DNA of 51,345 nt, taken from positions 1 through 51,345 of the forward strand of contig JAUXUN010000077.1 in the NCBI GenBank assembly GCA_030680855.1, written 5' to 3'. The position numbers and the translations under genes were made by a program. This document shows, one piece after another, positions 1-51,345 of this stretch (position 1 is its first letter; the number at the start of each line of letters is the position of its first letter). Origin of the DNA: Aestuariivirga sp. Lineage in GTDB: Bacteria; Pseudomonadota; Alphaproteobacteria; Rhizobiales; Aestuariivirgaceae. The notes below the pieces were generated by a model. It had not been told where the DNA came from. It did no database searches and saw nothing but the letters and a program-made list of their open reading frames with translations.

Positions 1-179
1 ACCATCGGCGATCTTTGGAAAGCCATCGGCAACATCTGCGCTCTCTTCACGCCAGACGAATGCTCAAACTACTTCTCTGCAGCAGGGTATGGACTCAAAT
101 GAAAGTGCGACGCTCTAGCTCCCTGCTCCTTAATTTCGCCAGCGATGTTGACAGCGGGAAAAGTCTGCTGCAATCTTTC

Positions 180-196
180 GGTATGACAGGTATACC
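180..196 (+). promoter_or_regulatory. Putative GntR-family operator overlapping the regulator leader
   Basis: GGTAT at 180-184 is followed by GGTATACC at 189-196, a perfect palindrome ending three bases before the ATG of the GntR-type regulator. GGTATA direct repeats are the known binding element of NanR, an FCD-type GntR regulator, so this is plausibly an autoregulatory site. The position, not experiment, supports it. No strong ribosome binding site is visible between the site and the start codon. Confidence 0.4.
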
Positions 197-199
197 ACT

Positions 200-907
200 A
201 TGATCGCTATCAAGCGCTCCAAGCTATTTGAGCAGGTCGCAGAAGTTCTTGAACGTCGCATACATGATCAAGGCCTTCCAGCTGGAGCAGAGCTGCCGTC
301 GGAACGCGACCTGATGAAAGAGTTTGGAGTGGGGCGCCCCGCCGTCCGTGAAGCCCTGTTTCATCTTCAGAGAATGGGCCTCGTTGAAATGCGATCTGGT
401 GCCCGGGCTCAGGTGGCAGTTCCCTCGGTGCGCGGCGTGATGCATTCAGTGGCCGGCAGCGCGCGCTATCTTCTGTCGGCATCGGAGGGCATAAAGCATT
501 TCCAGGAAGCGCGGGCACTTTTTGAAACTGGCCTGGTCCGTGACGCGGCGCGCCTCGCCAGCGATGCCGACATTGAGCGCCTCAGAATGGCTCTCAATGA
601 CAACAAGGAGTCGATAGGCGACATCCGGCGTTTTGAGCAGTCAGATGTGGCCTTCCACTTCGCCATTGCAACAGTGCCAAACAATCCGATTTACACGACG
701 CTGCACTCGGCCATCGTTGAGTGGCTGGTTGACCAGCGCCATGTCACGCTCAGCTATCCAGGCCAGAACAAGGTTGCCTACAAGGCCCATGCGGCGATCT
801 ATGAAGCGATTGCCGACCGCGACCCGGATGCAGCCGCCAAAGAAATGCGCGAACACCTTGAACAGGTTTCGGATCTCTACTGGAAAGTGCGCGAGGCAAC
901 AAGGTGA
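200..907 (+). CDS. GntR-family (FadR/FCD subfamily) transcriptional regulator
   Basis: This 235-residue protein has the two-domain layout of FadR-subfamily regulators. Residues of about 8-70 form the winged helix-turn-helix, with the typical ELPSERDLMKEFGVGRPAVREAL pattern cut here to its core SERDLMKEFGVGRPAVREA. Residues of about 90-225 form the all-helical FCD ligand domain. Its stop overlaps the start of the next gene, so it leads the catabolic operon and probably represses it until a sugar acid binds. The GGTATACC palindrome just upstream suggests autoregulation. The family call is firm; the inducer is inferred from the neighbours and is not visible in the sequence. Confidence 0.9.
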   Translation: MIAIKRSKLFEQVAEVLERRIHDQGLPAGAELPSERDLMKEFGVGRPAVREALFHLQRMGLVEMRSGARAQVAVPSVRGVMHSVAGSARYLLSASEGIKHFQEARALFETGLVRDAARLASDADIERLRMALNDNKESIGDIRRFEQSDVAFHFAIATVPNNPIYTTLHSAIVEWLVDQRHVTLSYPGQNKVAYKAHAAIYEAIADRDPDAAAKEMREHLEQVSDLYWKVREATR

Positions 908-1215
908 GCGGCTTCGTCATCACCGTGGATTTTACGCTGAAACCGGGAGCGATGGCGGCCTTCCGCAAGCTTATCGACAAGAACGCCAAGGATTCCTGCG
1001 CCGACGAGCCGGGTTGCCGGCGCTTTGACGTGCTGTTGCCAATCGAGCCCGGTGACAAAGTATTTCTCTATGAAATCTACAATGACCGCGCCGCCTTCGA
1101 CGCCCATCTCAAGACGCCGCATTTCGATGTATTCAATCGCGAAAGCGAAGGGCTCGTCATCTCCAAGAAAGTTGCCCAATATAATCTGGCCTGCGAAGGA
1201 TCGCAGCGCCCCTGA
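904..1215 (+). CDS. Antibiotic biosynthesis monooxygenase (ABM) domain protein
   Basis: A 103-residue dimeric alpha-beta-barrel type protein of the ABM/YgiN family. It starts with GTG overlapping the regulator stop by four bases. The N-terminal beta strand (VITVDFTLKPG), the DEPGCRRFDV segment and the VFLYEIYNDRAAFDAHLKTPHF segment are hallmarks of this fold. Members act as cofactor-free quinol monooxygenases or as accessory proteins in sugar and aromatic catabolic operons. In sugar-acid operons their role is generally unknown. Translational coupling to the regulator and the nearby aldolase gene places it in the same pathway. The family is clear; the substrate is not. Confidence 0.8.
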   Translation: MSGFVITVDFTLKPGAMAAFRKLIDKNAKDSCADEPGCRRFDVLLPIEPGDKVFLYEIYNDRAAFDAHLKTPHFDVFNRESEGLVISKKVAQYNLACEGSQRP

Positions 1216-1236
1216 CCCATAAGATGAAAGAAAAAA

Positions 1237-2016
1237 ATGCCGCGTAATAAATTGAAGACCATGGCCCGCAACCGGAACCTCAAGCTCGGCCATTTCATCG
1301 TGGAGTTTGCCACGCCGGGCATTGGCCACATCGTGAAGGCGGCGGGCTGCGAGTTTGCGCTTTTCGATCTTGAGCATTCGGGCTTCGGCTTTGAAACGGT
1401 GAAAAGCGCCATCCGTTATTTTGAAGCAGCCGACGTGGCGCCCATCGTGCGGGTTCCCTCCAAGGAATACCACCATATCGCGCGGGCCTGCGACATGGGG
1501 GCGGAAGGAATCATGATTCCCATGGTGGGCACAGCCAAGGAAGCCAAGGCCGTATTGGATTGCATGAAATATTATCCTATGGGCAAGCGCGGCGTGGCCC
1601 TGGGCGTGGCCCATGACAACTACAGCGGCGGTTCCGTGCCGGAAAAACTGGCGGGCGCCAATGAGCGCACCACGCTGTTCTGCCAGATCGAAACGGCGGA
1701 AGGGGCCGAGAACGCCGATGCCATTGCAGCCGTTGATGGCGTTGATGTCCTGTGGGTTGGCCATTTCGATCTTTCGGTGTCGCTTGGCATTCCCGGCGAG
1801 TTCGACAATCCGAAATTCCTCAAGGCCATTGAGCAAACCGTTGCGGCCACCAAGAAACATAAAAAGTCGCTTGGCCGGCTGGTGCCAACAACCGATCTGG
1901 GCATTGCGCTCTACAAGCAGGGCTTCGATTTCTGCTGCTATTCCGGCGATGTCTGGGTGCTGCGCGATGCGCTGACCCAGGCGATGAACACCCTGCGGGC
2001 GGGCTGCAAGCCATGA
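1237..2016 (+). CDS. HpcH/HpaI family aldolase (2-oxo acid aldolase)
   Basis: A 259-residue class II pyruvate-type aldolase with a TIM barrel needing a divalent metal. Visible family signatures are FDLEHSGFGFETVKSAIRY, the metal and substrate segment GAEGIMIPMVGTAKEAKA, and QIETAEGAENADAIAAVDGVD with its conserved Glu. The family cleaves 2-keto-3-deoxy sugar acids or related hydroxy-oxo acids to pyruvate and an aldehyde. Its stop overlaps the next gene by four bases (ATGA), so it is co-translated with the dehydrogenase. An internal ATG at 1261 could be the true start. The exact substrate cannot be read from the sequence. Confidence 0.85.
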   Translation: MPRNKLKTMARNRNLKLGHFIVEFATPGIGHIVKAAGCEFALFDLEHSGFGFETVKSAIRYFEAADVAPIVRVPSKEYHHIARACDMGAEGIMIPMVGTAKEAKAVLDCMKYYPMGKRGVALGVAHDNYSGGSVPEKLAGANERTTLFCQIETAEGAENADAIAAVDGVDVLWVGHFDLSVSLGIPGEFDNPKFLKAIEQTVAATKKHKKSLGRLVPTTDLGIALYKQGFDFCCYSGDVWVLRDALTQAMNTLRAGCKP

Positions 2017-3059
2017 CAGGCCCGTTCCGCGTTGCATTGTCAGGCGATTTCAAGAAGCCCGACGGCACGCCGGTATTCCCGGACTTTGACCTGGCGCCGC
2101 TCAAATCGGCGCCTGGCGTCGAGGTGGAATTTCTGGAGGCAGCCAATTCGCTGCGGGCCGAGCAACTTGAAGATTTCGACGCGCTCATTTTGCTGATCCA
2201 TCGCTTCGCCCCGGAAAGCGTTCCGAAAAACGGGCGGCTCAGCGTCGTCGCACGCTTTGGCGTGGGCTATGACACGGTGGATGTGGCCTCCTGCACAAAG
2301 GGCGACATTGCCCTATGCATCACGCCGGACGGGGTGCGCCGTCCGGTTGCCGTTTCGATTATCACCTTCATACTGGCGCTCACCGGAAAGCTGATGGTGA
2401 AAGATAAATTGGCGCGGCGGGGTGCCGACGGGTTTGCGGCGCGCGGCGAGCATATGGGCGTGGGCATTGTGGGCAAGACGCTGGGTTCGCTGGGTGTTGG
2501 CAATATCGGGGCGGAAATGTTCCGCATGGCCAGGCCCTTTGATATGAAGTTTATCGCCCATGATCCCTTCGCCGATCCGAAAATTGCCACGGAGCTCGGC
2601 ATTGAACTTGTTGGCATGGATGACCTGTTTGCCCGTGCCGATATCCTGACGGTGAATTGCCCGCTCACGGAAGAAACCCGCCACGTGGTCAATGCTAAGC
2701 GCCTGGGCATGATGAAGGAGACCGCCTATCTCATCAACACGGCCCGCGGGCCCATTGTTGACCAGAAGGCCCTCACGGAGGTCTTGACCAACCGCCGGAT
2801 TGCCGGCGCGGGGCTCGACGTTTTCGAGACGGAGCCGCCTGATGCAAATGATCCGATTCTGAAGTTGGACAATGTGATCCTTGCGCCGCACGCGCTATGC
2901 TGGACCGACCAGTGCTTTGCCGGAAATGGCGCCGCCGATGTGCGCGCCGTTCTTGAGGTGCAGCACGGCCGGGTGCCGCGCGGCGTGGTCAATCGCGAGG
3001 TGCTTGAAAGGGCCGGTTTCAAGGCAAAACTGGAGGCTTACGGCAAGCGCTTCAAATAA
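2013..3059 (+). CDS. D-isomer-specific 2-hydroxyacid dehydrogenase
   Basis: A 348-residue NAD(P)-dependent dehydrogenase of the PGDH/glyoxylate reductase superfamily. The Rossmann motif GVGNIGAEM lies at about residues 161-169. It is followed by the catalytic region NCPLTEETRHVV, the TARGPIVDQKAL signature and the terminal catalytic His in APHALCW. It would interconvert a 2-oxo acid and a D-2-hydroxy acid in the cytosol. It overlaps the aldolase gene by four bases and precedes the importer genes, so it probably acts on an aldolase product or on the imported sugar acid. The family call is secure and the substrate is inferred. Confidence 0.85.
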   Translation: MTGPFRVALSGDFKKPDGTPVFPDFDLAPLKSAPGVEVEFLEAANSLRAEQLEDFDALILLIHRFAPESVPKNGRLSVVARFGVGYDTVDVASCTKGDIALCITPDGVRRPVAVSIITFILALTGKLMVKDKLARRGADGFAARGEHMGVGIVGKTLGSLGVGNIGAEMFRMARPFDMKFIAHDPFADPKIATELGIELVGMDDLFARADILTVNCPLTEETRHVVNAKRLGMMKETAYLINTARGPIVDQKALTEVLTNRRIAGAGLDVFETEPPDANDPILKLDNVILAPHALCWTDQCFAGNGAADVRAVLEVQHGRVPRGVVNREVLERAGFKAKLEAYGKRFK

Positions 3060-3067
3060 TGGGAATT

Positions 3068-3085
3068 CCCCGCAACAAAGCGGGG
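3068..3085 (+). other. Stem-loop between dehydrogenase and binding-protein genes
   Basis: CCCCGC at 3068-3073 pairs with GCGGGG at 3080-3085 around a six-base loop. There is no following T-run. It may partially attenuate readthrough or protect the mRNA end of the abundant binding-protein transcript. Confidence 0.4.
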
Positions 3086-3133
3086 ATACGAGAATGGAAG
3101 CCTGAGGCTTGCATTCGTAACTGGGAGGAAGAC

Positions 3134-4582
3134 ATGGTAACAAGACGCGACCTAGGCAAGATCGGCCTCGCGGCCGGGTTTGCCGGAACATTCACGCGGC
3201 CGGCCTGGGCCGAATCCGCGGCAGACATCGCCGTCAAGGCGGCGCAGCAATACAGGGGCCAGACAATCACCATCGTCTGGGAAGCGGGCCTGCAATCGCT
3301 TGACCCGCTCAACTTCTCCGGCCCCAAGTGGAAGGAACTCACCGGCATCGACGTCAAGGTCGTCGAAGTGCCTGTGGCCGAGATGTTCACCAAGATCATG
3401 CAGGACTTCAGGTCGGGTGCGGGCGCCTATGACGCGCTGAACGTGATTCCGGCCTGGATGCCCGACCTGGTCAATGCGGGCGCACTCGAAGTTCTCGATC
3501 CGTTTGTCGACAAGTATAACTACCGCGACGAGCTGCAGAAGATCGCCCCCACCTACCGCGACAACCAGATGATGGTGAACGGCAAGATCTACGGCTTCCC
3601 CGACGATGGCGACGTGTTCGTCATGTATTACCGCACCGACGTGCTGGGCGATCCGGCGCTTCAGGCGGCCTACAAGGAGAAGTTCGGCACCGACCTGCCG
3701 GTACCGCCTACAAACTGGAAGGACTTCGATCAGGTTGGCCAGTTCATCACCGAGTTCACCGACGGCAAACCTTATGGTGCTGCCTTCTTCCGTGAATCGG
3801 GCTACGGCAACTTCATGTTCCAGGAGCGCTTCCGCAATGAGGGCGGCAAGTTCTTCGACGGCGACACCATGAAAGCCACCATCAACAGCGATGCGGGCGT
3901 GAAGGTTCTCACCGACTGGGTTGCGGAAAACAAGTGGGCTCCGCCGGGCGTAGAGCAGTGGGGCTTCGTTGAAAACCTTGCAGCCTTCCTGCAGGGCCAG
4001 ACGGCGATGACCATCTCATGGCCTCCTTACGGCCGCTGGGCGGCAAGCTACGGCACCGACCAGGAAGTGATGAGCTGGGTGCCGAAATCAACGATCGCCG
4101 GCAAGGTTGGCTATGCCATGACCCCCGGCGGACATCCGGAACTGGCGGCGGGATTCTGCCTGTCAGTATCATCGGCGTCCAAGAACAAGGAAGCCGCCTA
4201 TCTGTTCATCCAGTGGCTGAACAGTGAATCGGTCAGCCTTGAGCGGGTGAAGCTGCCTTATGCGCTGCGCGATCCATTCCGTGACTCGCACTTCACGGAT
4301 CCGGGCTATGCCGCCCTGTGGCCGGAAGCCAAGGATTACCTCAAGGCCCTCCAGGACGGCGCCAACAACGGCCTCCTCGACCTGTCGCTGCTGCAGACTG
4401 ACAAGTATGAGGAAGTGCTGCGCCAGTCGGTGTCGAAGCTGTGGGCGGGCGAGGATCCGAAAGCGATCCTCGATACGGCTGCCGGCGAATGGGATGCCAT
4501 CACGGAGAAGATCGGCGTCGACAAGCAGAAGGCGGTTTATGCCGACTGGGCGTCGAAGTCGGGTGCCTATCCAAAAATGTAG
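3134..4582 (+). CDS. ABC transporter extracellular solute-binding protein (family 1, sugar type)
   Basis: I chose the ATG at 3134 because GGGAGGAA sits just upstream and the protein then begins with a twin-arginine export signal (TRRDLGKIGLAAGFAG, cleavage near AWAES). The open frame extends 25 codons further upstream without such signals. The remaining 482-residue protein is a periplasmic binding protein with a family 1 layout, including VFVMYYRTDVL and QGQTAMTISWPPYGRWA. It delivers a carbohydrate or sugar acid to the two permeases encoded next. A Tat rather than Sec signal suggests folding in the cytoplasm before export. The ligand is unknown, though the downstream enzymes favour a branched or four-carbon sugar acid. 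Confidence 0.88.
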   Translation: MVTRRDLGKIGLAAGFAGTFTRPAWAESAADIAVKAAQQYRGQTITIVWEAGLQSLDPLNFSGPKWKELTGIDVKVVEVPVAEMFTKIMQDFRSGAGAYDALNVIPAWMPDLVNAGALEVLDPFVDKYNYRDELQKIAPTYRDNQMMVNGKIYGFPDDGDVFVMYYRTDVLGDPALQAAYKEKFGTDLPVPPTNWKDFDQVGQFITEFTDGKPYGAAFFRESGYGNFMFQERFRNEGGKFFDGDTMKATINSDAGVKVLTDWVAENKWAPPGVEQWGFVENLAAFLQGQTAMTISWPPYGRWAASYGTDQEVMSWVPKSTIAGKVGYAMTPGGHPELAAGFCLSVSSASKNKEAAYLFIQWLNSESVSLERVKLPYALRDPFRDSHFTDPGYAALWPEAKDYLKALQDGANNGLLDLSLLQTDKYEEVLRQSVSKLWAGEDPKAILDTAAGEWDAITEKIGVDKQKAVYADWASKSGAYPKM

Positions 4583-4599
4583 TTTCGGCTATCATCATG

Positions 4600-4625
4600 G
4601 TCCTGCCCGGTAACCTGGGCAGGAC
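4600..4625 (+). other. Strong stem-loop after the binding-protein gene
   Basis: GTCCTGCCC at 4600-4608 pairs perfectly with GGGCAGGAC at 4617-4625 around an eight-base loop, 17 bases after the stop codon. No U-tract follows. It probably acts as a processing or stabilising hairpin that keeps binding protein in excess over the permeases, as in maltose-type operons. Confidence 0.6.
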
Positions 4626-4655
4626 TTCGCTTCTCACTCCAGTGGAATAGAGACC

Positions 4656-5546
4656 GTGGCCGCCGCTACCGCCCTTCGCGCCAATCCTGACCGGAATTTC
4701 AGATACTGGCTGCTGACGCCGGCCATCTTCCTGTTGCTGCTGGTGGGCCTGTTTCCGCTGTTCTATTCGCTGATCGTCAGCTTCATGCGCATCGACATGA
4801 TGGACACGGACACGTCCTTCGCCGGGCTTTACAACTACGCCAACCTGTTCTCGGACAAACGCCTGTGGGCGGCCCTTGGCCATACACTGCTGATCACCGT
4901 CATAGCACTCCCCATTGAACTGCTGCTTGGCCTTGCCATGGCCTACCTGTTTCTGGAAAAGATGCCGGGCCGGCAGATTTTCATTTCGCTATTGGTGCTG
5001 CCCACAATCATTTCGCCCATCGTGGCGGGGGCCACATGGCGGCTGCTGTTCGACAACCGCTTCGGCCCCATCAACCAGGTGCTGGGATGGTTTGCCGGCT
5101 ATCCGGTGACGGCACTTTGGACGCTCAATCCGAAGCTGGTCTATCCGGCAATCATCTTCTGCGAGATCTGGCAGTGGACGCCGTTCATGTTCCTGATCCT
5201 GCTTGCGGCCCTTTCCAATGTCGACAAGTCGCAGACGGAGGCCGCGTCAATTGACGGGGCCGGATTCTTCCGCACCTTCCGGCGCATTGTGCTGCCCGCC
5301 ATCTGGCCGGTGATGGCCATCGCGATCCTGATCCGCGGCCTTGACCTGGTGCGCATCTTCGACATCATCTGGGCGCTGACGGCGGGCGGGCCGGGCACCA
5401 TGACGGAAACCATTTCGGTCTACACCTATTCGCAAGGCTTCAAGCAGTTCGAGACGAGCTACACGGCGGCGATTGCATTTCTTGTCATCGTGATCCTGAC
5501 CGTGGTGGTGGTCTGGGCCATTAGGCGGATGGGATTGGCAAAATGA
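4656..5546 (+). CDS. ABC sugar transporter permease 1 (MalF/UgpA type)
   Basis: A 296-residue inner-membrane permease starting with GTG. About six membrane helices are visible, beginning with YWLLTPAIFLLLLVGLFPLF. The cytoplasmic EAA loop that contacts the ATPase is present near SQTEAASIDGAGFFRTFRRI. It pairs with the next permease, which it overlaps by four bases, and is powered by the UgpC-type ATPase. The substrate is the same as that of the binding protein. Confidence 0.9.
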   Translation: MAAATALRANPDRNFRYWLLTPAIFLLLLVGLFPLFYSLIVSFMRIDMMDTDTSFAGLYNYANLFSDKRLWAALGHTLLITVIALPIELLLGLAMAYLFLEKMPGRQIFISLLVLPTIISPIVAGATWRLLFDNRFGPINQVLGWFAGYPVTALWTLNPKLVYPAIIFCEIWQWTPFMFLILLAALSNVDKSQTEAASIDGAGFFRTFRRIVLPAIWPVMAIAILIRGLDLVRIFDIIWALTAGGPGTMTETISVYTYSQGFKQFETSYTAAIAFLVIVILTVVVVWAIRRMGLAK

Positions 5547-6382
5547 ACAAGCTACCGTTTCACCGCCGCAAAGATGTCCGCCTTGCCTTGCGCTACCTCG
5601 TGGCGTGCCTGCTGGTCATCATCTTCGTCTTTCCGGTCTACTGGCTGTTCATTATTTCCTTCAAGACGCCGGACGAGATTTTCGCCTTCCCGCCCGTCTG
5701 GTATCCCGAGAGCATCCAGTTCTCCAATTACTTCGTGCTGTTCAAGGATGGCGACGCCAAATCCGTTCTCAACAGCCTGATCCTGGCAAGCGTGTCCACT
5801 TTCTTCGCCATGATCTTTGGCACGATTGCTGCCTACAGCCTGGTGCGTTTCAGGACCGGAGGCGAGAACCTTGCCGTATGGATCATCTCGCAGCGCATGA
5901 TGCCGCCGGTGGCCATCGTGTTTCCGGTCTTCCTGCTCTATGTGTTTTTCGGCTGGGTCGACACCTTCTTCGGCCTGATCCTGCTCTACACCGCCTTCAA
6001 CCTTCCTTACGTGATCTGGATGATGCGCGGCTATATCGAGGACATTCCGCTTGAACTTGAAGAGAGCGCCCTGGTTGACGGCTGTTCGCGCTGGGAGGTG
6101 CTGTGGAAGGTTGTGATGCCCATGGCGCGTTCGGGGCTTTTCGCAACCGCCGTGTTCACCTTCGTCTTCGCCTGGAACGAGTTCCTGTTTGCACTTGTGC
6201 TGACGCGCACCGAAGTCACCACCTACACGGTGCAGGTCACCCATTACTTCGGCGGGCAATCCAATTTCTGGGCCAAGATTGCCGCCATGTCGGTGCTTGG
6301 CACCATTCCTGTGTTCATCGCCGTCGCCACGATGCAGCGTTATCTCGTGCGCGGCATTTCGATGGGGGCAGTCAAAGGCTAG
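5543..6382 (+). CDS. ABC sugar transporter permease 2 (MalG/UgpE type)
   Basis: A 279-residue inner-membrane permease of the carbohydrate importer. The first helix (LVACLLVIIFVFPVYWLFII), a conserved P-x-E-x-x-x-F segment after it and the EAA loop ELEESALVDGCSRWEVLWKV near residue 175 define the MalG type. It is translationally coupled to the preceding permease by a four-base overlap and stops three bases before the ATPase gene. Confidence 0.9.
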   Translation: MNKLPFHRRKDVRLALRYLVACLLVIIFVFPVYWLFIISFKTPDEIFAFPPVWYPESIQFSNYFVLFKDGDAKSVLNSLILASVSTFFAMIFGTIAAYSLVRFRTGGENLAVWIISQRMMPPVAIVFPVFLLYVFFGWVDTFFGLILLYTAFNLPYVIWMMRGYIEDIPLELEESALVDGCSRWEVLWKVVMPMARSGLFATAVFTFVFAWNEFLFALVLTRTEVTTYTVQVTHYFGGQSNFWAKIAAMSVLGTIPVFIAVATMQRYLVRGISMGAVKG

Positions 6383-6385
6383 ATC

Positions 6386-7459
6386 ATGTCAGATTTGAAA
6401 ATCACCGGCCTTCACAAATACTACGGCAGTTTTCATGCGGTGAAGGGCATCGACCTGGAGGTGCCCTCGGGAGAATTCACGGTGCTCGTGGGACCTTCGG
6501 GCTGCGGGAAGTCCACCCTGCTGCGCACCATTGCCGGGCTTGAAGAGACGAGCGAAGGAACGGTGGAAATCGGCAACAAGGATGTGACCTGGGCGAGGCC
6601 GCGCGACCGCGACATTGCCATGGTTTTCCAGAACTACGCGCTCTATCCCTACATGAACGTGTTCGAGAACATCGCCTTTGGCCTGCGGGCACGGAAATTC
6701 GCCGATGCCGAAATCAACAAGCGGGTGCACAATGCGGCCGACATGCTGGGCATCGGGCCCTTGCTGAAGCGCCTGCCGCGTGAATTGTCCGGCGGCCAGC
6801 GCCAGCGGGTTGCCATCGGGCGCGCCATTGTGCGCGATGCGCGCCTGTTCCTGTTCGACGAACCCCTGAGCAATCTTGACGCGCAGTTGCGCGATGACAT
6901 GCGTGTGGAAATCAAGCGCCTGCATCAGGAACTTGGGCGGACCATGATCTATGTAACCCACGACCAGATCGAGGCCATGACCCTGGCGGACCGCATCGTT
7001 CTGCTGCGCGACGGCCGCATTGAACAATTGGGCTCACCGCTCGATCTTTTTGAGCGTCCGGCCAATCTTTTCGTCGCCAGCTTTCTGGGAAGCCCCAAGA
7101 TGAATTTTGTTCCGGCAACGCTCGACGGCAACACTGCCATTTTGTCTGATGGCACAAAGCTCACGCTTGCCGGCAAGCGCAATGGCAAAGCCAAGCAGGC
7201 CGTCATTCTCGGCATAAGGCCGCAGCATATCGCCCTTTCCGGCAAGCGCGTTGCCATTGGCCATGCGCAGGTTAAGGTTACGGTAGAGTTGGTTCAGCCC
7301 ACGGGTTCGCGCGTTCAAGTCGCCTTTCCCCTGGGCGGCAAGAGCGTTGTCGCCGAGCTTGAGTCACGCGATGTGAGCAAGCCCGGCGGGAAAATCAGCA
7401 TCGATATCGATATGGCCCGCGCCATTGTCATCGATCCGCAAACCGAAAAAGTCATCTGA
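6386..7459 (+). CDS. ABC transporter ATP-binding protein, UgpC/MalK type
   Basis: A 357-residue ATPase. The Walker A motif GPSGCGKST, the Q-loop FQNYALYPYMNV, the ABC signature LSGGQRQR and Walker B LFLFDEPLSNLDAQ are all present in the first 235 residues. A C-terminal TOBE/MalK regulatory domain follows (GIRPQHIAL). It energises the importer encoded by the three preceding genes and completes the complex. Its close spacing and shared strand put it in the same operon. UgpC-like ATPases are often shared between importers, so it may also serve other systems. Confidence 0.92.
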   Translation: MSDLKITGLHKYYGSFHAVKGIDLEVPSGEFTVLVGPSGCGKSTLLRTIAGLEETSEGTVEIGNKDVTWARPRDRDIAMVFQNYALYPYMNVFENIAFGLRARKFADAEINKRVHNAADMLGIGPLLKRLPRELSGGQRQRVAIGRAIVRDARLFLFDEPLSNLDAQLRDDMRVEIKRLHQELGRTMIYVTHDQIEAMTLADRIVLLRDGRIEQLGSPLDLFERPANLFVASFLGSPKMNFVPATLDGNTAILSDGTKLTLAGKRNGKAKQAVILGIRPQHIALSGKRVAIGHAQVKVTVELVQPTGSRVQVAFPLGGKSVVAELESRDVSKPGGKISIDIDMARAIVIDPQTEKVI

Positions 7460-7473
7460 ACCGGAGTAAAGCC

Positions 7474-9438
7474 ATGGCAACGAAGAAGCCAAGCCGCGCA
7501 ATCAAGCTTTTTGGCACGGAAGCATCGGACGGCAAACGCCGCGAGCTGGCGGCCGGCCCCATCACCGCGATGTTCGACAATGGCGCGCTGCGCTACATCC
7601 GCTATCGCGGCGTGGAAGTGCTGCGCGGCATTGCCTATCTGCTTCGTGACAAGAACTGGGGTACCTATTCGCCGGCCATCGAAAACCTGAAAATCAAGCA
7701 GGGAAAGACCGGATTTTCCATCAGCTATGACGCCACCTGCAGCGATGCGGAGCAGTCTCTTAGATACCAGGCGAAGATCGAAGCCAAGGCGGATGGTATG
7801 TTGATATTTTCTGCCGATGGCATTCCGCTGAGCGACTTCCTCACCAACCGTTCGGGTTTTGTCATCCTGCATCCGCTCGAAGGCGTGGTTGGAAAACCTG
7901 TCGAGGTCCTCCATGTGGATGGCAAGCGGGAAAGGCGGAACTTTCCGAAAATTATCAGCCCCGGGCAGCCCATCTTTGAAATCCGTTCCCTCAAACATAC
8001 GGTGATGCCCGGAGTTATGGCAACGGTCGTGATGGAGGGCAACAAGTTCGAGATGGAGGATCACCGCAACTGGATGGATGCGTCTTACAAGACCTATGTG
8101 TGCTCACTGCTTGATCCCTGGCCCTATACGCTGAAGAAGGGCGAGGCTTTCACACAATCGGTAAAGCTCACCATTGAAGGAAAGCCTGCAACGAAGACCT
8201 CATCGAAATCGGGTGGTGCGATTTCCGTGACGCTGGGGAAGGCCAAGGGTCGTGTGCCTGCCATCGGCGTAGGCGTTCCCATGGCGGAAGCACAGCATGC
8301 CTTTGAGAAGGCCGATCTCATCGCAGCGGCGAAGCCGGACCAGCTGGTTTTCCAGATCGACGGGCGTGAAAAGAACCAGACGGAAGCCGCTGCAGCTTTT
8401 CGCGCCTTGAAGGAGCGCACCGGCATCCCCGCGACGCTGGAAATCATATTGCCTGCAAAAGCACCGGCGGAGGAAGAGGTCCAGGCTATCGCAAGCGCAT
8501 TGGATGCCGCTGGCTTCAAGCCTGATGCGGTGGTGATCACGCAAATGCATGATCTTAAATCCTTCCAGCCCAATACGCCGCGGCCTTGGGGGCCAAGCTA
8601 TGAAGAGATGGCGGCAGCGGCACGCAGGGCTTTTCCGGGTGTGCAACTGGGGGGCGGCATGCTCTCCTATTTCACCGAGTTGAACCGGAAGCCCGCGCCA
8701 AAAAGCGTATTTGATTTCATCACCCATACGGCATGTCCCATCGTTCACTCCGCCGATGACCTCTCGGTCATGGAGACGCTTGAATCCATGCCGTCAATCA
8801 TTGCCTCGACCCGCGCCATGATCGGCACTTCGCCTTATCACATGGGGCCAACCAGCATTCCCTGCCGCGACAATCCCTATGGGGCGCAGGAAGCGGCCAA
8901 CCTCGATAATGGCCGTGTCTGTTTGTCCGACATGGACCCGCGGCAGCGCGGCCTGTTCGCGGCGGCTTGGAACCTGGGCCTGGTGGCCGCGGCCGCGAAG
9001 GGCAAGCTTGATGCGGTTTCACTGGGGGCGGTGACCGGGCAGCAGGGCATTATCTATCGCAAGGCCAGTTACATGCAGCCAGGCTTCGACGGCGGGGACG
9101 CGGCGGTCTATCCCGTTTATCACATCCTTGCGGGACTTGGGCAAGCCAGTGGTGCGCGCTATATTGAAAGCGAGAGCGGCGCTTCGGGAAAAATTGCAAC
9201 GCTTGCCTATGAAACGAAGGCAGGACCGGTGCTGTGGCTTGCAAATCTCACGGGCAAGAAGCAAACAGCCAAGGTAAGTGGCTTAAAGGGTGCTGCGCAA
9301 CTTCATGTTCTCGACGAAAAGACTTTCGATACCCTTATCAAACGTCCGGATTACCTTACGAAGGCTGGATCAAAAGTGAAGAAAGTTTCCAGCCTTGAGC
9401 TTGGCCCCTATGCGGTTGCCCGCGTCTCGGCGGTCTGA
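7474..9438 (+). CDS. apnL: Putative D-apionolactonase-like protein
   Basis: A 654-residue protein with an apparent three-part layout. Residues of about 1-235 are an all-beta N-terminal domain (GALRYIRYRGVEVLRGIAYL, NWGTYSPAI, MEDHRNWMDASYKTYV). Residues of about 255-560 look like a TIM barrel. A small beta C-terminal domain begins near 565. This matches my memory of the D-apionate lactonase family (ApnL), which hydrolyses D-apionolactone to D-apionate in apiose catabolism. The neighbouring DUF1537 kinase and OtnC-type gene fit a branched or four-carbon sugar acid route. No apiose dehydrogenase or apionate oxidoisomerase is in view, so the substrate could differ. Confidence 0.6.
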   Translation: MATKKPSRAIKLFGTEASDGKRRELAAGPITAMFDNGALRYIRYRGVEVLRGIAYLLRDKNWGTYSPAIENLKIKQGKTGFSISYDATCSDAEQSLRYQAKIEAKADGMLIFSADGIPLSDFLTNRSGFVILHPLEGVVGKPVEVLHVDGKRERRNFPKIISPGQPIFEIRSLKHTVMPGVMATVVMEGNKFEMEDHRNWMDASYKTYVCSLLDPWPYTLKKGEAFTQSVKLTIEGKPATKTSSKSGGAISVTLGKAKGRVPAIGVGVPMAEAQHAFEKADLIAAAKPDQLVFQIDGREKNQTEAAAAFRALKERTGIPATLEIILPAKAPAEEEVQAIASALDAAGFKPDAVVITQMHDLKSFQPNTPRPWGPSYEEMAAAARRAFPGVQLGGGMLSYFTELNRKPAPKSVFDFITHTACPIVHSADDLSVMETLESMPSIIASTRAMIGTSPYHMGPTSIPCRDNPYGAQEAANLDNGRVCLSDMDPRQRGLFAAAWNLGLVAAAAKGKLDAVSLGAVTGQQGIIYRKASYMQPGFDGGDAAVYPVYHILAGLGQASGARYIESESGASGKIATLAYETKAGPVLWLANLTGKKQTAKVSGLKGAAQLHVLDEKTFDTLIKRPDYLTKAGSKVKKVSSLELGPYAVARVSAV

Positions 9439-9442
9439 CTCG

Positions 9443-10702
9443 ATGTTGCTGGGTTGCATTGCCGATGACTTCACGGGCGCCACGGACCTGGCGAACACGC
9501 TGAGCCGTCATGGCATGCGCACGGTGCAGATCATCGGCGAGCCCACGGGCCTGCCGCCTGACACGGATGCCATTGTCATTGCCCTCAAGTCACGCACCAT
9601 TCCGGCAAGCGAAGCTGTCGCCCAATCGCTTGCCGCCTGCCGCTGGCTGAAACAGCAAGGGGCGCGGCAGATCTACTTCAAATACTGCTCGACCTTTGAC
9701 TCCACCGATGCAGGCAATATCGGGCCGGTGGCGGATGCGCTTCTGGATGAGCTTGGCTCTTCCTTCACAATCGCGTGCCCGGCTTTTCCCGAGAATGGCC
9801 GGACGATCTACATGGGGCATCTCTTTGTGGGGCAGGCTCTGCTTTCGGACTCGAGCATGCGGCACCATCCCCTCACGCCTATGCATGATTCCAATCTGGT
9901 GAATGTGCTGGCCCGGCAAACGCCACATAAGACTGGGCTTGTGGCCCATGCGGTGGTGAAGCAGGGACCGCGTGCTATTGGCGCTGCTTTCGCCGAGTTG
10001 CAATTGCGCGGCATCCGCCATGCCATCGTCGATGCGATTGAGGACATCGATCTTCATCATCTCGGTGAGGCGGTGGCGGACCTTGCGCTGGTCACGGGCG
10101 GATCGGGCGCTGCCATTGGCCTGCCCGAAAACTTCCGGAAATCAGGGCTTTTATCCAAACGCGATAGCGTCAAGCCGCTGGCCCCGGTTGGCGGCGGCGG
10201 GGTCGTTCTCTCGGGAAGCAGTTCGGCGGCGACTCTCGCCCAAGTGGCCGCCATGAGTGCTAAACATCCGGCCCGTGCCATTGATGTGGCGGAGCTCTTC
10301 GCCAACAAGGATAAGCTTATGGCAGATTTCCTGGATTGGGCCGTGCCGAAGCTAAAATCTTCCCCGGTCTTGATCTATGCCAGCGCGCCGCCAGAGAAAG
10401 TTTCGGAAATGCAAGCGCGCTTCGGGCGTGAGCAGGCGGGCGCCATGATCGAGAATGCCATAGCGGCCATTGCCACAGGTTTGGCCAAGGCCGGGGTCCG
10501 GCGCTTTGTAGTGGCCGGTGGTGAAACATCGGGTGCGGTTGCATCCGCGCTGGGCGTCAAGGCGCTGGAAATCGGCCCGCAGATTTCACCCGGCGTTCCG
10601 GCGACCCTGTCCTATGGCGAGCCGCGCTATGCGCTTGCGCTCAAGTCCGGAAATTTCGGCGGGCCTGACTTTTTCAGCGAAGCCCTGGAGGCGTTGAAAT
10701 GA
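9443..10702 (+). CDS. otnK: DUF1537 four-carbon acid sugar kinase (OtnK/OiaK type)
   Basis: I start this 419-residue kinase at ATG 9443, four bases after the previous stop. Translation then begins MLLGCIADDFTGATDLA, the characteristic N-terminal signature of the family. The open frame runs 16 codons further upstream without similarity. The C-terminal half carries the nucleotide-binding signature VAGGETSGAVASALGVKALE. OtnK phosphorylates 3-oxo-tetronate, and the paralogue OiaK phosphorylates 3-oxo-isoapionate, so both fit this context. Its stop overlaps the decarboxylase gene by four bases, which argues that its product is passed to that enzyme. Confidence 0.8.
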   Translation: MLLGCIADDFTGATDLANTLSRHGMRTVQIIGEPTGLPPDTDAIVIALKSRTIPASEAVAQSLAACRWLKQQGARQIYFKYCSTFDSTDAGNIGPVADALLDELGSSFTIACPAFPENGRTIYMGHLFVGQALLSDSSMRHHPLTPMHDSNLVNVLARQTPHKTGLVAHAVVKQGPRAIGAAFAELQLRGIRHAIVDAIEDIDLHHLGEAVADLALVTGGSGAAIGLPENFRKSGLLSKRDSVKPLAPVGGGGVVLSGSSSAATLAQVAAMSAKHPARAIDVAELFANKDKLMADFLDWAVPKLKSSPVLIYASAPPEKVSEMQARFGREQAGAMIENAIAAIATGLAKAGVRRFVVAGGETSGAVASALGVKALEIGPQISPGVPATLSYGEPRYALALKSGNFGGPDFFSEALEALK

Positions 10703-11328
10703 AAGAATCTGAGGCGCGCGACTTGATCGTTGAGATGGCGCGCTCGATGTTCGAGCGGCGGCTGACGTTTGGCAGCTCCGGCAACATCAGCGTGAAAATC
10801 GACGGCGGCTGGCTGATGACGCCGACGGGATCATCATTGGGGCGGCTTGATCCGGCGCGCCTGTCGAAGCTTGACGAGAAGGGCACCTTGATATCAGGGG
10901 ACGCACCCACCAAGGAAAGCTTTCTCCATCTTGCCATGTACCGCGAGCGGGCCGGGGCAGGAGCGGTGGTGCACTTGCATTCCACGCATTCGGTTGCCGT
11001 ATCCTGTCTGGAAGGCATCAATCATGACGATGTGCTGCCGCCGATCACCGCCTATTATGTGATGCGAGTTGGAAAGCTGCCGCTCATTCCCTATTACGCG
11101 CCTGGCGACAAGACCCTTGGTGAGGCAGTGGGGCAGTATGCGGCAAAGCACGCGGCGGTGCTTCTGGCCAATCATGGCCCGGTGGTGTCGGGTTCGTCGC
11201 TTTCCGCCGCCGTCGATGCCATTGAAGAACTTGAGGAGACGGCGCGGCTTTACCTGTTGCTTCACGGGCGGCCAACGCGTTACCTAAATCCGGCGCAGGT
11301 GGCAGACCTGAAGCGGCGGTTTCCCTAA
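10699..11328 (+). CDS. otnC: Class II aldolase-type decarboxylase (OtnC-like)
   Basis: A 209-residue member of the class II aldolase/adducin family. The nucleotide and phosphate segment TFGSSGNISVKIDGGWLMTP, the zinc ligands in VVHLHSTHS and the third His in LLANHGPVV are present. Next to a DUF1537 kinase these proteins are typically 3-oxo-tetronate-4-phosphate decarboxylase, giving dihydroxyacetone phosphate and CO2. The start overlaps the kinase stop. The family is certain; the OtnC assignment rests on context. Confidence 0.8.
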   Translation: MKESEARDLIVEMARSMFERRLTFGSSGNISVKIDGGWLMTPTGSSLGRLDPARLSKLDEKGTLISGDAPTKESFLHLAMYRERAGAGAVVHLHSTHSVAVSCLEGINHDDVLPPITAYYVMRVGKLPLIPYYAPGDKTLGEAVGQYAAKHAAVLLANHGPVVSGSSLSAAVDAIEELEETARLYLLLHGRPTRYLNPAQVADLKRRFP

Positions 11329-11342
11329 GGAGTAATTCAATC

Positions 11343-12263
11343 GTGACAACACAGAATACTTTGGCAGCCGGCGTCATCGGCCTGGGTTCCATGGGGCTCG
11401 GCATGGCGCAATCCATGGTGAAGCGCGGGATCAAGGTAGCAGGCTTTGATATCAATGCAGCCACTGTTGCAAAGCTGGTGGAGGCGGGAGGCAGTGGTGC
11501 GGCAAGTGTGGCCGACGTTGCTAGGAATGCGGACGTGCTGCTTGTTGTGGTGGTGAACGCTGCGCAGACCGATATGGTGTTGTTCGGTGAAAACGGCGCA
11601 GCCGCGGCAATGAAGAAGGGCAGCGTCATCATCTCTTCCGCCACCATGGCGCCGGATGATGCCCGCCGGCTTGCCGCCAATGCCGAGGCGCTCGGGCTCT
11701 TATATCTCGATGCGCCGATCAGCGGGGGCGCTGCCAAGGCGGCCATCGGCCAGTTGACGGTGATGGCGTCAGGAACCCAGGAAACTTTCACGCGGGCGCG
11801 GCCAGTGCTCGATGCGATTGCCGCCACTGTCTACGAGCTTGGCGATGCGGCTGGCATCGGTGCTTCATTCAAGATGGTGAACCAGCTGTTGGCGGGCGTC
11901 CACATCGCTGCCGCCTGCGAAGCCGTGACCTTCGCCAAGAAGCTCGGGCTCGATCTGCCCACGGTCTACAAGGTGATCACGGCCTCGGCAGGTAATTCCT
12001 GGATGTTCGAGAATCGTGTGCCCCACATCCTTGACGGGGACTATGCGCCGCGCAGTGCGGTTGAGATATTCACCAAAGACCTGGGCATCGTGAGCGACAT
12101 GGGGCGGCGCGAGAAATTCCCGCTGCAGATTGCGGCAACGGCCCTGCAGATGTTCCTGATGACGGCGGCGGCGGGCATGGAACGCGACGATGACGCCTCG
12201 GTGGCGCGGATGATTGCCGAACTGACCGGCCTCGAATTGCCCGTAGCTTCAAACGGGAGCTGA
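11343..12263 (+). CDS. ltnD: 3-hydroxyisobutyrate dehydrogenase family enzyme (L-threonate dehydrogenase-like)
   Basis: A 306-residue beta-hydroxyacid dehydrogenase. It starts at GTG 11343 behind AAGGAG. The Rossmann signature GVIGLGSMGLGMAQSM is at the N-terminus. The substrate-binding segment LDAPISGGAAKA and the catalytic Lys helix in GASFKMVNQLLA are intact. Together with OtnK and OtnC genes it matches the known L-threonate/D-erythronate gene set (LtnD or DenD, OtnI, OtnK, OtnC). It would oxidise the sugar acid to a 2-oxo acid that the isomerase then converts. The isomerase gene directly downstream is decayed. Confidence 0.78.
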   Translation: MTTQNTLAAGVIGLGSMGLGMAQSMVKRGIKVAGFDINAATVAKLVEAGGSGAASVADVARNADVLLVVVVNAAQTDMVLFGENGAAAAMKKGSVIISSATMAPDDARRLAANAEALGLLYLDAPISGGAAKAAIGQLTVMASGTQETFTRARPVLDAIAATVYELGDAAGIGASFKMVNQLLAGVHIAAACEAVTFAKKLGLDLPTVYKVITASAGNSWMFENRVPHILDGDYAPRSAVEIFTKDLGIVSDMGRREKFPLQIAATALQMFLMTAAAGMERDDDASVARMIAELTGLELPVASNGS

Positions 12264-12268
12264 TTGGG

Positions 12269-12440
12269 ATGTCGAAGTTTGTCTCCAATCTCACGATGAC
12301 ATTTACGGATTGGGAGTTCCTTTTTCGGGGGCCACCGATGCGGGGTTCACCACTGTCAATTATTTATTCCCCATGCCTATGAACCGGAAGACATAATTGA
12401 ACACCTAAGCGCAGCAGCCTCACGGCAGCACCTGATCAGT
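12269..12440 (+). pseudogene. Degraded hydroxypyruvate/2-oxo-tetronate isomerase (Hyi/OtnI) gene
   Basis: Six bases after the dehydrogenase stop, an ATG opens MSKFVSNLTMTFTDWEFL, which resembles the N-terminus of Hyi/OtnI proteins (typically M-x-x-F-x-x-N-L-T-M). After a frame change the text continues ATDAGFTTVNYLFP, matching the following AAGF-x-x-VEYLFP block. After a second change it reads PHAYEPEDIIEHL, matching the next conserved block. Homology then fades near 12440. Two small indels and loss of about four fifths of the gene make it a pseudogene. OtnI normally isomerises 2-oxo- to 3-oxo-tetronate before OtnK acts, so the operon has lost this step locally. Confidence 0.72.
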
Positions 12441-13107
12441 CGGCACTCGCAGTTCGGCGATCAGCCGCGGGATGTCGGCGAATAGTTGGCATGAGATAGT
12501 GAATCCAACTATCTGGAAGGCAAGCGAAATCCGCTGTTGGTCAAAGTGGGAAATGAAACCGTTACGAAATGATGTCTGCTTTAGCACACGGAGCGTGCAG
12601 TTGGCCTAATGAGGAATATTTATCAGCCTGTTGACCTGAGCCTCAACTACGATCCAGTTATTGGGGGGCGGAGCACGCACACGAAACGGGTCACTGCACG
12701 CGCTCCTTATAGTCCGGCCCCTCCTCACTTCTCAATTGGAAAAGCCGTGAAAATGCGGGATCTCGATTTAGGCAATCGCCGTTGATCACCACACTTCCGT
12801 TCAACCTTTACAAGCAGAGATCCGCAAAGCCATCCGTCACGCCTCAGATGAGTCAACAGCAGAAGCTGACCATATGGGTTCAGGTCGTCAGCATAGGGTC
12901 ACATGTAGATACCGACCCAATCGATCAAGGCGCGGAAACTAATCCTCATGTGACGGGATCGTGGGTACGAGCTCCGCGGCCAAAGATTCGTGAAGCTTGG
13001 GTACTCTTTCAACCTCTCAACTGCCGAGGCGGTTCTTTGCGTCCCACCTCTGAACGGCTATAGTAACGCGTTGCAGCAAAATCTGCTGCTTTGTCGAAGG
13101 GATTAGT
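12441..13107. other. Non-coding stretch between sugar-acid operon and cox locus
   Basis: No convincing gene is visible here. The stretch holds a diverged copy of the intergenic repeat family (12698-12860) and the leader of the following coxC-like gene. GC content and codon patterns look unlike the flanking coding DNA. Confidence 0.5.
12698..12860 (+). repeat. Dispersed intergenic repeat, copy 1 (B part only)
   Basis: The block at 12721-12743 (CTCCTCACTTCTC followed by AATTGGAAAA) is identical to 29118-29140. The next 110 bases stay recognisably similar, for example CAAGCAGAGATCCGC here against CAAGCAGAAATCCGC in the 29 kb copy. Only the B half of the repeat is recognised at this site. Confidence 0.7.
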
Positions 13108-14259
13108 TTGGAACTTCATTTTGGACTGCCGCACGATCCGTGGTTTGTCGCATTGTCCGTCATCATGGCCATTTTTGGCGGCTATGTTGGACTTGGCCTT
13201 GCAGGTCAGGCACGCACCGCAAACGGACTTTATCGCCGGGGCCTGCTCGCGGGTGCCGCCTGGTCCCTTGGTCTTGGCATCTGGACCATGCATTTCGTCG
13301 GCATGCTCGCGGCGCAATTGCCGGCAGGCACATTGTTTTCGATTCTTCTGACGTTGCTGTCGTTCCTCCTGTGTGTTCTGGTGGTGGGCATTGCGGCATT
13401 TGTTGTCAGCCGGGGGGCTTCCAACCGGATGTGGACGGCCTTGGCCGCCGTGGTTATGGGCAGCGGCATCGTCAGCATGCATTACATTGGCATGCACGCC
13501 ATCACCGGCCCCTACATGCTGCATCACGATGTGCGCTACATTGTGGCTGCGGCAGCTATAGCCATGACATCAAGCTACGGTGCATTGCGCATCTTCGAGT
13601 CGGAACTCAAGCATCGCACCTTGGCTCTCAGTGCGTTGATTTTTGGCTTGGCCGTATCCGGCATGCACTACACGGCCATGATGGGAACAATGATCGTACC
13701 CTCGGCGACCATGGCGGGGATCTTCGGTCCGGCCGTTTCGAGCGATATCCTTATGATTGTCGTGGCCTTGCTGGCCTTCGTCATTTCAGGCTTATTTCTG
13801 CTGTACCTGGTGCCAGAAAGAACCCGCTTGACGGAAAACATCATTATCCTGACGTCTGAACCAAGAGGCCCGCCAGCTCACCAGCAGCGCTCAACCCTAG
13901 TTCCCATCGAAAGCGAAGGTGCCACGAATTTTATGCCTGCCGATGAGATCTGCGCCATTCAGGCAACCACCCACTACACCTTGATTTATGACGGCCGGCG
14001 CGAGCATTTCTCGCCATGGTCGATCACCGAAGCGGAAGAGCGCCTCGGCAAGACCGATTTCATGCGCGTCCACCGCAGTCACCTGATTGCCATCGACAAG
14101 GTTAGGGCCTTGCGGAAATCCGGCGATGGCGCAGTGGTCGAGATCGGCAGCCTGCCACGTATCGTTCCGGTCAGCCGGAACCACTATGCCGAGCTCAAAT
14201 CCCGACTTGGCCTGCATTTGAAGGTCAGGCTGCATGGGACTTCGCAGCAAAAGGCCTGA
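13108..14259 (+). CDS. coxC: CoxC-like MHYT-LytTR membrane regulator
   Basis: A 383-residue protein starting at TTG 13108 behind GAAGGGA. The N-terminal 250 residues form a seven-helix MHYT sensor with three diagnostic repeats: MHFVGM, MHYIGM and MHYTAM. These motifs are thought to bind copper or sense CO, O2 or NO. The C-terminal 110 residues form a LytTR DNA-binding domain (ICAIQATTHYTLIYDGRRE, DFMRVHRSHLIAIDKV). MHYT plus LytTR is the known architecture of CoxC and CoxH in Afipia carboxidovorans, and the gene lies directly upstream of coxM in the same order. It is the likely CO-responsive regulator of the locus. Confidence 0.85.
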   Translation: MELHFGLPHDPWFVALSVIMAIFGGYVGLGLAGQARTANGLYRRGLLAGAAWSLGLGIWTMHFVGMLAAQLPAGTLFSILLTLLSFLLCVLVVGIAAFVVSRGASNRMWTALAAVVMGSGIVSMHYIGMHAITGPYMLHHDVRYIVAAAAIAMTSSYGALRIFESELKHRTLALSALIFGLAVSGMHYTAMMGTMIVPSATMAGIFGPAVSSDILMIVVALLAFVISGLFLLYLVPERTRLTENIIILTSEPRGPPAHQQRSTLVPIESEGATNFMPADEICAIQATTHYTLIYDGRREHFSPWSITEAEERLGKTDFMRVHRSHLIAIDKVRALRKSGDGAVVEIGSLPRIVPVSRNHYAELKSRLGLHLKVRLHGTSQQKA

Positions 14260-14410
14260 TGCATTTCGTGGCTCGAGAGCCGCCGTTCGTGCATCCGATC
14301 ACGCTTCGTGCAAAACCGGCCCCCGCCATATTGAAACGCTTCCTTAGCCGTGGCCTAATTTGTCGCGGCCTCCGCCAAGAGAGGCGCATGAATGAGGAGG
14401 ACCCCCTGCG

Positions 14411-15271
14411 ATGATTCCGGGCACTTTTGATTACTTCAGGCCAAGATCCGTGGCCGAAGCCACCAAATTTTTGCATAAATCCAAGAACGCCAGTGTGTTG
14501 GCAGGCGGCCATAGCCTGCTTCCCATGATGAAGCTGCGCGTCGCCGCACCTTCCGCCCTGGTTGATCTGGCTGGCATCGCCGCCCTGCGCGGCATCAAGA
14601 AGGTTGGCGGCAACATCGTGATCGGTGCGATGACCACGCAACATGAAGTTTTGGCCTCGGCGCTGATTGCCAAGCATGTTCCCCTTCTCCATGAGGCCGC
14701 CCAACTAATTGCCGATCCGCAGGTGCGCTACGTCGGCACCCTTGGCGGCAACGTGGCAAACGGCGATCCCGGCAATGACATGCCTGCGGTGATGATGGCA
14801 CTTGATGCGACCTATAAAATCACCGGCCCAACCAAGAGGCGCGCCGTCAAGGCCCGCGTCTTCTACAAGGGCCTGTACGAAACGGCGCTTAAGTCCGGTG
14901 AAATCGTGACCGCCATTGAAATTCCGGTCCCCGGGAAGCATGGCTTCGCCTATGAAAAACTGAAACGCAAAATCGGCGATTATGCCACGGCCGGTGCTGC
15001 TGTGGTCCTCACCATGAAGGCTGGAAAAGTTTCCGCCTGCGCGATTGCCCTCACCAACCTGGGGGCCACGCCGCTTCTTGCCGACGCCGCCGCCAAGGCC
15101 CTAGTCGGCCAGGCACCTGATGACAAGGCCATAGGGGCTGCGGTAGCTGCGGCACGCGCCATCATGGATCCCGCCAATGATACGCGCGGCACGCCGGAAT
15201 ACCGCAAAAGTGTTGGCGGCATCTATGTCGAACGCGCCATCAGGTGCGCCATCGCAGCTGCCGCCGGTTGA
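14411..15271 (+). CDS. coxM: CO dehydrogenase medium (FAD) subunit
   Basis: A 286-residue flavoprotein subunit that passes electrons from the iron-sulfur clusters of CoxS to the quinone pool. Both FAD-binding motifs are in their expected places: AGGHSLLP at 31-38 and [14 protein letters not shown] from 110. A GAGGAGG ribosome site precedes the ATG. It is the first structural gene of the M-S-L set. Together with the form I CoxL downstream the assignment is secure. Confidence 0.95.
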
Positions 15272-15282
15272 GGAGAAAATCC

Positions 15283-15782
15283 ATGTCAAAAGTCCACGTC
15301 AAACTCAAGATCAACGACCAGGAAATGGAAGGCCTGTGCGAACCGCGCACCTTGCTGGTTCATTTCCTGCGCGAAAATCTCTCCCTGACCGGAACCCACA
15401 TCGGTTGCGAGACCACCCATTGCGGCGCCTGTACAGTTGACCTCAATGGCAAGTCGGTAAAATCCTGCACCATGCTCGCCGTGCAGGCCCAGGGCGCCAA
15501 TGTGACAACTATTGAAGGCATGGCCAATGCCGATGGCACGATGGGGGCCCTGCAGGAAGGTTTCCGGCAGATGCACGGCCTCCAGTGCGGCTATTGCACG
15601 CCAGGCATGATCGTGCGGGCCCACCGGCTGCTACAGGAGAATCCAAATCCGACCGAAGAGGAAATCCGCTTCGGCATTGCCGGCAACCTGTGCCGCTGCA
15701 CGGGTTACCAGAACATCGTGAAAGCCATTCAACATGCCGCCGCAAAACTTCGCGGCGAGGAATTCCTGGAGGCCGCAGAATG
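15283..15782 (+). CDS. coxS: CO dehydrogenase small (2x[2Fe-2S]) subunit
   Basis: I take ATG 15283, which gives 166 residues, the length I recall for the Afipia subunit. The plant-type cluster ligands are C42, C47, C50 and C62. The second, C-terminal cluster uses C102, C105, C137 and C139 (QCGYCTPGM and LCRCTGYQN). It relays electrons from the Mo-Cu site in CoxL to FAD in CoxM. The stop codon at 15781-15783 overlaps the coxL start, so the two are translationally coupled. Confidence 0.95.
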
Positions 15783-18200
15783 AACGACATGTCCCCCAAC
15801 AAGGCCGAACGCGAAGCCAAACTCGAAGGCATGGGCTGCAAGCGCAAGCGCGTGGAAGATGCCCGCTTCACCCAGGGCAAGGGAAATTATGTCGATGACA
15901 TAAAACTCCCGGGCATGCTGTTTGGCGATTTCGTGCGCTCGCCCCACGCCCACGCCAGGATCAAGGGCATCAACATCAAGAAGGCCATGAAGGTCCCGGG
16001 CGTCCTCGCCGTGCTGACCGCAACCGAACTGAAAGGCGTGAATCTGGCATGGATGCCGACGCTGGCCGGCGACGTGCAGATGGTTCTGGCTGACGGAAAA
16101 GTCCTGTTCCAGAACCAGGAGGTGGCCTTTGTGGTGGCCACGGACCGCTATGCGGCGGCCGATGGCGTAGAAGCTGTTGAAGTCGATTACGAGGCCTTGC
16201 CGGTTCTCGTCGATCCTTTCCAAGCGATGGTTAAGGGCGCGCCCGTATTGCGTGAGGACATCAAGGACAAGACCGAAGGGGCGCACGGCAAGCGCAAGCA
16301 TTACAACCACATCTTCGAATGGACAGTTGGCGATAAAGACTTGACCGATGCGGCGTTTAGAAAAGCCGATGTCACGATCAAGGAACTGATCTCCTATCAC
16401 CGCACCCATCCATCGCCGCTCGAAACTTGCCAGGCGGTGGCATCCTTCGACAAGATCAAGGGCGAGCTCACCGTGTGGGGCACTTTCCAGGCGCCGCACG
16501 TGATCCGCACCGTTGCATCTCTTATCTCGACAATTCCCGAACACAAAATCCATGTCATCTCCCCCGACGTCGGCGGCGGCTTTGGCAACAAGGTCGGCGC
16601 CTATCCCGGCTATATCTGTGCGATTGTCGCCTCAATCGTCACCGGCAAGCCGGTGAAATGGGTTGAAGACCGCATTGAGAATCTCACGGCGACGAGTTTT
16701 GCCCGCGACTATCACATGACGGCGGAGATTGCCGCGACGAAAGAAGGCAAGGTACAAGGCTTGCGCGTCCATGTGCTGGCCGATCACGGGGCCTTTGATG
16801 CCTGCGCCGACCCTTCCAAATGGCCGGCCGGATTCTTCAACATCGTCACGGGATCCTATGATTTCCCGGTGGCCCATGTGGCAGTTGACGGGGTTTACAC
16901 CAACAAGGCCCCAGGCGGCGTTGCCTACCGCTGTTCCTTCCGCGTCACCGAGGCCGCCTATTGCATCGAACGCGCCATGGATATCTTGGCGCAGAAACTC
17001 AAGATGGACCCGGCCGAGCTTCGGATGAAGAACTTCATCCGCCGCGAGCAGTTCCCCTACCAGTCCGCCTTGGGTTGGGAGTATGACTCCGGCGATTATC
17101 ACACGGCCATGAAGCAGGCTATGGAGAAGATCGACTATCAGCGACTGCGGGCCGAGCAGAAGCGCAAGCAGGCCGACTTCAAGGCCGGCAAGACTCGCGA
17201 GATTATGGGCATTGGTGTGTCCTTCTTCACCGAAATTGTCGGCGCGGGGCCATCGAGGAATTGCGATATTCTCGGCATCGCCATGTTCGACTCCTGCGAA
17301 ATCCGCGTCCACCCCACGGGTTCCGCCATCGCCCGCGTAGGCACGAAGTCAACCGGCCAGGGCCATGAAACCACTTGGGCGCAGATCATCGCGACCGAAA
17401 TAGGCATTCCCTCAGCCGACGTGATGGTGGAGGAAGGCAACACTGATACAGCACCCTACGGGCTTGGAACTTACGGGTCCCGCTCGACGCCGGTAGCGGG
17501 TGCGGCCATCGCCATGGCGGCGCGGAAGATAAAAGCCAAGGCCCAGATGATTGCGGCCTATATGCTGGAAGTGCACGAGGATGACCTGCAATTCGATATT
17601 GACGGTTTCCGCGTGAAGGGCCTGCCGGAAAAATTCAAGTCGATGAAGGAAATTGCCTGGGCGGCCTACCATTCGGTTCCTCCCGGCATGGAGCCGGGCC
17701 TGGAAGCGGTGAGCTATTATGACCCACCGAACATGACCTATCCCTTCGGGGCCTATTTCTGCGTGATGGATATTGATGTCGATACCGGCGTCTACAAAAT
17801 CAAGCGCTTCTACGCGCTTGACGATTGCGGCACCCGGATCAATCCAATGATCATTGAAGGCCAGGTCCATGGCGGCCTCACCGAAGCCTTCGCCATCGCC
17901 ATGGGCCAGGAGATTCGCTATGATGCCGGCGGCAACGTGCTCACCGGCTCGTTCATGGATTTCTTCATGCCAACCGCGGTTGAAACGCCCCACTGGGAAA
18001 CCGATCACACGGTAACGCCGTCACCGCATCACCCCATCGGGGCCAAGGGCGTCGGTGAAAGCCCGAACGTCGGCGGCGTGCCGGCATTTTCCAACGCGGT
18101 CAATGACGCCTTCGGCTTCCTGGGCTCAACCCATATCCAGATGCCCCATGACTACTGGCGCAACTGGGAAGCGGCCAAGTCATTGGGCCTAGTGAAGTAA
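15780..18200 (+). CDS. coxL: Form I aerobic CO dehydrogenase large (Mo-Cu) subunit
   Basis: Starting at the ATG that overlaps the coxS stop, the protein has 806 residues, close to the 809 I recall for the Afipia enzyme. The active-site loop reads VAYRCSFR. The copper-ligating Cys is C385 (C388 in Afipia) and the catalytic Glu in [11 protein letters not shown] is E760 (E763 in Afipia). Both have the same three-residue offset. The AYxCSFR motif marks form I, true CO dehydrogenase, as opposed to the AYRGAGR form II proteins of less certain function. It oxidises CO with water to CO2 at a Mo-S-Cu centre bound to molybdopterin cytosine dinucleotide. Confidence 0.97.
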
Positions 18201-18254
18201 GCAGTTGAAGGAGTGCAGCCGGGCCCGACAGCATGCCCGGCTGGAGTTGCTGCC

Positions 18255-19130
18255 ATGACCATGAACCTGCCGGAACTCAGCCTCAAACTCGCCGATGCCG
18301 GTTATGTCGCTGACCGCGAACTTGCCATGGCCCTGCACCTGATGGAGCTGCTGCAACGGCCGCTTCTGCTCGAGGGCGAAGCCGGTGTTGGAAAAACCGA
18401 AGTCGCCAAGGCGCTGGCGAATGTCCATGGCACGACGCTTATCCGCCTGCAGTGTTATGAAGGCCTTGACCGTGCCGAGTCGCTTTATGAATGGAACTAC
18501 CAGCGCCAGCTGCTGGCTATCCAGGCCCGGACTGCGTCAGGAATCAGTGTCAGCGAGGATGACATTTTTTCCGAGCGCTTCCTGCTCGAGCGCCCGCTGC
18601 TGCAGGCTATCCGGCAGGAACGGCCGCCGGTTCTGCTTATTGATGAAATCGACCGGGCCGACGAGGAGTTTGAAGCCTTTCTCCTGGAACTGCTCTCGGA
18701 CTTTCAAGTGACAATCCCTGAGTTCGGCACCATCAAGGCCCGCAGCATTCCTTATGTTGTGCTGACGTCCAATGGAACCCGCGAGATATCGGACGCCTTG
18801 CGCAGGCGCTGCCTCTACCACTATGTCGATTATCCCAGCGTGGAGCGTGAGGCGGCAATCCTGCAACGTCGGCTGCCAGACATTGGCGCCTCCTTTGCCC
18901 TGCAGATATCCCGCGTGCTGGAGAAAGTTCGCAAGGAGGAGCTCCGCAAGGTGCCGGGTGTGGCCGAAACCCTGGATTGGGCCGCCGCCCTGATTGGCCT
19001 TGAGATCAAGGACCTGCATAGCAATCCTGAAAAGGTTTTTGACACGATGATGTGTCTTCTCAAAACTCAAGAAGACAAGTTGCGTTTTACCCGCGAAGTC
19101 GCCGAACGCCTGTTGGGGAAAGTCGCATGA
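18255..19130 (+). CDS. coxD: CoxD, AAA+ ATPase for Mo-Cu site maturation
   Basis: A 291-residue MoxR-type AAA+ ATPase, starting at ATG 18255. Walker A GEAGVGKT is at 41-48 and Walker B LLIDEIDRADEEFEA follows near 130. In Afipia, CoxD works as a chaperone that sulfurates the molybdenum before copper insertion. Its stop overlaps the coxE start (ATGA), in line with the usual pairing of MoxR ATPases with VWA proteins. A GTG 14 codons upstream is possible but has poor spacing to the ribosome site. Confidence 0.9.
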   Translation: MTMNLPELSLKLADAGYVADRELAMALHLMELLQRPLLLEGEAGVGKTEVAKALANVHGTTLIRLQCYEGLDRAESLYEWNYQRQLLAIQARTASGISVSEDDIFSERFLLERPLLQAIRQERPPVLLIDEIDRADEEFEAFLLELLSDFQVTIPEFGTIKARSIPYVVLTSNGTREISDALRRRCLYHYVDYPSVEREAAILQRRLPDIGASFALQISRVLEKVRKEELRKVPGVAETLDWAAALIGLEIKDLHSNPEKVFDTMMCLLKTQEDKLRFTREVAERLLGKVA

Positions 19131-20335
19131 CCTGCTGCACGCCTCCTGCGGAACCTGGCAGCCTTGATCCTCTCTGGGATGCAATTCTCGGCCGGATGTC
19201 GGCATTTGCGATGTTACTCCGCAGCCACGGCTTTGTCATTGGCCTCAGGGAAAACGCCGATGCCGCAAGGCTCGCGGCCCAGCTTGCCATGGACCGTCCG
19301 GCTATCCAGCGCACCGCTTTCAAGGCGCTGTTCTGCTCTCGCGTATCGGACTGGAAACAGTTCGACGAGTTGTTCAATTCCTACTGGCTTGGCCGGGGGA
19401 TGAAGAAGTTGCTGCGTGTGGGGGGCTCGACGGCGGCATCAACCCGACCCTGTTCTCTGGCGTCAACCGGAAAGGACAACGGCCAGAGCGGTTCGACTGA
19501 ACTTGGCGAAGAGGTTTCCACTCCATCGGGTATGGAAACGGAGGATGGCGCCACCGGAAAAAGCGAAGGCGCATCGCGCACCGAGATTACGAGCTCGACC
19601 GACTTCCGCAAAATTGCCGATCCGCGCGAGCTGGAAAAAGCCCATGCCGCGGCGGAGCGTTTCGCCAGGGCCATGCGCGCGCGGCTGACGCGGCGTGAAC
19701 AGGCCCGCAGCAGAGGCAGGCGCATTGACTTGCGTGCCACCATCCGACGGAATGTCGGCGTGGGGGGGATTCCGGTAAATCTCCGCTTTCGCCAGCGCAA
19801 GCCGAAGCCCCTGCGCCTAGTGGTACTGCTCGATGCCTCGGGCTCCATGCAGATGTACACCGCCGTGTTCATCCGCCTTATTCACGGCATTCTCGATAAT
19901 TTCCGTGAAGCCGAAGCTTTCGTTTTCCACACGCGGCTGGTGCATATCTCATCTGCTATGAAGGAGAAGAACGCCAAGCGCGCGCTGGAGCGCATGTCGC
20001 TCATGACCCAGGGTGTGGGCGGCGGAACCAGGATCGGTGAGTGCCTGGCAACCTTCAACAAGTGGCATGCCAAGCGCCTCCTGAATTCGCGCAGTTGCGT
20101 GATGATCCTCTCCGACGGCTACGACACGGGTGCCCCGGAGGTTCTCGCTTCGGAACTGAAGCGGCTGCGCCAGCGCTGCCGGCGCATTGCCTGGCTCAAT
20201 CCGATGATGGGCTGGGATGATTACCGCCCCGATGCAAAAGCCATGCAGGCGGCCCTGCCCTATCTCGATTTGTTTGCGCCGGCCCATAATCTGGAAAGCC
20301 TCGAAGCGCTTGAACTCTATCTGGCGCGATTATGA
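19127..20335 (+). CDS. coxE: CoxE, von Willebrand factor A domain maturation protein
   Basis: From ATG 19127, overlapping the coxD stop, the protein has 402 residues. A variable, low-complexity Ser/Thr/Gly/Glu stretch covers about 110-170. The C-terminal VWA domain carries the MIDAS motif DASGSM at 236-241 and the later SDGYDTG loop. CoxE partners CoxD in copper insertion into CO dehydrogenase. It is therefore expected to form a ring ATPase and VWA adaptor complex acting on apo-CoxL. Confidence 0.9.
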   Translation: MTCCTPPAEPGSLDPLWDAILGRMSAFAMLLRSHGFVIGLRENADAARLAAQLAMDRPAIQRTAFKALFCSRVSDWKQFDELFNSYWLGRGMKKLLRVGGSTAASTRPCSLASTGKDNGQSGSTELGEEVSTPSGMETEDGATGKSEGASRTEITSSTDFRKIADPRELEKAHAAAERFARAMRARLTRREQARSRGRRIDLRATIRRNVGVGGIPVNLRFRQRKPKPLRLVVLLDASGSMQMYTAVFIRLIHGILDNFREAEAFVFHTRLVHISSAMKEKNAKRALERMSLMTQGVGGGTRIGECLATFNKWHAKRLLNSRSCVMILSDGYDTGAPEVLASELKRLRQRCRRIAWLNPMMGWDDYRPDAKAMQAALPYLDLFAPAHNLESLEALELYLARL

Positions 20336-20348
20336 CGGAGTGAAAGCC

Positions 20349-21167
20349 ATGGCAACTCAAACCGACGTAATGGATATGGTCTCGCAGTTGAAACAGCGCG
20401 GTGAGGCCTTTGTGGTGGCAACGGTCGTGCGCACCGTCGCCGTGACGGCTGCCAAGGCCGGGGCCAAGGCGGTGATCACGCCAGACGGTACAATTCTTGG
20501 CGGCTGGATTGGCGGGGGCTGCGCCCGGGGAGCCGTGTTGAAAGCAGCCCAGGACGTGTTCAAAGATGGTGAAGCACGGCTTATTTCCGTGCAACCCCCT
20601 ACCGAGCTTGAGGCGCTGGGTGTCACCCCCGGTCAAAGCCTGCAAGGTGTGCGCTTTGCCAAAAACATGTGCCCCAGCCAAGGCACCATGGATATTTTTG
20701 TGGAGGCCGTCATGCCCCGACCTAACCTGGTGATTTGCGGCTCGAGTCCCGTTGCCGTGGCACTTGCACGCCTTGCCGCTGTTATGGGTTATGCCGTTAC
20801 AACTGTGGCACCCCAGCCTGAACAGGGAGCTTTCGAGACTGCCGATGCGCGCATCGAAGGATATGCCTTGCCTGTTTCAGAAACAGCGCGACGCTTCGTC
20901 GTCGTATCGACGCAAGGAAAGGGCGATGAAGCAGCGCTGCGCGCCATCCTTGATATAGGCGCCGATTATAAGGCCTTTGTCGGCAGCCGCCGAAAGATAG
21001 CGTCCATTCGCGGGAAATTTGTTGCTGACGGCGCATCGGCGGAAGCCTTCGATTCCATCAAGGCCCCGGCTGGCATTGATATCAATGCCATCTCCCCAGA
21101 AGAAATTGCGCTTTCCATCATGGCCGAAGTCACCGCGCTGCGGCACCAAAAAAACAGAACGAGATAA
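20349..21167 (+). CDS. coxF: CoxF, XdhC/CoxI-family maturation protein
   Basis: From ATG 20349 the protein has 272 residues. The N-terminal XdhC/CoxI domain shows GGWIGGGCARGAVL. A Rossmann-type domain begins near LVICGSSPVAVALARLA. The last segment PAGIDINAISPEEIALSIMAE is the family signature. Related XdhC binds molybdenum cofactor and hands it, often in sulfurated form, to the target enzyme. Position after coxE matches Afipia coxF. The upstream 44 codons of open frame overlap coxE and are unlikely to be translated. Confidence 0.88.
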   Translation: MATQTDVMDMVSQLKQRGEAFVVATVVRTVAVTAAKAGAKAVITPDGTILGGWIGGGCARGAVLKAAQDVFKDGEARLISVQPPTELEALGVTPGQSLQGVRFAKNMCPSQGTMDIFVEAVMPRPNLVICGSSPVAVALARLAAVMGYAVTTVAPQPEQGAFETADARIEGYALPVSETARRFVVVSTQGKGDEAALRAILDIGADYKAFVGSRRKIASIRGKFVADGASAEAFDSIKAPAGIDINAISPEEIALSIMAEVTALRHQKNRTR

Positions 21168-21181
21168 AAGGAACCAGTTGA

Positions 21182-21772
21182 ATGAAAATGTCCGGCAGCC
21201 AGGTCATTCAGGTCCCGCGCAAGATTGTGTGGCAGGGGTTGAACGACCCCAAGATACTTCAGCAATGCATTCCAGGCTGCGAAGCAATCACTATGGCGTC
21301 GCCTACCGAAATGAGCGCCAAGGTCGTGCTTAAAGTAGGCCCGGTGAAAGCCACGTTTGCAGGTGAAGTGACCCTGACTGACATAAGGGCACCCGAGAGC
21401 TACCGGATTTCCGGGAAGGGCCAAGGCGGGTTGGCTGGCTTTGCGACGGGAGGCGCCACGGTGAAGCTCACCGAAAACAGCCCGGCTGAAACGCTGATGG
21501 ACTATGATGTGGACGCGCAATTCGGCGGCAAGCTTGCCATGCTTGGATCACGCTTGATTGACTCCACCGCCAAGTCACTGGCCGGACAATTTTTTACCAA
21601 ATTCGCAAGCCTTATGATGAAGCAGGGGCAATCTTCTGCTTCGGCGCCAAGAGCCAAATCACTGATGAAACCAACGACTTCCACGAAAGCTAAAAAACCT
21701 GCGACAAAGAAACCGGCAAGTATAAAAACCTTGACCAAGAAGAAAATATCGCCCAAATCGCAGAAATCCTGA
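21182..21772 (+). CDS. coxG: CoxG, SRPBCC-family membrane recruitment factor for CO dehydrogenase
   Basis: A 196-residue protein with a START/SRPBCC lipid-binding fold over the first 145 residues (GSQVIQVPRKIVWQGLNDPK, LQQCIPGCEAI, YDVDAQFGGKLAMLGSRLI). CoxG proteins help attach CO dehydrogenase to the inner membrane and hand electrons to quinone. The last 45 residues are strongly basic, with KAKKPATKKPA and LTKKKISPK, and could bind anionic lipid. It is the last gene of the cox operon here. The homologues of coxH, coxI and coxK are not in the window. Confidence 0.88.
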   Translation: MKMSGSQVIQVPRKIVWQGLNDPKILQQCIPGCEAITMASPTEMSAKVVLKVGPVKATFAGEVTLTDIRAPESYRISGKGQGGLAGFATGGATVKLTENSPAETLMDYDVDAQFGGKLAMLGSRLIDSTAKSLAGQFFTKFASLMMKQGQSSASAPRAKSLMKPTTSTKAKKPATKKPASIKTLTKKKISPKSQKS

Positions 21773-22329
21773 TGACCTTGTCTTTTTCCACTCGAACCAA
21801 GATGAGACCTTTACCCAGAATCTAAATTGCAGTGACACGGTGCCTCTCGGAACGGAAGCGTTGGGTCAAAGAGAAGTTCAGCCTGTCTTTTATAAATGGA
21901 AAGATCACAGCTTCCGACCGAAACAGCGCCGTGAGTTTGAGCCAAACTCCAAGTGTCGCGAGAGATGACTGACTGTGGCGTTGCTCTTTAGGCAATCATA
22001 TTGCGGCAAGTACAAATGACAATTTTTTGGTGAGGCTTTTCACGTGACTTCACGGAACACACTGACCCTTACTGCACACGTTGCGCATACGGCGGCTTCT
22101 AAACCTTCGATTTATTTGGATTGTCATTCCTATCCATCATGGGCGCGGTGGCAAACACTTTCCCCCGCGCCACCGTCGGTGGCGTGTTGCTGTTCATGGT
22201 CGGCATTTAGCGCGAACCAGCGCAACGGCACAATTGGAAAAGGAGTGAAATGCAATGCAAGGAAACGCGCACGGATATATGGAATAGATTGGCTGGCGTT
22301 GAATTCGGCTCGACCCGTTATGTCGTCTC
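21773..22329. other. Intergenic stretch after coxG with a repeat copy
   Basis: No gene is supported. The stretch contains the A part and a short B remnant of the dispersed repeat (22046-22260), then runs into the end of an amidase pseudogene on the minus strand. No clear terminator with a T-tract follows coxG. Confidence 0.5.
22046..22260 (+). repeat. Dispersed intergenic repeat, copy 2
   Basis: The start ACTTCACGGAACACACTG matches the 28.9 kb and 51.06 kb copies. The core GATTGTCATTCCTATCCATC begins at 22119 and also at 28999. A reduced B block remains at 22231 (CAATTGGAAAAGGAGTGAAA). The middle of the copy has diverged into a GC-rich palindromic stretch. Confidence 0.72.
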
Positions 22330-22845
22330 GCGGGCTATCGGTGGCCTCCGCGATCTCAGGCCTCGGGGGCGTTCCGATCGCGTGGCCGGCTCTCAACACC
22401 ACATCATCCTCGAAATGACGGCCGACAGGTTGAATGGAGAGCGGCAATCCTGGAGCCGCAAACCCGTTGTAAATGGCCAGGGACGGATTTCCAGTCAGGT
22501 TGAAGGGCCGCGTCAGCGAGAGTTCCAGCTTCCCAAGTGGTGTGTGTTCGTATCCAAGCACTTGTGCTGGTTTCTTTGTCGCTGGCAACACGAGCACATC
22601 AACATCACGCATCACGCATCACCTCCGCCAGCTCTTCAAACAAAGCCGACCGCCGCAACTGCAACGGCCGAACCGCTCGACGATCCTGCCGGATCATAGT
22701 CGAGATTCCAAGAATTGCGCGCCGTCGGCAAAGGTCCGCCCAATTTGGCAATGCCAGCTGCATTTTCCAAAGTCGACTGCTTGCCCAAGATGATCGCACC
22801 TGCATTTTTCAAAGTGCGGACGACGCTTGCGGTCGCCCTGCCGAT
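22330..22845 (-). pseudogene. Amidase (GatA/amidase-signature family) pseudogene
   Basis: On the minus strand, one frame carries GRATASVVRTLKNAGAIILG and then the Ser-rich amidase signature DPAGSSSGSAVAVAAVGF (22651-22695), followed at once by a stop. A second frame then carries the family's C-terminal text: DVDVLVLPATKKPAQ, RPFNLTGNPSLAIYNGFAAP and GLPLSIQPVGRHFEDD. The roughly 200 residues normally between the two parts are missing. A 7-base direct repeat (GCATCAC) at about 22604-22622 shifts the frame. The gene cannot make an active enzyme. Confidence 0.82.
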
Positions 22846-23089
22846 GGCTTTCTGCCGGTGCCGTCATCAACTCCAGATGAATCTCAACAGACCTTAGAAG
22901 TTGCAGGGTTAAAGTTATCCGCGACAACGTTCGAGGCGGGGGGCCGCCCAGAAGCATTTTGTTATGCTCGCAAAAAGAGAGAACCCGTGACGTGATTGAA
23001 TTCGAAGGATGGCCGCGCATCGTCAAAGGGAAGATCGTAGCGAACTTCGACCGAATCGTGCGTGGCAACGGGCGTGCCCAAATCAACGA

Positions 23090-23626
23090 TCAAGCCCGGC
23101 AGAACTTTCGCGTTAGTGTAACGCGCGCCAAGCAACGAACGACTATCTTGACGCAAAAAAAACGACCCCTGTGTACTCCGATAGCGAATCCTGCAAAAAC
23201 GCCGATCGCCGCAAGCAACGTCCCGCCGAAGAACGGAGCACCTACGGTTTCGTTGTGCCCCAGTAACAATACGACTGCGATCAAGACCAGCAGAACAGCT
23301 ATGACCTGATATAAGCTCTCTGAACGCAACTGAATAGCCCACCCTGCCCCGAACCACGCCCCGAGCAGACCGCCGCCGAGAAGTTTGACAATGATGGGCC
23401 ATTGCGCGACGACTTCGACAAGCGGCACAGTCTGCGCCCGAAATGGCAAAGCAGAGGCAACTACAACGAGGCTCATGGCCTTATTGAGAATAACGGCTTC
23501 CAATGCAGCGAAACGGAACATGCCAATTAACAGGGGCAATCGAAACTCTGCGCCCCCGAGTCCGATCAATGCGCCCAGCATGCTGATCACGCTGCCACTG
23601 AGGAATGTACCCGTCTTGTTGTTCAT
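23090..23626 (-). pseudogene. Truncated TauE/SafE-type sulfite exporter gene
   Basis: From ATG 23626 (minus) the text has the family's opening helices: SGSVISMLGALIGLGGAEFRLP, trimmed here to its core GALIGLGGAEFRLPLL, then [18 protein letters not shown] and a further helix ending GFAIGVH. The second glycine-rich half that should follow is absent. Translation passes instead into an Arg-rich tail after an eight-A run near 23153-23161. Only about 155 of the usual 250 residues remain, so it is probably a broken gene. It follows modC on the same strand, but its own function is likely lost. Confidence 0.7.
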
Positions 23627-23718
23627 GTCGGTCCGGTGCTCATGGTCTGGCTTCGGTTCTGACACCACTTCGTCCCGACAGGAAAGGTGGCTCCGGCAGT
23701 AGTGGCCTTATTCGATAG

Positions 23719-24816
23719 TCACACCTCGATTGGCGCCCGAGTTACGTGATCGCGGGCGACGGACATCGATTTGACGATGGCATGGACCGCATCACCAGGT
23801 TGGAGATGTAGTTGAACGACAGCGCGGCGCGTGATGCGGGCGAGGATTTCGTCATCGCCCACCCGGACGTGGACGATCACGCCCGGTCCGGTTCCTGGAG
23901 TGATGGCAGCGATCGTCCCGGCCAGGATGTTCTGTGCGGACAGTTCCTCCGGCCTTGCCTTGGCGAGGATAACTTCATGCGCCATGATCCGCACACGCAC
24001 CTTTGTGCCGGGCTGCCCTTCAATGGTCGGTAAGAACAATGGCCCGGTGGCAGCATCGAGCCGGGTCAGGCCGTCGTCCGCATGCACGACGATCACAGCA
24101 GGAAGCATGGCTGCGACCTCGCGGATGCCCATGGCACGCAGAGCATCAGGATCAGCCATCACTTCCGCCGTCGTACCTTCGCGAACGACACGACCCTTCT
24201 CGATCACCACCATCCGGTCAGCCAGCAATTGCGCTTCGTTCATGTCATGGGTGACGAGTACCACCGGCATCTTGAGGTGCGCGCGCAAGGCGATGATCTC
24301 GTCGTAGAGCCGCTCGCGTGTGGCGCTGTCGACGGCGGAGAAGGGTTCATCAAGCAGGAGGGCCTGTGGACGTCGGGCGAGCGCCCGGGCCACAGCGACG
24401 CGCTGCTGCTGACCGCCGGAAAGCTGGGCGGGCTTGCGGTCCGCAAGGCCCGGCAGGTTAACGAGGGCGAGAAGACGCTCGGCCTCGGCCCGCGGGTTCG
24501 GAGCTCCCCGGTCCATTGCCGCCATCACATTCTGCGCCGCCGTCATATGTGGAAACAGTGCATAGTTCTGGAACACGACGCCCACATGTCGCCTGTGCGG
24601 CGCAAGGTTGATGCCGGCAGCCGTGTCGAGCCAAACTTCGCCATCCACCGACACCCGTGCCGTCTCCGGCCGCCAAAGCCCTGCGATCGTGCGCAAAAGC
24701 GTGGTCTTGCCGGAGCCCGAGTGACCGACCAGCGCAAGCAGTTCACCAGGTTCGGCGCGAAAAGATGCTTGAAGGGAAATGGGCGCATCTGCCCGTGCCA
24801 TCACCTCCAGCGGCAT
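23719..24816 (-). CDS. modC: Molybdate ABC transporter ATP-binding protein
   Basis: A 365-residue ATPase with Walker A GHSGSGKT, Q-loop QNYALFPHM, signature LSGGQQQRVAVARAL and Walker B ALLLDEPFSAVD. A C-terminal molybdate-binding Mop/TOBE region follows (NILAGTIAAITPG). The start A overlaps the stop codon of modB. It powers molybdate uptake. That supply is needed for the Mo-Cu cofactor of the CO dehydrogenase encoded 2 kb away. Confidence 0.95.
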   Translation of the reverse strand: MPLEVMARADAPISLQASFRAEPGELLALVGHSGSGKTTLLRTIAGLWRPETARVSVDGEVWLDTAAGINLAPHRRHVGVVFQNYALFPHMTAAQNVMAAMDRGAPNPRAEAERLLALVNLPGLADRKPAQLSGGQQQRVAVARALARRPQALLLDEPFSAVDSATRERLYDEIIALRAHLKMPVVLVTHDMNEAQLLADRMVVIEKGRVVREGTTAEVMADPDALRAMGIREVAAMLPAVIVVHADDGLTRLDAATGPLFLPTIEGQPGTKVRVRIMAHEVILAKARPEELSAQNILAGTIAAITPGTGPGVIVHVRVGDDEILARITRRAVVQLHLQPGDAVHAIVKSMSVARDHVTRAPIEV

Positions 24817-25484
24817 CAGGACAGTCTCCGGCCAACCCGCGCCGATAGCATGTAGGTCGCCGCGATGGTAATGAGCGAGATCGCCACGAGGGTCGCCGAC
24901 ATTATACCGGCTCCAGCCATGTCGAAGCCTTGCACCCGGTCATAGATGGAAATCGCGATCGTTTTGGTTTCGCCGGGGATCGAGCCGCCCATCATCAGGA
25001 TGATGCCGAACTCACCCAGCGTGTGGGCAAAGGTCAGCACCATGGCGGTCATCACGCCGGGCCATGCCAGCGGCAGTTCCACTCTCCAGAGACTGCGCCA
25101 CGGTGACATGCCGCAACAGGCGGCCGCTTCACGCACCTCGATTGGGACCGCTTCGAAGCCGCGTTGTGCGGGCTGGATGGCGAACGAAAGGTTGAAGATG
25201 ACCGAGGCCAGCAATAGTCCTTCAAATGTAAAAACGAGCTGGTGGCCAAAGGTCTCCTGCCAGAAAGCGCCCACAGGCGAGTTCCGACCGAAGGCCAGCA
25301 GCAGATAAAATCCGAAGACTGTCGGCGGGAGGACCAGCGGCAGCATGACAACGGCTTCGACGAGCCCCTTTGCCCCAAACTGCCGGTAGGCCAAAAAGCG
25401 GCCGGCCAGAATGGAGACCGGCAGCAGAATTGCCACCGTCCATCCGGCAAGCCGCAATGACAGGAACAGGGCTGTCCAGTCCAA
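24816..25484 (-). CDS. modB: Molybdate ABC transporter permease
   Basis: A 222-residue inner-membrane permease. The first helix (LRLAGWTVAILLPVSILAG), LPPTVFGFYLLL and the ATPase-contact loop EVREAAACCGMSPWRSLWRV fit ModB. LGEFGIILMMGGSIPGETKT is the characteristic late ModB motif. It starts three bases after the modA stop and overlaps modC by one base, so the three are one transcription unit. Confidence 0.95.
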   Translation of the reverse strand: MDWTALFLSLRLAGWTVAILLPVSILAGRFLAYRQFGAKGLVEAVVMLPLVLPPTVFGFYLLLAFGRNSPVGAFWQETFGHQLVFTFEGLLLASVIFNLSFAIQPAQRGFEAVPIEVREAAACCGMSPWRSLWRVELPLAWPGVMTAMVLTFAHTLGEFGIILMMGGSIPGETKTIAISIYDRVQGFDMAGAGIMSATLVAISLITIAATYMLSARVGRRLS

Positions 25485-25487
25485 AGC

Positions 25488-26297
25488 TCAGCCCTCGGTC
25501 GGCAGCACGAAGCCGAAGGTCTTCATAATTTCGCGTACCCTTGGCGTTTTCAGGAAGGCATAGAACTCTTCGGCGACGGGTCCAGCGTTCTTTAAGAGCG
25601 CCATTCTTTGCAGCAACGGCTCGTGCCAATCATGCGGGATCAGCGCGAATTCGCCTTGGGAGCGAACCTCCGGTGCCAGCGCCAGCGAATAGGCGATGAT
25701 GCCGCCCTCAGCGTTGCCCGAAAGCGCGAACTGCGCCGCTTGGCTTACGTTTTCGCCGAGCACGAGATAGGGCTGCACCTTCTCCCAGAGACCACGATGC
25801 TTGAGCGCCTCTTCGGCGCGCAGGCCGTAAGGCGCGTGCTTGGGATTAGCGATGGCAAAGCGGGTGATTTTGCCGGCCTCGAGTGTGGCCGCCAGATCGT
25901 CCATGGTCTCGTCGGCTTTCAGCGCCGAGCCATGCGGCACCATCAGCACGATGCGGCCTTCGGCGTAGAGATCGCCCTCGTCCTTGGTGAAGCCTTGGCT
26001 GTGAAGATCGGCAATGAACTTCTGATCGGCGGCCATGAATAGCTGGAAAGGCGCGCCTTCGCGGATTTGTGTGGCGAAGTTTCCCGTGGAGCCGAAAGAG
26101 AGCTTCACTTCCTTGCCCGTCTCGGCTTTGAACGCCGCGGCGAGCTCGGTCACCGCGAACTTGAGGTCGGCGGCGGCAGCAATGACGGGCATGTCAGCGT
26201 CCTGTGCCGCGACATGGGCCGCTGAGAAAGGTAAAGCAAGTGTGGCCGTCAGCCCGAGTGCTAGAAAAATACGGCGTGTCCAAAATCCAGAGTGCAA
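25488..26297 (-). CDS. modA: Molybdate-binding periplasmic protein
   Basis: I place the start at TTG 26297 because GAGGGAG lies six bases upstream. This gives a 269-residue protein with a standard Sec signal (TRRIFLALGLTATLALPFSAA, here shown by its hydrophobic core) cleaved near VAAQDA. The mature part shows AADLKFAVTELAAAFK and the oxyanion-binding segment SFGSTGNFATQI. No ATG is available in this region. An upstream TTG at 26351 would put the palindrome at 26321-26330 inside the coding region. Function: high-affinity molybdate capture for ModBC. Confidence 0.92.
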   Translation of the reverse strand: MHSGFWTRRIFLALGLTATLALPFSAAHVAAQDADMPVIAAAADLKFAVTELAAAFKAETGKEVKLSFGSTGNFATQIREGAPFQLFMAADQKFIADLHSQGFTKDEGDLYAEGRIVLMVPHGSALKADETMDDLAATLEAGKITRFAIANPKHAPYGLRAEEALKHRGLWEKVQPYLVLGENVSQAAQFALSGNAEGGIIAYSLALAPEVRSQGEFALIPHDWHEPLLQRMALLKNAGPVAEEFYAFLKTPRVREIMKTFGFVLPTEG

Positions 26298-26320
26298 GCC
26301 TGTCTCCCTCGATGTTTCCT

Positions 26321-26330
26321 TATAGCTATA
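26321..26330. promoter_or_regulatory. Palindrome TATAGCTATA upstream of modA, possible Mo-box
   Basis: A perfect 10-base palindrome lies 24 bases before the proposed modA start, flanked by CG to read CGATATAGCTATAAGG on the minus strand. It partly resembles the CGnTATATA half-sites bound by ModE. It sits between the ModE-like gene and modA, where a molybdate-responsive operator is expected. Confidence 0.4.
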
Positions 26331-26372
26331 TCGACTCACTGCGCAACGCAAGGGGCGGATATCCTTTCGTTG

Positions 26373-26747
26373 CTAGTCTTGCGGAGGGGCTTCGATGATC
26401 ATGTCATCGAAGGCGGCGAGTTCGTCTGTCACGGCGGCGAAGGCCTTGGCCTCTATGGCGCGGTAGCGGGTGAGAACTTCGTGCCCAAGCGGGGTCAGAA
26501 TCGCACCGCCATGCGCCGTGCCGCCCTTGCTGGTCTCAATCAGTGGGGTCTTGAAGCACTTGTTCATCGTGTCGATCAGATACCAGGCCTTCTTGTAGCT
26601 CATGCCCATTGAGCGCCCGGCTGCCGAGATTGACCCAGTAGCGGCGATGGCGGCGAGCAAATCAGCCTTTCCGGGACCGACAGCAATAGAGCGGCCTAAC
26701 AGGAGGCGGAACCGGAAGCGGGGATCGGGTTTGGTTTTTGCAGTCAT
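26373..26747 (-). CDS. ModE-like molybdate-responsive DNA-binding protein (HTH domain only)
   Basis: From ATG 26747 the protein has 124 residues. It shows the LysR/ModE winged helix: LLAAIAATGSISAAGRSMGM then SYKKAWYLIDTMN and GGAILTPLGHEVLTRYRAIE. Full-length ModE adds two molybdate-binding Mop domains of about 140 residues, and these are missing. It therefore belongs to the short single-domain class that may sense molybdate differently or act constitutively. The start overlaps the SMR gene stop by four bases. Confidence 0.85.
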   Translation of the reverse strand: MTAKTKPDPRFRFRLLLGRSIAVGPGKADLLAAIAATGSISAAGRSMGMSYKKAWYLIDTMNKCFKTPLIETSKGGTAHGGAILTPLGHEVLTRYRAIEAKAFAAVTDELAAFDDMIIEAPPQD

Positions 26748-27073
26748 TGGTTCGATTCGGCGGAAAGCAACTTCAACCCTACGATACCCGCGAAGATGAG
26801 CACGAAACAAAGAAGACGCAGGAGGCTGCGGCCCTCCCCAAGCGCGATCACGCCAAAGGCGACCGTCCCAATCGCTCCAATGCCGACCCAGACTGCATAA
26901 GCTGTGCCGATCGGGATCGTGCGGGTGGCAAGCGACAGCAGATACATGCTGGCAGTGATAAAGAAAAGGCAAAACAGGCTTGGACCGAGCTTCGTGAAAC
27001 CGCCGGTCTTCGGCATGGCCGCCGCGTAGAAGATTTCTGCCGATCCCGCCAGAAGAAGATAAACCCAACCCAT
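26744..27073 (-). CDS. Small multidrug resistance (SMR) family exporter, SugE/Gdx-like
   Basis: A 109-residue protein with four membrane helices. The essential carboxylate is Glu13 in GSAEIFYAAAMPKT. The signature TAYAVWVGIGAIGTV is present in helix 3. Gdx/SugE members export guanidinium, and EmrE members export quaternary cations. The AEIFYA context leans towards the Gdx branch but does not settle it. It is the first gene of the molybdate unit, overlapping the ModE-like gene by four bases. This pairing is unexpected for molybdenum supply. I saw no convincing guanidine riboswitch in the leader. Confidence 0.85.
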   Translation of the reverse strand: MGWVYLLLAGSAEIFYAAAMPKTGGFTKLGPSLFCLFFITASMYLLSLATRTIPIGTAYAVWVGIGAIGTVAFGVIALGEGRSLLRLLCFVLIFAGIVGLKLLSAESNQ

Positions 27074-27084
27074 TAGACCCCGTG

Positions 27085-27250
27085 ACCTGTCTTAAAATCT
27101 CCGATCAAAACAAGACTTCTTTCTAGTTTTTGTAGGATCGCAGAATAGGGCATTTTGCGATGACCGCAACAACGCGTTCCGGCCCAACCGCCATATCGCT
27201 CCATGACCCGCAGCATCTGATACCAAAGCCCGGACTTGACTAAGACAGGT
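27085..27250. repeat. Long-range inverted repeat upstream of the SMR gene
   Basis: ACCTGTCTTA at 27085-27094 and TAAGACAGGT at 27241-27250 are exact reverse complements spanning the leader of the SMR-modE-mod unit. They could mark the ends of a lost insertion or form a long stem. No ORF inside is recognised. Confidence 0.35.
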
Positions 27251-27480
27251 GTAACTGGAACACCGCTTACCCACCATATAAGAGTGACCCGTGTGCATTC
27301 CAGTTAGTTTCTTATAGGCATATTGATCATGGCTGGTTCCTTATTTTCCTATTTTTCCGCAATTTTGCTGAATGGCTAGATTTGTGTTTGGTAAATGAAC
27401 CAGACTGCCGAGCACCCTTGTCAATCAGCACCGCTGCTCTGTCCACTGAATTGATCATAGGCTCGCAAGGCATCTGGCCC

Positions 27481-27780
27481 TTAGACGGCGGCTGGCCCTC
27501 CGCCCATATAGATCGCCAGGCTCACCGTTTCGGCCACTTCCTGCCGGGTCGCTCCGTGTTGATGGGCCATCTTGGTGTGATAAGCCACGCAACCATCGCA
27601 GTGAACGGCGATGCCGATCGCCAATGCCATAAGCTCCTTGGTTTTCGTATCAATGGCACTTGGCGACGTCGCAGCGATAGACAACGAACTGAAAGCCTTG
27701 ACTGTCTCGGGCGCGCCCTGCTTCAGCAGTCCCACTCCAGCGATAACGTCCTCGGCGATCTTTGCAAAATCCTTGCTCAT
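27481..27780 (-). CDS. AhpD/carboxymuconolactone decarboxylase-family protein
   Basis: I use ATG 27780, preceded by GGAGG, giving 99 residues. This all-helical protein has the redox pair CDGC followed by VAYHTKMA, the CxxCxxxH pattern of alkylhydroperoxidase D-like proteins. It probably detoxifies peroxides or acts as a thiol oxidoreductase. It stands alone here with no obvious partner such as ahpC. Confidence 0.85.
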   Translation of the reverse strand: MSKDFAKIAEDVIAGVGLLKQGAPETVKAFSSLSIAATSPSAIDTKTKELMALAIGIAVHCDGCVAYHTKMAHQHGATRQEVAETVSLAIYMGGGPAAV

Positions 27781-27878
27781 GTTGACCTCCAATGTTTCCC
27801 TACTCGGCGAAGCCGTGGATCAAGTAGTAAAAAAGACTTGCGCCTTGCGTCCGTGCGCGACTACTCCCTTAGCGGCGG

Positions 27879-28696
27879 TCAAATTTCATTCGGATGATAG
27901 ATTGATACTTCACCGTTGCAAACTGCTACTAATTCGCCTTCGCTCATGGGCCGCCACGACTCGTCTGTCAGAGGGACGCTGGCATGCAGTGTCACCGTCT
28001 GATCCGCGCCTTCCACGGTAACCCCATTGGCCATACGTACTTCGGAACGTCGTCCGCAGTGACGATGCAAGTAAACAAGGCCGGGAGACTCGATTTTGGA
28101 CCCGGTTGGCTGTTTGCGCCTGTGCCCGTGACCAACAAGGATTTGACCATCAGAATAGAGAAAATTGGCAGGTCCCAATACACGTAACTCCGCCGCGAAC
28201 GCCAACAGAATTGCCATCCGATCCTCCTGTGACGGAATTTCGCCGGGCCAAATCCAGATCCCCGACAGACGGTCGAGCAGCGCGCAGAACGCAACTTCTG
28301 AATCAGTCTCACCAACGGGGTGAAATCGTTTGAGCCCGAATAGCGGCGAGTCGGTTATACCGGGCAACCAGCCATTGTGGGCGAAGAAATGCATGCGTCC
28401 AGCCAACTCACGAGCAAAGGGCTGCATACTACAATAGACTTTGTCCCCCATGGTTGCCGTTCTGATGTGGGCCATCACAATCTGGCTTCGCAAGTCATGC
28501 TGTTCCAGAAAATTGATCCAGTCGCTTCCAGCTGCCGCTTCAGCTTCCTTGATCAAACGGACATCAAACCTTCATAGTTGCCAACGCCCCAGCCGTCCTT
28601 GTGTGATCTGGTCAGCCCGCCATGGGCGGCAAGCTTCATCAACGATAGATTCAGGGTCGCCATGCGGTCACTCGACATGCCAAGAAGTTCACACAT
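27879..28696 (-). pseudogene. Class II glutamine amidotransferase (YafJ-like), frameshifted
   Basis: The true N-terminus lies at ATG 28696 with MCELLGMSSDRMATLNLS, where Cys2 would be the nucleophile after Met removal. It continues HKDGWGVGNYEG and then breaks. A one-base deletion in GGTTTGATG (28562-28570) shifts the frame. The rest, from VRLIKEAEAAAG through IVMAHIRTATMG, FAHNGWLPG and GETDSEVAFCALLDRL, resumes in the adjacent frame to the normal end. The restored length would be about 272 residues, typical of the family. A recent loss or a sequence error would explain it. Confidence 0.82.
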
Positions 28697-28743
28697 GGCG
28701 CAAGCAGCCCCGCATGAGACACAGTTTTAAAGCGCTCCCCCAC

Positions 28744-28842
28744 CTATGCAATTTTGCCCCGAAGCAAAGCCGCCAATCCGAGTCCTGATACCAGCGTAGC
28801 ACCAAACATCCAGGCAAGCACTGCTCCAAGTTCGGTATTCAT
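28744..28842 (-). CDS. Very small putative membrane protein (32 residues)
   Basis: ATG 28842 opens a 32-residue frame with a single hydrophobic span (VLAWMFGATLVSGLGLAALL) and a basic end (RGKIA). The shape, hydrophobic segment followed by positive charge, fits a small integral membrane protein or a sorting-signal-like tail. No family is recognised and the gene is only supported by its composition. Confidence 0.3.
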   Translation of the reverse strand: MNTELGAVLAWMFGATLVSGLGLAALLRGKIA

Positions 28843-29472
28843 GGACACAACGTTAAGGGAGTTATGATTGTAGCCTGTCCGCGTCCGTCCAAATCTTTTG
28901 TCATTTTGTTGGGAGCAATTCATTGTACTTCACGCAACACACTGTTCCATACTGCACACTTTGTGCACACGACGGTTCCTAAGCTATTTATTTTATTTGA
29001 TTGTCATTCCTATCCATCAAGGGCGCACAGCAAAACCGGTGCGCGGAAAACTTTGTTTTCGCGGTCATCAAGCCTATTTTCCTCAGTTCGCTACGCACAC
29101 TCCTTATCGTCCCTTCGCTCCTCACTTCTCAATTGGAAAAATCCTGAATACGCGGGATCGAAATTTGGCAATAGCAGTTGATGACGATACGTCCGATCAA
29201 CCTCTACAAGCAGAAATCCGCCATGCTACCCGTCACTTCTCAGATGGGCCAAAAGGAGACATACAGGAACATGCACAGTTGTCACGATCTAACCCGTTCC
29301 AATTCTTTTCTTCCGCACCTCCTTCCCAGTTCATTGCTCATATCGTCTGGTTCAGAAAAAGCCGGTCAGATCAGAGCTACAGAAACGATTGCTCCAAGTT
29401 TAGCTAGCTGCGACATAATCGCGAAAATCTGATCGCTAGCATTGCGTGTCCGGGGACTTGGTAACTTCCTAA
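28843..29472. other. Intergenic stretch holding the most complete repeat copy
   Basis: No gene is convincing here. The region is largely occupied by repeat copy 3, with A and B parts in series. A short frame from 29178 shares PINLYKQ-type text with one from 12782, but this follows from the repeat and does not look like a functional protein. Confidence 0.5.
28920..29250 (+). repeat. Dispersed intergenic repeat, copy 3 (A and B parts)
   Basis: The A part covers about 28920-29085 and includes GATTGTCATTCCTATCCATC from 28999 and TTTTCGCGGTCATCAAGCCT from 29056. The B part covers about 29095-29250 and includes the block identical to 12721-12743. This copy connects the A elements of the 22 and 51 kb copies with the B element of the 12.7 kb copy, so the family is a composite of about 330 bases. 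Confidence 0.75.
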
Positions 29473-29925
29473 TTAGATATCGCCAGGCGATCTAAGCAAT
29501 CGAGCCACCAACGACGTTCGCTTAGTGATTTGCAGTTTGTGAAATACTCTCCGCAGGTGCTCACGAACGGTATTGTCGCTAATTCCAAGTTCGCGCGCCA
29601 CGACCTTGTCGCATTTGCCGTCAGCGATGAGGAAAGCAATCTGAAGTTCACGAGCCGTCAGTACTGTCGCTAGATTTTTTGAGTCCAATGGAGCTCCGGA
29701 TTCCAAGCGTTCCAGCAACACATGGCTGACCTTGTCGATGATGATGGAGCCCGCTCGCCGGCATGAGCCCATAAGTGCCGGGACATAGCGCATGGCGCGC
29801 CATTGGCCGCGCGGGATGGCCTCATACTGCCTCCCACCAGCTTCAAATTTTATAACAGGTTTGTGTGCCCGCTCATCCACATGGTCAAAAACATCGCCAA
29901 CTATTCGTATGATGGGCGTAGACAT
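29473..29925 (-). CDS. LuxR-family transcriptional regulator
   Basis: ATG 29925 follows GGAGG by eight bases and gives 150 residues. The C-terminal 60 residues are a LuxR-type helix-turn-helix: LTARELQIAFLIADGKCDKV then VARELGISDNTVREHLRRVF. The first 85 residues resemble no receiver or autoinducer domain that I recognise. It lies 280 bases downstream of the ten-gene protease cluster on the same strand and may regulate it. A dyad (30134-30154) lies between the two. Confidence 0.8.
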   Translation of the reverse strand: MSTPIIRIVGDVFDHVDERAHKPVIKFEAGGRQYEAIPRGQWRAMRYVPALMGSCRRAGSIIIDKVSHVLLERLESGAPLDSKNLATVLTARELQIAFLIADGKCDKVVARELGISDNTVREHLRRVFHKLQITKRTSLVARLLRSPGDI

Positions 29926-30133
29926 TACTCGTGCCTCCGGCCGACCTAGGCCGTCCCAAAGCTGCTCTCGCTTCATTGACCGGCAACCGCAGGCACACAT
30001 ACTGGCGGTGCCGCGTTCACATTCAAGTCGGTCAGCTCCTCGCGCCGCAGCGGATTATTTGATGCTCGTGCCAACTCTATGCCGTGAGGCATCATTTCAA
30101 ACACCCACTATTTGTCAACCACCAGGAAATAAT

Positions 30134-30154
30134 AATTAACCGGTAAGGTTAATT
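30134..30154. promoter_or_regulatory. AATTAACC/GGTTAATT dyad between LuxR gene and protease cluster
   Basis: AATTAACC at 30134-30141 and GGTTAATT at 30147-30154 are perfect inverted repeats around GGTAA. It could be an operator for the LuxR-type protein, which lies downstream, or a weak terminator of the cluster. The stem is AT-rich. Confidence 0.4.
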
Positions 30155-30211
30155 TCCGAATTGAAATGCGCAAGCGATTGAGCTGCGAAGCATCACTGAT
30201 CGCAATGCATT

Positions 30212-31060
30212 TCATCGACCCAACCTCACGAGTGTTGCATCAGTTGCGCCACGCTCGGCATTTTTGAATTGCTGAAGCATCGCTGGCGTCAGGCGAATCC
30301 CGCGATTGAACATGCCGGCCGGCGCCATTGGCACACCAGGGCGGCAGCCCCAAGCGCCCCCGGCGTGGGGCGTTGGCCCTGCCACATGGACAGCGATGAC
30401 AGCCGGATCGCCGCCACGTTGCTGAGCACACCATACCGGACTTCCCGAATGGCCCGGGCATGTATCTACGCTGTAGAAGAGCGACCGCGCCGTGAAACGG
30501 TCCAGGCGCTCTGCATGTTCCCACATGGTGCCCGCAGGTTTATCCCCGGGGTAACCAGCGATATGCAGCAGGCGGGCGGCGCGGATCCTTTCGAGCTGGG
30601 CCTGATTTGGCGCAAGCATTCGGATGCCCCGCACCGGAGGCCGCACGGGGTGGGCAAGAACAATGATCCCGTAATCCGCTTCGCGGTCCATGGCCCGAAT
30701 GAAGCGGGCGGGTGCATACCAGCGCTGGGCCCAATGAACCGCCGGAGGTGGGGCCGCCCCATTGCGTCCAATGCTTATCCTGATGCGCATCGGCGACGCT
30801 CGCCGGCTCATACGCCGCCGTAGGTCGCTATAGAGACAGTGGCCGGCGGTGATCACAACGCGTGGAGAGATGAGAAAGCCGCTGCAGCCGGAGAAACGCC
30901 CATCGCCAAAGTCCCGTTCAACCTGGCAGGCGGCGGAATAGGGATGGCGCGCGGCGTTGAGGACCCGGGTGCGGCCGTCCACTGGCCCTATGATGGCATA
31001 GTCCATGTTGTCGGCGGTGCGATCGAGCCACAGCAGTGGTTGTTCATCCTGTAACATCAT
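30212..31060 (-). CDS. Trypsin/V8-like serine protease, last gene of the cluster
   Basis: A 282-residue chymotrypsin-fold protease. The triad is visible: His74 in VVITAGHCLYSD, Asp129 in READYGIIVLAHPV and Ser205 in CPGHSGSPVW. The presence of TAGHC and GHSGSP suggests the V8/glutamyl endopeptidase-like branch, although specificity cannot be read. No signal peptide is seen, so it is cytoplasmic unless exported by another route. It overlaps the next upstream gene by four bases. In its setting it may mature or cut the acidic protein encoded at the start of the cluster. Confidence 0.85.
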   Translation of the reverse strand: MMLQDEQPLLWLDRTADNMDYAIIGPVDGRTRVLNAARHPYSAACQVERDFGDGRFSGCSGFLISPRVVITAGHCLYSDLRRRMSRRASPMRIRISIGRNGAAPPPAVHWAQRWYAPARFIRAMDREADYGIIVLAHPVRPPVRGIRMLAPNQAQLERIRAARLLHIAGYPGDKPAGTMWEHAERLDRFTARSLFYSVDTCPGHSGSPVWCAQQRGGDPAVIAVHVAGPTPHAGGAWGCRPGVPMAPAGMFNRGIRLTPAMLQQFKNAERGATDATLVRLGR

Positions 31061-31410
31061 GCACCGCCCTCTTCCTTATCAACGGCAATCGAGGCAGGTG
31101 TTGCATCCGACGATTCAGCTTTCGCTTCCACGGGGGCCACATCTTCCATCGCTTGCGACCAAACGCCCTCGATCAGCAAGTCGGCATTTTTTCGGCCATG
31201 CAGGAATTTTGCCACGCTGTCGATGAAGGCCTGCTCCTCATCGGAAAAACCTGTGGGCTTCGTGTCTCGCTGCTCAGGCTCATGTAGCCTGATCACTTTT
31301 AATGCCGACGTCTTACCCAGACCATCGAATTCCGCTTCGACAAGTTCCTGCAATTCGATATCAATACTGTAGCCTGCTTTCCTGCCTGAGGTAGCCTGAA
31401 CCGTGCGCAT
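31057..31410 (-). CDS. Uncharacterised 117-residue protein
   Basis: I recognise no family. The sequence has a regular beta then helix character in the first 80 residues (GYSIDIELQELVEAEFDGLG, GFSDEEQAFIDSVAKFLHG). The end is acidic and Ala-rich. It overlaps the protease gene start by four bases. That coupling suggests a partner or inhibitor of the protease, but nothing in the sequence proves this. Confidence 0.6.
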   Translation of the reverse strand: MRTVQATSGRKAGYSIDIELQELVEAEFDGLGKTSALKVIRLHEPEQRDTKPTGFSDEEQAFIDSVAKFLHGRKNADLLIEGVWSQAMEDVAPVEAKAESSDATPASIAVDKEEGGA

Positions 31411-31425
31411 GGGAGTCTCCCTTTC

Positions 31426-31932
31426 TCATTCAAACGTCCGCGTGTTTCTAATGAACGACCAATCAAAAACATTCTCACGCGATTGAAGCCAGATCTCATA
31501 CATGTGAACCTCGCGGATGCTCATTGCGGCGCGCAGGAGTCCAGCCTGAATGCGGATAGTGTTGTGCTGCTCCAGCGGGACCGCATTTATGCGCGCCTGG
31601 ATACGTGCTTCGCCCCTCGGGCTTTGGGCATGTTCGTGAACCCGCACCATGATCGAATTGCTCACCGTCATGCCGATGGCAACGCCCCCACCGGGAAAGG
31701 AGATGCGGTAGAGGTTGGCCCCCCGCCGGTTAAACCGAGGCTGGCTTGCCCCGGCCAGAAGGTCGGCAAGTCCCACCGAGCCGCTCCACCCCCCCCACTG
31801 GCCAAAAGCACTGCCTGATTGCTGCGCTGGGGTTCCCCCCGAAGCCGCACGCGCGTATTCAAAGCTCCGTGAACCGCTGCGAATACGCCTGATCTCGCGA
31901 TCGACAATCGAATTAAGATGACTGGCGTGCAT
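31426..31932 (-). CDS. Uncharacterised 168-residue protein
   Basis: No family is recognised. After a charged N-terminus comes a Gly/Ser-rich linker (SGSAFGQWGGWSGSVGL), then a likely beta-rich core (NLYRISFPGGGVAIGMTVSN, MVRVHEHAQ). The start overlaps the preceding gene by about 20 bases, so a later start is possible. It is in the middle of the same-strand cluster, which supports that it is a real gene. Confidence 0.55.
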   Translation of the reverse strand: MHASHLNSIVDREIRRIRSGSRSFEYARAASGGTPAQQSGSAFGQWGGWSGSVGLADLLAGASQPRFNRRGANLYRISFPGGGVAIGMTVSNSIMVRVHEHAQSPRGEARIQARINAVPLEQHNTIRIQAGLLRAAMSIREVHMYEIWLQSRENVFDWSFIRNTRTFE

Positions 31933-32959
31933 GAGCGTCGATCCTTGGATTGCGTTTCAACGGCGGGTGCCTGCCACGGAGACGCCAGCGCCTTTCGCGC
32001 ATGGCGAGGGGGAGGTTCTTGCGGCCAGCGGCCGCAGAACGGATAGCAAGGACTTCCGCAACATTTGCCTGGGCGTCGCGCCGCAAAACAAATACCCGTG
32101 CAGGTCCGGTGAGAAGTGTTGCGATGCCGGGGCCATGGCCGGCGACGCTGCTCTCGCCATGGACAACACAGCCTATGGCAAGATGGCCCCGGGCAAACGA
32201 GCGCCCGAAGCGATGGTCGGCATCAGTGATTGCCACGAGGTCGCCAAAGCGCAAAGTCCCAAGTCCATGACGTCGTATTGTCGGCAGATCAAACATCTGG
32301 ATGTCGTAATCGCCGCGGCCTACATCTGACTTGCCCAGACCGGAGCCCATGAGCGCTGAGGGAATGAGATGCGTTACCGGAACCGACAAGCGGGCACCCT
32401 CGGTGCGCAGGCCCCATTGGGCGAGGAGACGCGGAGCCGCATTGAAAACGGCGACCTCGGGATGTTCGGCAAGACGCGTTCCCACACCGCAGGCGTACAC
32501 CTGAATGCGGTCACCAATCGCCATCCGGCGCATCGCATGGAGGGGAAAATCCACTAGGATCGTGTCGATCCCGCCATGCTTGCCAGTGACAGTACCAACC
32601 GCACCGGCCGCTGCGCCCGACACTGCTCGGGCAATGTTGCCAATGCAGGTGAGGAGCTGGAGCGCCTGGTTTGGCCCGTCGCGGTCACCTTTAACGGAAC
32701 GGGTTTCGTTACGGATGGAAACGCCGGGCTCAATATGATCGCCGGCAATGCCGACGCATGGGTCTCCAACACGGTGGGACAATACTATGCCGCCAGTGCC
32801 GGGCAAGATACGCGGCCTGCCATCCTGACCGATGCGATAGGCATTCGTACCGGCGATAGGCGACGCGATGGTTCCGATCACAGTGATCATCACCAGCTCA
32901 CGCTCGTTGATCACGGGTCCCCTTGAGCCGTTGCTAGCGCGCAACTGTCCCTCCATCAT
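31913..32959 (-). CDS. DUF4438 domain protein
   Basis: A 348-residue protein matching my memory of the DUF4438 family. Visible text includes GTIASPIAGTNAYRIGQDG, RILPGTGGIVLSHRVGDP and the GDHIEPGVSI segment. The centre carries DTILVDFPLHAMRRMAIGD, then THLIPSALMGSGLGKSDV. The family has a solved structure from Thermotoga but no assigned reaction to my knowledge. Its tail is Arg-rich. Finding it inside a protease cluster is unusual. The start overlaps the upstream gene by 26 bases, and an internal Met24 is an alternative. Confidence 0.65.
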   Translation of the reverse strand: MMEGQLRASNGSRGPVINERELVMITVIGTIASPIAGTNAYRIGQDGRPRILPGTGGIVLSHRVGDPCVGIAGDHIEPGVSIRNETRSVKGDRDGPNQALQLLTCIGNIARAVSGAAAGAVGTVTGKHGGIDTILVDFPLHAMRRMAIGDRIQVYACGVGTRLAEHPEVAVFNAAPRLLAQWGLRTEGARLSVPVTHLIPSALMGSGLGKSDVGRGDYDIQMFDLPTIRRHGLGTLRFGDLVAITDADHRFGRSFARGHLAIGCVVHGESSVAGHGPGIATLLTGPARVFVLRRDAQANVAEVLAIRSAAAGRKNLPLAMRERRWRLRGRHPPLKRNPRIDAHARQSS

Positions 32960-33752
32960 TCAGGTTGGTCCAAAAGGTTTGTGAGCCTTGCCAGGGAAGG
33001 CATTCAGCGACCGTCAGCCGGTAACGCTCTGGCGCGTACTCTCCGGGAAAATCCGGGTTGTTCACAAGATTAGCCCTAGGGGCCGCCAGCCAAACGCCCG
33101 CAACCTGGGTGTCCATCAGACCTGCGAGCTCAAGCGCTGGAATAGTGCTTGCTGCAAGTGTTGCGCTGAGCATTGACCCTTCAGGCAAGTGCTGCTGCCC
33201 GACACCGGCCGACTCCGCATCTCGACAAAGCGCTGGAGCATTGGCGCCTTTGCCAGCAGAAGTGAGGATAACAGGAATTGCCGGTGCAAGGCTTGCAGCA
33301 AGGGCCAGCGATTGCAGGCCACAGGTGACGAGTGGCGACCAACCCAGATCAAAACTGGGGTTCAGCGTATGAATTAGCGCATCGAAGCACGATACGATGC
33401 CGGGCTTGGACGCGGCGCGGCCAGGGCTTTCCTGCGGATTATCACCGATCCACTGGAAGGCGCCATGCACTACACCGTTGGCATAGGCTGCCTGCCATAT
33501 CTCGAGGCCTTCGCCGATGCGCTCATGATTGCCCACTTCATCATCATGGAGTCCAGCAAAGGGGGGTGGTGTTACATCATCAGCGTTGAAACTGATGAGC
33601 GACATGAACTCCCGGCTGAACCAGACTTCACATACGAGGGACAGCGCCGTGGCCAAAGGAAGGCCCATGGGGCGGAGAAGCAGCCTTGCATCGAGCACGA
33701 CCGGTTGCCGCACGCCGGCGGCGAATGCTGAGAGCGAGCACAGGGCAGCCAT
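32934..33752 (-). CDS. Uncharacterised 272-residue protein
   Basis: No family is recognised. The middle part carries several moderately hydrophobic stretches (GLQSLALAASLAPAIPVIL, SMLSATLAASTIPALELAGL), with CFDALIHTLNPSFDLG just before them. It could be a globular protein with buried helices or a peripheral membrane protein. It is coupled to the DUF4438 gene by overlap and starts 12 bases after the 368-residue gene, so it belongs to the operon. Confidence 0.55.
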   Translation of the reverse strand: MAALCSLSAFAAGVRQPVVLDARLLLRPMGLPLATALSLVCEVWFSREFMSLISFNADDVTPPPFAGLHDDEVGNHERIGEGLEIWQAAYANGVVHGAFQWIGDNPQESPGRAASKPGIVSCFDALIHTLNPSFDLGWSPLVTCGLQSLALAASLAPAIPVILTSAGKGANAPALCRDAESAGVGQQHLPEGSMLSATLAASTIPALELAGLMDTQVAGVWLAAPRANLVNNPDFPGEYAPERYRLTVAECLPWQGSQTFWTNLNDGGTVAR

Positions 33753-33764
33753 GGCATGGCGGCC

Positions 33765-34871
33765 TTACGCGGGAACGCGGGCGCGTGCCGTGTTCACCGG
33801 GACGCCCAGCGCCCACCGCAGGCTGCGATCCACGCCGGGGAAACTGCGGCCTTCCTGCGTAAGCCTGTAAGCTGCGATCCAGGCTTCAGCCTGGGCCGAC
33901 ATGGGCCGCGCCTCGGAACGGAAGAGCTCAGGATCGACGCTGGACGGGAAGTCGCTGCTGCCGATAAATTGCAAGAGCCTGCGCCCCACCTCCGCCATCT
34001 TTGCGCGGTGCGAGAGCTCCGCCATGCCGCCGAGATAACGGTTTGATACGGCTTCAACCACATCCCATTTGGTCATCGCATCGAATGACTTCTTGATGTC
34101 GGGCGCATCAAGCAATTCAAGGCAGGTCTGGAGGTAATTGCCGGTTTCGCGGGCAAGAGCCAGAATATTGCCATAGCTCGCACGGTCAATGGCATAACGC
34201 AGATCTGTGCCGAGCCGCTGCACTGTGGCAATCGCACCGAACGGACGGTCAGAGATTTCCGCCGAGCCGCGGATTACTTCTCCGACGACGAGATCGCGGA
34301 AGTATTGGGCGAGCGACGAGTTGAAGGCCACAAACTGGAAGTGGAAATTTCGATTGACCGCCGCACCCTGCGGTGCCGGCATGCTGCCGTAGTTGAACAC
34401 GCGGCGATAAGCGAGGCCGCGGTCGCGCCGCGTATAGCGCAGCGGCCGCCATTTCTCGAGGATGTAAAGGCCGCGTGCACCTGGCCCCTGTTGGATTTTC
34501 ATGCGGCCAAGTGCAAAGAGGCGGCGCAGCACGTCCACCACTTCAAATACTTTCATACGTTCATGCTGATAAATAAAATAGAGCTCTGCCGCCGCGTGAA
34601 CCTGACTGGGGACCACCGACTCATCGAAATCCGCTTTGAGCAGAGGATAGGGAATCTGGTCGAAGGGCTGGACACCATTTGGACCGAGGCCAATGAAATC
34701 CGGGAAGCTGGCAGCGGTCGGGCTCGAAGCACTCTCCAGCGACCGGCCCAGGAAGCCTTCGAACTGCTGCTCGAAAGCAGCACGTTCCGAGGGTGAGAGG
34801 TTCGGCAGTTCATCGCGCAGGACGCGCTGCAGAAGGCGTTGGAGAACATCATGTGTGGCTGCGTTCGACAT
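33765..34871 (-). CDS. Uncharacterised 368-residue protein
   Basis: No family is recognised. The N-terminal 60 residues are helical and charged (VLQRLLQRVLRDELPNLSPS), followed by a mixed domain with ERMKVFEVVDVLRRLFALGR and LYILEKWRPLRYTRRDRGLA. The C-terminus is largely helical. The gene is complete, 40 bases from its upstream neighbour, with coding character throughout. Nothing marks it as an enzyme. Confidence 0.6.
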   Translation of the reverse strand: MSNAATHDVLQRLLQRVLRDELPNLSPSERAAFEQQFEGFLGRSLESASSPTAASFPDFIGLGPNGVQPFDQIPYPLLKADFDESVVPSQVHAAAELYFIYQHERMKVFEVVDVLRRLFALGRMKIQQGPGARGLYILEKWRPLRYTRRDRGLAYRRVFNYGSMPAPQGAAVNRNFHFQFVAFNSSLAQYFRDLVVGEVIRGSAEISDRPFGAIATVQRLGTDLRYAIDRASYGNILALARETGNYLQTCLELLDAPDIKKSFDAMTKWDVVEAVSNRYLGGMAELSHRAKMAEVGRRLLQFIGSSDFPSSVDPELFRSEARPMSAQAEAWIAAYRLTQEGRSFPGVDRSLRWALGVPVNTARARVPA

Positions 34872-34911
34872 AGCTCAACCTCTTTGCTTACTTCGGCGTT
34901 CCCGCATGTGA

Positions 34912-35433
34912 TCAGGACGCGGCTGTCGTAATGTTGTTAGTTAATTCTTGGCGGCCGTAAGTTTTCTCGCGAGCACATTCGACAGCCTTGGTCAGTTTTC
35001 CCTCGGAGGGGAGTTCTATGTGGTGTTCTTCCGCGTGATACCGCAGCTTATTTCGGATATCCTTTGCGCGTGCCTTTGCTTTCTGGTCAAGGTCGCCCGC
35101 AATGGTTTTAAGTGAACTGAGTCCGGCCATGGAGAATATCTTGTTGAGGTCAGTTGATCCCTTGAGTGCCTCGTCGAGGAACTCCAGCGTTTCATCGTCG
35201 CATGCAGTATCGCTACCGCCGCCGCCTGGATCAGGACTTTTGATAGCATCGCGGATTTCGCGAAGAACCGTTGCAATATCCCGCAGCGATCCTTTGTCAT
35301 TCCCGGAACCAGCAACGCTCCTCAGAGTTTCATTCAGAATTTTGAGCTGGTTGATAACTGTTTCGGCGTTACGGTGGATCAGGTGTTCAGGCATGGCTCG
35401 CTCCCACGGGTGAGATATCGTTTCATCATTCAA
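34912..35433 (-). CDS. Uncharacterised 173-residue helical protein
   Basis: The N-terminal half is likely coiled coil (INQLKILNETLRSV, IATVLREIRDAIKS). A short Gly/Asp-rich linker (PDPGGGGSD) and an acidic then basic helical tail follow. There is no recognised domain. It overlaps the 592-residue gene by four bases and is probably an assembly partner of that protein. An internal Met14 is an alternative start. Confidence 0.55.
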   Translation of the reverse strand: MNDETISHPWERAMPEHLIHRNAETVINQLKILNETLRSVAGSGNDKGSLRDIATVLREIRDAIKSPDPGGGGSDTACDDETLEFLDEALKGSTDLNKIFSMAGLSSLKTIAGDLDQKAKARAKDIRNKLRYHAEEHHIELPSEGKLTKAVECAREKTYGRQELTNNITTAAS

Positions 35434-37208
35434 TCGTTTTCCAAAAGATTGATGCCAATTCCATCCGCATCATCAGTCATCCACATTTGCGCCGTTTCAA
35501 AGTCAGGCGGCATCTTCATTTCTGCGTCGCTGCAAGGTTCATGCTTGATCTCTCCTAATTCTGCGATTGCTTCCTGGACTTCTTCGATCAGTTTCGCAAT
35601 TCCCTTGCCATCGAGCACATCCAAAATAAGCTGACGTCGGCAAATCGGAGCTATCGAGGACACAAGACGCGCACTGGCACGTTCCTCCTTCAATTGATAA
35701 CAGAGCATGTCGTGCATCATCTGCGCACGATCCGATTTTAGATCAGAGTCAGCAATCTTCAGGAAGGCAGTCCAGTTTACAAGACCGGGCGCCATGGTCA
35801 TGATCTTTGTTGTCGCTTCCTTGAATTTCGCTGATCCTACGACAGGCAGAACTTTAAAATGAGCATCTACCGCTTCGATAATGGCGCCATAGGCGGCGGC
35901 TCGAACTTCCGCATCGCTCTTACCAAGAGGATCCGTGCCAAATGCGTAGAGGTCGATGGCGCGATCGAGGTCATAGACCAGCTTTGAGAAGAAGATGATA
36001 TTCTGGGCGTCGTCCTCGTCGCAGGAACAGCACAGGCAATCAATCCACTCGGCCGCCGCTGATCGTGCAAGTGCAGTCTGTATGAGCGTGAGCACAGGCT
36101 CGTCCGAGCCGCCGACGAGAGATGATTGCCCCGCAAGAAGGGGCGAACGGGCGAGGAAGGGCAGCCGGTAGCCACCAGCACTCACGGCGAAACCCTGGAC
36201 AAAGTAGCTAAGCGCTGCAATGAAGCGGGCAAGTGGTGGTGACGGCGGGCTTATTTCGGTGCTTACGACGGAAATGAATCGCCGGAAGCGTCGCACGCTC
36301 ATGCTGGCTACTGATCCCAGCGCTTTGAGTCCGTCCGCCGAATTGTCCGCGGCCAGGTCGAGCAAATCATCGAGCTGGCGCGACAGGTATCCTTCATCAA
36401 GAAGTGAGCGCAAATCCGCCGTATCGCTCGTTTCCAGCTGATTGTGAATTTGCACCAATGAAACAATGCCACGTGGCCAAAGTTCGAGTGACGATGCACC
36501 ACTCGAATTGCGGTGGAGGAGCTGCAGTTCGTTGATTACCGTGTCGCGGCGCTGGCGCAGAGTGGCTGCGGGCACGCGTGGGATATGGGTGCTGCGGGTC
36601 ACGCCGGCATCGGCCAGTCCATCGCCGAGGATTACAAGTATGAGGCTGGCGATCGCATCGCAGGCCTGGGCCAGGCGGCAGAAGGCGCCGCCGCTGCATG
36701 TTGCAAGTGCGGCGGCATAGCGCGAAACCCTGGCATAGTCTCCAAGTGTGCGGCGCGCGGTCATGGCGCGATCTGAGGATTGGGGATCAAGCGCAAATCG
36801 GGCGGCATTCAGGCCATCGGCTGCCGCAGCACGAATGGCGCGCGCCCAACCCCTCATCTCGGCGTTGATCTCGGCCAAGGCGGGATCACTGGCAATTTCG
36901 GCAAGAACCCGTTCGAGGTCAATCTGGGCATCAACAATCTCCGGTCGCGTGCCGGTAGAATTTGCGGTCGTTGCAACAGCATCTATGACGACACTGAAAG
37001 GCAGCCCCTTACGTTCGCGGTCCATTAATAGTGCGTCCTTGCCATAACGCAGGAGAAGACCGCGTGAAAGCTCTTCGACATTTGCCGGATCGCTGATCTT
37101 CAATGCTTTGCGCAATACTGACTCGACCGTTTTCTGCGGCGGGGCGCGATCCAAATCTGATGCGGAAAGGAGGGCGGGGCTTGTTGTGATCATTTTGCTG
37201 GTCCTCAT
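35430..37208 (-). CDS. Uncharacterised 592-residue helical protein
   Basis: This is the largest gene of the cluster. Its protein appears almost entirely alpha-helical. Several Cys residues group in EWIDCLCCSCDEDDAQ, which could bind a metal, though no known motif fits. It shows no Walker, transmembrane or signal sequence. Its start overlaps the HExxH gene by four bases and its stop overlaps the 173-residue gene by four bases. The three were probably co-translated and act together. A scaffold or adaptor role is possible but is only a guess. Confidence 0.6.
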   Translation of the reverse strand: MRTSKMITTSPALLSASDLDRAPPQKTVESVLRKALKISDPANVEELSRGLLLRYGKDALLMDRERKGLPFSVVIDAVATTANSTGTRPEIVDAQIDLERVLAEIASDPALAEINAEMRGWARAIRAAAADGLNAARFALDPQSSDRAMTARRTLGDYARVSRYAAALATCSGGAFCRLAQACDAIASLILVILGDGLADAGVTRSTHIPRVPAATLRQRRDTVINELQLLHRNSSGASSLELWPRGIVSLVQIHNQLETSDTADLRSLLDEGYLSRQLDDLLDLAADNSADGLKALGSVASMSVRRFRRFISVVSTEISPPSPPLARFIAALSYFVQGFAVSAGGYRLPFLARSPLLAGQSSLVGGSDEPVLTLIQTALARSAAAEWIDCLCCSCDEDDAQNIIFFSKLVYDLDRAIDLYAFGTDPLGKSDAEVRAAAYGAIIEAVDAHFKVLPVVGSAKFKEATTKIMTMAPGLVNWTAFLKIADSDLKSDRAQMMHDMLCYQLKEERASARLVSSIAPICRRQLILDVLDGKGIAKLIEEVQEAIAELGEIKHEPCSDAEMKMPPDFETAQMWMTDDADGIGINLLEND

Positions 37209-38494
37209 GCCACGGCTGCTAACTGGACAAGTGGCCGCTCGCGTTCAGCGGCGGCAAGACGTGAAAGATGTGAGACAATAAGGTGCGACAGGCGCGCCGG
37301 ATGCGCCCCCTTGCCGAGTGCTAGACTGGAGGCCGACACCAAATGGCGTGGCGGGAGGTCTTCGGGAACTTTGCCTGCCGCGAGTTTGAATGCGCCACGT
37401 TGAATGCCGGTTTCATCCCGCTTCGTGAAGGGAATGATGTCAACAAGGGCGCGTTGCCCGAGCGCGCGGCGCGGCTGGAAGGCAATTTCATCGACAATCA
37501 GCGGAATCGCCGACGGTGCCGATTGCAGGATTGGATTTGGAATCCGGTGGCCTTTTTGCGGATTGTAGAATGTGCTCCAGATACGTTTTGCAGAAGCTGC
37601 TTCTTCGGCAAATCCCATGCGCTCCATCATGGCGGCGAGGATAAACGCGCGGAGATATCCTGTGGGATGGGATCCTCCTGGCCTGTAGGTCATGGCGCGC
37701 GGCGCGGGATGGGCGAGGAAAACCATCATGCCGGTGGCGGCCGCAGGCCCACCGAGGAGGATGGCGGCCAAGTCAGCGAATATTTCCTTGTGCCAGCGGC
37801 CGTAGGTGGACACGGCTTGAGGGTTTTGGCCGGAACTCATCATGCGCCGGGTGAGCGACGTGCGATTCTCGTGCCACAACCCGAGGTCTGCCTGAAGATT
37901 ATGGGACACCTCATGAAGGAAAACGGCTTGCCAGGGATTGTCGCGGTCCCATGGGATTCGGATCACCGGGAAGGGATTGCGATCGCCGAGCAGACGCGCG
38001 AGCTGCACGCCCCTTCGCATCGTTGCGGGCGAATAACCATGTTCCAAATAGGTCAGGGGTTTCAGCAACGGTTTGGCGAGGAGTTCGGGGGCCGCCGCTC
38101 GGATGGCGCGGTAGCAGTCCAAAGCGATCACGTCATGGGCCGCGAGGGCCGGGGCGAAACTGGAGCCGCGCTGGCTGAAGATTTCGAAGAACATGCCAAA
38201 GCTGCGGCGGGCGCGGTCCACTTCACGTTCCACCATGGCCATCGCAATCAGGCGTTGGCCGGGGTTTGCCGCGCTCCAGCCAGCTTCCATGCGCTTAACT
38301 TGACGAACGCTTCTCTGGCCGATCTCGCCCAGGCGGCGGTTTGCCGCAATGAAATGTTCATGGGAAGGCGCATAGGGCATGTCCTGCGGCCTCAGGCCAA
38401 CGCGCCTGGGAGTTAGCCGTGAAAGCCTGTCAGCCCTGGCCACGAGACCATGGCGTTTGCCTTCGAGAAATTGCAGTACCACGGGCGCTGCCAT
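37205..38494 (-). CDS. Putative HExxH zinc metallopeptidase
   Basis: A 429-residue protein without a signal peptide. The zinc motif HEVSH is at 194-198 (FLHEVSHNLQADLGLWHEN). Further on, HKEIFADLAAILLGG places a conserved-looking Glu237 and Asp241 about 40 residues later, the right place for a third zinc ligand as in gluzincins. The first 150 residues are Arg-rich and helical. I do not recognise the family, so this would be an atypical or new metalloprotease. It lies second in the cluster, directly after the acidic/basic protein gene. Confidence 0.7.
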   Translation of the reverse strand: MAAPVVLQFLEGKRHGLVARADRLSRLTPRRVGLRPQDMPYAPSHEHFIAANRRLGEIGQRSVRQVKRMEAGWSAANPGQRLIAMAMVEREVDRARRSFGMFFEIFSQRGSSFAPALAAHDVIALDCYRAIRAAAPELLAKPLLKPLTYLEHGYSPATMRRGVQLARLLGDRNPFPVIRIPWDRDNPWQAVFLHEVSHNLQADLGLWHENRTSLTRRMMSSGQNPQAVSTYGRWHKEIFADLAAILLGGPAAATGMMVFLAHPAPRAMTYRPGGSHPTGYLRAFILAAMMERMGFAEEAASAKRIWSTFYNPQKGHRIPNPILQSAPSAIPLIVDEIAFQPRRALGQRALVDIIPFTKRDETGIQRGAFKLAAGKVPEDLPPRHLVSASSLALGKGAHPARLSHLIVSHLSRLAAAERERPLVQLAAVA

Positions 38495-38572
38495 GGCGGG
38501 CTCCCAAAATGTTGCGATTGAAGAAAAGAGCGTGGGGGTCTCCGCCGGTGCGGACCCCCACGCAAGTTGGTA

Positions 38573-39535
38573 TCAGAGTCTTGTGATGCGGACAGGACCG
38601 CGGACAACAAAGGTGCGGCCACGCCGGCCTGCGCCGCCGCAATTGCAACGGGGCATGCCAAGTGCGCCACCACCTGTACCACGCATAACGCGTGCCACGA
38701 TGGCGCGGCCCCGCATGAGAGGTTGTGCCAAACGGCGCAGCATGGCGGGATTTGCGGCAACGCGCCGTGCCGTGTTGAGGGCAACTTGCGGGCGTTGCCG
38801 GGCCGGCGTATGGCGCACCGCGGCGGTGCGGCGGACACTGCGAACAACACGCGGCAACGCTCGAATGGCGGCGGGTCCGCGGGTGTTGACCAAGGTTTGC
38901 GCAGCCTGGCGAACCTGGCGAACGGCGCGTACGCGCGCGGCGGCTGGTGCGGTCGTAGCGGCTTGGCGCATAAGTGCGCGTGCGGCAACGGCGGCTGCAA
39001 TTGGCGCCACGGCACGATTGCGCGCTGCAAGTTCGGACAGGGCTTCAAGAGCCTCTTCCTCGGATGCACCTTCCATCCGGAGCTGGCCAAGCACGCCAGC
39101 CACACGGCCGGCAATCTGCGCGGCGGGATGGGGAATGACCCGAAGGATTGGGGCTGCGGCGCGCGCAACCTGGCCAATTACAGGCGCAGCCCGGCGCGCG
39201 ACATTGGCCGCCGTGCTGACCACGCGGCGTGCGACGCGGGCGAGACGGCGGAAGAATTCATCTGAGTCCTCCGCAGCAAGGGCAAAAGCCAGCGCCTCGT
39301 CCATGCTGGATTCCTCGCCAGACTCATCGCCTTCATCATATTCGTCCCAGGAATCACCTTCATCGAGTTCGTCAACCTCGTCCACTTCATCACCTTCATC
39401 AAGCTCGTCGACCTCGTCCACTTCATCGAGTTCGTCGACTTCATCAAGCTCGTCCATTTCGTCATAAGCTTCTGACTGCCCTTCGGCTTCGCCAGCATCC
39501 CACTCGTCAACGAGATTTTCTTCGTAATGTGCCAT
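38573..39535 (-). CDS. Charge-segregated protein: Asp/Glu repeat head, Arg/Ala-rich body
   Basis: The first of ten cluster genes encodes 320 residues of strong charge asymmetry. Residues of about 1-80 are mostly Asp, Glu, Val and Leu in a degenerate repeat (DELDEVDELDEVDEVDELDE). Residues of about 95-300 are Ala, Arg and Val rich helix-forming text (RRLARVARRVVSTAANVARR). The tail ends with a Cys-Gly element (MPRCNCGGAGRRGR). No family is recognised. The two halves could neutralise each other. The many Glu, Asp and Arg sites would suit either protease in the cluster. A role as substrate, nucleic-acid binder or scaffold is open. Confidence 0.6.
   Translation of the reverse strand: MAHYEENLVDEWDAGEAEGQSEAYDEMDELDEVDELDEVDEVDELDEGDEVDEVDELDEGDSWDEYDEGDESGEESSMDEALAFALAAEDSDEFFRRLARVARRVVSTAANVARRAAPVIGQVARAAAPILRVIPHPAAQIAGRVAGVLGQLRMEGASEEEALEALSELAARNRAVAPIAAAVAARALMRQAATTAPAAARVRAVRQVRQAAQTLVNTRGPAAIRALPRVVRSVRRTAAVRHTPARQRPQVALNTARRVAANPAMLRRLAQPLMRGRAIVARVMRGTGGGALGMPRCNCGGAGRRGRTFVVRGPVRITRL
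39352..39470 (-). repeat. Degenerate in-gene tandem repeat coding for the acidic head
   Basis: Short repeats based on TCATCGAGTTCGTC and related 12- to 18-base units encode the Asp-Glu-Leu-Asp-Glu-Val pattern. The units are imperfect and keep the reading frame. Confidence 0.7.
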
Positions 39536-39999
39536 GACGGCCTCTCCTTCGGCTCAGTTGAAGCTCACACTTGATAGTTAGTCGGAAGATCACAATGCGC
39601 GCGGAAAATATTGATTGAAAGTCGCACAGCGCCAGTGCCCAATTCATGGTCATCCATTCGGGTGACAACTGCTAAACTTTTTGCAATTTAGGATCGGTAA
39701 CTGTGCAGAATTAAAAGCAGTCACAACCTGTCCAGTATTTTGCACCGGACGCAGTGAGAGACTATTGGATGAGCGAGGCATCGTAGAGAAGGATAAGTTT
39801 TAGGTGTCTGACCCCGGATTTTGATGGTGCAGTATTCTCCCTGGAATGGAGGGATGCATTATGGGACAAATTCTTCGCGGCGGCGCCACCACGACTGAGG
39901 CAATCCGTCGAGCAATACAGCATGGTCAAGAGACGGCACACTGCTGGAACAAGCTCTCAATACCCATAGTCGGCCTCCTGCCCATCCTGAATCAAGCAT
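39536..39999. other. Boundary between protease cluster and cytochrome locus
   Basis: The cluster's promoter should lie at 39540-39800 on the minus strand, but I see no clear sigma70 or other motif. The rest contains an IS481-family remnant (39805-39935). No copy of the dispersed repeat was found here. Confidence 0.5.
39805..39935 (+). mobile_element. IS481-family left-end remnant with transposase N-terminus
   Basis: TGTCTGACCCCGGATTTTGA, an IS481-type terminal inverted repeat, begins near 39805. ATG 39861 then opens MGQILRGGATTTEAIRRAIQ, the family's helix-turn-helix N-terminus, which stops matching after about 24 residues (39932). The catalytic DDE domain and the right end are absent, so it cannot move. 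Confidence 0.75.
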
Positions 40000-41007
40000 T
40001 CATTCTGCCTTCAGGCCAAGTACATTCGCCGCTGCCAGAATCTTGGCCGATGCGGCCGGGTCGTCAACGAAGATCTCACGCGCCTTACGGAACGCTTTTG
40101 CCGCCACCTCCGTGTCACCAAGCACAACGCGGGAGCGCATAAGGTGAATCCAACCGTCGACATCTCGCGGGGAACTCTTTAGTCGTTGTGCCAAGCCATT
40201 GACCATCGACCGGATTGCAGCGTCGCGCTCGCGCTCTGGCATCGCTTCGGGAGTGGTAACTTTCCCGACGCTTGGTTTGCCATCGACGGCTTCGGTTTGC
40301 GAAGACGAGGTTATTTGCGAATTGTCGCTTTCAGAGGCCTTCGCCTTGGCCTCTTCGTATGAGAGCTTGAGTTCGGCAGAGCTCGGATCAAGCTCCAAAG
40401 CTTTTCCAAAGGCTGTGGTTGCTTGTTCATAGCGCTCCGTGTGGAAATAGGACCAACCGAGCATCCGCCACCCTTCAGTATCCTGTGGTGCGGCCTCAAG
40501 CCGGGCCGCCAGCCGTTCGATCATAGCGTTCACATCGGGTAGAAGTTCGCCGGCTGCCGTCGTGGACGGCGGTTGTTGAGTTCCAATGGAACGGGCGTAG
40601 TCCGTAAGCCCCGTAAGCATTTCCCCGTCCAGCTCCGAAAACGAGATTATTTTCTCCTGGTGAACCGCCTCTGGGGCGCTTTTGTCATAGGAAACAGCAG
40701 CGCCAATGCCTGAAACAAGCAGGAAAACCGAGGAAGTCACCAATAGCTTTAGGGGGTAATCTTGAATGTTTTTGCTGAATCCCCGGCCCGATGACGGCAA
40801 ACGGGAGAGAAGAGCAAGTCTCGCTGCGTCTGCTTCTGCATCGGTGAGCTCTCCATTCTTAAGTCGCGCTCCAATATTTTCCAGAGAAGCTTTGCAGTTT
40901 TCCACCTCAGGCTGCTCCTTCCGCAAGCCCCTCCCTCCCATCAGAAAGTGCAACAGAACTGGTATTGAAGAGGCAACAAAAAGCCAACCAAAAAACGTCC
41001 AAGACAT
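40000..41007 (-). CDS. ccmI: CcmI-like cytochrome c biogenesis TPR protein
   Basis: A 335-residue protein with a membrane helix at the N-terminus (WTFFGWLFVASSIPVLLHFL), a second helix near 90-110 and a periplasmic TPR domain (GWRMLGWSYFHTERYEQATT, GWIHLMRSRVVLGDTE). CcmI presents apocytochrome c to the CcmFH haem lyase. Here it stands next to genes for 19 haem-binding sites and without ccmF or ccmH in view. It may be a dedicated chaperone for these cytochromes. It is downstream of the beta-barrel gene in the same direction. Confidence 0.8.
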   Translation of the reverse strand: MSWTFFGWLFVASSIPVLLHFLMGGRGLRKEQPEVENCKASLENIGARLKNGELTDAEADAARLALLSRLPSSGRGFSKNIQDYPLKLLVTSSVFLLVSGIGAAVSYDKSAPEAVHQEKIISFSELDGEMLTGLTDYARSIGTQQPPSTTAAGELLPDVNAMIERLAARLEAAPQDTEGWRMLGWSYFHTERYEQATTAFGKALELDPSSAELKLSYEEAKAKASESDNSQITSSSQTEAVDGKPSVGKVTTPEAMPERERDAAIRSMVNGLAQRLKSSPRDVDGWIHLMRSRVVLGDTEVAAKAFRKAREIFVDDPAASAKILAAANVLGLKAE

Positions 41008-41044
41008 CTTCCCGCTCCCAGATTCTTGATAAAACTATTCCATC

Positions 41045-42751
41045 TCAAAACTTTCTTCGAATCTCCGCGCGGATGCCGAAGTTGTCTTCCTCACCCCCGA
41101 GGATGTGATAGGTAGCATCGGCGCGGAAAAGCCATGCCCGGTCGATCGGAATCTGATAACGGACACCGAAGCCGTATTGCGCGTCTTCGGCGCCTATGCC
41201 GTCATCATTGAAAGGCTGAACCATAGCCATCTCGAAGACGAGCTGCTCATCCAGATCAAAGAGGTATTGCAGGCCAAAGGCGCCGCCCCAGGCATTGGAG
41301 CCGCTGTCGTCGAGTTTCGGGTAGCCGGTCAGGGCATCGGTCTCGAAGTTGATGCCGATGTTCTTCAGAATGCCCGCGCCATTGCCATCAACCAGGGGCT
41401 GAGGGTTACCGAAGCCGACGAAGAAGTTGGCGTAGGGGAGCAGCGTGCTCGGCAAGCCTGTGATCAGGCTATTCTCCGAAATGATTGCAAGGCCCTCGTC
41501 ATCGCCTTGGGGGTCTTCCCCGAAGTTTGCGAAAACGCGGGTCGAGTTTGAAATTGTATTGGAATAGCGCCGCGTGTAGGCGCCCGTCACGAAGTGTGTC
41601 AGAAGGCCCTCCTGATCGTCGCGGCCATCGATCAGCCCGTAGCCCGTCTCGATGTAGCCGCCGTAAGCATCGACGAAGGCAGTGGCGCCGAAGAGATTGG
41701 AGTTGTTGTTGTCTTTCGTGTCCGCGCCGATGATACCGTTATTGTCGACATCGTTGAACGCGGCAAACAGTGTGACGTCGAAATTTGCAAGGCCGAGCGC
41801 CTGCGAGTTCTTTGCGGGGAAAGATACCGCGCCGCCAAGAATCGCGTCGTTGGCCCAGATGCCGTTCTGCAGGAACAGCGGGAAGAGACCGACAGTGAAA
41901 GGCAGGTCGAAACTGGCTTCTCGCCCCGAAAAACCGGAATAGAGCGAGCCGAAGTCACCCTCTAAAAACAGGGTCTGCGGCTCTGGGTCGAACTCAAAGT
42001 TGAACTTGTTATCCGCGTCGCCGCCGCCGAACTCGTAGCGGGTGAATTTTGCATTCTTCTGAAGCGGCGTGAAGAAGGCGTGTATGCGCTCGGTGCCGGT
42101 GATCTTGAAGTCGACGTCGAGGTTCAGCCGGGTCGCGACCTGGGCGATATCCTTGCCGTTATTTCTATTGTAGGCGAGCGCTGTCCGCCAGTCGCCGTAA
42201 ATGGAAAGGCCTGGGAGCAGCGGATTCTTTTTGCCCAAAAGGGTGCTGCTCTCGTCGTATGCGCCGGACGTGTATTGCTGGCGGCCCAGTTCAAGCAGCG
42301 GGCGCGGCGGCTCGACCGCCGTTTTGGCACCGTAGACGTCGACCTGCCCCTGGGCATTGTAGCTGGTTTCGTACTGCGGATCGGATCGGAAAAGATCCCC
42401 CTTGCCGTCCGCGTTGCTGCTGATGTTTTCCACTATGTCTGTGGAATTGCCGTCAGTCTTTTTTTTCGAATTAGCTTCTGCGGGCTGCGTATCAGCTTGG
42501 TTTTCGGGCGGGAAAAGTGATTCGCTGGACCTGAAGAGCGCCTGCCACGCCCGGATCAACACGTTTTCCTTTTGCGCATTGCTGCTGCTTGCGCTTTTTC
42601 CGGCCTTGCTGCTGCTTGCGCTTTTTTCGGCTTTGCTCCCGCTTGCGCCATTCGCGGCTTCTGCCCTGATGTCGGACATCACAAGGCAGCCACAGGCTGC
42701 CAGCACGACTATGGCGGTCGATGCCCGGACAAGGTACGCACTACTCAACAT
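41045..42751 (-). CDS. Putative outer-membrane beta-barrel protein
   Basis: A 568-residue protein. The N-terminus has a hydrophobic signal that also contains a lipobox-like LAACG at 17-21, so cleavage by either signal peptidase is possible. A low-complexity Ser/Lys/Ala linker follows (KSASSSKAGKSASSSNAQ). From about residue 150 there are alternating amphipathic strands and many aromatic residues, and the chain ends in Phe (IRRKF). Together these indicate a large outer-membrane barrel. Next to multiheme cytochromes it may be the porin of an electron conduit, but no direct similarity to MtrB or PioB is claimed. Confidence 0.6.
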   Translation of the reverse strand: MLSSAYLVRASTAIVVLAACGCLVMSDIRAEAANGASGSKAEKSASSSKAGKSASSSNAQKENVLIRAWQALFRSSESLFPPENQADTQPAEANSKKKTDGNSTDIVENISSNADGKGDLFRSDPQYETSYNAQGQVDVYGAKTAVEPPRPLLELGRQQYTSGAYDESSTLLGKKNPLLPGLSIYGDWRTALAYNRNNGKDIAQVATRLNLDVDFKITGTERIHAFFTPLQKNAKFTRYEFGGGDADNKFNFEFDPEPQTLFLEGDFGSLYSGFSGREASFDLPFTVGLFPLFLQNGIWANDAILGGAVSFPAKNSQALGLANFDVTLFAAFNDVDNNGIIGADTKDNNNSNLFGATAFVDAYGGYIETGYGLIDGRDDQEGLLTHFVTGAYTRRYSNTISNSTRVFANFGEDPQGDDEGLAIISENSLITGLPSTLLPYANFFVGFGNPQPLVDGNGAGILKNIGINFETDALTGYPKLDDSGSNAWGGAFGLQYLFDLDEQLVFEMAMVQPFNDDGIGAEDAQYGFGVRYQIPIDRAWLFRADATYHILGGEEDNFGIRAEIRRKF

Positions 42752-42822
42752 ACGAGAACTCCAAAAACCACTTCTTTAGAACCGTTGCGGATCCCCAACG
42801 GGAAACCCCCGGCTTTTCGGCA

Positions 42823-44604
42823 TTAGCCCTTCACATCAAGCTCCACCGCAAAGGCGTGGAAGTTCATGATCCGCTCGTTCATGCTCTGCTCCATATCCTT
42901 GGTGGAACCGACGAAGCGCATGAAGTAGATCGGCTCGGCACGGCTGCGCATTCGGAAGGCCAGGCGGTACTTTCCGGGCTTCGTGATCAATTTGCCCGGC
43001 ACCTTGTACTTCGCCACTTTCTCACCCAGCGGCGGCAGCGAGTGGTTCTCCATGCGCACCAGTGGCGGATGGTTGAGGACAGTGGTGGGGATCCCGGGCG
43101 GACGCAGATGCGGCAGGGGATCGACGTCGAAATTCACCGGCAGGTACATCTCGCGGTCCGTGCCCTTGACGTTGGTCGTCAGGAACTTGGTCTGGAAGTG
43201 CACCAGCTGCTGATCCTTTTTGATTTTGCCAACCGCAACATCCAGGCTGTGGAGATCGGCCATGTCGCCATGGCTGTCGATGTAGCCCGACTCCCAGATG
43301 TTCTTGCCGTTGGGATCGATGAGGGCGACGTTCACCCAGAGCTGTGGTTGCGCGCCCAGTGAACCGGACGGCAGGTTGTGCCCCGAATTGGTGTTCTTGA
43401 TTTTGTAAGAAAACGCGAGGTCCTTGCCAACTTTCGGGTCACCCATAATGTTGGGGCCGTCAACGGAACTGCCATTTTCCAGCAGCCGTTGCCTGAGCTT
43501 GTCACGCTCGTCGAGCTTCGCGAGATTTTCGTCGATGAGTTGCCGGGCCTCTTCGCGGTCGAGCGGGTCTGCCCAGCGCTTGGGAAACTTGGCCTTGATC
43601 TTGCCGTCGGCGACTTTATCCTCGAATTCGGTCGTACCCCAGCCGGCACGCCAGTCGAACCGCAGCCAATCCTTCATGCTGACGGCCTGGGCCCTCGTAT
43701 TGTGCGGGAAGATGCCGGGGTGGGCGATTGAATAGCCTGGACCCATGAAGCTGTGATTGGCATGCTTGCGTCCCGGGTTGATTTTCTTGCCGCCGACCAC
43801 CGCAGAGGGTGCGGTCGCATAGCCTTTGGCCTTTCCGGGGACCTTGCCCATGTGGCAGTCCTGGCAGGTGACGCCGGCTTTGCGGGCCGGGCTGTCGCGA
43901 TACTGCTCCCAGACGACCTCCAGCTTTATCCCTAAATTGACGGCAACCTGGTGGCAGCTCACGCAGAACTCCGACTTGGTGATCTGGTCGTTTGTGATCA
44001 TGCCCTCGTGGATATCGTTGCCGCGCCCGTCAGCGCTGGTTTTGACGGAGTAGGTCTCTTTGTTAGCGAGGACGTCTTTAATCACGCTCTTTTCGCCGCT
44101 GCCGTAGACCGGCTCGTAAATCTTTCCGGGCTCGACCCTTCGCTCGCCGTTGACCTTGCCGTACTGCTCCTTGACCCGGTGGCAGGTGATACAGGTCACG
44201 CCCTCGCGCGAAATCTGGCTGCTCGCCCAAAGCGGCGTTTGACGAGCCTCGCCGAGTTGGGTGCCGACCTGCTGATGGCAGCGCACGCAGAAGGTGCCGA
44301 CCGTGCCTTGGGTCAGTTCCTGGAACTTCTGCTCAAACTTGTGGAACATGGGCGAGATCGACGAGTAAGCATGCTGCGACGAGGACCACTCTTCGTAAAT
44401 CTGGTTGTGGCACTCACCGCATTTTTCAGCGGTGGGGTAAAGAGAAAGGGTTTCATCGTTGATCGCGGCAACAGGAACCGATGACTTCGTTTTATTGCTG
44501 TCCGCTGCCGCATCGGAAATGAACATTTGCTCGAATGCCGCGCTCATCAGCAAAGCGCTCGCGAACGCGCAGGAAAGCAATGAAATGCGAGATAATTTTT
44601 TCAT
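42823..44604 (-). CDS. Pentaheme c-type cytochrome with C-terminal beta domain
   Basis: From ATG 44604 the protein has 593 residues and a clear signal peptide (MKKLSRISLLSCAFASALL). Five CxxCH sites lie at 62-66, 106-110, 138-142, 214-218 and 247-251, in the arrangement of cytochrome c554-related proteins. The C-terminal 330 residues have no haem motifs and a beta-rich character (SGHNLPSGSLGAQPQLWVNV). It is periplasmic or surface-exposed. Divergent to the ferredoxin-reductase gene, it probably exchanges electrons with the tetraheme or decaheme protein. Donor and acceptor are not evident. Confidence 0.85.
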   Translation of the reverse strand: MKKLSRISLLSCAFASALLMSAAFEQMFISDAAADSNKTKSSVPVAAINDETLSLYPTAEKCGECHNQIYEEWSSSQHAYSSISPMFHKFEQKFQELTQGTVGTFCVRCHQQVGTQLGEARQTPLWASSQISREGVTCITCHRVKEQYGKVNGERRVEPGKIYEPVYGSGEKSVIKDVLANKETYSVKTSADGRGNDIHEGMITNDQITKSEFCVSCHQVAVNLGIKLEVVWEQYRDSPARKAGVTCQDCHMGKVPGKAKGYATAPSAVVGGKKINPGRKHANHSFMGPGYSIAHPGIFPHNTRAQAVSMKDWLRFDWRAGWGTTEFEDKVADGKIKAKFPKRWADPLDREEARQLIDENLAKLDERDKLRQRLLENGSSVDGPNIMGDPKVGKDLAFSYKIKNTNSGHNLPSGSLGAQPQLWVNVALIDPNGKNIWESGYIDSHGDMADLHSLDVAVGKIKKDQQLVHFQTKFLTTNVKGTDREMYLPVNFDVDPLPHLRPPGIPTTVLNHPPLVRMENHSLPPLGEKVAKYKVPGKLITKPGKYRLAFRMRSRAEPIYFMRFVGSTKDMEQSMNERIMNFHAFAVELDVKG

Positions 44605-44922
44605 TGGCGGCCTAATGGTCTTCCGAGTGGGCCGCCCCAATGTGCATCGGTCGAGAATATCGCGCTCAAGCGCTTATCAAGATTGATGACAGAGTATTGT
44701 TGCGAAAAAAGGCCATCATATGTCCGCGCCCTAGCAATAGTATGACGAATGAAAAATTCTCTCTAAACTCGTCAAACTAAAATGATCAGTACAGAGAATG
44801 AGAGATAGAGAGGATGGCACCACTCTCCCGCCAGATTGTCTCACTCTTTTCGCCTGATTGTCGCCGCAAAACAGACCATGTTTGGGACCGATACTTGCAA
44901 AAACCTTGCAGGGGATCAGTTA
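44605..44922. promoter_or_regulatory. Divergent promoter region of the cytochrome locus
   Basis: Transcription leaves this region in both directions. GCGCTCAAGCGC (44662-44673) and ATCAAGATTGAT (44676-44687) are two adjacent perfect dyads. The second uses the two half-sites of FNR-type boxes, but in reverse order, so I do not call it FNR. The region is the natural control point for both cytochrome arms. Confidence 0.4.
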
Positions 44923-46056
44923 ATGGCCAGACAACACCAGATAACCATCGATGGCCGCAGCTTTATGGCCCCCGATGGCCAGTTGCTGCTGGATGCTGCC
45001 TTGAGCAACGGCATTGAGCTGCCACATGACTGCCGCGCCGGCCACTGCGGCACCTGCTGCGTGCGGCTGGTATCGGGCGAAATGCAAGGCGGCGAAGGCT
45101 CCGAACCGGGTATCGTTCATGCTTGTCAGTGCCGGGTCGCCGGCGATGCGGATATAAAGACTGACCAGAGGTCGGGGGTTAGCAGCGTAGACGGCGTGGT
45201 GAAATCATTGCGTCCACTGTCAGCCGAAGTGATGGAAGTCGAAATCAGGATGGACCGCGCGCTGCCCTATCTTGCGGGACAATATGCGCAGGTGCGCTTT
45301 AGCGGCTATCCAAGCCGTCCCTTCAGCATCACCCATCCCTTGCGCGCCCTGCACAGCAAGCCGAATGGCCGTTCGGTCTGGTTCCACGTCCGGTGCATGA
45401 AGGACGGGCGTGTCTCCCCGTCACTCGGAAAGCGCATCAAGCCAGGCCATCGGGTGAAGCTGACCGGGCCCTATGGCTCAGCGCATTTCCGGCCCAATCT
45501 GGTTAGCCCTTTGATTCTCGTCGCCACCCACACCGGCTTTGCGCCGATCTGGTCGATCGCCGTAGCAGCGCTGCGCGAGAACCCGGAGCGCGACATGATG
45601 ATTATCGCCGGCGGCCGCACCCTCGAGTCACTCTATATGTGGCCGGCTCTCGCGCGGCTTGCCACCTTTCCCAATGTTCACGTCGTGGCCGTATGCAGCA
45701 CGCCGCAGACCTTGATTAATGCGGTGCAGCTCGGCCGGCCAACCGATTGTCTGCCACCCCTGCTGCCGAGCGATGTGCTTTACGCCTGCGGCGCTCCGGG
45801 GATGGTCGATTCGATCAAGGAGATCGCGGCGCGCATCGGCGCGGTCTGCTATGCGGACCCATTTCTGCCGGCCACCGACGACACGATCGAGGAGAGCCTT
45901 CTGGGCCGCGCAGCGAATTGGCTCGCCGCGCTCAAAAATCGGCAGGTGGACCGGTTCGATCTCGATCGCACCCGCAACCGGCGGGAACAGTCCATGCAAA
46001 TGTCCGGGATGGCTTATGCAAGAGTGAGAAATCAACATCGTTCTCAGAGCGCATAG
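44923..46056 (+). CDS. [2Fe-2S] ferredoxin-domain FAD/NAD(P) oxidoreductase
   Basis: I use ATG 44923, which gives 377 residues. An upstream ATG at 44836 is possible. The plant-type ferredoxin domain has C37, C42 and C45 (CRAGHCGTC) and a fourth Cys at 68 or 70 (HACQC). The reductase domain follows with the flavin motif SRPFSITHP and the nucleotide region around THTGFAPIW. This resembles the reductase component of oxygenases, but no oxygenase is nearby. It likely passes electrons between NAD(P)H and the membrane cytochrome b-type protein of this locus. Confidence 0.8.
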   Translation: MARQHQITIDGRSFMAPDGQLLLDAALSNGIELPHDCRAGHCGTCCVRLVSGEMQGGEGSEPGIVHACQCRVAGDADIKTDQRSGVSSVDGVVKSLRPLSAEVMEVEIRMDRALPYLAGQYAQVRFSGYPSRPFSITHPLRALHSKPNGRSVWFHVRCMKDGRVSPSLGKRIKPGHRVKLTGPYGSAHFRPNLVSPLILVATHTGFAPIWSIAVAALRENPERDMMIIAGGRTLESLYMWPALARLATFPNVHVVAVCSTPQTLINAVQLGRPTDCLPPLLPSDVLYACGAPGMVDSIKEIAARIGAVCYADPFLPATDDTIEESLLGRAANWLAALKNRQVDRFDLDRTRNRREQSMQMSGMAYARVRNQHRSQSA

Positions 46057-46126
46057 CCGTCGGCCGATTGGATTCGGGCGCAGCGCCCCTCTCCGATCTT
46101 CCGTACTTCGTTCCTTCGGGTGGCTG

Positions 46127-47101
46127 ATGTTCTTCAGCTTTGCCGCCGACGGGGCAGTTGCGTCCGATCCGGCCAAGATTGTCGGTGCGAATGCTTGTGC
46201 CGAATGTCACAAGCAGGAGGCCGAAGCCTGGAAGGGTACGCGTCACTTCAAGACCTTCAGTGAAATGCCGCGCAAGGCGCCGGCAAAACAAATATCGGAA
46301 AAAATGGGGCTGCGGCGCATCAAGTCGGAGAGCGTGTGCTTGAACTGCCATTTCACCATGCAGCAGAAAAACAACAGGCAGGAAGTAGTGTCCGGTATCT
46401 CCTGCGAATCCTGCCACGGCGCCGCCCAGGATTGGATCAAGGTGCACAGCGGGTTCAGCGGCAAGACAGCGAAGACCGAAACCAAGGCCGAGGAGGATGT
46501 GCGTTGGAAGCTCGCCGAATCTAAAGGGATGATCAGGCGTCACTCGCTCTACCAGCTGGCGACGAACTGTTACAGTTGCCATGTCGTGCCGAAAGAGGGT
46601 CTGGTGAACAAGGGTGGACACAAGCCCGGAAGCTCCTTCGATCTGGTGTCCTGGTCGCAAGGCGAGGTGCGGCACAACACCTGGTATTCGCAGGGCAAGG
46701 AAAACGTTGCCGCGGATGCCGCGCGCAAACGCATGCTCTATCTTGTGGGGCTTGGTGTCGAGCTTGAGACTGGATTGCGCGCGATTGGAAAGGCGACTGC
46801 CAGAAAAACCTACGCCTTCGAAATGGCAAAGCGCGTCGACCGGGCACGCAAGCAGCTCGCCGCCGCGGCGAAAGCGGCGCCGGACGTGCCGGAAATCGCT
46901 GAGATGGTCGAATTTGCCCATTCGGCCGGGCTGAAACTGAAAAATGACCGCTCTCTTACGGTTGCTGCCGACGGCGTCTCCAAGCTGCTCGCGAGCATCA
47001 CTGAAAAATATGACGGCAGCACCATGGCCGGGTTAGACGGCCTGATTCCCAAATCTGACAAGTACAAGGGCACGGCGAGAAAAGCGGGCGCGGTAGATTG
47101 A
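46127..47101 (+). CDS. Tetraheme c-type cytochrome (c554-like)
   Basis: From ATG 46127 the protein has 324 residues with CxxCH sites at 24-28, 71-75, 93-97 and 148-152, the number and spacing of cytochrome c554-type proteins. The C-terminal half is helical and Lys-rich, without haem motifs. The export signal is oddly short (MFFSFAADGAVAS). The reading frame remains open upstream with a hydrophobic VLRSFGWL stretch but no ATG, GTG or TTG. A non-standard start or an upstream frameshift may hide the full signal. It should be a periplasmic electron carrier. Confidence 0.8.
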   Translation: MFFSFAADGAVASDPAKIVGANACAECHKQEAEAWKGTRHFKTFSEMPRKAPAKQISEKMGLRRIKSESVCLNCHFTMQQKNNRQEVVSGISCESCHGAAQDWIKVHSGFSGKTAKTETKAEEDVRWKLAESKGMIRRHSLYQLATNCYSCHVVPKEGLVNKGGHKPGSSFDLVSWSQGEVRHNTWYSQGKENVAADAARKRMLYLVGLGVELETGLRAIGKATARKTYAFEMAKRVDRARKQLAAAAKAAPDVPEIAEMVEFAHSAGLKLKNDRSLTVAADGVSKLLASITEKYDGSTMAGLDGLIPKSDKYKGTARKAGAVD

Positions 47102-47135
47102 AAAACCACTGCATGGGTAATGCGCGGAGAACGCC

Positions 47136-48029
47136 ATGAGCGCTCGCGCGTCTGACGCCTTAATCGGCGGGAGCGGTCTGGGCTTGGCGGGATATCTCAT
47201 CAGCCGGACAGTCCAGGGCCTTTTTATCGCGGCCATATCGGGCGGCCTGTTCTGGCTCGTCTGGATTTATGGCCATGGGCTCCGTGACCCGCGCTATCTC
47301 GATGGCTGGGTGCTGGCCGGCGGCATGGCCCTGCAGTTGTCTTTTCACATCGCCAAAACGGCGAGCCTGTCTTTGAAGTCAGCCATGCGCTGGCGGAGGG
47401 TCCATATTTTTGCCGGTTATTTGGTAGTTGCCGCCTTCATCTCGCATTCGGATTTCTCTCTGCCGGACACCGGCTTCGAATGGGCGCTGTGGACGAGCTT
47501 TGTGCTGGTGACGCTGAGCGGCATTCTGGGCACCTATCTCGTATGGTCGCAGCGGGCCAAGGGCCGGATCGACGAAGCTGTCAGCTATGAACGCATCCCG
47601 ATCCTCCGCGCCGAACTGAAGCGTGCATTCCTCGCCGCCGTCACCGAGAGCGGACCACCCGACGCCGCGATCAATCTGCCGGGGCTGCCCTATGACGCCT
47701 GGATCAAGGACCTCTGCACCACCCACCTGGAGGACTTCTTCAAGGGACCGCGGAATTTCACCGCCCATCTCATCGGCTCGCAGCGTCCGCTCAAACGGCT
47801 GACCGACGCTATCGACACTCTGTCGCGCTATGTCGACCAGCAGAGCCAGGCGAAGCTTGCCACCATCAAGAACCTGGTGGTCGAGAAGGACCGCCTCGAT
47901 TTCACGCGAGTCTCTCTCGGACTTACCAGGGGCTGGCTGTTCGTGCATGTCCCCGTCACCTATGCGCTGATCGTGCTGACGGTGGCGCATATCCTCGTCG
48001 TCTATGCCTATTCATCGGGTGTCTGGTGA
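47136..48029 (+). CDS. Cytochrome b-like integral membrane protein
   Basis: A 297-residue protein with about five membrane spans. Spans at about 26-47, 60-78, 88-105 and 114-135 precede a soluble loop of about 120 residues. A last span begins GWLFVHVPVTYALIVLTVAH. Histidines within or near spans (SFHIAKT, RRVHIFAGY, FISHSDF, LTVAHIL) are candidates for ligating two b-type haems. The position between the tetraheme and decaheme genes suggests transfer across the inner membrane. It is coupled to the decaheme gene. Confidence 0.7.
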   Translation: MSARASDALIGGSGLGLAGYLISRTVQGLFIAAISGGLFWLVWIYGHGLRDPRYLDGWVLAGGMALQLSFHIAKTASLSLKSAMRWRRVHIFAGYLVVAAFISHSDFSLPDTGFEWALWTSFVLVTLSGILGTYLVWSQRAKGRIDEAVSYERIPILRAELKRAFLAAVTESGPPDAAINLPGLPYDAWIKDLCTTHLEDFFKGPRNFTAHLIGSQRPLKRLTDAIDTLSRYVDQQSQAKLATIKNLVVEKDRLDFTRVSLGLTRGWLFVHVPVTYALIVLTVAHILVVYAYSSGVW

Positions 48030-50554
48030 TGTGGCGGCCGAGACGATTGAGGTCGGATCAGCCGCCGGAGGCCAAGACGCCGACGTCCTCCGGCTCCCGG
48101 CGCAACCGTCTCGCGATGCTGCTGGCGCTCGTGACCGCCATCTGCCTGGGTTCGGCCTTGTTTCTGACTAAAGGCACGCAGTTGCTTATGCCGGGGTCGC
48201 TAACGAGCGGCCACGCCGCGATCGAAAATTGCAACGCCTGCCACACCAAAAGCGGCAGCAACAAGATGAGCTGGATTCATGGCCTTGTCGCCGCCGATCC
48301 GCTGGCCGACAGCAAGGCTTGCCTTACCTGCCATAAAATGCCGAGAACAGCCTTCAACGCACATGGCGCTTCGGCCGAAGTGCTGAAGCAAAGCACCAAA
48401 CGGCTGACGAAAATTGCCGCGGGATCGACCGCGCCGCGATCAGCTGTCGCGCAAAGTGTCGCTTTCCCTATGAAAGATGTAATCGCAGGTGGTCTCTATT
48501 GCGCAACCTGCCACCAGGAGCACCAGGGCATAGGCTTCAATCTGAACAAGATATCAAACGAGCAGTGCCGCTCATGCCATGTTCTGAAGTTCGACAGCTT
48601 CGACGGCCATCACCCGAATTTCGAGAACTATCCGTTCGAGCGACGTACACGGATTATCTACGATCACGCCAGCCATTTCGGCAAGCACTACCCGGAATTG
48701 GCAAAGAAGGATCCGGGAAAGCGCAGTCCGGCAACCTGCTCGACCTGTCACAACAGCGATGGCGATAGGCGGGTCATGGCCGCAGCGCCTTTTGATCAGA
48801 CCTGCACCGCCTGCCATCTCGGCCAGATTCTCGGCAAAGAGCGGGTCAGCGGCCCGAAAGGCATTGCCTTCCTGACTTTGCCTGGCCTCGATCTGGAAAC
48901 CCTGAAGAAGAAAAACGCGTCCGTCGGTGAATGGCCGGACGCCTCCGATACGGCGCTCACGCCATTCATGAAGGTGATCATCAGCCGGAATGAATCGGGC
49001 CGCGCGCTCCTCAAGGCTGTGGACGGCCTGAACCTCCAGGATCTGGCCAATGCAAGCGACGGTCAGATCAAGGCGGTGACAAATCTGGTGTGGGAGATCA
49101 AGGGGCTGGTCCACGCGCTGATCAAGGGAAAAGCCTCGGACGTGCTGGGTGATCTCAATGTTGGCGGCGGCGCGAAACTGAACGCGGCTCTCATTGCTGA
49201 TCTTACCGCAGGCATTCCACGTGATGCAGTCAGCGGCGCGCAACTGGAATGGCTCCCCAATCTCGCAACTGAAATGGCAAATGGCCCGGTTACGCCTCCC
49301 AAAGAACTGCCTGGTCCGGATGCACTTCAGGCAATCCCGGAGCCGATCCAAGCAGAGGCAGTGAGTAAAGCAACCGTAGAAACTGACACAGCAGAGGTCA
49401 ATTCAGAAATCGAAAGCGCGGATGCCAAGCTCGCTGCCGCAAAGGAAACGCTCTGCGCCGAAAAAGTGGCGCTGTCTGAAGATGCTGCCGCTGAAACCAT
49501 TGCCGCGGAAGCCGAACCTGATGGCGGCGAAGAAACGCCCTCCACCGATGAACAGGGATTGGCAGAGATTAAGGGGCGCTTGCCCTTGCCGACGGGCACC
49601 CCGCGCGCGATCAAGGCCCGCATTGAGGACACCGAAGCCGGTACTGCGGAGGCCAAACCCGAGGGCGGCAAGGAAACGCCCTGCGCCGACGAACCGCCTC
49701 GCATCAATTCAGAAGACCAGACAGAAGGTGCGGCGGGCGAAAGCGATGCTCCGAAGGCTGAAGCCGAAGGCGGCATTGAAGCGCCTGCCGTTGAAGAACA
49801 GGCTGCCGACAAGGCAACGGATCAATTCGATGATCTGCTGTTCCCCACGGGAGCCGAGAAAGAAGGCCAGCCTGAAGAAGCGGACGATGCTTCCAAAGTG
49901 GAAGGCATTATGCCACTCGACACGCTGCCGGATTCAAATACCACGTCGGCTGACCCTCAAATTCAGGCTGCGCCCGTGACCGGAATCGAAGGCGGCGTGG
50001 ATCCGGAAACCTGGGCCGAATATGGCGGCTGGTACCGGCAGGATTACACGATTTACTACCGCCCCACCGGCCACAAGGACAAATTCATCCATTCCTGGCT
50101 CGTTCTGACCGGCCCTCAAGCGCCAAAGGGCGACACCAACCCGGCAGCGGCGGTCTTCGATTATCTCACCAGCAAGGACGCGCAGGGATCATGCACGAAA
50201 TGCCACAGCGTTGACGATGTCCGGGGCAAAGCGCGGGTGGTCAATTTCTCCCCTGTCTCAGTCCAGAGCAAGCAGGGGCGCTTCACGAAATTCATCCACG
50301 AGCCGCATATGGGCATCATGGACAATCGCGGCTGCCTCACGTGCCATAGCATTGAAAAAAATCGCCCGTATCTCAAGAGCTATGAGCAGGGCAATCCACA
50401 AAAATTCGCGCCCAGTTTTGGCGCGGTGAAGAAGGAACTCTGCCAGACATGCCACACCAGCGGCAAGGCGCGTCAAGACTGCTTGCTATGCCACAAATAT
50501 CACGTGAACGGCGCGGCCGCGCCGATCATGAACACGAAAATCCCGGCTCAATAG
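48026..50554 (+). CDS. Decaheme c-type cytochrome with long acidic linker
   Basis: An 842-residue protein anchored by an N-terminal helix (LAMLLALVTAICLGSALFL). The start codon is GTG 48026 or ATG 48029. Six CxxCH sites lie in the first 270 residues (69, 99, 159, 181, 238 and 260) and four in the last 120 (723, 770, 806 and 819). The 458 residues between contain a helical part, then an acidic Ala/Glu/Pro-rich stretch with three repeats of the type EAEPDGGEETP. It faces the periplasm. The two haem clusters joined by a flexible tether suggest a long-reach electron shuttle. Confidence 0.85.
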   Translation: MMWRPRRLRSDQPPEAKTPTSSGSRRNRLAMLLALVTAICLGSALFLTKGTQLLMPGSLTSGHAAIENCNACHTKSGSNKMSWIHGLVAADPLADSKACLTCHKMPRTAFNAHGASAEVLKQSTKRLTKIAAGSTAPRSAVAQSVAFPMKDVIAGGLYCATCHQEHQGIGFNLNKISNEQCRSCHVLKFDSFDGHHPNFENYPFERRTRIIYDHASHFGKHYPELAKKDPGKRSPATCSTCHNSDGDRRVMAAAPFDQTCTACHLGQILGKERVSGPKGIAFLTLPGLDLETLKKKNASVGEWPDASDTALTPFMKVIISRNESGRALLKAVDGLNLQDLANASDGQIKAVTNLVWEIKGLVHALIKGKASDVLGDLNVGGGAKLNAALIADLTAGIPRDAVSGAQLEWLPNLATEMANGPVTPPKELPGPDALQAIPEPIQAEAVSKATVETDTAEVNSEIESADAKLAAAKETLCAEKVALSEDAAAETIAAEAEPDGGEETPSTDEQGLAEIKGRLPLPTGTPRAIKARIEDTEAGTAEAKPEGGKETPCADEPPRINSEDQTEGAAGESDAPKAEAEGGIEAPAVEEQAADKATDQFDDLLFPTGAEKEGQPEEADDASKVEGIMPLDTLPDSNTTSADPQIQAAPVTGIEGGVDPETWAEYGGWYRQDYTIYYRPTGHKDKFIHSWLVLTGPQAPKGDTNPAAAVFDYLTSKDAQGSCTKCHSVDDVRGKARVVNFSPVSVQSKQGRFTKFIHEPHMGIMDNRGCLTCHSIEKNRPYLKSYEQGNPQKFAPSFGAVKKELCQTCHTSGKARQDCLLCHKYHVNGAAAPIMNTKIPAQ

Positions 50555-51207
50555 CGTTTCATGCCATCGCAACAAAGCAACCTAATGGCATCGTTACCCC
50601 GAATATCCTGGGCCCGCCTCATGGCAAGTGACTTATTGCTTCGGACAGTCTGGAACCCAAATATGAGCAAAGCCGGTCCTTAGCGATGGGCGCGCTTGTT
50701 GGCTTTCTTCCTGAATGCGGATTTCATCTCGTGACGACAGTGGCGCCGGACCAGGCAACGCCCAGCGTTCGCTTTTGTACAGGAACGGACAACTGAAAAA
50801 CATCGTGGAGCGAGGTGACGCCATCTGCTTATGAGCGATGAGTTTCTACATGTTGGCGGCAGTCATGGTCCTAGTCACCCTGCCCTACAGTAGTGCAACG
50901 TTTGAGTTTCCCAAATTCCGCAAACATGACACCAGCCGACGATATCGGCTTGACTGCCTGTGCAATGATCAAGTGCTCAAAGCTTGTTAAGCGAACAATA
51001 CCGTCCATAAATACTGCGCGGGTATCTGACGTTCAATCCGTTTGCGATTTTCACTCGCCTTCACGCAAAGCACTGTTTCTTGCTGCACAGGTAGCGCAAA
51101 CAGCGGGTACTAACTTGTTGATTTCCTTGGATTGTCATTTCTATCCATCATGGGCGCACAGCAAAATCCATGTGCCGAAAACTGTGTTTTCGCGGTCATC
51201 AAGCCTA
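50555..51207. other. Non-coding stretch after the cytochrome locus
   Basis: No gene is supported. A weak hairpin (ATGCCAT/ATGGCAT near 50560-50590) follows the decaheme stop but lacks a T-run. The end of the stretch is repeat copy 4. Confidence 0.5.
51058..51207 (+). repeat. Dispersed intergenic repeat, copy 4, cut by an IS
   Basis: The A part runs from CTTCACGCAAAGCACTG through GATTGTCATTTCTATCC (from 51130) to TTTTCGCGGTCATCAAGCCT (from 51187), matching copy 3. At 51208 the match stops at the IS5-family end. Confidence 0.75.
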
Positions 51208-51345
51208 GGCCCTGTTGACAAAGGGGATTCCCAAATCAGTTTTGCCGTGATTCAAAGTGGCTTTTTCGGAGGTCATATTGATCCGGGGATTATTGAGCGA
51301 CAAAGAGTGGGCGTGTCTTGAGCCGTTTGTGATTCAAAGTGGGGC
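51208..51345 (+). mobile_element. IS5-family insertion sequence, left end (continues past window)
   Basis: GGCCCTGTTGACAAAGGGG at 51208 resembles the inverted repeat of IS5/IS427-group elements. It lies directly after a CTA, and the family duplicates short TA-containing targets. The transposase gene begins 70 bases inside. The element is cut by the window edge, so completeness cannot be judged. Confidence 0.75.
51278..51345 (+). CDS. IS5-family transposase, N-terminal fragment
   Basis: TTG 51278 follows GGAGG (51268-51272) by five bases and opens MIRGLLSDKEWACLEPFVIQ, the characteristic N-terminus of IS5/IS427-group transposases. The frame stays open to the end of the window. The catalytic DDE domain lies beyond it. 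Confidence 0.75.
   Translation, partial: MIRGLLSDKEWACLEPFVIQSG

What the first reader, a model, noticed from the sequence alone, without database searches (positions are those of the whole stretch)
30212..39535. Ten-gene, two-protease cluster with no recognised overall function
Seen: ten consecutive minus-strand genes, several joined by four-base overlaps. They encode a serine protease with an intact triad, an HExxH protein, a DUF4438 protein, six orphan proteins and a charge-segregated protein. None has a signal peptide or a known partner such as an NTPase, so the usual conflict-system or secretion layouts do not apply. I infer a self-contained machine in which one or both proteases process a cluster protein. 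A LuxR-type gene next to it may control it. This is the best candidate for an undescribed system.
Basis: partly seen in the sequence, partly recalled or inferred. Interest (0 to 1): 0.85.

Follow-up and report, generated by a model that had tools for sequence, protein, structure and literature searches.

The report
Undescribed protease gene cluster across phyla
A set of about ten neighbouring genes, built around a metal-dependent protease and a protein with an acidic front and a positively charged back, is kept in the same order by very different bacteria, and I found no description of what it does.

Summary
In detail: ten co-directional genes (A to J, 30212-39535) plus an adjacent LuxR-type gene (K, 29473-30000). 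A scan with the HExxH gene B gave 77 loci in named genomes. Of the 63 with at least 6.5 kb downstream, C is in 60, E in 63, F in 55 and G in 56, and 61 keep the order; an A copy lies directly upstream of B in 68 of 69 testable loci and K is near in 48 of 48. The set occurs in Pseudomonadota, Cyanobacteriota and Planctomycetota, without F in Myxococcota, and as A-B-x-E-K in one Acidobacteriota genome. The genes co-diverge and each one tested has dN/dS below 1. Slot D is hypervariable (23 families in 47 proteins). Against indivisibility: DUF4438 (G) mostly occurs elsewhere, J is in a minority, distant B relatives occur without E. My reading: A is an acid-masked precursor with cationic amphipathic helices and a C-terminal tag, cut by metalloprotease B; C and E scaffold, D gives specificity, K regulates. 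Cleavage and output are inferred. No description was found in the library searched.

The parts
38573..39535 (-). Gene A, 320 aa: acidic N-terminal third (net -42), then cationic thirds (+8, +24)
   Evidence: an A copy directly upstream of B in 68 of 69 testable loci; 108 of 108 family members taken have a negative first and a positive last third
39176..39274 (-). A residues 88-120: strongly amphipathic cationic helix-like stretch (18-residue windows with hydrophobic moment to about 0.84, net charge up to +5)
   Evidence: the median number of such windows is 0 in B, C, E, F, G and J
38576..38602 (-). A C-terminal tag (window RGPVRITRL; usual form xxRGPVxIxIR)
   Evidence: strict pattern in 70 of 108 A proteins (the window's own A fails it and fits the loose one), loose pattern in 84 of 108; strict pattern in 0 of 1,088 other genes called in the loci
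37205..38494 (-). Gene B, 429 aa: zinc metalloprotease with a gluzincin-like sequence pattern
   Evidence: H194 E195 H198 E237 D241 H276 in 41 of 41 aligned relatives; no Pfam or NCBIfam match
37901..37915 (-). HExxH motif of B
37772..37786 (-). ExxxD motif of B, likely third zinc ligand
   Evidence: the ligand role is inferred from the gluzincin pattern, which is recalled
35430..37208 (-). Gene C, 592 aa orphan with a conserved Cys cluster
   Evidence: Cys 391, 394, 396, 523 in 43, 42, 46 and 44 of 55
34912..35433 (-). Gene D, 173 aa (TTG start): hypervariable slot between C and E
   Evidence: 23 BLAST families among 47 D proteins; one family each for B, C, E, F, G in the same loci
33765..34871 (-). 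Gene E, 368 aa, highest column identity of the four families aligned (66%), all-helical model
   Evidence: no clear fold match; lowest dN/dS in all four groups
32934..33752 (-). Gene F, 272 aa, probably PIN-like fold, probably not an active nuclease in the window
31913..32959 (-). Gene G, 348 aa, DUF4438 (TM1086 family), recruited
31426..31932 (-). Gene H, 168 aa orphan, add-on module
   Evidence: found in 16 of 63 loci
31057..31410 (-). Gene I, 117 aa orphan, add-on module, fast-evolving
   Evidence: found in 18 of 63 loci
30212..31060 (-). Gene J, 282 aa, S1-type serine protease with intact triad, add-on module
   Evidence: found in 22 of 63 loci
29473..30000 (-). Gene K, LuxR-type (GerE) regulator, constant neighbour
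   Evidence: GerE 2.9e-13; 48 of 48 testable loci, 34 downstream and 14 upstream on the other strand

Best explanation
The genes form one LuxR-controlled system, probably spread in part by horizontal transfer, whose heart is a precursor-protease pair. A is made as an inactive precursor: its polyacidic N-terminal part neutralises a set of cationic amphipathic helices, and it ends in a conserved tag. Metalloprotease B, encoded next to it, cuts A and frees or matures the cationic part. C and the highly constrained E form the scaffold on which this happens, D supplies lineage-specific specificity or cargo, and F, G and (in one branch) H-I-J are accessory. The freed part probably acts on membranes or nucleic acids in a conflict or self-limiting response. 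Shown: the conserved unit, its anatomy, selection, and the intact protease motifs. Inferred: that A is B's substrate, the scaffold role, the roles of D and K, and the conflict output.
For: An A copy directly upstream of B in 68 of 69 testable loci. All 108 A proteins taken are acid-then-basic. Their cationic part has a median of 25 windows with hydrophobic moment of at least 0.6 and charge of at least +4, against a median of 0 for B, C, E, F, G and J. C-terminal tag, strict pattern: 70 of 108, 0.04% in shuffled tails, 0 of 1,088 other genes. B's catalytic residues in 41 of 41. Acidic genes also sit directly upstream of distant B relatives (113-133 bits) in L139, L140 and L141, where the downstream genes are different. 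Co-divergence of B, C, E, F, G: r 0.73-0.92, 0 of 500 permutations as high for each pair. dN/dS below 1 for every gene tested. K in 48 of 48. D hypervariable.
Against: No cleavage site or product is known. The A set was gathered with a profile grown from the window's A, which can favour charged proteins, so its charge pattern is partly selected for; the tag and the amphipathic part are less open to this. The strict tag is missing in 38 of 108 A proteins and the tag is absent from A of L077, L079 and L080. One B relative (L082) lies beside a PLD-like gene, not an A. In the L139-L141 loci the A profile scored 21 and 19 bits in two and nothing in L141, where the label rests on appearance. Charge-segregated helical proteins can also form condensates or bind nucleic acids. 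No export route and no immunity gene is recognised. No known defence or toxin family was hit apart from weak matches of J.
Confidence: 0.4

Rival explanations
1. Structural body: A, C and E assemble into a proteinaceous particle, coat or condensate; B (and J) are maturation proteases as in capsid or coat assembly; D is a variable exposed or cargo protein.
For: E is extremely constrained (median dN/dS 0.01-0.16 in four groups) and 66% identical by column across 55 sequences of several phyla, as expected of a lattice-forming protein. A is a polyampholyte with a terminal tag.
Against: No convincing match of the E model to a solved or viral structure. No E or B relative in phage records or confirmed in viral contigs. 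No known structural family in the ten proteins; PHROGs gives A a match to a tail tape measure family at 5.1e-4, which I take for a compositional match of a helical repeat-rich protein.
Confidence: 0.25
2. Intracellular conflict (immunity or programmed-death) system of the kind that uses trypsin- or CHAT-type proteases, here with B and J as proteolytic effectors acting on host proteins rather than on A.
For: Patchy distribution, hypervariable slot D, and distant relatives beside CHAT, S8, patatin and PLD genes or S8 and peptidoglycan-active genes. One neighbour in L084 has a weak Trypco2 match (E 0.0098, below the curated cut-off).
Against: No NTPase and no known defence family in the ten genes beyond weak matches of J. 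It does not explain why A adjoins B almost always.
Confidence: 0.2
3. Biosynthetic cluster: A is a ribosomal precursor whose C-terminal part is matured to a secreted peptide or signal by B and accessory enzymes.
For: A conserved C-terminal tag on a variable precursor with a dedicated protease resembles the metallopeptidase and FxSxx-COOH pairs described in PMC7159879 (section 24 read). PLP-enzyme and amidohydrolase genes accompany some distant A-B pairs.
Against: No radical-SAM, transporter or known modifying family was hit in the window's ten proteins; A is long (320 aa in the window).
Confidence: 0.15

Closest known systems
Metallopeptidase and FxSxx-COOH peptide-processing systems (PMC7159879; section 24 read)
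   Same: A zincin gene beside a variable precursor protein that ends in a conserved C-terminal motif
   Different: No radical-SAM, AP-ATPase, vWA or FtsH gene among the window's ten; A is large and charge-segregated; the tag differs
VMAP/MoxR ternary conflict systems with trypsin plus Trypco1/2 (PMC7159879, passages seen; PMC10907252, passages seen)
   Same: Trypsin-like protease in a fast-diversifying cluster; one distant relative locus has a weak Trypco2 match
   Different: No MoxR, vWA or Trypco hit in the window's ten proteins; J is optional in the family
DUF4438 / TM1086 (PDB 3dcl, 3n99)
   Same: G matches over residues 18-304 (E 9e-56)
   Different: Elsewhere DUF4438 stands apart from this cluster, in two loci read between leucyl/phenylalanyl-tRNA protein transferase and carbon-nitrogen hydrolase genes
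PIN-domain proteins (SMG6, SMG5, VapC)
   Different: Third acidic residue is Gln in the window (D in 40 of 45) and the second is variable (E in 17 of 45); residue roles recalled

Membership tests
Gluzincin-like metalloprotease (B) | HExxH plus downstream ExxxD (pattern recalled) | tested here: met
   41 of 41 aligned sequences
Gluzincin-like metalloprotease (B) | Zincin fold | not tested
S1 trypsin-like protease (J) | His-Asp-Ser triad and family profile | tested here: met
   Pfam Trypsin 6.1e-12; triad kept
DUF4438 (G) | N and C domains of the family | tested here: met
   PF14505 1e-49, PF20999 2.8e-41
LuxR-type regulator (K) | GerE DNA-binding domain | tested here: met
   PF00196 2.9e-13
PIN domain (F) | PIN fold | tested here: inconclusive
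PIN domain (F) | Full set of acidic active-site residues | tested here: not met
   D21 and E48 present, third acid is Q147 in the window
Metallopeptidase/FxSxx peptide-processing system | Zincin-like gene beside a precursor with a conserved C-terminal motif | tested here: met
   cleavage itself not tested
Metallopeptidase/FxSxx peptide-processing system | FxSxx, RxD or acidic C-terminal motif; ATPase, vWA or FtsH partner | tested here: not met
   Tag is GPVxIxI-like; no such partner hit in the ten proteins
VMAP/MoxR conflict system | MoxR ATPase and vWA protein | tested here: not met
   No hit in the ten proteins
Known anti-phage defence systems (PADLOC-DB 2.0.0) | Profile match of component proteins | tested here: not met
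   Only weak local matches of J (LmuA 4e-4, Avs1b 0.044)
Known anti-phage defence systems | Protects against phage | not testable with these tools
   needs an experiment
Phage-derived gene block | Relatives in phage or viral records | tested here: not met
   No B or E match in phage records, none confirmed in viral contigs; the other eight proteins were compared with PHROGs only, where J matches a family of unknown function (7.3e-7), A a tape measure family (5.1e-4) and B one at 0.052

The most novel reading that the evidence does not exclude
A new class of bacterial machine, spread across at least five phyla, in which a dedicated zinc protease activates an acid-masked cationic amphipathic protein on a helical scaffold protein of possibly new fold (E), with a hypervariable specificity slot (D) and its own LuxR switch. 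It may have arisen from an older A-B module that other lineages combined with different partners (PLP enzyme, amidohydrolase, S8 protease, peptidoglycan hydrolase).
Probability: 0.35. Interest if true: 0.88.

Novelty: categorically new. Interest (0 to 1): 0.74.

Why it matters
A gene order of six or seven genes kept between Alphaproteobacteria, cyanobacteria, myxobacteria and a planctomycete, in a patchy distribution, points to a useful function that I could not find described. Eight of the eleven proteins have no confident Pfam family. The cluster offers concrete, testable parts: one protease with an obvious candidate substrate, one conserved tag, one variable slot, one strongly constrained protein (E) without a clear fold match, and one regulator.

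Tried and rejected

Papers: DUF4438, PF14505 and PF20999 gave 0 papers. TM1086 gave 7, seen as a listing only; one is about crystallisation by in situ proteolysis, the others look unrelated. Combination searches gave 1 (listing only), 0, 0, 1 and 2 papers; of the last two, passages of PMC7159879 and PMC10907252 were seen and section 24 of the former was read. The library lacks most subscription papers.
Full report
What is there. The ten ORFs lie on the minus strand at the stated coordinates. In transcription order I call them A (39535-38573) to J (31060-30212). K (29473-30000; GerE domain) follows J after 286 bases if its start at 29925 is used. B/C, C/D and I/J overlap by 4 bases, F/G by 26, G/H by 20. 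The window is the whole 51,345-base contig C64 of a draft genome of 3.73 Mb. No protein of the ten has an N-terminal stretch above 1.51 on the hydropathy scale used.

Known families. Pfam names G (DUF4438, both domains) and J (trypsin) among the ten; NCBIfam shows only weak matches far below its cut-offs. PADLOC shows only weak local matches of J. PHROGs: J to a family of unknown function at 7.3e-7, A to a tape measure family at 5.1e-4 and to a head protease family at 0.087, B at 0.052. G matches TM1086, whose structure is solved.

Conservation. The one genome-contig scan, made with B, gave 77 loci, most at 52-66% identity and three (L077, L079, L080) at 34-37%. The scan uses exact short peptide patterns, so it favours close relatives. 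Iterated profiles over these 77 loci plus three short ones found B in 80, C in 74, E in 71, F in 58, G in 59, J in 23, H and I in 18 each and A in 75 of 80; D found nothing, the short own-genome locus not reaching it. As loci were chosen by B, the other genes are the informative ones. Of the 77, 63 have 6.5 kb or more after B: C in 60, E in 63, F in 55, G in 56, H in 16, I in 18, J in 22, and 61 keep the same order on the same strand; the two exceptions (L004, L034) look like overlapping ORF starts. Of 69 with more than 1.2 kb before the B start, A is directly upstream in 68; in L076, the miss, the raw A ORF overlaps the B call. Of 48 with room on both sides, a K-type gene is near in 48 (34 downstream, 14 upstream on the other strand).

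By record title and gene content: ten of eleven cyanobacterial loci have A, B, C, E, F and G, the eleventh (L038, 4.3 kb) B, C and E; the Kuenenia locus has A, B, C, E, F, G, I and J; six of eight Myxococcota loci have A, B, C, E and G without F, the other two end early; the Acidobacteriota locus L077 has A, B, E and a J-like gene that lies upstream; a 3.7-kb Desulfuromonas contig has A, B and C.

Spread. In the B tree (76 rows) the window groups with an uncultured Rhodospirillales bacterium (L004; 97/92). Kuenenia lies in a set of Pseudomonadota (87/88) and two Acetobacteraceae group with the Cyanobacteriota and Methylococcaceae rows (97/91). The phylum labels need 5 changes, the least possible being 4. 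This allows transfer but does not prove it. The system is rare. Own genome included, B is in 3 of 150 relatives, one of them a weak match at 9.5e-16; E is in 2 of 150 and in 3 of 398 Pseudomonadota. In the phylum of the Microcystis genome E is in 6 of 291, that genome included, one a partial hit at 2.9e-4 and one a distant 630-aa form. In the sample no other genome of the same genus has E. In the 398 Pseudomonadota B is in 6, and all three E genomes have B; the other three carry distant B relatives without E. E is single copy in the 13 genomes searched behind loci.

Selection. Distances of B, C, E, F and G correlate at r 0.73-0.92, with 0 of 500 permutations as high for each pair (proteins under 75% of the median length were dropped). 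This includes shared ancestry, so it shows co-inheritance, not contact. Median dN/dS is below 0.6 for every gene in four groups of relatives; E is lowest in each (0.01-0.16); the highest are I and D in Mesorhizobium (0.35, 0.31), D in the Roseateles group and Aromatoleum (0.48, 0.46) and C in Corallococcus (0.56).

A. I took the window's A and 107 of 116 A calls (plus strand, over 180 aa; 9 left out). All 108 have a net negative first third (median -36.5) and a positive last third (median +25). The profile was grown from a charged protein, so this pattern is partly selected for. The C-terminus carries a tag, xxRGPVxIxIR: strict pattern in 70 of 108 (the window's own A is not among them), loose pattern in 84 of 108, 0.04% in shuffled tails, strict pattern in 0 of 1,088 other genes. 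The cationic part is amphipathic beyond shuffles (z over 2 in 102 of 108); the controls B, C, E, F, G and J have median z of -0.7 to 1.8 against 3.9, and a median of 0 windows that are both amphipathic and strongly cationic against 25. Of 50 loci with room to score, 27 have two or more A and no J downstream, 17 one A and J, 4 one A and no J (one of them L077, whose J is upstream), 1 two A and J, 1 J and no called A (L076). So the J module and the second A look like alternatives; shared ancestry may account for this.

D. Of 68 loci with C and E called, 52 have 450 bases or more between them, 1 has 150-450 and 15 under 150. The 46 D proteins called there and the window's fall into 23 BLAST families, against one family each for B, C, E, F and G in the same loci. 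Short, coiled-coil-like proteins are harder for BLAST, so 23 may be too many. By eye some contain recognisable sequence (CBS-like in L061, transthyretin-like in L015 and L026); this was not tested with profiles.

Older module. More distant relatives keep an A-like gene, B and E with a different protein between: L077, L080, L110, L111, L112 and L114 and L081. The A profile scores only 25-34 bits for the best A gene of L110-L112. L115 ends before A. A K-type gene is near in L077, L080, L081, L111, L114 and L115, and was not found in L110 or L112. L112 also has an F relative on the other strand. Further out, L139-L141 have an acidic gene, a B relative, a long orphan and an amidohydrolase-like gene, and two of the three a PLP-enzyme-like gene (by Pfam only in L139, by eye in L140 and L141; Pfam also finds a PLP enzyme after K in L077 and an amidohydrolase in L112). 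L110 has an M15/peptidoglycan-binding gene after E. Plasmid relatives stand beside CHAT, S8, patatin and PLD genes (L082) or S8 and peptidoglycan-active genes (L083, L084). These contexts suggest an A-B module reused with different partners.

G is not bound to the system. In the 398 Pseudomonadota 69 have DUF4438, and only two of these (the own genome and G311) have E. This is where the finding's own refutation test fires.

Mechanism. Shown: the gene unit, the protease motifs, the anatomy of A, hypervariable D, constant K. Inferred: B cuts A (adjacency, dedicated protease, maskable cationic helices, tag), C and E scaffold, D gives specificity, K regulates. The output (antagonism, immunity, structure or signal) is undecided; I lean to a conflict-type output.

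Novelty. No description was found in the searched library of open papers (TM1086 listing). Of PMC7159879 I read section 24 and saw passages; of PMC10907252 I saw passages.

Noticed in passing
L128 and L129 (unnamed Pseudomonadota genomes): The gene at the place of the DUF4438 hit sits between leucyl/phenylalanyl-tRNA protein transferase and carbon-nitrogen hydrolase genes in both, a possible lead to the function of DUF4438.
   Followed up: partly
L130 2689-6683: Two DUF4438 hits next to malate/L-lactate dehydrogenase-like and M24 peptidase genes.
   Followed up: no
L082 (Bradyrhizobium quebecense plasmid): B relative between a PLD-like gene and two CHAT genes, with patatin-like, S8 and GMC oxidoreductase genes nearby; a second weak B-like gene (26 bits) at 582-1931.
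   Followed up: partly
L139, L140, L141: Acidic gene, B relative, long orphan and amidohydrolase-like gene; PLP-enzyme-like gene in two of three, sigma-54 activator by Pfam in L139: a possible sister system.
   Followed up: partly
L077 3300-18295: Several further acidic proteins, a J-like protease and two LuxR-type genes cluster around the A-B-E unit.
   Followed up: no
window 36021-36038 (gene C): Conserved Cys cluster (residues 391, 394, 396, with 523 elsewhere) suggests a metal site.
   Followed up: no
window 30091-30118, minus strand: A promoter-like site (10 of 12 matches) lies between J and K, though the scan as a whole is no better than shuffles.
   Followed up: no
window 38379-39467, plus strand: Long antisense ORF (362 aa) opposite A, probably a by-product of A's repetitive codons.
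   Followed up: no
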